Source: Minisyncoccota bacterium
GTDB lineage: Bacteria; Patescibacteriota; Minisyncoccia; Minisyncoccales; GBS-2
Length of the DNA stretch: 39,640 bases
Reading direction: 5' to 3'
Assembly: GCA_938023415.1 (NCBI GenBank)
Contig: CALHEE010000019.1
Span: forward strand, 1-39,640
Both the position numbers and the translations under genes were made by a program. Positions within the stretch are counted from its first letter, which is position 1, and each line of letters opens with the position of its first letter. The notes beneath the pieces are model-generated. The model saw only the letters and a program-made list of their open reading frames with translations, was not told the DNA's origin and ran no database searches. This document shows positions 1-39,640 of the stretch, in pieces.

Positions 1-50
1 TTTAACACTTGACATATTTTCTTGAAATGAAAAAATAAAATAATCTACTA

Positions 51-185
51 CTCCAAAATAAATTTGGAGGGCAGGTGGAGAAGGCAAATAGTGGTCGACT
101 ATTTGCTAAAACTAAAACTGCTTTTCAAAAAGATGGCAAAGGCAAAGAAAAAGAAAAAAAAGTAAAATTTTTTCCCTGCCCTCTC
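51..185 (+). other. Structured A/T-rich leader upstream of hpf (possible regulatory RNA)
   Basis: Hairpin 51-57/63-69 (CTCCAAA/TTTGGAG), hairpin 84-92/98-106 (GCAAATAGT/ACTATTTGC), and long-range pairing 67-75/175-183 (GAGGGCAGG/CCTGCCCTC) that competes with the first hairpin. Confidence 0.35.
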
Positions 186-254
186 AGTCCATTGAAAATT
201 TATTAAATAATCATGCTGGGGGCAGGGTTTGTTTTTGCAACTCTTGATTTAATA

Positions 255-689
255 ATGAAAATAACAATAAAGGCTACCAAAATTGAACTTACAAAATCAC
301 TGAAAGATTTGATTGAAAAGAAGATTAATTCACTTGAAAAATTTTTAAAAATTTTTTACAACAAAAAGAAAATAAAAAAAGGAAGAGAAAATGTAGAAGC
401 TTGGGTAGAGATTGGTAAGACAACAAAACATCACCAGAAAGGAATGATATATTATGCGGAGTGTCAGCTGAGATTACCAAGGAAATATTTGAGGGCAGTA
501 GCGGAAGGTGAAAATCTAAAGTGGGCCATTGATGAGGTAAAGGAGGAATTAGAAAGAGAAATTAAACACTACAAAGAAAGATGGTTAGCAAAAGTAAAAA
601 GGGGAGGGCGAATGTTGAAAAAAGAATTGAAAATTTCACCAGCTGCCAGATTTCCTCAAAAAGGAAGGGTCGTTGAAGAAGGGATATAA
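255..689 (+). CDS. hpf: Ribosome hibernation promoting factor / RaiA family
   Basis: MKITIKATKIELTKSLKDLIEKKINSLEKF N-terminus typical of HPF/YfiA; internal ATG at 255 preferred over ORF-track start at 213. Confidence 0.85.
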   Translation: MKITIKATKIELTKSLKDLIEKKINSLEKFLKIFYNKKKIKKGRENVEAWVEIGKTTKHHQKGMIYYAECQLRLPRKYLRAVAEGENLKWAIDEVKEELEREIKHYKERWLAKVKRGGRMLKKELKISPAARFPQKGRVVEEGI

Positions 690-787
690 AAAGTTAACCG
701 CTTTTTTTACTCTTTGTTTTTCCCCGCAAAATGCGGGGTAAGGCTTCCTGGAAGGTGATTTTTTCCAGGGTGTAAGCGGTTGACTTT
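690..787 (+). promoter_or_regulatory. Three-way-junction 5' leader RNA candidate of the polyamine operon
   Basis: 14-bp outer stem 690-703/774-787 (one G-U), inner hairpins 722-727/733-738 (CCCCGC/GCGGGG) and 747-753/763-769 (CCTGGAA/TTCCAGG); lies exactly between the hpf stop and the speD ATG (796). Confidence 0.55.
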
Positions 788-795
788 AAAAAACT

Positions 796-1185
796 ATGAA
801 AAAAACAAAGAGGTCCAAAACATGGGCCAAAACAAAATATCAAAGGCCGATCGGAATACATCTTATTGCCGACTTTTGGTTTGGAAAATCAATAGAAGAT
901 CCAAAAGAATTGGGCGATCTTTTAATTGAGGCAGCCAAAAAAGCAGGCAATAAACCTCTTAATTTTGCTTTTCATAAATTTCAACCCCAAGGAATTACTG
1001 GGGTTTTATTGTTGGCCGAGAGTCATATTGCGGTTCATTCTTGGCCAGAATTGAATTATTTAGCGATCGATATTTTCACTTGCGGAAAAAAAACTTTTCC
1101 TGAAAGGGCCTTAAAACATTTGAAGGAAAAATTAAAACCGAAAAAAGTCAAGGTCTACAAGTTCAAAAGAGGGCTTTATGAATAA
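796..1185 (+). CDS. speD: S-adenosylmethionine decarboxylase family protein (prokaryotic pyruvoyl type)
   Basis: Motif LLLAESHIAVHSWPELNYLAIDIFTCG matches the AdoMetDC ESHxSxHTWPE...DxFTCG signature. Confidence 0.85.
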   Translation: MKKTKRSKTWAKTKYQRPIGIHLIADFWFGKSIEDPKELGDLLIEAAKKAGNKPLNFAFHKFQPQGITGVLLLAESHIAVHSWPELNYLAIDIFTCGKKTFPERALKHLKEKLKPKKVKVYKFKRGLYE

Positions 1186-2290
1186 TGAATTAAAGAATCT
1201 TTATTTTGAGTTTTTGAAATTTCAGGAAAAAAAATTTATTGAAGACAGAAAATTTTGGTTTGGGGTGAGAGAGATGAAGCTAAAAGAAAAAGAAATCAAG
1301 AAAATTTTTTTAAATTACGAAAGAGATAGCTTTTTGGAATTTTGTAAAAAGGTCAAAGATATTATCTTTGCCAAAGATCCCCTGAGAGAATCATTATCAA
1401 AATGGTCAGTGGATAATTGGCTTTCTTATTATTACTTCAAATTTTTAAAAGATAAAAAAATCGTTGATTTTAAAAAGAACGGAAAGGTCTTTTTGCTGAA
1501 AAAAGAAATAAAAAATTTTTTGCCAAGGCCAAAAACCGAAAGGGAGATTAAAAAAAAGATTGAAAAAAAATTGAAAATAAAATTGGCGCTCAATGCCCCC
1601 TCAAATTATCTTTTTAAAACAAAAATCAAGCCCAAATACGATCAATTTCCTATTTCTACTTCTTCGGTTCTTTTCCTTGTCTCCAAAATTTTAGAATATT
1701 TACCTCTCTATGCTAAATTTCTTTTTGTTGGAGACGATGATTTAGTTTCCGTTTATCTTTCCTTGGCTGATGAAAATTTTAAAGCAAAGGTAATAGATAT
1801 TGATGAGGCACTGTTAAAGAAGATAAGAGAGGTGGCTAAAAGGTTTAATTTAAAGATAGAGACAGAAAGGGTAAATCTCTTTCAGGAGAAAAGGTTAAAA
1901 GAAAAATTTGTTGGCTTTTTAACTAGCCCTGTTTATACCTTTGAGGGTACGAAAGCCTTTTTTAATTTCGGAGTTGATCAACTTGGTAAGGATGGCGGAT
2001 TTTGTTTTTTAAACTTGGCGGATGAAGCGATTGGTAATCGATATCTTTTTTTGGAAGAGTTTTTTGCCAGAAAAAATCTGAAAATTTTGGAAGTAATTAA
2101 AGGAAAAATTCATTATCCATGGCAAATTTTACATTCAGAAGAGAAAATTATTTTAGAAAGATATCGCCAGCTTTTTTCAGAAAAAGTTGTTGAAAAAAGC
2201 CCCATTATTTCTTCTTCCCTTTGGGTTTTTAGTTTTGTTCCATTCAAAGTGGCAAGGCCCCAAAAACAACCTTTTTACGCTTACTTATGA
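1178..2290 (+). CDS. bpsA: BpsA-like branched-chain polyamine synthase (N4-bis(aminopropyl)spermidine synthase family)
   Basis: PKYDQ...FLFVGDDDLVSVYLSLA...VIDIDEALLKKI matches BpsA YDQ/GDDDL/DIDE motifs; overlaps the speD stop. Confidence 0.7.
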   Translation: MNNELKNLYFEFLKFQEKKFIEDRKFWFGVREMKLKEKEIKKIFLNYERDSFLEFCKKVKDIIFAKDPLRESLSKWSVDNWLSYYYFKFLKDKKIVDFKKNGKVFLLKKEIKNFLPRPKTEREIKKKIEKKLKIKLALNAPSNYLFKTKIKPKYDQFPISTSSVLFLVSKILEYLPLYAKFLFVGDDDLVSVYLSLADENFKAKVIDIDEALLKKIREVAKRFNLKIETERVNLFQEKRLKEKFVGFLTSPVYTFEGTKAFFNFGVDQLGKDGGFCFLNLADEAIGNRYLFLEEFFARKNLKILEVIKGKIHYPWQILHSEEKIILERYRQLFSEKVVEKSPIISSSLWVFSFVPFKVARPQKQPFYAYL

Positions 2291-2853
2291 GACCTTTTAT
2301 CGTTTTTATCAATGGCTCGCCGAGAGAAAGAGGCAGAACCTTTGGTTATTTGAAAGCAATAGAAAGAGGAGCAAAGAAAGAAGGAGCAAAAACTCAGTTT
2401 TTCCATCTGAGGGATTTTAAAATCTTGCCTTGCCTTGGGTGCTATAGCCATTCTCCCAAAAGTTGTACTTTTCCTTGTAAGGTAAAAGATGATATGGAAA
2501 AGATTTATCAAGTTTTGTTAAAAGCTGAAGGAATAGTGATTGGCTCTCCTTCTTTTTGGTTTTCTGTTCCTGGAGCATTAAAAAATTTTATCGATCGATT
2601 AACTTGTTTGGAAAATAACGGCTACCTTTTAGAAGGGAAAATCTTTGCTGCTCCTTCTTGTGCGGAAGAGTCTGGCGGAGAGGAGGTGGGCCATTATTTA
2701 ATTTCCGTCTTCAATGAGATGGGCTGTATTATTCCGCCCTTTGCTACTCCATTTTTTAATGAAAAAGAAAAAGGAACTTGGCAAAAAAAGGATTTAGAAA
2801 TTTTGGGACGGAATATTGTGAGACTGGCCAAGGTTGCAAAAAAACTTCTTTAG
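2287..2853 (+). CDS. NADPH-dependent FMN reductase / iron-sulfur flavoprotein family
   Basis: [32 protein letters not shown]...[24 protein letters not shown] flavodoxin-fold motifs; ATG overlaps bpsA stop. Confidence 0.8.
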
Positions 2854-2870
2854 TTTTAAAATTTCATTGT

Positions 2871-3413
2871 ATGGTACCAACAAAATTTTTTTTAACTAAG
2901 GGGGTCGGCATTCATAAAAATTATTTACAAGCTTTTGAGTTGGCCTTAGAAAAAGCTGGGATTTCAAAATTTAATTTGGTTTCTGTCTCCAGCATTTTAC
3001 CACCCAATTGTAAAAAAATTTCCCGTGAGGAAGGTTTAAAATACTTAAGCGCAGGCGAGATTGTTTTTGTGGTTATGTCTAGAAATGCCACTAATGAACC
3101 AAACAGACTAGTGGCTGCCTCAATCGGTTGTGCCATTCCCGCGGATCCCAACCAATACGGTTATATTGCTGAACATCATTCCTTTGGGGAAACTCAGGAA
3201 AAAGCGGGAGAGTATGCTGAAGACTTAGCAGCTTCAATGTTAGCTTCCACCCTTGGGTTGAAATTCGATCCAGATGAAGGGTGGGATGAAAGAGAAAAGG
3301 CCTTCAAAATGTCGGGAAAAATCATTTATACGACTAATATCACTCAGACAGCTGAAGGCCAAAAAGATGGCCTCTGGACTTGTGTGGTAGCAGCTGCTGT
3401 ACTTATTCCATAG
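2871..3413 (+). CDS. pdaD: Pyruvoyl-dependent arginine decarboxylase (PvlArgDC family)
   Basis: [11 protein letters not shown] self-cleavage motif, [24 protein letters not shown]; in-frame ATG at 2871 (ORF track start 2778 is upstream). Confidence 0.88.
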
Positions 3414-3481
3414 AAAAACTAAATTCATTCTTAGCCTTTTTTAGAAAAAGGGTGAAAAACTCTTTTTTTGTTTTGAAGTTG

Positions 3482-3487
3482 TATAAT
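3482..3487 (+). promoter_or_regulatory. -10 element TATAAT 6 nt upstream of secA ATG
   Basis: Perfect TATAAT at 3482-3487; ATG at 3494; no convincing -35. Confidence 0.4.
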
Positions 3488-3493
3488 AAAAAT

Positions 3494-5968
3494 ATGGCCA
3501 TTTTAGAAAAGATCTTTGGCGATCCTAATAAAAAATATTTAAAGAAAATTGAGCCCCTGGTAAAAAAAATTAATTCTCTGGAAAAGAAATTTGAAAATTT
3601 TTCAGATGAGAAACTAAAAGAAAAAACTTTTGAATTTAAAGAAAGGTTAAAAAAGGGAGAAGCTCTTGATGATTTATTACCAGAAGCTTTTGCGGTAGTA
3701 AGAGAGGCAGCCAAAAGAACTTTAGGACAAAGACATTATGATGTTCAGCTGATGGGTGGCATTGTCTTGCATCAAGGGAAAATTGCCGAAATGAAAACGG
3801 GTGAAGGGAAAACATTGACTGCTACCTTGGCTTTGTATTTGAATGCTTTAGAGGGAAAGGGGTGTCATTTAGTTACGGTTAACGATTACTTAGCTAGAAG
3901 AGATACTGTCTGGATGGGTCAAATTTATCATTTGTTAGGACTGAGCGTTGGTTGTTTGAACCATGAGCAAGCTTTCTTATACGACCCAGAATACAAAAAA
4001 CCAACTGAGGAAAAAGAGAAAATGAGGGATGAGCTAGGCAGTTTTTATGTGGTGGAAGATTTCCTCCGACCATGTTCCAGAAAAGAGGCCTATTTGGCCG
4101 ATATCACCTATGGAACCAATAATGAATTTGGTTTTGATTACTTAAGAGATAACATGGTTTATCATCCAGAGGAAGAGGTTCAGCGCGGTTTTCATTACGC
4201 CATTTTAGATGAGATAGATTCCATTTTGATCGACGAAGCCAGGACACCATTAATCATTTCTGCGCCATCCGGAGAAAAAGCTGACCAATATTATTTTTTT
4301 GCTCAGCTCGTTGAAAGATTAAAAAAGGACATCGATTACATCTTGGACGAAAAACATCGAACCGCTCAGTGGACAGAGGAAGGGATCAAAAAAATTATTG
4401 AAATTTTAAAAAGAGATCCATGGGCCGAGGGAGATTTTCGGACCATTCACATGTTGGAAAATGCTCGCAATGCCAAAGAATTTTTCCTTTTAGATAGAGA
4501 CTATGTCATCAAAAATGGAGAAGTGATCATTGTCGATGAATTTACGGGAAGACTAATGCCAGGGAGAAGATGGTCTGGGGGGATGCATCAAGCGGTAGAA
4601 GCAAAAGAGCACATTAGGGGTCATCCAGAAGTGAAAGTGAAAGAGGAATCGGTTACTTTAGCTTCGATCACTTTTCAAAATTTTTTCCGCCTTTATAAAA
4701 AATTGGCCGGAATGACAGGTACAGCCATGACTTCGGCGGAAGAATTTTACAAAGTTTATGGGTTGGAAGTAATTGCCATTCCTACTAATAAGCCCATGAT
4801 TAGAGTTGATCTCCCAGATAAAGTTTATAAAAGCGAAAAAGCAAAATTTCGGGCGGTGGTTGAAGAAATTAAAAAAAGACATAAATTAGGACAACCTGTT
4901 TTGGTGGGCACACGGTCCGTGGAAAAAAACGAATATTTGGGAAAATTATTAGAAAGAGAGGGAATTCCTCATCAAATTCTCAATGCCAAACATCATGAAA
5001 AAGAAGGCCAAATTATTGCTCAGGCAGGAAGACTAGGGGCAGTGACCATTGCCACCAATATGGCTGGTCGGGGAGTTGATATTATTTTAGGAGGGAACCC
5101 TCCAGATCCTGAAGAGAGAAAAAAAGTGATTGAGTTGGGAGGACTTTTTGTGATTGGTACCGAAAGACACGAGGCCAGGAGGATCGATAATCAATTGAGG
5201 GGAAGGGCAGGAAGACAGGGAGAGCCAGGGTCTTCTCAATTTTTCCTTTCTTTAGAAGATGAATTATTGAGAATTTTTGGAGGAGAGAAAATAAAGTCTT
5301 TAATGAATGTTTTAAAAATCCCAGATGACCAGGCCATTGAATTTGAATTGGTAAGTAAGGCAATTGAAGAAGCTCAGTCAAGAATTGAGGGTTTAAACTT
5401 CGATTTGAGAAAGCACCTTTTAGAATATGATGATGTGATGAATGTTCATCGGGAAACTTTTTATCGGAAAAGAAGAGAAATTCTCCATGCCTCACCTCAA
5501 CAATTAAGAAGCAAAATTTTAGAAACTGTGCTCAGGGCTGGTTACAAAAAAGAAGACTTTGAAAGAAAAGAAAGAGAAATTGGTTCAGAAAAATTGCTTG
5601 AGGTTTCAAGATTTATTTTTTTGAAAACCATGGATTTGCTTTGGATTGAACATTTGGAAAATATGGAACATCTGAGAGATTCAGTGAAACTAAGAACCTA
5701 TGGTCAACGTGACCCCCTTATCGAGTACAAAAGCGAAGCCCATAAAATGTTCAAAAACCTTTTAGGATTTCTCGATCAAGCCATCGCCCAGCAGATAATG
5801 AAAATGAAGCTCCAAACAAAAGATTCTCTTGAAAGCTCAACCTCTCCTATTACAATTTTTTCAGGTCGTCGGCCAGGGAGGAACGATCCTTGTCCATGCG
5901 GAAAGAGAGATCCTCATACTGGAAGACCAATAAAATACAAAAAGTGTTGTTGGCCCAAATACGGTTAA
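3494..5968 (+). CDS. secA: Preprotein translocase subunit SecA
   Basis: MKTGEGKTL Walker A, VNDYLARRD, TNNEFGFDYLRDN, GRAGRQGEPGSS, C-terminal CPCG...KKCC zinc motif; start ATG 3494. Confidence 0.97.
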   Translation: MAILEKIFGDPNKKYLKKIEPLVKKINSLEKKFENFSDEKLKEKTFEFKERLKKGEALDDLLPEAFAVVREAAKRTLGQRHYDVQLMGGIVLHQGKIAEMKTGEGKTLTATLALYLNALEGKGCHLVTVNDYLARRDTVWMGQIYHLLGLSVGCLNHEQAFLYDPEYKKPTEEKEKMRDELGSFYVVEDFLRPCSRKEAYLADITYGTNNEFGFDYLRDNMVYHPEEEVQRGFHYAILDEIDSILIDEARTPLIISAPSGEKADQYYFFAQLVERLKKDIDYILDEKHRTAQWTEEGIKKIIEILKRDPWAEGDFRTIHMLENARNAKEFFLLDRDYVIKNGEVIIVDEFTGRLMPGRRWSGGMHQAVEAKEHIRGHPEVKVKEESVTLASITFQNFFRLYKKLAGMTGTAMTSAEEFYKVYGLEVIAIPTNKPMIRVDLPDKVYKSEKAKFRAVVEEIKKRHKLGQPVLVGTRSVEKNEYLGKLLEREGIPHQILNAKHHEKEGQIIAQAGRLGAVTIATNMAGRGVDIILGGNPPDPEERKKVIELGGLFVIGTERHEARRIDNQLRGRAGRQGEPGSSQFFLSLEDELLRIFGGEKIKSLMNVLKIPDDQAIEFELVSKAIEEAQSRIEGLNFDLRKHLLEYDDVMNVHRETFYRKRREILHASPQQLRSKILETVLRAGYKKEDFERKEREIGSEKLLEVSRFIFLKTMDLLWIEHLENMEHLRDSVKLRTYGQRDPLIEYKSEAHKMFKNLLGFLDQAIAQQIMKMKLQTKDSLESSTSPITIFSGRRPGRNDPCPCGKRDPHTGRPIKYKKCCWPKYG

Positions 5969-6031
5969 TTTGCTCTCTTTAAATTTCTAAAAAATTGAAC
6001 CTTGAATTTAAACTTTCTTTTTCAAAACATT

Positions 6032-6060
6032 TTGACATTATTTTTTTGGATTGGTATAAA
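6032..6060 (+). promoter_or_regulatory. Sigma70-type promoter TTGACA-17-TATAAA
   Basis: TTGACA 6032-6037, 17-nt spacer, TATAAA 6055-6060. Confidence 0.75.
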
Positions 6061-6083
6061 TAATTAATGAAGATTGAAGGAAA

Positions 6084-7064
6084 ATGACTAATTTTAATTA
6101 TCGAAAATTATCTTTAGATTTAATCTCTCATCTCAAAGAAAGAGAAAAAGAGGTAATTTTGCGTCGCTTTGGCTTAGACGGAAAGCATCCAGAAACCTTA
6201 GAGGCTATTGGTAAAGATTATGGACTTTCCCGAGAGCGCATTCGTCAAATTCAAAACTCAGCCTTAGAGAAAGTGAAGCCAAAATTGGAGAAAATTCCAG
6301 AAGTATTTCAGTTTTTTTCAGATTATTTGAAAAAATTTGGGGGAGTAAAAAGAGAAGAAAGGTTGTTAGAAGAACTGGGAGGGGAGAAAGAGAAAAACGA
6401 GGTTTCTTTCCTTTTGAAATTGAAAGGAGAATTTTTACATTTTCCGGAGGAGAAAGATTTTTATTCTTGTTGGGCCATCAATGTTGAAGCTTACAGATCT
6501 GCTCAAAATACTATTAACTTGGTTTTCTCTCACTTAGAAAAAATGAAAAAGCCCCTCACGCTCGATGAGCTAAATTTTTTCTCTCAAGAAAAAGAGGTTT
6601 TAGAATCGTGGTTAGAAATTTCAAAGAAAATTCAAAAAAATGAAGACGGTCTTTATGGCCTGAAAGATTGGCCAGAAATTAATCCCCGTTGTATCAGAGA
6701 TAAGGCCTATTTAGTTTTAAAAAAGATGGGTAAGCCTCTTCATTTTAGAGAAATTGCTTCCCTCATTGAAAAGGCAAATTTACATACTGTTCATAATGAG
6801 CTCATCCGAGATCCAAGATTTGTTTTGGTTGGTCGGGGAATCTATGCTCTTTCTGAATGGGGATATTACCCAGGAGAGGTGAAAGAAGTAATTTTCAGAA
6901 TTTTAAAAGAGGAAGGAAGAGCGCTGACAAAAGAAGAAATTATTGAAAGAGTTTTAAAACAGAGGATGGTGAAAGAAAATACTATCTTAATGAATTTAAG
7001 TAATAAAAAGTACTTCTTGAGAGACGAGCAGGGGAGGTATCGGCTAAAAACCGAATTAGCTTAA
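6084..7064 (+). CDS. Sigma-70 region 4-like + HARE-HTH domain transcription protein
   Basis: N-term LKEREKEVILRRFGLDGKHPETLEAIGKDYGLSRERIRQIQNSALEKVK (sigma region 4); C-term RDKAYLVLKKMGKPLHFREIASLI...DPRFVLVGRGIYALSEWGY (HARE-HTH, as in RpoE delta). Confidence 0.8.
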   Translation: MTNFNYRKLSLDLISHLKEREKEVILRRFGLDGKHPETLEAIGKDYGLSRERIRQIQNSALEKVKPKLEKIPEVFQFFSDYLKKFGGVKREERLLEELGGEKEKNEVSFLLKLKGEFLHFPEEKDFYSCWAINVEAYRSAQNTINLVFSHLEKMKKPLTLDELNFFSQEKEVLESWLEISKKIQKNEDGLYGLKDWPEINPRCIRDKAYLVLKKMGKPLHFREIASLIEKANLHTVHNELIRDPRFVLVGRGIYALSEWGYYPGEVKEVIFRILKEEGRALTKEEIIERVLKQRMVKENTILMNLSNKKYFLRDEQGRYRLKTELA

Positions 7065-7065
7065 A

Positions 7066-7284
7066 ATGGAGATTTTCGATTTAGGAATAAAAATTTTATT
7101 AATTGCTAGCTTAATTTTTTTTGTGATTTTCTTTTCTCTCTCTAGTTATTGGGCAAGCGAATTTCATCCAGAAAGAAAATATATTATTGGATTTATGGTA
7201 ACTATTCTCCACTTTTTTTGGGTTTTTGTGGCGGGATTTTTCTTTATTGTCTTACTTTCTTTTTTCTTTAAGTTATTTTTTTGA
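7066..7284 (+). CDS. Small two-TM membrane protein
   Basis: 72 aa, two hydrophobic segments, tightly packed with neighbours. Confidence 0.6.
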   Translation: MEIFDLGIKILLIASLIFFVIFFSLSSYWASEFHPERKYIIGFMVTILHFFWVFVAGFFFIVLLSFFFKLFF

Positions 7285-8636
7285 AGAATTCGTTTATGAC
7301 CTTTTTTTTCATTATTTTTCAATTGGCAAAAAACTGGTGGTGGCTTTTTTTACCCATGATCCTTTGGTTTGGAGCAAAATTTTTTTATCTTTGGTGGCTG
7401 AGATGGGAGATTTGGTATCCAGAAAAAAAGTGGATAATTTTAGAAATTAGACCACCAAGAGAAATTTTAAAACCGTTTTCCGCCATGGAAAATGTTTTTT
7501 CTATGCTTTGGGGCATCATTGATGCTCCTAATTGGCGAGAAAGATGGCATAACGGAACATTACCTTTGGGTGGAGGTCTTTGGTTTTCTTTCGAAATTTG
7601 TTCTTTTGGAGGAGAGATTCATTTTTACATGCGCATTCCTGAAGGTTTTAGAAATACCGCCGAAACAGCCATTTATTCTCAATATCCCCAGGCGGAAATT
7701 TTTGAGGTAGAAGACTACACAAAAAATGTTCCCAAGGACATTCCTAATGAAAAGTGGGATTTGTATGCTGAAGATTATACTTTATTAAAACCGGATCATT
7801 TTCCGATCAAAACTTACAGCATGTTTTTCGAAAAGGAAATGGAAGAAAGAAGAATTATGGAAGAAAAGAGGCTAGATCCCATGGATACCCTTTTGGAAGG
7901 ACTTTCAAAACTTCAACCTGGCGAGCAGGTCTGGTTTCAAATCGTATGCAACCCGATCTTAGATGATATTTTTCCCTGGATGGCCAAAGGAAGAACAGCC
8001 ATAAATAAAATAGCCAAAAGACCCTCACCCCCTCTCAAAAAACCTCTTTTAATTGAAGTCTTAGAAACCTTTCTTTTTGGGCCACCAAAAGAAGCAAAAG
8101 AAGCAAAAGGGGGAGAACTTATTGCCCCGGAATTAAGACTAACTCCAGGTGAAAAAGAAGTTTTGCAGGCGATTGAAAACAAATTAAAAAAGAATGCATT
8201 TCAATGTTGGTTAAGGCAAGTTTATCTTTATCAGGTGGACAAGGTGAAGTCGCCGGGTAATTTTAGAGCGATCAGAACTTATTTAATGGGTCAGTTTAGT
8301 GCTCCAAATTTAAACACATTCGTTTACTGGGGACCTACCAGGACTAAAATTCATTATCTTTTAAAAGAAAGGAGGCTTTATCTCAGAAAACGCCAACAAT
8401 TAAGAAGATATATTGCCAGACTTCCTTCCCTTTGGCCCAGAACAATGACCGGAGAATTGTTTTTGCCTTTTGGATTTTCTTGGGGAAGAAAGCCAGGGAT
8501 CAGAGGAACATGTATTTTAAACATTGAAGAATTAGCTACCATTTTTCATTTTCCAGCCAAAGTTGTCACTCCAGCTTTTGCCACTGTTGAGATGAAAAAA
8601 GGTGGTCCGCCACCTCATTTACCAGTTGAAGAATGA
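7281..8636 (+). CDS. Conserved CPR-type hypothetical membrane-anchored protein, upstream partner of T4CP-like ATPase
   Basis: N-terminal TM then large soluble domain ending in ILNIEELATIFHFPAKVVTPAFATVEMKKGGPPPHLP; 4-bp overlap with downstream ATPase gene. Confidence 0.65.
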   Translation: MKNSFMTFFFIIFQLAKNWWWLFLPMILWFGAKFFYLWWLRWEIWYPEKKWIILEIRPPREILKPFSAMENVFSMLWGIIDAPNWRERWHNGTLPLGGGLWFSFEICSFGGEIHFYMRIPEGFRNTAETAIYSQYPQAEIFEVEDYTKNVPKDIPNEKWDLYAEDYTLLKPDHFPIKTYSMFFEKEMEERRIMEEKRLDPMDTLLEGLSKLQPGEQVWFQIVCNPILDDIFPWMAKGRTAINKIAKRPSPPLKKPLLIEVLETFLFGPPKEAKEAKGGELIAPELRLTPGEKEVLQAIENKLKKNAFQCWLRQVYLYQVDKVKSPGNFRAIRTYLMGQFSAPNLNTFVYWGPTRTKIHYLLKERRLYLRKRQQLRRYIARLPSLWPRTMTGELFLPFGFSWGRKPGIRGTCILNIEELATIFHFPAKVVTPAFATVEMKKGGPPPHLPVEE

Positions 8637-10108
8637 TGAAAGAAGAAATCACCCTTTTGGGTGTCACAACCTTTAGAAATCAAAGGAAAAAATTCGGCAT
8701 CAAAACAGACGATAGGCGCCGGCATATTTATATTGTCGGAAAAACAGGTATGGGAAAAACTGCTCTTTTGGAAAATATGGCCATTCAAGATATTTTAGCT
8801 AATCGGGGGATAGGTTTTATCGATCCTCATGGTGAAGCAGCTGAAGAACTTTTAGATTTCATTCCCAAAAGAAGAATTAACGATGTTGTCTATTTTAATC
8901 CTGCTGATTTGGATTATCCCATTGCTTTTAATGTAATGGAGAAGGTAAGCTCAGAACATCGTCATTTGGTTGCCTCAGGTTTAATGGGGGTTTTCAAGAA
9001 AATTTGGCCAGATGTTTGGTCAGCAAGAATGGAATATATTTTAAACAATACCGTTTTGGCTCTTTTGGAATACCCCAATTCTACCCTTTTGGGAGTGAAT
9101 CGAATGTTGGCTGAGCCAGAGTATCGAAAAAAAGTGGTTGAAAAAATTACCGATCCAGTGGTCAAATCCTTTTGGGTGAATGAGTTTGCCAGATATACCC
9201 AAAGGTATGAAGTCGAGGCGACCGCCGCCATCCAAAACAAGGTCGGTCAGTTTATTTCTAATCCTCTCATTAGGAATATCATCGGCCAGGTGAAATCGAA
9301 AATAGACATGAGAGAGATAATGGACGAAGGAAGAATTCTCATTGCCAATCTTTCAAAAGGAAAAATTGGCGAGGATAATTCCAGATTGTTGGGGGCTTTA
9401 CTGATCACAAAATTGTATTTAGCAGCTATGTCTCGCGTGGACCTTCCTGAAGAACAAAGAAAAGATTTTTATTTATATGTTGATGAATTTCAAAATTTCG
9501 CGACCGAATCATTTGTCGGGATTTTGTCTGAGGCCAGAAAGTATCGACTCAATCTTACCTTAGCCAACCAATATCTTGGTCAGTTGGAAGAAATGACACC
9601 ATTGGGTAAAAGTACCAAAGTGAGAGACGCGATCTTTGGTAATGTGGGGACAATTATTGCCTTCCGGGTAGGAGCAGAAGATGCGGAATATTTAGAAAAA
9701 GAATTTGCTCCCGATTTTTTGGCCGAAGACTTTGTCAATTTGAAAAAATACAACATTTATATAAAATTAATGATTGACGGGATAGCCAGTCGTCCCTTTT
9801 CAGCGGAAACCTTACCTCTTCCTCCAAAGCCACCAGAGTCGCACCGAGAAAAAATTATTAGGGTTTCCCAAGAGCGATATGGCACCCCTCGAAAAGAGGT
9901 GGAGGAAAAAATTGAGCGTTGGACAAGACAAAGTGAAGCTACCTCCTCTTTGCCTTCTATTTCTCTTAAAAAAATTGAGACCTTACCGGTTGTCCCATTT
10001 TCTAACAAAAAAATCACTTCTCAAAAAATAAAAAAGGAAAAGAAAAAGGTCGATGTTCAAAAATTAAGAGAAGCATTAGCTAAAATTTTAAAGAAAAATC
10101 AACCATGA
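8633..10108 (+). CDS. Type IV coupling protein-like (VirD4/TraD/TraG) P-loop ATPase
   Basis: IVGKTGMGKTALLENMA Walker A, GIGFIDPHGEAAEELL, FYLYVDEFQNFATESFVGILSEARKYRLNLTLANQYLGQL. Confidence 0.85.
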   Translation: MMKEEITLLGVTTFRNQRKKFGIKTDDRRRHIYIVGKTGMGKTALLENMAIQDILANRGIGFIDPHGEAAEELLDFIPKRRINDVVYFNPADLDYPIAFNVMEKVSSEHRHLVASGLMGVFKKIWPDVWSARMEYILNNTVLALLEYPNSTLLGVNRMLAEPEYRKKVVEKITDPVVKSFWVNEFARYTQRYEVEATAAIQNKVGQFISNPLIRNIIGQVKSKIDMREIMDEGRILIANLSKGKIGEDNSRLLGALLITKLYLAAMSRVDLPEEQRKDFYLYVDEFQNFATESFVGILSEARKYRLNLTLANQYLGQLEEMTPLGKSTKVRDAIFGNVGTIIAFRVGAEDAEYLEKEFAPDFLAEDFVNLKKYNIYIKLMIDGIASRPFSAETLPLPPKPPESHREKIIRVSQERYGTPRKEVEEKIERWTRQSEATSSLPSISLKKIETLPVVPFSNKKITSQKIKKEKKKVDVQKLREALAKILKKNQP

Positions 10109-11253
10109 AAACTCTTCGGGATTTTAATTATTCAAAAAAAGCAGTTTTAGTGAGATGCGATTTTAATGTGCCACTTTCTGAAGAGGGAGAAGTTTTAGAT
10201 ATTTTTCGGATAAAAGCAGTCTTACCTACAATTCATGCGCTCAGTGAGGCTGGAGCAAAGGTCATTTTACTTAGTCATTTGGAAGTGAAAGAAAAAGTGG
10301 CAAGCTTAAAAATTATCAAACCAAAACTAGAAGAATTGTTGGGAAAGAAAATTAAGTTCTTTTCAGACTGCATTGGTCCGGAAGTAAAAAGTGGAATAGA
10401 AAGAATGAGGGCGGGAGAGATTGTCCTTTTGGAAAATTTGAGGTTTTATAAAGGCGAAAAAGATTGCCAACCTCAATTTGCCAAGGAATTGGCCAGTTTG
10501 GGAGATTTTTATGTCAACGAGGCTTTTTCTTGTTGCCACCGTTCTCATGCCTCAATTGTTCTTTTGCCCAAATATTTGCCATCAGCTGCTGGTTTTCAAC
10601 TCGAAAAAGAAATCAAAGTACTCTCCAAAATTTTGGAAAACCCAGCCCGGCCACTAGTAGCCATCATCGGAGGAATTAAGATCGAGACAAAAATTAAAAC
10701 TATCTTGAAATTTTTGGAATGGGCTGACCATTTGCTTTTGGGGAGCAAGATGGGAGAAGCGATTCTGGCTCACAAAATGATTTTATTAGGTCGGAAGGTA
10801 TACGAAGAAAAATTGATCGATCAAATCGAATTGACCAATCCAAAGCTCCATCTTCCCATAGATGGCTTAATCTCCTTAAAAGATCGAAGAGAACCTTATT
10901 TTCGAATAGGTGGGATAGGCACTTTAAAAAAGGAAGAAGAGATTTTCGATATTGGACCAGAAACAACTAAAATTTTCACCCAGCTTATCAAAGAGGCAAA
11001 GACTATTTTTTGGTCAGGGCCAATGGGAATGTTTGAAGAAAAAGAATTTGAAAAAGGGACAAGGGAATTAGCGGAAGCGATCGTGAGAAATCATTCTGCC
11101 TTTAAAGTAGCGGGAGGAGGGGATACCATTTCTGCCATTAACAAATTTGGATTGGCTGAAGGATTTGATTTTCTTTCTACAGGCGGGGGCGCAATGCTTC
11201 ACTTTTTGAGCGGTGAAAAATTACCCGGAATTGAGGCTTTAGAAGAAAAATAA
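10105..11253 (+). CDS. pgk: Phosphoglycerate kinase
   Basis: VLVRCDFNVPL, LLENLRFYKGE, SAAGFQLEKEI, FKVAGGGDTISAI, FLSTGGGAML. Confidence 0.97.
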   Translation: MKTLRDFNYSKKAVLVRCDFNVPLSEEGEVLDIFRIKAVLPTIHALSEAGAKVILLSHLEVKEKVASLKIIKPKLEELLGKKIKFFSDCIGPEVKSGIERMRAGEIVLLENLRFYKGEKDCQPQFAKELASLGDFYVNEAFSCCHRSHASIVLLPKYLPSAAGFQLEKEIKVLSKILENPARPLVAIIGGIKIETKIKTILKFLEWADHLLLGSKMGEAILAHKMILLGRKVYEEKLIDQIELTNPKLHLPIDGLISLKDRREPYFRIGGIGTLKKEEEIFDIGPETTKIFTQLIKEAKTIFWSGPMGMFEEKEFEKGTRELAEAIVRNHSAFKVAGGGDTISAINKFGLAEGFDFLSTGGGAMLHFLSGEKLPGIEALEEK

Positions 11254-11257
11254 CCGT

Positions 11258-12406
11258 ATGAGAGAAATTAAAAATTTAAGAAAGGCAGGAGAACGAATCT
11301 TACAGGCAATAGAAAATAGGGAAAAAATTATTCTCTATGCGGATGCAGACTTAGATGGGGTGACTTCATTGATTGTTCTCAAAGAAGCAATTGAAAATTT
11401 AGGAGGGCAAGTAGCTTCTATTTACTTTCCCGATCGGGAAGCTGAAGGATACGGAATTTCTTTGAGAGCGCTGGAAACTTTAAAACAAATGAGCCCCGCT
11501 CTTTTTATTTCTCTAGATTGTGGAATTAGTAATTTTGAGGAGATCAAACTGGCAAGAAGCTTTGGTTTTGAAATAATCGTGATCGACCATCACGAGATCT
11601 TAGATGAATTGCCGGAAGCTCACATTATTGTCGATCCTAAACAGCCAGGAGATAATTTTCCCTTCAAAGATCTTGCCACGGTAGGGATTGTTTTTAAACT
11701 GGCGGAGATCTTACTTGGAGAAAAAATGACCCCTCTCCTTCGCCAAAATTTTTTAGAATTGGTTGCTTTAGGAACGATTGCTGACATGATGCCGAGAGAA
11801 TCAGAGAACAAAATTTTCATCAGTGAGGGGTTGGCCTTTCTTGAAAATTCTTGGCGCCCAGGCATTCGGGTTTTTTTTGAAAGCGACCTTCTTAACGAAT
11901 ATAGCTTTCCCAATAAAATTTCAAAAATCATTTCTCTCTTGAATGTCCGGGATATTGAAAATAATTTACCAAGCCATTTTCGCCTCCTTACCTCCCCATC
12001 CATTAATGAGGCAAGAAAAATTCTTTCTAAGATTTTGGAAAAATCAAAAATCCGAAAAGAAAAGATCGGGGCAATTTTAAAAACAGTAAAAGAACGCGTG
12101 GCAGATAAAGACGAACCGATCGTTTTTGAAGGGGATCTTTGGTTTGATTTGACTCTCATTTCTTCAGTGGCTTCGCAGTTAGTCCAGGAATTGAAAAAGC
12201 CAATCTTTCTTTTTAAAAAGATGGACAAAGAAAGTCACGGCACGGTGAGAACGCCAAGCGGAATAAACAGCGTGGAGTTAATGAAAAAATGCAGACAACA
12301 TTTAATCAGCTTCGGCGGTCACCCTCAAGCTTCAGGATTTCGAATAAAAAATGAAAATTTAGAGAAATTCAAAGAATGTTTGTTAGAAAATTTTGGGAAA
12401 GATTAG
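11258..12406 (+). CDS. DHH/DHHA1 family phosphoesterase, RecJ-like
   Basis: YADADLDGVTSLIVLKEAI, ISLDCGISN, VIDHHEI, C-terminal SFGGHPQASGFRI. Confidence 0.88.
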   Translation: MREIKNLRKAGERILQAIENREKIILYADADLDGVTSLIVLKEAIENLGGQVASIYFPDREAEGYGISLRALETLKQMSPALFISLDCGISNFEEIKLARSFGFEIIVIDHHEILDELPEAHIIVDPKQPGDNFPFKDLATVGIVFKLAEILLGEKMTPLLRQNFLELVALGTIADMMPRESENKIFISEGLAFLENSWRPGIRVFFESDLLNEYSFPNKISKIISLLNVRDIENNLPSHFRLLTSPSINEARKILSKILEKSKIRKEKIGAILKTVKERVADKDEPIVFEGDLWFDLTLISSVASQLVQELKKPIFLFKKMDKESHGTVRTPSGINSVELMKKCRQHLISFGGHPQASGFRIKNENLEKFKECLLENFGKD

Positions 12407-12416
12407 TTTTTCGATT

Positions 12417-12860
12417 ATGAAGAAGATTATCATTTATACTGATGGAGGATCAAGAGGAAACCCGGGGCCATCGGCCATTGGTTTTGTTTTTGCCAATGAG
12501 CATGGCCAGGTCTTTAAAAGATATTCTCAATATCTAGGAGAAAATTTTACTAACAACGAAGCTGAATATTTGGCGGTCATTTTTGCCTTAAAAAAATTTA
12601 AACAACTTTTTGGAAAAAAACTGGCCAAAAATTCAGAAATTGAAGTTCGTTGTGATTCTGAACTTTTGATCCGACAATTGAAAGGAGAGTATAAAATTTT
12701 AGATTCAAAAATTCAGCCCCTTTTTCTTGAACTCTGGAATTTAAAAATGGATTTTAAAAAGGTTAAATTTAAGCTTATTCCAAGAGAAAGAAATAAAGAA
12801 GCTGATTTTTTAGTTAACGAAGCGATCAACACTCATTCCAAAAATCTTTTTCAACCTTGA
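12417..12860 (+). CDS. rnhA: Ribonuclease HI family protein
   Basis: IIYTDGGSRGNPGPSAIGFVF, NNEAEYLAVIFAL, CDSELLIRQLKGEY, VPRERNKEAD-like motif. Confidence 0.9.
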   Translation: MKKIIIYTDGGSRGNPGPSAIGFVFANEHGQVFKRYSQYLGENFTNNEAEYLAVIFALKKFKQLFGKKLAKNSEIEVRCDSELLIRQLKGEYKILDSKIQPLFLELWNLKMDFKKVKFKLIPRERNKEADFLVNEAINTHSKNLFQP

Positions 12861-12886
12861 CAAGATATTTTTTCTTCTGCTAAATT
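12857..12886 (+). promoter_or_regulatory. Promoter of RNase P RNA (TTGACA-18-TAAATT)
   Basis: TTGACA 12857-12862, TAAATT 12881-12886, predicted TSS coincides with start of P1 at about 12893. Confidence 0.7.
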
Positions 12887-12892
12887 TAATTT

Positions 12893-13275
12893 AGCCAGGC
12901 AGGATAGGCAATCGCCCTAAACCCTTCGGTTTAGGGAGGAAAGTCCGAACTCCTCTTCCGAGAATTTTTCTCGGGAGAACGCTCCGGGTAACACCCGGCC
13001 ACCGTAAGGTGAGGGGTGCGAAAAGTGACGCTTTCTTCCGTAAGGAAGAAAGCACTTCAGAGAATTTTTTCTCTGGGGTGAGTCTTGCTAAACCCTTTGG
13101 GTGAGGCAAGAGTGATACGGCTAAATCCCGGCGGGGAGCAAGAACAAACTAAGGTTTGAAAATTTCAAACCTTAGGAAAAGTAGTTCGCTTGAGCCTTGG
13201 CGAAAGTCAAGGCCTAGATAGATGATTGCCACCCCTGAAAAGGGGTACAGAATTCGGCTTATTTCCTGCCTGGTT
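12893..13275 (+). ncRNA. rnpB: RNase P RNA (bacterial type A)
   Basis: GGAGGAAAGTCCGAACTC core, GAGCAAGA, CTAGATAGATGATTGCC...ACAGAATTCGGCTTA 3' core, P1 closed by AGCCAGGCAGGA/TCCTGCCTGGTT. Confidence 0.95.
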
Positions 13276-13350
13276 TTTCATTTCTTATTTGATATAATTA
13301 AAATAAGGGGAAACAATAAATTAGTTTAGCTTCATAACTTTTAGCAATTG

Positions 13351-13740
13351 ATGTTAGGAAAAAAACCATTTCGGAAAACCAAAATTTTATTTCTCTTTCT
13401 CATTTTCATTCTTGTTTTTTTTCTTGGCTTTTCCAATCTTAAAATAATGCAAAAGAGAGAAAAATTGGAAAGAGAAAATCAGCTTTTGGAAGAAAAAGTT
13501 TCTTTCCTTCAAAGAGCAAAAAAAGAACTTGAGAGGGCTATCTCTCAGACAAAAACTGAGAGTTACTGGGAAGGGAAAATAAGAGAAGAAGGTTATCTAA
13601 AAGAGGGTGAAAAATTAGTAGTCATTTTACCTCCAGCTTCCGTGGAAAAAAAAGAAATTCCTACAGAGAAAAAATTGTCGGGAAGTTTGTTAGACAAAGT
13701 TCAGGAGGTTTTTCGGGCAATAAAAGAAAAATTTAAATAA
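13351..13740 (+). CDS. DivIC/FtsB-like septum formation initiator family protein
   Basis: N-terminal TM followed by coiled coil; EGYLKEGEKLVVILPP C-terminal motif; ATG 13351 (ORF-track start is TTG 13348). Confidence 0.75.
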   Translation: MLGKKPFRKTKILFLFLIFILVFFLGFSNLKIMQKREKLERENQLLEEKVSFLQRAKKELERAISQTKTESYWEGKIREEGYLKEGEKLVVILPPASVEKKEIPTEKKLSGSLLDKVQEVFRAIKEKFK

Positions 13741-13745
13741 AATTT

Positions 13746-13816
13746 GCGGGCATAGTATAACGGCAGTACGTGACCTTCCCAAGGTCAAGGTGTGGGTTCA
13801 ATTCCCATTGCCCGCT
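13746..13816 (+). tRNA. tRNA-Gly (anticodon CCC)
   Basis: GCGGGCA/TGCCCGC acceptor, TGACC-TTCCCAA-GGTCA anticodon arm, GTGGG-TTCAATT-CCCAT T-arm, U73; CCA not encoded. Confidence 0.93.
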
Positions 13817-13836
13817 TATTTTAATTAAAGGGGAAA

Positions 13837-14925
13837 ATGGAAATTGCCATTTTATACCGCCCGGAGATAAAAGAATACGATTTTGGGGAAAGGCATCCCT
13901 TTCATGGAAGGAGAGGGGAGGAGGTTTTGGAGTTAATGAAAAAACATTTTGGAAAGAAAATGCCTCCCCTTTTAAAAGCAGAAAAGGTCAGCGATGAGGA
14001 GTTAACCTTAATTTGCAAAAAAGACTACATTGAATTTACCAAGAAATTTTATCTTAATTTTTATCAAGGAAAAAGAAGCGATGGTAAATTTTATCAATAC
14101 CATTCCCTCGACAATCTCCCTCAGGGGCAACCTGGAAATATTGAAGAGGCAGCCAGATATATTGTGGGTCAGGCAAAGTTAGCTGCTGATTTAGTTCAAA
14201 AAGGTAAATTCAAAAGAGTAATTTCTCTTGGGGGCGGGCTTCATCATGCCAAAGAAAATTTTGGCGAAGGGTTTTGCCTTTATAACGATGTTGCCTTTTG
14301 TGCAAAATATTTAATTGAAAAATATCATTTGGAAAAAATCCTCATTTTAGATACCGACGCCCATTGTGGCAATGGAACAATGGAATATTTTTACCAGACA
14401 TCAAAAGTTTTATTTATTGATTTACACCAAGATCCCCATACTCTTTATCCGGGGACAGGATTTTTACATCAAATAGGAAGTGGGCCGGGAGAAGGTTACA
14501 CTGTTAACTTTCCTTTGCCTCCCCTGGCTGGAGACAAATGTTATCAAATGGTATTTGAAGAGATTGTGGAACCTTTGGTTAAAGAATTTCAACCTCAGAT
14601 TGTTCTCAGAAACGGTGGTTCTGATCCTTATTTTGCTGATCCCTTGACAAATTTGGGTTTAACCTTAAAGGGTTTATATCTTATTGGGGAAAAAGTAAGA
14701 AAGTTAGCAAAAAGAGAAATTGATTTTATTGCCTCAGGGTACAATTTGGAAGCTTTACCTTATTGTTGGCTGGCTTTAATTTCTGGCTTGATGGGGAGAA
14801 AGTTTGAGATGAAAGATCCATTTCAAAAAAGTTTAGAAAAAGAACCAATAGAAGAGACGAGGAAGATAATCGAAGAGCTTAAAAAAATTCTTCAAAAATA
14901 TTGGAAGTGTTTTAAAAAAAATTAG
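13837..14925 (+). CDS. AcuC/histone-deacetylase-like (arginase/deacetylase superfamily) hydrolase
   Basis: SLGGGLHHAKENFGEGFCLYNDVAFCAKYL, LDTDAHCGNGTMEYFY, LHQDPHTLYPGTG. Confidence 0.88.
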   Translation: MEIAILYRPEIKEYDFGERHPFHGRRGEEVLELMKKHFGKKMPPLLKAEKVSDEELTLICKKDYIEFTKKFYLNFYQGKRSDGKFYQYHSLDNLPQGQPGNIEEAARYIVGQAKLAADLVQKGKFKRVISLGGGLHHAKENFGEGFCLYNDVAFCAKYLIEKYHLEKILILDTDAHCGNGTMEYFYQTSKVLFIDLHQDPHTLYPGTGFLHQIGSGPGEGYTVNFPLPPLAGDKCYQMVFEEIVEPLVKEFQPQIVLRNGGSDPYFADPLTNLGLTLKGLYLIGEKVRKLAKREIDFIASGYNLEALPYCWLALISGLMGRKFEMKDPFQKSLEKEPIEETRKIIEELKKILQKYWKCFKKN

Positions 14926-14935
14926 ATTTTTAAAC

Positions 14936-14963
14936 TTGACACACTTTTTTAATGGAATAAGAT
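14936..14963 (+). promoter_or_regulatory. Promoter upstream of hppA (TTGACA-16-TAAGAT)
   Basis: TTGACA 14936-14941, TAAGAT 14958-14963. Confidence 0.6.
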
Positions 14964-15017
14964 GTAAAGAAGCGCCAAAAAGGTTAAAAAATTAAATAAA
15001 GTCTAATTTATAAAGAT

Positions 15018-17015
15018 ATGATGAAAATTAACTTCAATCTTTTTACTCTCCTTTCTTCATTGACAGCCATCGGCTATGCTTTTTATTTAATCAACAAGAT
15101 CAAAAAAAGCTCTTCAGGTGAGGAAAAAATGGTGGAAATAGCCGAGGCCATTAGAGAAGGAGCGAAAGCTTTTTTGAAGAGAGAATTCAAAACAATGGCA
15201 GTGGTTTTACTCCTGATTGCCATTGGCATTTGGTTGGTGACAAAAAATCCTTTTCAATTAATCACTTTCTTTTTAGGCTCTCTTTTTTCCAGTTTAGCTG
15301 GCTATTTAGGGATGATGATTTCCACCCAAGCTAATGTCAAGACAACCGAGGCCAGTCGGAACAATTTTGCCAAAGGTTTTCAAATTGCCTTTGCCAGCGG
15401 TCAGGTAATGGGATTTTTAGTCGTTGGTTTAGGATTATTGGGGGTGAGTTTAATTTGGATTCTTACTCAAAACCCTGATTTTTTAGTGAGTTTTGCTTTT
15501 GGCGCATCAATTACCGCTCTTTTCTTGAGGGTAGGGGGAGGGATTTTTACCAAATCAGCTGATATCGGAGCGGATCTGGTGGGAAAAATTGAAGTAGGAA
15601 TTCCAGAAGACGATCCCAGGAATCCGGCGGTAATTTCTGATCAAGTGGGGGATAATGTTGGAGATATTGCGGGCATGGGTTCGGATCTCTTTGAAAGCTA
15701 TGTCGATGCCATCGTTTCTAGCTCGCTAATTGGATTGGTACTCTTTGGAGTAAAAGGAGTGTTTTTACCTTTAATTTTGGCAGGGGCAGGAATTTTGAGT
15801 TCAATTTTAGGTAGCTTTTTTGCCAAACTCTCAAAAGGTTTGGAAGATGCCAGTTTTACCAGCCAGGTAGCAGGAGTAGAAAAGGCGATGGGTAAAGGAA
15901 TTCTCGTCGCTAATATTTTGATGGTAATTTTTGCCTTTTTTATCATAAAGAAAATTTTTGTTCAACTAAATCTTTTTTGGTGTTTTCTTATTGGCCTGCT
16001 CATTGGGCTTTTAATCGGTAAGGCCACCGAGTATTATACTTCAGGGGAGAAAAAACCAGTAATAAATATTGCCCACGCCTCCCAATTTGGCGCACCGGTT
16101 TTACTTTTGGAAGGCATGGCCACCGCGATAGAAAGTATTATTTTACCGATTTTAGGAGTAGCAGCAGGGATGGTTCTTGTTTATTCAATGGGTGGTCTTT
16201 ATGGCATTGCAATTGCTGGCTTAGGAATTTTGGCGGTTTTAGGAATAAATCTTTCTACTGATTGTTATGGACCGATCGCAGATAATTCCGCCGGTATTGC
16301 TGAGATGTCCGGTCTTCCTCCTGAGGTTCGACAAAGAACAGAAGCTTTGGATGCGGTGGGCAATACCACTGCTGCCAGCGGAAAAGGTTTTGCCATTGGT
16401 TCAGCTGCTTTGGTAGCTTTAGCTTGGCTTTCTGCCTTTTTACAAAGGGCCAATTTAAAAACAGTGAGTCTTTCTGATCCAAGGGTTTTAGCCAGTCTTT
16501 TCCTAGGAGCAATGGTCGCCTTTCTTTTTCCTTCTTTATTAATTAGAGGGGTGGGTCGGGGAGCTTTAGAAACAGTGAAAGAGGTGAGACGTCAGTTTAA
16601 TGAAATCGCTGGTTTAAAAGAAGGCAAAGGAAGACCAGACTATGGGAGGTGTGTTGACTTGGTGACAAAAATTTCCCTCCGAGAAATGATTTTGCCAGGA
16701 TTTTTGATTATTCTCATTCCCATTTTAGTTGGCCGTTTCTTTGGCGCGGAAGGATTGGCTGGATTTTTAGCTAGTAGTTTAATCGTAGGTTTTCCCGTAG
16801 CCTTAATGATGGCCAATGCAGGTGGTGCTTGGGATAATGCCAAAAAGTATATTGAGGCAGGAAATTTTGGTGGAAAAGGATCTTCTGCCCACAAAGCCTC
16901 TGTGATCGGAGATACTGTCGGTGATCCCTTAAAAGATACCGCTGGTCCAGCCATTAACATTCTCATTAAATTGATCGGAAAAGTAGCCATTTTGAGCCTT
17001 CCTCTCATTTTATGA
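15018..17015 (+). CDS. hppA: Membrane-bound pyrophosphatase (ion-pumping), K+-dependent signature
   Basis: DQVGDNVGDIAGMGSDLFESY, ALDAVGNTTAASGKGFAIGSAAL (Ala where K+-independent enzymes have Lys, GNTTKA), NAGGAWDNAKKYIE, GDTVGDPLKDTAGPAINI. Confidence 0.96.
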   Translation: MMKINFNLFTLLSSLTAIGYAFYLINKIKKSSSGEEKMVEIAEAIREGAKAFLKREFKTMAVVLLLIAIGIWLVTKNPFQLITFFLGSLFSSLAGYLGMMISTQANVKTTEASRNNFAKGFQIAFASGQVMGFLVVGLGLLGVSLIWILTQNPDFLVSFAFGASITALFLRVGGGIFTKSADIGADLVGKIEVGIPEDDPRNPAVISDQVGDNVGDIAGMGSDLFESYVDAIVSSSLIGLVLFGVKGVFLPLILAGAGILSSILGSFFAKLSKGLEDASFTSQVAGVEKAMGKGILVANILMVIFAFFIIKKIFVQLNLFWCFLIGLLIGLLIGKATEYYTSGEKKPVINIAHASQFGAPVLLLEGMATAIESIILPILGVAAGMVLVYSMGGLYGIAIAGLGILAVLGINLSTDCYGPIADNSAGIAEMSGLPPEVRQRTEALDAVGNTTAASGKGFAIGSAALVALAWLSAFLQRANLKTVSLSDPRVLASLFLGAMVAFLFPSLLIRGVGRGALETVKEVRRQFNEIAGLKEGKGRPDYGRCVDLVTKISLREMILPGFLIILIPILVGRFFGAEGLAGFLASSLIVGFPVALMMANAGGAWDNAKKYIEAGNFGGKGSSAHKASVIGDTVGDPLKDTAGPAINILIKLIGKVAILSLPLIL

Positions 17016-17575
17016 TCTTGATGGAGAGAGAAAAAGCCCTGGAAATCTTAAAAGAAAATCTTAAAAATCCAAACCTCATCAAACACTCCCTGGCAGTGGA
17101 GGCAGGAATGAGAGCTCTGGCGCGGTATTTTAATGAAGATGAAGAAAAATGGGGAATTTGTGGACTTTTACATGATATTGATTACGAAAAAACCAAAGAA
17201 AACCCCAATTTACATTCGAAGCTTGGTTCAGAGATGCTGAGAAAATTAGGTTTGGATGAAGAAATCTGTCAAGCTATTTTAACCCATAATGAAGCTCATG
17301 AGATTTTACCTCAAGGAAAAATGGCCAAGGCCCTTTATTGCTTAGACCCTCTCACTGGATTAATTGTGGCTGCAGTTTTAGTTTTGCCATCGAAAAAGAT
17401 TAAGGACTTGAAGCCAGAAAACGTTTTGAATAGGTTTAAAGAAAAATCTTTTGCCAAGGGAGCAAAGAGAGAAGTGATCAAAAAATGCCAAGAGTATTTG
17501 GATTTATCATTAGAAGAATTTGTCAATATAATTGTTTTGGCGATGCAAAAAATTTCTGATCAGTTAGGTCTTTAG
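17012..17575 (+). CDS. HD-domain hydrolase
   Basis: NLIKHSLAVEAGMRALA, GLLHDIDYEKTKENPNLHSKLGSEML, AILTHNEAH. Confidence 0.85.
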   Translation: MILMEREKALEILKENLKNPNLIKHSLAVEAGMRALARYFNEDEEKWGICGLLHDIDYEKTKENPNLHSKLGSEMLRKLGLDEEICQAILTHNEAHEILPQGKMAKALYCLDPLTGLIVAAVLVLPSKKIKDLKPENVLNRFKEKSFAKGAKREVIKKCQEYLDLSLEEFVNIIVLAMQKISDQLGL

Positions 17576-17673
17576 CTATTGACTTTATTTTTAAATTAAA
17601 TTAGCGTAAGATAAAATTGAAAAGATCCTTTTTAAAACTAAAGGTCGGTTTTTAAAAAATTAAATTAAAATCC

Positions 17674-17838
17674 ATGGCTACCGTTGCCTATTGTGTTAAA
17701 TGTAAGAAAAAGCAGGAAATGAAAGATGAGCAGATTATCGAAATTAAAGGAAAAGGAGGAACAACGAAAAAAGCAGTCACTGGCGTTTGTCCAGTTTGCG
17801 GAACGAAAATGTTTAGAATCTTAGGAAAACAACAATAA
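17674..17838 (+). CDS. Small zinc-ribbon protein (54 aa; DUF5679-like)
   Basis: Below ORF-track cutoff: MATVAYCVKCKKKQEMKDEQIIEIKGKGGTTKKAVTGVCPVCGTKMFRILGKQQ, two CxxC pairs. Confidence 0.85.
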   Translation: MATVAYCVKCKKKQEMKDEQIIEIKGKGGTTKKAVTGVCPVCGTKMFRILGKQQ

Positions 17839-17859
17839 AAGCTTTTTCCTAAAAATTTT

Positions 17860-17899
17860 AACCCAAAACCAATCATGAGTGGTTTTGGGTTGTTTTTTT
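17860..17899 (+). terminator. Rho-independent terminator
   Basis: AACCCAAAACCA-ATCATGAG-TGGTTTTGGGTT followed by GTTTTTTT. Confidence 0.88.
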
Positions 17900-17976
17900 G
17901 ATAATTGGTCAAAATATGGTATAGAATTCTAAGGGACGGAAAAAATTTCTTATTCTTTAAAAGGAAAATTAAGAAA

Positions 17977-18990
17977 ATGGCTAAAAGATTTAATCTCACT
18001 GATCCAGAAGAGAGAAAAGAGTATTTTGAATTAAAGGCAGGTCCAGAAATTAAAAAATTGAGAGATTTTTTAAAAAAGAATACATTTGTTGCCTATCTCT
18101 TGGGAAAGAAAAATTCTGGTAAGGGTACCTATGCAAAGATGTTTGCGGAAATCGTTTTACCAGAGAAAATTGAGCATTTTTCGGTTGGCGACATGGTTAG
18201 GGCGGTTGATCTTGAAATGAGGGACGAAAGAACGAGAGAGAAGCTTTTTTCCTACTTATCCAGAAATTATCGGGGGAGGCTAAATTTGAAAGAAGCCATT
18301 TTCGCCCTCGAGCACAGAAATACTAGCTCTCTTTTGCCTACTGAATTGATTTTGGCCTTGATCAAAAGGGAAATGGAAAAACGGGAGAAAAAGACCCTTT
18401 TTATTGATGGTTTTCCACGAGATTTAGATCAAATAAATTTTTCACTTTTTTTCCGGGATCTCATTGGTCATCGTGACGATCCTGATGTTTTTATTTTAAT
18501 TGATGTTCCAGAGAAAGTGATCGACGAACGGATCAAATGGAGAAGGATTTGTCCAAAATGCCAAAATTCTCGGAATTTAAAATTACTTCCCACTCCGGAA
18601 GTGGGTTACGATAAAGAAAAAAATGAGTTTTATCTAATTTGTGAAAATTGTAAAGTAAGAATGGAAAGAAAAGAAGGAGATGAGTTGGGGATTGAGCCAA
18701 TTAGAGAGAGACTAAAACTGGATCAAAAATTAATGGAAATAGCAAGTTCTTTCTATGGCATTCCGAAAATTTTCTTGAAAAATTCCATCCCAGTAGAAAA
18801 GGCAAAAGAACTAGTCGATGATTACGAAATTACCCCAGAATATATTTTTCAGTGGGATGGGGAAAAGGTGATAAAAACAGAAAGGCCCTGGATTTTCGAA
18901 GATGACCAGGGGATTGCCTCTTACAGTTTACTTCCTCCGCCAGTAGTTGTTTCTCTAATTAAGCAATTGGTTGAGGTGTTAGGTCTTTAA
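17977..18990 (+). CDS. Atypical adenylate kinase-family nucleoside monophosphate kinase with C-terminal extension
   Basis: YLLGKKNSGKGTYAKMFAE P-loop, FIDGFPRDLDQINF, CPKCQ...CENCK zinc lid; ATG 17977. Confidence 0.75.
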   Translation: MAKRFNLTDPEERKEYFELKAGPEIKKLRDFLKKNTFVAYLLGKKNSGKGTYAKMFAEIVLPEKIEHFSVGDMVRAVDLEMRDERTREKLFSYLSRNYRGRLNLKEAIFALEHRNTSSLLPTELILALIKREMEKREKKTLFIDGFPRDLDQINFSLFFRDLIGHRDDPDVFILIDVPEKVIDERIKWRRICPKCQNSRNLKLLPTPEVGYDKEKNEFYLICENCKVRMERKEGDELGIEPIRERLKLDQKLMEIASSFYGIPKIFLKNSIPVEKAKELVDDYEITPEYIFQWDGEKVIKTERPWIFEDDQGIASYSLLPPPVVVSLIKQLVEVLGL

Positions 18991-19045
18991 AAACTGGTGC
19001 GTCAATCAAGCAACTTTTTTCCAGCGACAAATGAGTTTTAAAGAG

Positions 19046-19074
19046 TTGACAAGACATTTTCTTGAATCTAAAAT
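19046..19074 (+). promoter_or_regulatory. Strong sigma70 promoter TTGACA-17-TAAAAT for 6S-like RNA
   Basis: TTGACA 19046-19051, TAAAAT 19069-19074. Confidence 0.75.
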
Positions 19075-19079
19075 GAAAG

Positions 19080-19222
19080 TGGCCCTGCTTTTTTCTAGGA
19101 TTCTGGGACAAAAGTTTTCTAAGGGAGCCGGAAATGATTCTGGTTCTATTTGAGCCAGACTACGGCACCCACCTTGAACTCTTTTCCAGAAGAATCTCTA
19201 GAAACAAAAGCAGGGCCGTTTA
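19080..19222 (+). ncRNA. ssrS: 6S-like RNA (ssrS) candidate
   Basis: About 140-nt irregular hairpin: closing stem 19081-19092/19206-19217 (GGCCCTGCTTTT/AAAAGCAGGGCC), TTCTAG/CTAGAA extension, central bubble containing CACCTTGAAC, apical GCCG...CGGC stem; preceded by a strong promoter, no ORF. Confidence 0.6.
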
Positions 19223-19243
19223 TTTTTGTCAAAAATTAAAAAT

Positions 19244-19314
19244 TCGGGCTGCCGGGAGTTGCACCCGGGTCTTGCCCACCCCAAGGGCAAATACTACTGT
19301 TGTACTACAGCCCG
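19244..19314 (-). tRNA. tRNA-Pro (anticodon GGG) with non-canonical D/T loops
   Basis: Minus strand CGGGCTG TA GTAC AACAGTA GTAT T TGCCC TTGGGGT GGGCA AGAC CCGGG TGCAACT CCCGG CAGCCCG A; C1-G72 and A73 as in bacterial tRNA-Pro; CCA not encoded. Confidence 0.85.
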
Positions 19315-19538
19315 ATGGATTCTTTTTTAAATATTGTTTTAATGCATTGGGTACAGGCTAAGATTTTTTTTCCGGCAAATTTCTTTAAAAAAACTCTTTT
19401 TACTTTTGAAGGAATCTTCACCCATTGGAGATTGGGAGATTGTTTTTGTTTTGTGGTGGGATTATACTTTCCTCTTAGCTTGACCCTTTTGACCACTATG
19501 TTTGTTCCCTTTCCACAAATGAGACATTTTCTTGCCAT
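19305..19538 (-). CDS. rpmB: 50S ribosomal protein L28
   Basis: MARKCLICGKGTNIVVKRVKLRGKYNPTTKQKQSPNLQWVKIP...KILACTQCIKTI, Zn-type L28; stop codon lies in tRNA-Pro 5' end. Confidence 0.85.
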   Translation of the reverse strand: MARKCLICGKGTNIVVKRVKLRGKYNPTTKQKQSPNLQWVKIPSKVKRVFLKKFAGKKILACTQCIKTIFKKESIGL

Positions 19539-19580
19539 ATATTCAAAAATTAGCAAAAATTTTTAATTTCATCAAGAGTA

Positions 19581-19589
19581 TGATATATT
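19581..19589 (+). promoter_or_regulatory. Extended -10 TGA-TATATT directly upstream of M50 peptidase ATG
   Basis: TGATATATT at 19581-19589, ATG at 19597. Confidence 0.45.
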
Positions 19590-19596
19590 AAAACCG

Positions 19597-20220
19597 ATGC
19601 TTATTGAATTACTTTTTCTCAATCCTATTGTCTATTTAATGGTGGCGGTCTCGATTCTTTTTGCTTTTTCTGTCCATGAATATGCCCATGCCCAGGCAGC
19701 TTATTCTTTGGGTGATCCGACACCAAAGTACTTTGGTCGCTTGACCATCAACCCCTTAGCCCATTTTGACCCCATCTTCACCACTTCTATTTTCATTTTT
19801 GGAATTGGAATGGGCAAACCAGTTCCCCTTAATCCTCTTAATTTCAAAAATCAAAGGTGGGGAACTTTTTTAGTTGCTTTAGCTGGTCCTCTTTCTAACT
19901 TTTTCTTAGCTTTTCTCGCCGGACTTTTCATTAGATTTTTTGGATCTTTGAACCTTGGTTTATTTTATTTTTTGAGCATCTTTACTTGGATCAATCTTGT
20001 TTTGGCCACCTTTAATATTTTACCTCTTCCACCGCTTGACGGTTCTCATGTTTTTTTTGCTTTCTTACCCAATTTTTTTAATGAAATAAAAATCTTACTT
20101 TTGTTTAACCCCATTCTCTCTTTTATTTTAGCCATTTTCTTCATGGAATTTTTTGGCTTTAGACTCATCTGCCAACCGCTTTTTCATTTGCTTACCGGGA
20201 TTTCTCGTTTATTCTTCTAA
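19597..20220 (+). CDS. M50 family (site-2-protease-like) metallopeptidase
   Basis: FSVHEYAHAQAAYSLGDPTPKYFGRLTINPLAHFDP, NILPLPPLDGSHV, multi-TM. Confidence 0.92.
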   Translation: MLIELLFLNPIVYLMVAVSILFAFSVHEYAHAQAAYSLGDPTPKYFGRLTINPLAHFDPIFTTSIFIFGIGMGKPVPLNPLNFKNQRWGTFLVALAGPLSNFFLAFLAGLFIRFFGSLNLGLFYFLSIFTWINLVLATFNILPLPPLDGSHVFFAFLPNFFNEIKILLLFNPILSFILAIFFMEFFGFRLICQPLFHLLTGISRLFF

Positions 20221-20235
20221 GAATTTTAAAAAATC

Positions 20236-20264
20236 TTGACATTAGTTATTTTTTTTGTTAAATT
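20236..20264 (+). promoter_or_regulatory. Promoter TTGACA-17-TAAATT of rpsL
   Basis: TTGACA 20236-20241, TAAATT 20259-20264; ATG at 20272. Confidence 0.75.
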
Positions 20265-20271
20265 GCCTCCT

Positions 20272-20682
20272 ATGCCTACCATTCATCAACTTATCAAAAA
20301 AGGAAGAGAAAAAATTAAAAGAAGAGCGCGCGCCCCCGCTTTAAAATTTCAATTTAATGTTTTAAAGAATCAACCAAAATTTTCTCCTGCCCCTTTTAAG
20401 AGAGGAGTTTGTCTGAAAGTTTTTACCACCACTCCCAAAAAACCAAACTCTGCTTTAAGAAAAGTAGCAAGGGTAAGATTAAGCAATGGGATGGAGGTTA
20501 CTGCCTATATTCCAGGAGAGGGCCATAATCTTCAAGAACACTCCATTGTTTTAGTAAGGGGAGGGAGAGTGAAGGACCTGCCTGGAGTAAGGTATCATAT
20601 TGTCCGGGGAGTTTATGATGCAGGCGGTGTAGAAGGAAGAAAACAAGAAAGGTCAAAGTATGGTACCAAAAGAGAAAAATAA
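20272..20682 (+). CDS. rpsL: 30S ribosomal protein S12
   Basis: [12 protein letters not shown]...[49 protein letters not shown]; canonical start at 20272. Confidence 0.98.
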
Positions 20683-20691
20683 TTAAAAATT

Positions 20692-21159
20692 ATGCGAAGA
20701 AAAAAGAAAGTAAACAGACCAATTTCTCCAGACCCTGTTTACAATAGCCTGATGGTAGCTAAATTTATTAACCATACCATGAGAAAGGGAAAAAAAGAAA
20801 TTGCCAGAAAAATTGTCTATGGTGCCTTTGAGAAGATCAAAGAAAAGACAAAAAAAGACCCCTTAGAAATATTTGAAAAGGCCTTAGAAAATGTTGGCCC
20901 TCTTTTGGAAGTAAGAGCAAGGAGAATAGGTGGAGCCACTTACCAAGTGCCAGTTGAAGTAAAAGGAGAAAGGAGAATCAGTTTGGCCATGCGCTGGATT
21001 TTAGAAGCAGCCAGATCAAAAAAAGGAAAACCAATGAAAGAGAAATTGGCTGAAGAATTAATTTTAGCTGCCAACAATCAAGGAACAGCGGTTAAAAAGA
21101 AAGAAACAGTTCATAAAATGGCGGAGGCCAACAGGGCTTTTGCCCACTTTGCTTTCTAA
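20692..21159 (+). CDS. rpsG: 30S ribosomal protein S7
   Basis: [51 protein letters not shown]. Confidence 0.98.
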
Positions 21160-21163
21160 AAAA

Positions 21164-23248
21164 ATGAGAAAGTATCCGATTGAAAAATATCGCAATATTG
21201 GATTTATTGCTCATATTTCTGCAGGTAAAACGACCACCACTACCTGTGTTTTGTATTACACAGGGAGGGTTCACAAAATTGGGACATTAGAAAAAGGAAC
21301 CACCCCCTTAGATTGGATGATCCAAGAAAGAGAAAGAGCTATGACCATTATGGCAGCTGCTACCTCTTGTTATTGGAAGGTAGGAAAAGAGGAATATCAA
21401 ATAAATATCATTGATACCCCAGGTCACATTGATTTCACTGCTGAAGTCCAAAGATCTCTAAGAGTTTTAGATGGTGCGATCGTAGTTTTTGATGGCTCGG
21501 CGGGTGTTCAATCACAGTCAGAAACAGTTTGGCACCAAGCAGATCAATTTTCTGTTCCCCGACTTTGTTTTGTTAACAAAATGGACAAGGTCGGAGCGGA
21601 TTTTCGAATGAATTTAGAATCGATTTGGCAAAGGTTAAGTCCCAATGCCTTTCCTGTCCAGTTACCGATTGGAAGTGAAGATCGCTTTGAGGGGTTAATT
21701 GATTTATTAGAGATGAAGGCTTTAAGATTTGAGGGGAAGGAGGGGGAGATAAAAAGAGAGTTCGAAATACCGAAAGAATTAGAAAAAGAGGCAAGAGAGT
21801 GGCGGGAAAAATTAATAGAAAGAATCGTGGCGGAAGACGAAGTTCTTTTAGAAAAATATTTAGCTAAAGAAGAAATTTCTTTAGACGAATTAAGGGCAGG
21901 GTTAAGAAAAGCTACCATTAACTGCAAAATTTTTCCTGTTTTTTTTGGTTCCCTTTTTAAACGAATCGGGGTCCTTCCCTTGCTTGATGGGATTGTTTAT
22001 TATTTACCCAGCCCCCTTGATTTGCCACCAGTGAAAGGAATTGATCCAAAAAGCGGTGCCCAGATTGAAAGGAAACCTTTGGACTCTGAACCATTTTGTG
22101 CTTTAGCTTTTAAAATTCAAACTGATCCTTATGTCGGTACCTTAACTTATTTTAGAGTCTATTCTGGTTATTTAAAAAAGGGATCTTATGTTTTAAACAC
22201 CATCACCGGAGAGAAAGAAAGGATCGGAAGGATTTTGAAAATGCATGCTGACGAGAGAGAAGAAATGGAGGAATGTTTTGCCGGAGATATTTTAGCCACG
22301 GTCGGACTAAAAAACACCTCCACCGGCCACACTCTTTGCGACGAGGCTCACCCAATTGTCTTAGAAAAAGTAACCTTTCCAGAACCAGTCATTTCCGTAC
22401 GAATTGAACCAAAGACAAAAGCTGACCAAGAAAAAATGATGATTGCCTTAAAAAAATTAAGCGAGGAAGATCCTACTTTTAAAATTAAACTAGATCAAGA
22501 GACAGGAGAGACAATTATTTCAGGAATGGGAGAATTGCATTTGGAGATCATTACCGATAGGTTAAAAAGAGAATTTCGGGTGGAAGGAAATTTAGGGAAA
22601 CCGCAAGTGGCTTATAAAGAAACAATCAGAGAAGTGGCCGAAGCTGAAGGAAAATACATTAGACAGTCTGGTGGTCGTGGTCAATATGGACATGTTTGGT
22701 TGAGGGTTGAGCCGAAAAAACGAGGGGAAGGATTTGAATTTATTGATCAAATTAAGGGAGGGATTATTCCTCAAGAATTTATTCCGGCAGTAGAAAAAGG
22801 AGTAAGAGAGGCTATGGAAAAGGGAGTAATCGCGGGATATCCGCTAGTGGATTTAGCGGTTACTCTTTACGATGGTTCTTTTCATGAGGTCGATAGCTCA
22901 GAATATGCTTTCAAAATCGCTGCCTCTATTGCTCTTCAAGAAGCTTGCAAGAAGGCAAAACCAGTTTTATTAGAACCAATAATGAAACTAGAGGTGGTTT
23001 GTCCACAAGAATTCTTTGGCAATGTGATTGGGGACCTGGCGGCAAAAAGAGGAAAAATTGAAGAGACAAAAGATAGAAAAAATTTAAAGATTATTCTTGC
23101 GAAAGTTCCCTTGGCAGAAATGTTTGGCTATGCCACTACCTTAAGATCCTTGACGCAAGGACGGGGAAGCTTTACAATGGAATTTAGTCATTATCAAGAG
23201 GTTCCAGAAAATATTGCCCAAGAAATTATTGAGGGCAAGAGAAAATAA
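21164..23248 (+). CDS. fusA: Elongation factor G
   Basis: [70 protein letters not shown]; start 21164. Confidence 0.97.
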
Positions 23249-23336
23249 TCTATTCACACTTTGCCCTTGACTTATTTTTAAAGGTTGATAAAAATTAAAT
23301 ATAAAAAGGTTAATCAAATAATTTTTTTAAGACTTC

Positions 23337-23362
23337 TTTTGCTGGTTAAAAGACCAGCAAAA
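23337..23362 (+). promoter_or_regulatory. tuf leader hairpin
   Basis: TTTTGCTGGT-TAAAAG-ACCAGCAAAA, 10 bp perfect, 28 nt upstream of tuf ATG. Confidence 0.5.
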
Positions 23363-23389
23363 TGAAATCTTCCTTAAATAAAAAATAAT

Positions 23390-24589
23390 ATGGCAGAAAG
23401 AGAAAAATTCATCAGAACAAAACCACATGTTAACATTGGCACCATTGGCCATGTTGCCCACGGGAAAACCACTACCACCGCCGCCATTTTAAAGATTTCA
23501 AGACTAAGAGGACTGATGGCTACAGAAGCTGGTGTTGATGACTTAAACGCAGCGCCAGAAGAGAAAGCTCGTGGCCTGACCATTTCTATTTCTCATGTGG
23601 AATTTGAATCAGAGAAAAGGCATTATGCCTTAATTGATTGTCCAGGTCATGCTGACTACATTAAAAACATGATTACCGGAGCTGCCCAAATGGATGGGGC
23701 AATTTTAGTTGTTTCCGCAGTGGATGGACCTATGCCCCAGACAAGAGAACACATTCTTTTGGCTCGACAAGTGGGACTTCCAACCTTAGTGGTGTTTTTA
23801 AATAAATGCGATGCGGTCGATGATCCAGAAATGATTAACTTAGTGGAATCAGAAATCAGAGAGCTTTTGAAAAAGTATGAGTTTCCTGGTGATGAAATTC
23901 CGATTATTCGGGGTTCTGCGCTCAAGGCTTTAAACGCTTCTTCGCTAGAGGATGATTCAGTCAAGCCGATTTTAGAACTTATTAAAGCGGTCGATGAATA
24001 CATTCCTGAGCCTATTCGGGAAATAGACAAACCATTTTTAATGCCCATTGAAGATGTTTTTTCTATTGCCGGTCGTGGAACAGTAGCTACCGGAAGAATA
24101 GAAAGAGGAATCGTCCATCCCAATGATGAATTAGAGGTGGTAGGAATTAGGCCTACGATCAAAACAACCGCTGTCTCAATCGAAATGTTTAAAAAGATAT
24201 TAGACGAAGGAAGGGCAGGGGACAATGTGGGTATTCTTTTGCGCGGATTGAAAAAGGAGGATGTGGAGAGGGGTCAGGTTTTAGCTACTCCCGGAACGAT
24301 TACCCCGCACACTGAATTTGAGGCTCAAGTTTATGTCCTTTCTAAAGAGGAAGGCGGAAGGCACACCCCATTTTTCAGTGGCTACAAACCCCAATTTTAT
24401 TTTCGAACCGCTGATGTTACCGGTGAAATTACTTTACCAGAAGGAATGGAAATGGTCATGCCAGGTGATACCGTTAATCTAAAGATCAAATTAATTGCTC
24501 CTATTGCCATGGAAGAAAAACAGAGGTTTGCCATTAGGGAAGGCGGGAAAACCGTAGGAGCAGGAGTAGTAACTAAGATTATAAAATAA
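23390..24589 (+). CDS. tuf: Elongation factor Tu
   Basis: [66 protein letters not shown]. Confidence 0.98.
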
Positions 24590-24611
24590 AAAGAGTCGTT
24601 CTTTTAAAAAG

Positions 24612-24953
24612 ATGGTGAGGAAAAAAGTTGCTGAAGAAAAAGAAACAGTTAAACCAAAAATAAGGATAAAATTGCGAGCTTACGATCATAAAATTTTAGA
24701 TAATTCTGCTCGTCAGATTATTGAAGTTTTGGAGCGTTATGGAGCGAAAATAGCTGGTCCTGTTCCTTTACCAACTGAGATTCACAAATATACCGTCAAT
24801 CGATCCACCTTTGTTCACAAAAATAGTCGTGACCAGTTCGAAATAAGGATCCACAAAAGATTGATCGATGTTTTCGAACTTAATCAGCGGATTATTGAAG
24901 CTCTCCAGAATATTAATTTGCCAGCGGGGGTAGATATTGAGTTAAAGATGTAA
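24612..24953 (+). CDS. rpsJ: 30S ribosomal protein S10
   Basis: [24 protein letters not shown]...[39 protein letters not shown]. Confidence 0.97.
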
Positions 24954-25042
24954 CAATTTATCATCGTCTTGATAGGTCAAGGGTTTTTGATTTTTTTATG
25001 AAGATAAATATTAAAAATTCATAAAAAAAATCCAAAACTACC

Positions 25043-25089
25043 CCTTTTAAATAAAGTACGGGGGTGGTCCCCGTATTTTATTTAAAAGG
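25043..25089 (+). promoter_or_regulatory. Long hairpin in rpsJ-rplC intergenic gap
   Basis: 21-bp stem (20 WC + 1 GU) 25043-25063/25069-25089: CCTTTTAAATAAAGTACGGGG / CCCCGTATTTTATTTAAAAGG, loop GTGGT. Confidence 0.75.
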
Positions 25090-25118
25090 CCTATTTTTTA
25101 AATCAGTTAAGAAGATTT

Positions 25119-25718
25119 ATGAAATTTATTTTAGGTTTAAAACTTGGAATGTCCCAGATTTTCGATGAAAAAGGAAATGTTATTCCGGTGACTTTAGTGA
25201 AAGCTGGCCCATGTCAGGTTACTCAGATCAAGACAAAAGAAGGCCCTGATGGCTATGATGCAATTCAAATCGGATTTAAAGAGTTAAAGCCAAAGAAAGT
25301 AAAAAAAACTCAAAAAGGCAAACCCTTTCAGTACCTGAGAGAATTTCGAGGAGATCCAAAAAAGTATAAAGTGGGAGACAAAATTGATGTTTCTATTTTT
25401 AAGGAAGGAGAATTGGTTAAGGTTTCAGGAATCTCTAAAGGTAAAGGATTTGCCGGAGTAGTGAAACGTTGGGGATTTGCTGGCCGTCCTACCAGTCACG
25501 GAACAAAACATGAAGTAAGAGCACCCGGAGCGATTGGTTCCGCTACCCCACCACGAGTGCTAAAAGGAAAAAAAATGGCTGGAAGAAAAGGGGGAAAAAG
25601 GGTGACGGTAAAGAATTTACAAATAATAAAAATCGATCCAGAAAATAACTTGTTAGCCATTAAAGGAGCAGTGCCTGGAAGGAGGGGAACATTATTAGAA
25701 ATAGAAACAATAAAATAA
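25119..25718 (+). CDS. rplC: 50S ribosomal protein L3
   Basis: LGLKLGMSQIFDEKGNVIPVTLVKAGPCQVTQIKT, KGFAGVVKRWGFAGRPTSHGTKHEVRAPGAIG. Confidence 0.97.
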   Translation: MKFILGLKLGMSQIFDEKGNVIPVTLVKAGPCQVTQIKTKEGPDGYDAIQIGFKELKPKKVKKTQKGKPFQYLREFRGDPKKYKVGDKIDVSIFKEGELVKVSGISKGKGFAGVVKRWGFAGRPTSHGTKHEVRAPGAIGSATPPRVLKGKKMAGRKGGKRVTVKNLQIIKIDPENNLLAIKGAVPGRRGTLLEIETIK

Positions 25719-25719
25719 A

Positions 25720-26373
25720 ATGCTTTTTGAGCTTTACAATCAAAATGGCGAAAGGATTGGTCAAACGAGATTGCCCTCGGAGATTTTTGGCGTGGAAATG
25801 AACCCTGATTTGGTTTATCAGGTAGTAGTCGCCCAAATGGCAAACAGAAGAAAAACAATCGCCCATACAAAGACGAGGGGAGAAGTGAGAGGAGGAGGAA
25901 GAAAACCATGGCCTCAAAAAGGTTTAGGTCGGGCAAGGCATGGATCGATTCGCTCTCCCTTATGGAAAGGAGGGGGTGTGGTTTTTGGTCCCAGAAAAGA
26001 GAAAATTTATAAAAAGAAAATTCCAAAGAAAATGAGAAGAAAGGCTTTATTTATGGTTCTTTCAGAAAAAGCGAAAAATAATCTCTTGATTGTATTAGAC
26101 CAACTGAATATTGAAAAGCCAAAAACAAAATTGATGGCAGAGATTTTACAAAAATTATTTCAGGCAAAAATAAAAAATGGAAAAGGAAAAATACCAAGTT
26201 CTTTAATTGTTCTCCCAAAGATTGAGAAAGATCTTATTTTAGCTACCCGCAATCTACCGCAGGTTCAGACCATTCAGGCTAAAGATTTAAACTGCTTAGA
26301 TTTACTTTCCTTTAAGTATTTGATTTTACCTAAAGAATCGATTAAAGTAATCAAAGAGACTTTTTTAAGGTAA
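25720..26373 (+). CDS. rplD: 50S ribosomal protein L4
   Basis: AQMANRRKTIAHTKTRGEVRGGGRKPWPQKGLGRARHGSIRSPLWKGGGVVFGP. Confidence 0.96.
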   Translation: MLFELYNQNGERIGQTRLPSEIFGVEMNPDLVYQVVVAQMANRRKTIAHTKTRGEVRGGGRKPWPQKGLGRARHGSIRSPLWKGGGVVFGPRKEKIYKKKIPKKMRRKALFMVLSEKAKNNLLIVLDQLNIEKPKTKLMAEILQKLFQAKIKNGKGKIPSSLIVLPKIEKDLILATRNLPQVQTIQAKDLNCLDLLSFKYLILPKESIKVIKETFLR

Positions 26374-26383
26374 ATTTCTGTTT

Positions 26384-26725
26384 ATGGCAAAGTTGAACAT
26401 TTTCCAAAAAAAAGAAGGGAAAAAAGAGCCAGAAAAAAAAGTTTTTCAAAGCTTTTCCATTTTAAAGTCACCCCATATTACAGAAAAAGCAACGCAATTG
26501 AGCAAAAACAATCAATATGTCTTTAAGGTGGCAGCTAGCGCTAATAAGACCCAAATAAAAAGAGCAGTGGAAGAGCTTTACGGAGTAGAGGTGGTAGGAG
26601 TAAAGATTATTAACATTCCAGCCAAAAGGAGAAGATTGAGAGAAATTAGTGGCTGGAGAAAAGGATATAAAAAAGCAATCGTTAAGGTAAAAGAAGGGCA
26701 AACGATCGAAATTATCCCAAAGTAA
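26384..26725 (+). CDS. rplW: 50S ribosomal protein L23
   Basis: ILKSPHITEKATQLSKNNQYVFKVAASANKTQIKRAVEELYGVEV. Confidence 0.96.
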   Translation: MAKLNIFQKKEGKKEPEKKVFQSFSILKSPHITEKATQLSKNNQYVFKVAASANKTQIKRAVEELYGVEVVGVKIINIPAKRRRLREISGWRKGYKKAIVKVKEGQTIEIIPK

Positions 26726-26738
26726 ATTTTAAAAATAA

Positions 26739-27512
26739 ATGAGCAAAGAAATTTTAACTAAAAAAGAACCAGAAAAAAGATTATTGCTTCCCCTAAAGAA
26801 AAAAGCAGGTCGGGGAAACACCGGTAGAATTACCGTTCGCCATCGAGGGGGAGGGGTAAAACGGCTTTATCGAATTATTGATTTCGGAGAAGAAAAGTTA
26901 GGAGTTCCGGGAAAGGTTTTGGCTATTGAATATGACCCCAATCGCACCGCCTATATTGCTTTGGTTGAATACCAAGATGGAGAAAAAAGATACATTTTAG
27001 CTCCCCATGGCTTAGCCATTGGCCAAGAAATTATTTGTGCGGAAAAAACAGAAATTAAAGTTGGAAATAGAATGAAGCTTAAGTATCTTCCCGTTGGCAC
27101 TCAGGTTTATAATGTGGAATTGGAACCTGGCAAAGGCGGAAAACTAGTGAGATCAGCAGGAACTTCAGCAAAGGTTGTAGCCCAAGAGCCACCATACACT
27201 CATTTAGAAATGCCATCAAAAGAAATCCGAAAATTTTTCAATGAATGCTTTGCCAGCGTTGGTCAGGTTTCTCATCCTGAAAAAAGGTTTGAAAAAATTG
27301 GAAAGGCTGGCCGAAAAAGATTAAAAGGTTGGCGCCCAGCCGTTCGAGGAACCGCGATGAATCCACCTGATCATCCTCATGGAGGTGGAAGTGGCGGTAA
27401 AGCTCCGATTGGTCTTCCTCATGCCAAAACGCCCTGGGGAAAACCCGCCAAAGGAGTAAAAACGCGAAAGAAAAAATGGACGGATAAATTGATCATTAAG
27501 AGAAGAAAATAA
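26739..27512 (+). CDS. rplB: 50S ribosomal protein L2
   Basis: [25 protein letters not shown]-like motif, [23 protein letters not shown]. Confidence 0.97.
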
Positions 27513-27517
27513 AATTT

Positions 27518-27826
27518 ATGGCTAGAAGTTTAAAAAAAGGTCCCTACATTGATCAAAAATTATTAGAAAAGATAAAAAAAGCAAAACCAGGAGAAGTGAT
27601 TAAAACCTGGGCTCGTGATGCCACTATCACTCCAGAAATGGTTGGTTTTGTCTTTGGAGTTCATAATGGAAAAGAGTTTGTCTTGGTGAAAGTTACTGAA
27701 GAAATGGTGGGTCACAAGTTAGGGGAGTTTTCACCTACGACGAAATTTTTCAAACATGGAGGAAAAATGCAGCGAGCATTAGAACAAGAGGCGGCAAAAA
27801 AAGAAGCTCTCAAATTAAAAGAGTAA
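27518..27826 (+). CDS. rpsS: 30S ribosomal protein S19
   Basis: [38 protein letters not shown]. Confidence 0.97.
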
Positions 27827-27830
27827 ATTT

Positions 27831-28217
27831 ATGGAAGAAGTTAGGGCCCATCTGAGATATTTGAGAATTGCTCCCAGAAAAGTTCGTTTAGTGGCTGATT
27901 TAATCAGGGGCAAAAAGGTGAAAGAAGCTCAGAAGATTTTGGAATTTACTACGAAAAAAGCTGCCCTTCCCATTTTAAAGCTTTTAAATTCTGCGCTAGC
28001 TAACGCCAAACACAATTTCAATTTAAACGAAGAAAATCTCTATGTGGCCAAAATTTTCGTTGACGAAGGTCCAAAGTTAAAGAGAGTATTTCCCAGAAGT
28101 CGGGGGCAAGCTTCAGAAATCCAGAAAAAAACCTCCCACATCACCCTTATCTTAAAAGAAATAAAACCTTCAGAAAAATATGGCCCACAAAACCTCGCCA
28201 AGAGTAATAAGAATTAG
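27831..28217 (+). CDS. rplV: 50S ribosomal protein L22
   Basis: [34 protein letters not shown]. Confidence 0.96.
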
Positions 28218-28818
28218 AGGCATAGAAGACTGGAATTCGCGCGGATTTTACGAGAAAAATTTTGCCTCTTTCCTAAAGGAGGATTTTGAAATTAGAGAAT
28301 TTTTGAAAAAAAAATTAAAAAATGCAGCCTTGGAAAAGATAATCATTGAAAGATTTCCGGGACAAGTGAATATCATTCTTCTTACTGCCCGTCCGGGATT
28401 AATCATTGGTCGAGGCGGGGAGGGGGTGGAAAAGTTAGTTCAAGAAATAAAAAACAGGATATTAAAAGGCAAACAAGGTTTAAAAATTGAAATTAGAGAA
28501 GTAAAAAATCCCTGGCAGTCCGCCCAATTAGTTTCCCAATGGATGGCTGAACAAATTGAAAAAAGAGTTCCCTATCGAAGGGTGTTAAAAACAGCCTTAA
28601 GTAAAATTATGAGCCAAAAAGAGGTCAAGGGAGCAAGAGTGCAGGTAGCGGGAAGATTAGATGGGGTTGAAATTGCCAGAACAGAATGGTTACAAGAAGG
28701 AAAGCTCCCCAGGCAAACTTTGAGAGCAGAAATTGATTATGCGGAAAATCGCGCCTTTTGTACTTATGGTACAGTTGGGATTAAAGTGTGGATTTACAAA
28801 GGAGAAAAATTCGATTAA
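28180..28818 (+). CDS. rpsC: 30S ribosomal protein S3
   Basis: [47 protein letters not shown]; overlaps rplV by 38 nt. Confidence 0.96.
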
Positions 28819-28826
28819 ATAAATCT

Positions 28827-29237
28827 ATGCTTCAGCCAAAGAGAGCAAAGTATAAAAAAAGGCAAAAAGGAAGGTCAAAAGGAATTGAGACGAGAGCTAC
28901 CGAATTGGCTTTTGGAACATTTGGCTTAAAGGCTTTAGAAACAAAATGGATTAAGGCAAAGCAGATCGAGGCTGCCAGGAGAGCAATTTTAAGACATTTG
29001 AAAAAAGGGGGGAAACTTTGGATTAGAATTTTTCCTGACAAACCAATCACCTCAAAGGGAACAGAATTTTCGATGGGAGGAGGAAAAGGTTCTGTTTGCC
29101 ACTATGTCTTTCCTATTAAGCCGGGGAGGATTATTTTTGAAATTGCCGGGGTAGAGGAAGAAATTGCAAAAGAAGCTTTGAGAACAGCAGGTCATAAACT
29201 ACCGATTAAGACGAAAATTGTTTCACGCCAACCATAA
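28827..29237 (+). CDS. rplP: 50S ribosomal protein L16
   Basis: [47 protein letters not shown] 28827. Confidence 0.97.
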
Positions 29238-29247
29238 ATTAAAAAAA

Positions 29248-29439
29248 ATGAAAGCAAGTGAATTGCGTCAAAAATCAAAAGAAGAGCTTGAAAAAATCTT
29301 GCAAGAAAAACGAGAAAAACTGAGAGAGTTGCGTTTTGATTTGAGCGCAGGAAAGGTAAAAAATGTGAGAGAGATCAGAATGTTAAAAAGGGACATTGCC
29401 AGAATCTTGACAGTGTTGAAGGAATTAGAATTAAAATAA
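29248..29439 (+). CDS. rpmC: 50S ribosomal protein L29
   Basis: MKASELRQKSKEELEKILQEKREKLRELRFDLSAGKVKNVREIRMLKRDIARILT. Confidence 0.95.
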   Translation: MKASELRQKSKEELEKILQEKREKLRELRFDLSAGKVKNVREIRMLKRDIARILTVLKELELK

Positions 29440-29464
29440 AAATTAATTAAATTTAAAAAGTTTT

Positions 29465-29698
29465 ATGCCAAAAAAGAAATTAATCGGAACAGTCGTTTCC
29501 GACAAAATGCAAAAAACAGTGGTTGTCGAGGTGGAAAGTTGGAAAGAACATCCAATATATAAGCGGAGATACAAGGTGCACAAGAGATATAAGGCCCACG
29601 ATGAAAAAAATGAATATAAAGTGGGAGACAAAGTTTTAATCGAAGAATGTCGACCAATTTCAAAAGAAAAAAGATGGCGGGTAGTAAAGAAAATTTAG
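29465..29698 (+). CDS. rpsQ: 30S ribosomal protein S17
   Basis: [42 protein letters not shown]. Confidence 0.96.
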
Positions 29699-29707
29699 AT
29701 TAAAACT

Positions 29708-30079
29708 ATGATTAGACCAAGAACATTATTAAAAGTGGCAGACAATACAGGAGCAAAAGTGGTCCAATGTATTCAGATTCTGGGTGGGAGTAAAAGAAGA
29801 TATGGAAAAGTGGGAGATGTAATTGTTGCCACCGTGAAAGAGGCAGAACCGAGAAAAGAAGTAAAAAAACACGATGTCGTGAGAGCGGTAATTATTCGGC
29901 AAAAAAAAGAAATCAAAAGACGAGATGGCTCTTATATTCGTTTTGATGACAACGCCTGCGTGATTTTGGATGGAAAATCAAAAGATCCCAAAGGTGGAAA
30001 AATCATCGGGCCGGTGGCTTTAGAAGTAAAAGAAAAAGGGTTTGAAAAAGTAGCAGGTTTGGCTGAAGAATTGGTTTGA
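29708..30079 (+). CDS. rplN: 50S ribosomal protein L14
   Basis: MIRPRTLLKVADNTGAKVVQCIQILGGSKRRYGKVGDVIVATVKEA. Confidence 0.97.
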   Translation: MIRPRTLLKVADNTGAKVVQCIQILGGSKRRYGKVGDVIVATVKEAEPRKEVKKHDVVRAVIIRQKKEIKRRDGSYIRFDDNACVILDGKSKDPKGGKIIGPVALEVKEKGFEKVAGLAEELV

Positions 30080-30104
30080 GGTCCTTAAACAAAAAATTAA
30101 ATTT

Positions 30105-30410
30105 ATGAAAATATTAAAAGGCGATACCGTAGTGGTAATTTCTGGAAAATACCGAGGAAAGATCGGGAAGGTTTTGAAATCTTTTCCCAGAGAGAGAAAG
30201 GTTTTGGTAGAGGGGGTAAATTTGATAAAAAAACATCTTCGGCCACGGAGGGAAGGGGAAAAAGGGCAAATTATTGAGATGCCATCTCCTCTTGATGTTT
30301 CTAAAGTGAAGCTGATTTGTCCAAAGTGCGGAAAATCAACAAGGGTAGGATACAAGATCGAAGAAAAAAGAAAATTCAGAATTTGTAAAAAGTGTGGGGC
30401 AAAAATATAA
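30105..30410 (+). CDS. rplX: 50S ribosomal protein L24
   Basis: KGDTVVVISGKYRGKIGKVLKSFPRERKVLVEGVNLIKKH; CPKCGKSTRVGYKIEEKRKFRICKKCG. Confidence 0.96.
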   Translation: MKILKGDTVVVISGKYRGKIGKVLKSFPRERKVLVEGVNLIKKHLRPRREGEKGQIIEMPSPLDVSKVKLICPKCGKSTRVGYKIEEKRKFRICKKCGAKI

Positions 30411-30434
30411 AATCTGATAATTTTTTGAAAATTT

Positions 30435-30992
30435 ATGATCTCTCTAAAAGAAAAATATGAAAAAGAGGTCGTCCCCGCAATGATGGAGAAATTTGGTTAT
30501 AAAAACAAAATGGCTGTTCCCCAAATTAAAAAGGTAGTTCTCAATACTTCTTTTGCCAAATTAATTTCTGGTAAAAGTACGGAGGAGGCAGAAAAGATTT
30601 ACGAAGCCATTTTAAACGATTTAGCCTTAATTGCCGGACAAAAACCGATTTTGACCAAGGCGAGAAAATCAATTTCTGGTTTTAAATTGAAAAAGGGAAA
30701 ACCAATCGGAGCCAAAGTTACCCTGAGAAGGAAAAGAATGTATGACTTTTTAGAAAGGTTAATTCATATTGCTTTGCCTCGCTCGAGAGATTTTCAGGGG
30801 ATAGATCCAAAATCATTTGACAAAAGAGGAAATTTGACCATTGGGATAAGAGAACATATTGCCTTTCCAGAGATTTCTCCCGAAAAAGTGAAAAATATTT
30901 TTGGATTGGAAGTGACAATTGTCACTAATGCCAAAACTCAAGCTGAAGGAATTGAATTGTTCAGATTAATGGGATTTCCAATTAAACCTTGA
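30435..30992 (+). CDS. rplE: 50S ribosomal protein L5
   Basis: [44 protein letters not shown]. Confidence 0.97.
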
Positions 30993-30999
30993 GTTTGTT

Positions 31000-31185
31000 A
31001 TGGCGACCAAAGCTCAAATTGCCAAATCTCTTAAGAAGCCAAAATTTAAGACCAGAATCGTGCGAAGATGTTTTCGCTGTGGAAGAAAAAGAGGATATAT
31101 GAGAAAATTTGGATTGTGTCGGATTTGTTTTCGAGAAATGGCTTCCCAAGGGTTGATCCCCGGAGTTAAAAAAAGTAGTTGGTAA
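31000..31185 (+). CDS. rpsN: 30S ribosomal protein S14 (zinc type)
   Basis: [43 protein letters not shown]. Confidence 0.96.
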
Positions 31186-31198
31186 AAATATAAATTTT

Positions 31199-31585
31199 AT
31201 GGATCCAATCTCTGACATGTTAACTTCTATTCGCAATGCCCAAGCTGTAGGTCATTCTACAGTAAAGATTCCTTTTTCTAATATCAAAGATGAAATTGCC
31301 AAAATTTTAGAAAGGGAGGGATGGATAGAAAAGGTTGAAAAAGTAGGCAGGAAGAAAAAATTTTTAAAGATCACTTTAAAATATGACGAAAATAAAATGC
31401 CAGTGATTTCTGGTTTGAAGAGAATTTCAAAACCAGGACAAAGAATTTATAAGGGATATCGAGAAATAAAAAAGGTTAAAGGGGGATACGGAATGGCCAT
31501 TATTTCTACATCAAAAGGTTTGATGACAGACAGAGAAGCAAGGAAGAATAAGGTGGGAGGAGAGGTATTATTTGAAATTTGGTAA
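31199..31585 (+). CDS. rpsH: 30S ribosomal protein S8
   Basis: MDPISDMLTSIRNAQAVGHSTVKIPFSNIKDEIAKIL; GGYGMAIISTSKGLMTDREARKNKVGGEVL. Confidence 0.97.
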   Translation: MDPISDMLTSIRNAQAVGHSTVKIPFSNIKDEIAKILEREGWIEKVEKVGRKKKFLKITLKYDENKMPVISGLKRISKPGQRIYKGYREIKKVKGGYGMAIISTSKGLMTDREARKNKVGGEVLFEIW

Positions 31586-31595
31586 ACAAATCTCT

Positions 31596-32138
31596 ATGTC
31601 AAGAATTGGCAAAAAACCAATTTCAATACCAGAAAAAGTGGAGGTGAAAATTGAGGATCAAAAAATTACCGTGAAGGGACCAAAAGGAGAACTTTCAAAA
31701 CAATTACCCCAAGAAATTAAGGTTGAGGCAAAGGAGGGGAAAATTTTTCTTTTCCCAAGAGTAGAGACAAAAAAGACAAAGGCTCTTTGGGGAACATGGC
31801 GACAAATTGTTTTCAATATGATTGAGGGAGTAGTGAGAGGCTTTGAAAAAAAATTAGAGATAGAAGGATTAGGTTATAAAGCCATGCTGGAAGGAGAAAA
31901 TTTGCTTTTACACGTAGGTTTTTCTCATCCGGTAAAAATTGTTCCGCCTCCGACAATCAAAATTTCGGTAGAAAAAAATATCATCGTGGTTTCAGGAATT
32001 GACAAAGAATTGGTGGGTCAGGTGGCAGCAAAAATTAGAAAGGTCAAGCCCCCAGAACCTTATAAAGGAACAGGAATAAAATATCTCGGAGAGATTATTA
32101 GAAGAAAGGCAGGCAAAAAAGCAGTAACTTCTGGTTAA
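31596..32138 (+). CDS. rplF: 50S ribosomal protein L6
   Basis: [48 protein letters not shown] 31596. Confidence 0.97.
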
Positions 32139-32143
32139 AATTT

Positions 32144-32494
32144 ATGCGGGAAAAATTAGAAAAAAAAGAAAGAAGAAAAAAGAGAGTGAGATCAAAAATT
32201 TTTGGTACCAGGGAAAAACCACGCCTTTGTGTTTTTAGGTCAGCAAAACATATTTATGCCCAATTGATCGACGATGAGAGGGCTCATACTTTAGTTTCAG
32301 CCAGCGATTTAGAATTGAAAATTAAAGAAAAAAAGAAAAAAAGAGAGATTGCTTTTGAGGTTGGGAAATTAGTGGCCGAAAAGGCATTAAAAAAGAATAT
32401 CGAAAAAGTAGTGTTTGACCGGGGTCCATACAAATATCATGGAAGAGTAAAAGCTTTAGCTGAGGGAGCGAGAGTTGGGGGGCTTAAATTTTAA
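32144..32494 (+). CDS. rplR: 50S ribosomal protein L18
   Basis: [49 protein letters not shown]. Confidence 0.96.
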
Positions 32495-32505
32495 TCGGAA
32501 AAAAT

Positions 32506-32958
32506 ATGCCAGAAGTAGGCAAAGAAGAATTTGAATCAAAATTATTAGACCTGAGACGGGTAGCCCATACCCGAGCAGGCGGGAAAAAATTAAGGTTTAG
32601 GGCTTTGGTCGTAACGGGGAACAAAGCAGGCAAGGTCGGAGTGGGGGTAGCTTCTGGTTTAGATGTCGCTCAGGCAATTGAAAAAGCAACTTACCAGTCA
32701 AAGAAAAATTTAATTGAGGTTCCGATCGTAGACGGAACTATTCCTCATGAAGTTTATGGCAAGTTTGGTGCAGCTGAAGTTTTGCTAAAACCGCAGAGGA
32801 AAGGAAGAGGTTTGGTGGCGGGAGGAACAGTGAGGGTGATTTGTCAACTGGCTGGAATTCATGATGTTTCTTCAAAACTTTTGGGGAGAACGGGAAATAA
32901 AATCAACAATGCCCGAGCGACTATTTTAGCTTTGAAAAAATTAAGAATTAAAAAATAA
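32506..32958 (+). CDS. rpsE: 30S ribosomal protein S5
   Basis: LRFRALVVTGNKAGKVGVGVASGLDVAQAIEKA, LLKPQRKGRGLVAGGTVRVICQLAGIHDV. Confidence 0.97.
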   Translation: MPEVGKEEFESKLLDLRRVAHTRAGGKKLRFRALVVTGNKAGKVGVGVASGLDVAQAIEKATYQSKKNLIEVPIVDGTIPHEVYGKFGAAEVLLKPQRKGRGLVAGGTVRVICQLAGIHDVSSKLLGRTGNKINNARATILALKKLRIKK

Positions 32959-32961
32959 AAT

Positions 32962-33399
32962 ATGCAACTTCACCAATTAAAACCACTTCATCAGCCAAAG
33001 GAAAAAAAGAGATTGGGTCGAGGAGGAAAAAAAGGAACCTACTGCGGAAGAGGAGTGAAAGGGCAAAAATCGCGAAGCGGAAGAAAGCTTAAGCCAATTA
33101 TCAGAGAAATTTTAAAAAAATATCCCAAACTGAGAGGAGTAGGTTTCAAAAAAAATTTCCTCGCTTATCTTTCAGCAGTGATCAATGTCGAAACCTTAGA
33201 AAAAAATTTTGAACCAGGGGAAAAAGTAACCCCGCAGGTGTTAGTGGAAAAAAAAATTATTAGGAAAATCAAAGGAAAAATTCCAAAGGTAAAAATTTTG
33301 GGCCGAGGGGAAATTACAAAGGCATTAACGGTAGAAGGTTGTTTATTTTCCAAAAAGGCAAAAGAAAAAATTGAGAAGGCAGGTGGAAAAATAATTTAA
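32962..33399 (+). CDS. rplO: 50S ribosomal protein L15
   Basis: KRLGRGGKKGTYCGRGVKGQKSRSG; VKILGRGEITKALTVEGCLFSKKAKEKIEKAGG. Confidence 0.95.
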   Translation: MQLHQLKPLHQPKEKKRLGRGGKKGTYCGRGVKGQKSRSGRKLKPIIREILKKYPKLRGVGFKKNFLAYLSAVINVETLEKNFEPGEKVTPQVLVEKKIIRKIKGKIPKVKILGRGEITKALTVEGCLFSKKAKEKIEKAGGKII

Positions 33400-33410
33400 T
33401 TTAAAAGATT

Positions 33411-34715
33411 ATGTGGTTTCAAAAGCTTATTCAAGTTTTTAAAATCAGGGATCTGCGCAATAAAATATTCTTTGTCTTTTTTGTCTTTGCCATTTTTCGA
33501 ATCATGGCCAACATTCCTGTTCCTGGGATTGAAAAGCAAAATTTGAAAGTTTTTTTTGAACAATTTCAGACTTTAGGGATATTGAACATTTTCACTGGTG
33601 GAGCCTTAGAAAGGGTTTCCATTGTCATGTTGGGACTCGGTCCTTACATTACTGCCACCATCGTTCTTCAGCTTTTAACAATGATTTTTCCGAAATTAGA
33701 AGAGCTTTATAAAGAAAGCGGTCCCGAAGGGAGAGAGAAATTTGAACAGTACGGTCGGATTTTAACCGTTCCCTTAGCTGCCCTGCAATCGTTTGGCATG
33801 CTTACTTTTTTTGCCAGACAGGGGGCAATTGGTGAGCTTTCTTTTCTCACAAAATTAAGCGCTACTCTTACTGTGACCACCGGCACAATGTTTTTAATGT
33901 GGTTGGGCGAACTAATCAGCGAAAAGGGAATAGGGAATGGAGTTTCTCTTCTCATTTTTGCAGGAATTGTCGCTGAGTTCCCAAGCAATATTCAGGCAAT
34001 GATTGCTAACTACTTTCAACTTTTGCACGCAGGTTATGGACTGAAAAAAATTATTATTTTTTATCTCCTCTTTTTTCTTATGTCTATTTTCATCATCGCT
34101 GGAGTGACCATGGTCAATGAGGCTAAAAGGGCAATTCCTGTTTCTTATGCCAAAAGGGTAAGAGGAAGAATGATTTATGGAGGAGTTTCTACTTACTTAC
34201 CATTAAGCATTAATCCTGCTGGTGTCATTCCAATTATTTTTGCCCTTTCCATTTTGACCTTACCACCTATGTTGGCTAATTTTTTTAGCGCTTCCCAAGG
34301 TATTTTGGGAAAAATGGCACGCTCGATTGTAATTTTCTTTGAAAACCCCTTTATTTACGGGATTTTATATTTTTCACTTGTTTTCCTCTTCACTTATTTT
34401 TATACGATGGTTACTTTTGATCCCAAGTCCATTTCTGAAAACCTTCAAAAAATGGGAGGCTTTATTCCAGGAGTAAGACCAGGCGAAAGTACTGTAAAAT
34501 ATTTAAAATATGTTCTCTACCGAATTTTACCCTTTGGAGCCTTATTTTTAGGGATCATGGCCATTATGCCTTCAATTGTCCAAGCAATCACAAAAATAAT
34601 GGCCTTCAGTTTTTTGGTGGGCGGGACATCAATTTTAATTGTCGTGTCTGTGGTTTTAGAGACAATGAAAGAACTTAATGCCCAATTAGAGATGCGAGAA
34701 TATGAAAGATTTTAA
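33411..34715 (+). CDS. secY: Preprotein translocase subunit SecY
   Basis: Multi-TM; NIPVPGIE, MLGLGPYITATIVLQLLT, GNGVSLLIFAGI, LPLSINPAGVIPIIFA. Confidence 0.97.
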   Translation: MWFQKLIQVFKIRDLRNKIFFVFFVFAIFRIMANIPVPGIEKQNLKVFFEQFQTLGILNIFTGGALERVSIVMLGLGPYITATIVLQLLTMIFPKLEELYKESGPEGREKFEQYGRILTVPLAALQSFGMLTFFARQGAIGELSFLTKLSATLTVTTGTMFLMWLGELISEKGIGNGVSLLIFAGIVAEFPSNIQAMIANYFQLLHAGYGLKKIIIFYLLFFLMSIFIIAGVTMVNEAKRAIPVSYAKRVRGRMIYGGVSTYLPLSINPAGVIPIIFALSILTLPPMLANFFSASQGILGKMARSIVIFFENPFIYGILYFSLVFLFTYFYTMVTFDPKSISENLQKMGGFIPGVRPGESTVKYLKYVLYRILPFGALFLGIMAIMPSIVQAITKIMAFSFLVGGTSILIVVSVVLETMKELNAQLEMREYERF

Positions 34716-34722
34716 ATAAGTT

Positions 34723-35427
34723 ATGAAAAAATCTTTTCTCATAATTATCATGGGTCCACCAGGAGCTGGCAAGGGTACTCAGGCAGAGTTGCTGGCGGAA
34801 AAATTCAATTTGTATTATTTAGAAACAAGTAAAATTTTAGAAGAAACATTCTCTCAAGAAAAAAAGAAGGTTTTCTTTATTGATGGGAAGAAATATTATG
34901 TTAAGGAAGAAAAAAAATTGTGGGAAAAAGGAAAACTCTGCAGTCCACCATTTGTTACCTATCTTATTAAAGAGAAAATCAAAAAACTTTTTAAGGAAGG
35001 AAAAAACTTAGTTTTGGCTGGATCTCCTCGCACTCTTTACGAGGGAAAAGTTATTATCCCTCTCTTGAAAAAATTGTATGGAGCAAAAAATATTAAGGTA
35101 ATTTTGCTTGATATTCCTCCGGAAGAGACGATTTTTCGAAATTCTCATCGGCGCATTTGCCAACTCTTTCGTCATCCCATTTTATACTCCAAAGAAACTG
35201 CCAACTTAAAAACCTGTCCCCTAGATGGTTCAAAGTTAATGAGAAGAAAAGGGCTTGACGATCCAGAGACAATCACAGTGAGATTAAAGGAATATAAAGA
35301 AAGAACATACCCATTGATTGATTATTTCAAAAAAGAAAAATTGGAGATCAAAAAGATTAACGGTTCGCCACCCCCAGCAATAGTTTTCCAAAATATATTA
35401 AGAGCTTTGAAAATGAAACTTCATTAA
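34723..35427 (+). CDS. adk: Adenylate kinase
   Basis: IIIMGPPGAGKGTQAELLAEKF, AGSPRTLYEG, RRKGLDDPETITVRLKEY; canonical secY-adk-map position. Confidence 0.9.
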   Translation: MKKSFLIIIMGPPGAGKGTQAELLAEKFNLYYLETSKILEETFSQEKKKVFFIDGKKYYVKEEKKLWEKGKLCSPPFVTYLIKEKIKKLFKEGKNLVLAGSPRTLYEGKVIIPLLKKLYGAKNIKVILLDIPPEETIFRNSHRRICQLFRHPILYSKETANLKTCPLDGSKLMRRKGLDDPETITVRLKEYKERTYPLIDYFKKEKLEIKKINGSPPPAIVFQNILRALKMKLH

Positions 35428-35428
35428 A

Positions 35429-36214
35429 ATGATCTCCATTAAAAATAAAAAGGAAATAGAAATTATGGCCGAGGGTGGACGGATTTTGGCGAAAATAATG
35501 AAAAGACTGGCCCAGGAAGTTCGGCCAGGAATTACTACTAAAGAACTTGACCACTTAGCTGAAAAATTGATCCTGAAGGCAGGAGGAAGTTGTTCATTTA
35601 AAGGTTACAAGGGTAACGGAGATTCTTCTCGTCCATTTCCTGCCTGTCTTTGCGCTTCCGTCAACGAAGAAATTGTTCATGTTTTACCTTCAGAAAGAGT
35701 GCTTAAGGAAGGAGATATTGTTTCACTTGATTTGGGGCTTTTTTACAAGGGATTTCATACTGATATGGCCATTACTCTGCCGGTAGGAAAGGTAAAGCCG
35801 GAAGCTTTGAGATTGATTCGAGTGACGAAAAAAGCCTTAAAAAGAGCATTAAAAAAAGTAAAACCAGGAAATACGATTGGAGACATTGGAAATGCCATTC
35901 AGAGATATGTTGAAAAACAAGGTTTTAATGTGGTTCGAGAGCTGTGCGGGCATGGGATTGGTCGTCAACTCCACGAAGAACCCCAAATTTTAAATTATGG
36001 GAAAAGACATAGCGGAGAATTGATCAAAGAAGGAATGGTTTTTTGTATAGAACCAATGGTGACAATGGGCGATTGGCATATTAAAAGAACAAAAGATGGC
36101 TTTGGTTATCAAACCAAAGATGGTTCACTTTCTGCCCACTTTGAACATACGGTAGCGATAACCAGGAGGGGTTACAAAATATTAACTCAGATAAATGAAA
36201 ACCAATTTTTATGA
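35429..36214 (+). CDS. map: Methionine aminopeptidase type I
   Basis: ICASVNEEIVHV-like motif, DIVSLDLGLFYKGFHTDMAITLPVG, CGHGIGRQLHEEPQI, EGMVFCIEPM. Confidence 0.97.
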   Translation: MISIKNKKEIEIMAEGGRILAKIMKRLAQEVRPGITTKELDHLAEKLILKAGGSCSFKGYKGNGDSSRPFPACLCASVNEEIVHVLPSERVLKEGDIVSLDLGLFYKGFHTDMAITLPVGKVKPEALRLIRVTKKALKRALKKVKPGNTIGDIGNAIQRYVEKQGFNVVRELCGHGIGRQLHEEPQILNYGKRHSGELIKEGMVFCIEPMVTMGDWHIKRTKDGFGYQTKDGSLSAHFEHTVAITRRGYKILTQINENQFL

Positions 36215-36936
36215 AACTTTCAGTGATCATTCCTGCTTTTAATGAAGAAAAAAGGTTACCCAAGACCTTAGAAGAAATTGATAAATATTTATCAAAACAG
36301 AATTTTGAATACGAAATTATTGTGGTCAACGATGGTTCTAAAGATAAAACAAGAGAGGTGGTCAGAGAAAAAATGGCTAAAATAAAAAATTTGAAATTGA
36401 TTGACAACAAAGAAAATCAGGGAAAGGGAGCAGTGGTCAGGCAGGGAATGTTGGAGGCAAAAGGAGAATTTAGATTGTTTACTGATGCTGACAATTCTAC
36501 CTCCATTGATCAGATCGAGAAAATGTGGCCAGAATTTGAAAAAGGTTTTGATATTGTTATTGGATCAAGAGAGATTAAAGGAGCAATTTTAGACCCACCT
36601 CAGAATTTATTTAGGAGGTTCGTTGGTGAAGGTTTTAAAATTTTTCGGAAAATTGTCCTTGGACTTTGGGAAATTCAAGATACCCAATGCGGGTTTAAGT
36701 GTTTTACCAAAAAGGCAGCTGAAGATATCTTTCCCAGATGCCAGATTAATCGCTTTGCCTTTGATCCGGAAATTCTGTTGATTGGGAAAAAATTAGGTTA
36801 TAAAATAAAAGAGGTCCCTGTTTATTGGAGAAACGATCCTGAAAGTAAGGTAAAATTTAAAGCGATTTTTAATATGGCCCTTGATTTACTGAGAATAAAG
36901 TGGAGGGCAATTAGGGGAATGTATGAGAAAAAATGA
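36211..36936 (+). CDS. Family 2 glycosyltransferase (DPM1-like)
   Basis: LSVIIPAFNEEKRLPKTLEEI, IIVVNDGSKDKT, ENQGKGAVVRQGML, DADNSTS. Confidence 0.92.
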   Translation: MKLSVIIPAFNEEKRLPKTLEEIDKYLSKQNFEYEIIVVNDGSKDKTREVVREKMAKIKNLKLIDNKENQGKGAVVRQGMLEAKGEFRLFTDADNSTSIDQIEKMWPEFEKGFDIVIGSREIKGAILDPPQNLFRRFVGEGFKIFRKIVLGLWEIQDTQCGFKCFTKKAAEDIFPRCQINRFAFDPEILLIGKKLGYKIKEVPVYWRNDPESKVKFKAIFNMALDLLRIKWRAIRGMYEKK

Positions 36937-37954
36937 AGAAAATAAATTTCCTTCTGAACTTCGTTTTGATTTGATCAGTAAAGACTGGGTAGTGATTGCT
37001 ACTGGCCGGGCAAAGAGATTAGAACATTTTAGAAAGGAAAAAAGAAGAGAAATAAAAATCTCACCCAAAGAATGTCCTTTTTGTCACATTGAAACTCAAG
37101 AGAAACCCGTTTTAATATATTCTCATGGTAAAAAAGCCTCTTTAGAAAAAATTCCTAAAGATTGGACAACGATCGTCATCCCCAATAAGTTCCCTGCCTT
37201 TTTGCCATATTTAAAGCTTGAAAAAAAGAGAGAAGGAGAGTTTTATCAAAAAATGAATGCGGTTGGTTATTGTGAATTGGTGATTACCAAAGATCATCAA
37301 AAATCTTTGGCTCTCTTGCCTTTAGAACATGTAAAAGAAGTTTTAGATGCTTACCAAGAAAGATTTTTAAGCTTAAAAAAGAAAAGATTTGTCAATTATA
37401 TTTTTATTTTCCATAATCATGGAGCAGAAGCTGGGGCCAGTCAACCTCACCCTCATTCTCAAATTATTACCACTCCCTTGGTTGATGTTGATTTAAAAAA
37501 AGCACTTTTCAATGCCAAAAAATATTTTAAAGAGAAGAAAAGATGTATTTATTGCCAAATGAATAAATGGGAAATGAAGGTGAAAAAAAGGATTGTTTTT
37601 GAAAACAAAGATTTTTTAGCTCTTTGTCCCTTTGCCTCAAAGTCGGCCTTTGAAGTGATCATTTCACCCAAAAAACACCTCCCATACTTTGAAAAAATTA
37701 GCGAAAAGGAAAAATGGAATTTGGCAGAGGCATTACAAGTAGTTCTGAAAAAGCTTTTCAAGGCTCTCAACGATCCTGCCTACAATTTCTATTTACACAC
37801 CGCCCCTTCCGACGGGAAGGAATATCCTTACTATCATTGGCATTTAACCATTTTGCCAAAAACAGGTATCTGGGCAGGTTTTGAAATGGGAGCAAGAATG
37901 GAAATTTCTACCCTTCAACCAGAAAAAGCAGCTGAATATTTAAGAAAAGCATGA
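36923..37954 (+). CDS. galT: Galactose-1-phosphate uridylyltransferase-family protein
   Basis: CPFCH, HNHGAEAGASQPHPHSQIITTPLV, YHWHLTILPK. Confidence 0.92.
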   Translation: MRKNEENKFPSELRFDLISKDWVVIATGRAKRLEHFRKEKRREIKISPKECPFCHIETQEKPVLIYSHGKKASLEKIPKDWTTIVIPNKFPAFLPYLKLEKKREGEFYQKMNAVGYCELVITKDHQKSLALLPLEHVKEVLDAYQERFLSLKKKRFVNYIFIFHNHGAEAGASQPHPHSQIITTPLVDVDLKKALFNAKKYFKEKKRCIYCQMNKWEMKVKKRIVFENKDFLALCPFASKSAFEVIISPKKHLPYFEKISEKEKWNLAEALQVVLKKLFKALNDPAYNFYLHTAPSDGKEYPYYHWHLTILPKTGIWAGFEMGARMEISTLQPEKAAEYLRKA

Positions 37955-38694
37955 AAAAAATAAAAATCGTTGCTAATTGGAAATGTAATCCAGGAACTTT
38001 AAAAGAAGCTAAAGTTCTTTTTAATCTCTTAACCTCTGAACTTAAGAAAAATTTTTTAATTCTTAAAGATGTGGAAACAATCGTTTGCCCTCCATTTCTT
38101 TATCTTCCTTTTTTTGTCTTTCAGGTTAAAAATTTAAAACATTACAATCTAAAATTTGGGGCTCAAAATTGTTTTTGGGAAGAAAAAGGTCCTTTTACCG
38201 GAGAAGTCTCTCCCTTAATGTTAAAAAATTTGGGATGTCAATATGTAATCTTGGGACATTCTGAAAGACGTCAGATTTTAAAAGAAACAGAATTAATGAT
38301 TGGAAAAAAAATAAAGACTGCTTTAAAAGCAAAACTGAAACCGATCCTTTGCATTGGGGAAAGTTTAGAGGAAAAGAAGAAGAAAAAAACTTTTCAAGTC
38401 CTGAGGCGCCAGCTAAAAATTGTATTTCCAGAAATTTCCAAAGTGATAATTGCCTATGAGCCTGTTTGGGCAATTGGAACTGCAATGCCTTGCCCTCCAG
38501 GGGAAGCTCAAAAAATTCTTTTTTTCTTGAAGAAATTTTCAGAAAAAAGTAAAATTTTATATGGAGGAAGCGTCAATTCCCAAAATTGTAAAGAATATAT
38601 AAAAGTGGGATTTGATGGGCTTTTAGTGGGAAGCGCTTCCTTAATTCCAAAAGAATTTGTTCAGATATTAAAAAATGCCACAAATGAAATTTAG
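37951..38694 (+). CDS. tpiA: Triosephosphate isomerase
   Basis: VANWKCNPGTLKEA, YVILGHSERRQ, IAYEPVWAIGTA, LYGGSVNSQNCKEY, GLLVGSASL. Confidence 0.96.
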   Translation: MKKIKIVANWKCNPGTLKEAKVLFNLLTSELKKNFLILKDVETIVCPPFLYLPFFVFQVKNLKHYNLKFGAQNCFWEEKGPFTGEVSPLMLKNLGCQYVILGHSERRQILKETELMIGKKIKTALKAKLKPILCIGESLEEKKKKKTFQVLRRQLKIVFPEISKVIIAYEPVWAIGTAMPCPPGEAQKILFFLKKFSEKSKILYGGSVNSQNCKEYIKVGFDGLLVGSASLIPKEFVQILKNATNEI

Positions 38695-39187
38695 GCTCAT
38701 TTTCTCTTTGATTGTTTTTTCTCTTTCTCTTTTTTCTTTTCCCCAAACTGCCAGTGCTATTCAAGCTTGTGACATTGTTCATCAACAAGGTATTGTTCCT
38801 TGTACCTTGACTGGACCACAACCTTGCACTCTTTGTCATTTCTTTCAGATGCTGGAACGGATTATCAATTATCTTTTGTTTTGTGTAATCCCCCCGCTCG
38901 CTATCTTCATGCTTGTTTTGGGAGGGGCAATGTATATTGGAGCGATTTTTGAGTTTTTACCAGGAGGAATGACTACTGTCAGTAAGGCAAAAAGTTTGTT
39001 TTTTGCAGTGATCATTGGTCTTTTAATTTCTTATGGTGCCTGGCTTTTAATCCATCTCTTTTTGAATGCCTTAGGTTATACAAGGGCAGGAAATTGGTGG
39101 GAAATTGAATGTCAAATCACTCAAGCTCCCTCTCCTCCTCTTGTCACCACCTCTCCTTTCAACCAACCAGTGAAAACTTTCTCTTAA
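38684..39187 (+). CDS. Signal-peptide, multi-TM pilin/TrbC-VirB2-like membrane protein; reading frame likely disrupted at 3' end
   Basis: Signal peptide ending TASA; hydrophobic segments LLFCVIPPLAIFMLVLGGAMYIGAI and FFAVIIGLLISYGAWLLIHLFL; coding sense continues in other frames after the stop. Confidence 0.5.
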   Translation: MKFRLIFSLIVFSLSLFSFPQTASAIQACDIVHQQGIVPCTLTGPQPCTLCHFFQMLERIINYLLFCVIPPLAIFMLVLGGAMYIGAIFEFLPGGMTTVSKAKSLFFAVIIGLLISYGAWLLIHLFLNALGYTRAGNWWEIECQITQAPSPPLVTTSPFNQPVKTFS

Positions 39188-39640
39188 AGATTATTTTCAT
39201 CAACCAATCTTTTTCACTTTCTTTCAAGAAAAAGATTGTGATAATTCTGATTCTACCTTAGGTCCATTCGATCCAAATCATAACTGTATCAAAATTATTA
39301 GCATTACTCCCATACCCTCTCCTCAACCTTCTCCTACACTCTTTTCAATTTCTTCACCTATACCCTCTCATATTCTACCTAACCAATCTGCCACTCCAAC
39401 TCCTACACCTACACCAACGCCAACTCCAGCTCCCACTTGTACTTGGGTTCCTTGCAATCCAAACCCCAATTGGCGGTGTGGTGAAACAAAGCAAAGTTCC
39501 CCCTCCTTATTGTTCAGGTCATCCCATTTCTTGGGGATGGGGAGATGATGGAGAAGTATATTGTCCTGAAGGACAGATTGCCATTTCTGGCTTTTGTGGT
39601 AAAAAGAATGATGATTATGTGAAAAGGAGTGAAGAAAGGG

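What the first reader, a model, noticed from the sequence alone, without database searches (positions are those of the whole stretch)
19244..19314. tRNA-Pro(GGG) with non-canonical elbow: T-loop TGCAACT (G55) and D-loop lacking G18G19
Minus-strand T-arm is CCGGG-TGCAACT-CCCGG instead of TTCRANN, and the D-loop is AACAGTA, whereas tRNA-Gly in the same window has AACGGCA and TTCAATT. Both partners of the G18-Psi55 contact are changed (A18/G55), while G19-C56 seems preserved. This suggests co-adaptation rather than an error. Identity elements (C1-G72, A73, G35G36) are intact. A GTGC T-loop combined with loss of the D-loop GG is known in staphylococcal tRNA-Gly dedicated to peptidoglycan synthesis, which evades EF-Tu. 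A proline version would be new to my knowledge.
Basis: partly seen in the sequence, partly recalled or inferred. Interest (0 to 1): 0.75.

Follow-up and report, generated by a model that had tools for sequence, protein, structure and literature searches.

The report
Swapped elbow base pair in tRNAs
In a group of tiny-genome bacteria (Patescibacteria), one of the most conserved contacts that holds every transfer RNA in its L shape (G18 with U55) has been replaced, again and again and always as a matched pair (A18 with G55), in ordinary tRNAs that the cell needs for making protein.

Summary
In detail: the tRNA-Pro(GGG) gene at 19244-19314 (-) has A18 and G55 instead of G18 and U55, and keeps G19-C56. 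It is neither an error nor a proline oddity. In the same genome five tRNAs carry the pair (Pro-GGG, Tyr, Cys, Leu-GAG, and a Met-CAU with the initiator mark A11:U24). The other 40 have G18/U55, and there are no hybrids. In Patescibacteria searched with G55 fixed and base 18 free, 159 of 160 validated tRNAs have A18 and none G18. The reverse hybrid (A18/U55) turned up once in 389 genomes. tRNA-Thr(GGU) flips between the two states at least 15 times on a TrmD tree. Tyr shows the same swap in Melainabacteria. The pair is therefore a compensatory alternative elbow. Best model: T54-G55-C56-R57-A58 is a UGNRA T-loop, and A18 supplies the outside A of a composite GNRA fold. The pseudouridine-55 synthase TruB is undetected in this genome and in 96 of 119 relatives, which may relax position 55. 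I found no report of this in the held open-access library, which lacks most subscription journals.

The parts
19244..19314 (-). tRNA-Pro(GGG) gene with A18-G55 elbow; no encoded CCA
19295..19301 (-). D-loop AACAGTA; A18 at 19298, G19 at 19297
   Evidence: read from sequence, ARAGORN structure
19257..19263 (-). T-loop TGCAACT; T54 19263, G55 19262, C56 19261, A57 19260, A58 19259
19305..19538 (-). rpmB (ribosomal protein L28) immediately upstream on the same strand; its TAG stop is nucleotides 8-10 of the tRNA. rpmB lies upstream of tRNA-Pro(GGG) in many relatives, which supports orthology
13746..13816 (+). tRNA-Gly(CCC) with canonical G18G19 and TTC, an internal control

Best explanation
This is a working proline tRNA for translation whose D-loop/T-loop contact G18-U55 has been replaced by a compensating A18-G55 pair, one instance of an alternative tRNA elbow that recurs across Patescibacteria. 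Shown by sequence: A18 and G55 occur together and hybrids are nearly absent; G19, C56, A58 and almost always T54 are unchanged; the swap occurs in single, essential tRNAs and flips repeatedly as a unit. Inferred: U54-G55-C56-R57-A58 folds as a UGNRA-type T-loop. [quoted passage not shown] The exposed G19-C56 face used by the ribosome and RNase P is thus preserved. Inferred and weaker: absence of the Psi55 synthase TruB from most of this order removed a constraint on U55 and made the swap easier.
For: Own genome: 5 of 5 G55 tRNAs have A18 and 40 of 40 U55 tRNAs have G18. Orthologous tRNA-Pro(GGG): 4 relatives A18/G55, the others G18/U55, none mixed. Phylum and order pattern scans with base 18 left free: 160 validated G55 tRNAs, 159 A18, 1 T18, 0 G18. 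Reverse scan for A18 with U55 in the same 389 genomes: one real tRNA (G327 His) against 73 G55 tRNAs (72 with A18) found with the matching pattern. tRNAs read in full and not picked by pattern: 215 G18/U55, 53 A18/G55, 20 G18/C55. R57 is A in 92 of 94 A18/G55 tRNAs against 102 of 215 canonical ones, which fits a GNRA-like turn. tRNA-Thr(GGU) needs at least 15 changes on the TrmD tree, 7 forced by starred branches. Independent occurrence in Melainabacteria tRNA-Tyr. UGNRA loops whose G pairs with an outside A form composite GNRA structures (PMC2258182). Residue 18 intercalates between 57 and 58 in normal tRNA (PMC4810234). TruB: no match in this genome, 23 of 119 relatives have it. CCC and CCU make up 80 of 159 Pro codons in ten window ORFs.
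Against: No structure or biochemistry exists for such a tRNA, so the A18-G55 geometry is by analogy. TruB absence is neither necessary nor sufficient: Melainabacteria with the swap keep TruB, 16 of 97 TruB-positive genomes of the phylum sample have it, and the phylum-wide association is weak (p = 0.09; the order-wide p = 0.001 is not corrected for relatedness). In tRNA-Thr the two forms differ at more sites than 18 and 55, so exchange of whole tRNA genes between lineages may account for part of the flips.
Confidence: 0.85

Rival explanations
1. A specialised, EF-Tu-evading tRNA for non-ribosomal use of proline, like staphylococcal tRNA-Gly for peptidoglycan.
Against: The same change is in Tyr, Cys, initiator-type Met, His, Trp and Thr tRNAs; Tyr, Cys and the initiator-type Met are single genes in this genome. 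G19 is kept, unlike the staphylococcal UU/CU.
Confidence: 0.03
2. Neutral decay of an unconstrained elbow in small genomes; 18 and 55 drift independently.
For: Reduced genomes, TruB mostly absent in the order, and a C55 variant also exists.
Against: Independent drift would give G18/G55 and A18/U55 hybrids; they are 0 and 1. T54, C56, A58 and G19 are unchanged in nearly all.
Confidence: 0.05
3. The swap is spread mainly by horizontal exchange or gene conversion of whole tRNA genes, so the many flips are not independent mutations.
For: Thr(GGU) A18/G55 and G18/Y55 forms differ also in D-loop length and T-stem; tRNA-Thr states are scattered over the TrmD tree.
Against: It occurs in at least 12 amino-acid classes with their own backgrounds, and tRNA-Pro A18/G55 genes keep the local Pro sequence (96% identity between G000 and G110). 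It explains spread, not the strict pairing.
Confidence: 0.25
4. Sequencing or assembly error in the window.
For: None found.
Against: The same pair is in an independent genome's orthologue (G110) and in hundreds of other records.
Confidence: 0.005

Closest known systems
Canonical tRNA elbow (G18-Psi55, G19-C56)
   Same: Same loops, same positions, G19-C56 and the T54-A58 closing pair kept
   Different: 18-55 is A-G instead of G-U/Psi; G55 cannot be made into pseudouridine by TruB
UGNRA R1 lonepair triloop / T-loop motif of rRNA and riboswitches
   Same: T54-G55-C56-R57-A58 fits UGNRA; an outside A is available (A18) to complete a composite GNRA turn
   Different: Known in rRNA and riboswitches; here inside tRNA, where UUCRA with outside G is the rule
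Staphylococcal non-proteinogenic tRNA-Gly
   Same: Non-standard D-loop (and, from memory, GTGC T-loop)
   Different: Those lose both G18 and G19 and have weak EF-Tu T-stem pairs; here G19 is kept and the tRNAs are ordinary decoders
tRNA-Pyl and type II mitochondrial tRNAs
   Same: Depart from the G18-Psi55 contact
   Different: They lose the G19-C56 contact as well or use other contacts; here only one pair is swapped in an otherwise normal cloverleaf

Membership tests
Functional tRNA-Pro(GGG) | Cloverleaf, anticodon GGG, C1-G72, A73, T33, purine 37 | tested here: met
Functional tRNA-Pro(GGG) | Expressed, charged, used on ribosomes | not testable with these tools
   CCC/CCU common in window genes, rpmB synteny kept; no RNA data
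Canonical elbow | G18 and U55 | tested here: not met
   A18, G55
Canonical elbow | G19 and C56 | tested here: met
UGNRA T-loop with outside A | Sequence U-G-N-R-A with a T-loop closing U-A | tested here: met
   TGCAA; T54/C56/A58 in 92 of 94 A18/G55 tRNAs
UGNRA T-loop with outside A | Partner outside the loop is A | tested here: met
   159 of 160 with base 18 left free
UGNRA T-loop with outside A | Sheared G-A geometry, stacking of A between residues 4 and 5 | not testable with these tools
   no 3D RNA modelling on hand
Staphylococcal non-proteinogenic tRNA | Loss of both G18 and G19 | tested here: not met
   G19 kept; UU/CU in staphylococci per PMC4052509
Staphylococcal non-proteinogenic tRNA | Weak EF-Tu binding | not testable with these tools
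   needs a binding assay

The most novel reading that the evidence does not exclude
A second, interchangeable tRNA elbow exists in nature: a composite GNRA fold (G55-C56-R57 plus A18) that replaces G18-Psi55 in a large part of the Patescibacteria, in initiator as well as elongator tRNAs, flipping back and forth as a unit and made easier by loss of pseudouridine-55 synthesis.
Probability: 0.6. Interest if true: 0.8.

Novelty: new variant of a known kind. Interest (0 to 1): 0.72.

Why it matters
G18-Psi55 is described as invariant or universally conserved (PMC4810234, PMC6337575). A clade that swaps it freely but only pairwise is a natural double-mutant experiment on how tRNA folds and on what the ribosome, RNase P, EF-Tu and IF2 read at the elbow. 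It gives a testable reason for Psi55 (what is lost without TruB), would make tRNA finders trained on UUC/GG under-score real tRNAs, and offers a ready elbow for orthogonal tRNAs.

Tried and rejected
The EF-Tu-evading, proline-specific reading was rejected after the genome-wide tRNA table. A first Tyr pattern scan of the phylum used a gap range that was too narrow and missed true cases, so its near-zero count is not used. TruB loss as the sole cause was rejected because Melainabacteria and many TruB-positive genomes carry the swap. Rfam tRNA hits over seven relatives were cut off by the output limit before the lower-scoring tRNAs, so whole sets were compared only for the window's genome. Some 'AG' hits in the reverse scan were G18G19 with A17 (G456, G449, G520) and were discarded. 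Ten paper searches found no description of A18-G55 in tRNA or of unusual elbows in Patescibacteria; the library lacks most subscription journals and preprints, so prior mention cannot be excluded.

Full report
What is there. The window holds a good tRNA-Pro(GGG) gene at 19244-19314 on the minus strand. Its T-loop is TGCAACT, so position 55 is G. Its D-loop is AACAGTA, so position 18 is A while G19 stays. Everything else that marks a proline tRNA is in place. It is the only copy in the genome. rpmB lies just upstream on the same strand, and many relatives keep that order.

It is not a lone oddity. I took every Rfam tRNA hit over the cut-off in the window's own genome (619 kb, 96.7% complete) and read 45 tRNAs with ARAGORN. 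Five have T-loop TGC: Pro(GGG), Tyr(GUA), Cys(GCA), Leu(GAG) and one Met(CAU). Those five, and only those five, have AG in place of GG in the D-loop. All other 40 have GG and TTC. The chance of five matching five among 45 is 8e-7. The Met tRNA concerned has A11:U24, the mark of bacterial initiator tRNAs (established knowledge); the second Met(CAU), with C11:G24 and a canonical elbow, looks like the elongator.

Relatives. Orthologues of tRNA-Pro(GGG) in the same order are mostly G18/U55, but G110, G046, G058 and G061 are A18/G55, two of them with C54 as well. Families f46 and f19 hold both states. tRNA-Tyr is A18/G55 in most of the order; tRNA-Thr(GGU) and Trp vary. A third state, G18 with C55 (T-loop TCC), is also present.

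Test with base 18 left free. A pattern that fixes G55 but lets base 18 be anything was run over 389 genomes of the phylum and 246 of the order (the order list was cut by the output limit, and I left out near-duplicate rows). After checking D-stem and anticodon-stem pairing, 160 tRNAs remain (148 different sequences): 159 have A18, one has U18, none has G18. In the rejected, non-tRNA matches base 18 is mixed (17 A, 10 T, 8 G, 3 C). They cover Cys (60), Met (52), His (15), and several Thr, Pro, Gly, Val, Gln and Arg tRNAs; 45 of the 52 Met cases have A11:U24. The reverse pattern, A18 with U55 (and A57), gave one real tRNA in 389 genomes. Hybrids are therefore almost absent, and the two positions behave as a base pair.

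Repeated switching. On a TrmD tree of 53 loci that carry tRNA-Thr(GGU) nearby, A18/G55 versus the G18 states needs at least 15 changes, 7 of them forced by well-supported branches. Thr genes of the two kinds also differ elsewhere, so some flips may be exchange of whole genes. The loci in this tree come partly from a scan selected on Tyr, not on Thr.

Outside the phylum. One scan of 85,488 species genomes for an A18/G55 tRNA-Tyr gave 73 stretches. Most are Parcubacteria-type MAGs (Staskawicz-, Nealson-, Yanofsky-, Wildermuthbacteria). At least six are from Melainabacteria-like genomes, which carry the swap in Tyr, and in one case His, within a conserved Gln-Leu-Tyr-His-Asp cluster. One labelled Deltaproteobacteria carries a patescibacterial-type Tyr on a 3 kb contig and may be contamination. 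The scan tests only Tyr with one exact spelling, so other lineages are not excluded.

How it most likely works. In normal tRNA, G18 slips between residues 57 and 58 of the T-loop and pairs with Psi55 (PMC4810234). The T-loop motif elsewhere often has the form UGNRA, and its G commonly pairs with an outside A to make a composite GNRA turn (PMC2258182). UGCAA with A18 is exactly that recipe. R57 is A in 92 of 94 A18/G55 tRNAs. So A18 probably sits where G18 did and pairs with G55, and G19-C56 keeps its exposed face for the ribosome and RNase P. The covariation is shown; the geometry is inferred.

TruB. The Psi55 synthase family (PF01509) has no match in this genome and is found in 23 of 119 relatives, against 14 of 14 control genomes and 97 of 147 across the phylum. 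Within the order A18/G55-pattern matches are more frequent in TruB-less genomes (70 of 96 against 8 of 23, p = 0.001, not corrected for relatedness); across the phylum the trend is weak (p = 0.09). Melainabacteria with the swap keep TruB. Loss of TruB may ease the switch but is not required.

Comparison and novelty. The EF-Tu-evading staphylococcal tRNA-Gly is a poor match: it loses both G18 and G19 (PMC4052509) and is a spare isoacceptor, while here single Tyr, Cys and initiator-type tRNAs carry the swap. A review of non-canonical natural tRNAs (PMC7609411) showed no such case in the passages I searched. I rate it a new variant of a known kind, with the caveat that subscription literature was not searchable.

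Noticed in passing
L139, L140, L163, L164, L170, L182 and others: A third elbow, G18 with C55 (T-loop TCC, D-loop GG), in tRNA-Thr(GGU, UGU), Ile(GAU), Ala and Trp; 20 different sequences. Possibly a stepping stone or a third stable pair.
   Followed up: partly
window 19305-19314 (-): The rpmB (L28) reading frame runs 10 nt into the tRNA-Pro gene; its TAG stop is tRNA nucleotides 8-10, so 5' processing by RNase P would cut the rpmB message before its stop.
   Followed up: partly
genome G000 and its order: TruB (PF01509) is missing from the genome and from 96 of 119 relatives, so most of this order probably lacks pseudouridine 55.
   Followed up: partly
G327 and G433: Two rare exceptions, both tRNA-His: A18/U55 in G327 and U18/G55 in G433.
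   Followed up: no
L075 (G000:C20:19335-19408): A weak tRNA-like gene (34.2 bits) with a broken anticodon stem that ARAGORN does not call; a tRNA-Asn was not found among the 45 read.
   Followed up: no
L189: A 3.1 kb contig of a 'Deltaproteobacteria' MAG carries a patescibacterial-type tRNA-Tyr; probably contamination.
   Followed up: no
L055: tRNA-Pro(GGG) of G061 is read with an eight-base T-loop (TGCAACTT) besides A18/G55.
   Followed up: no
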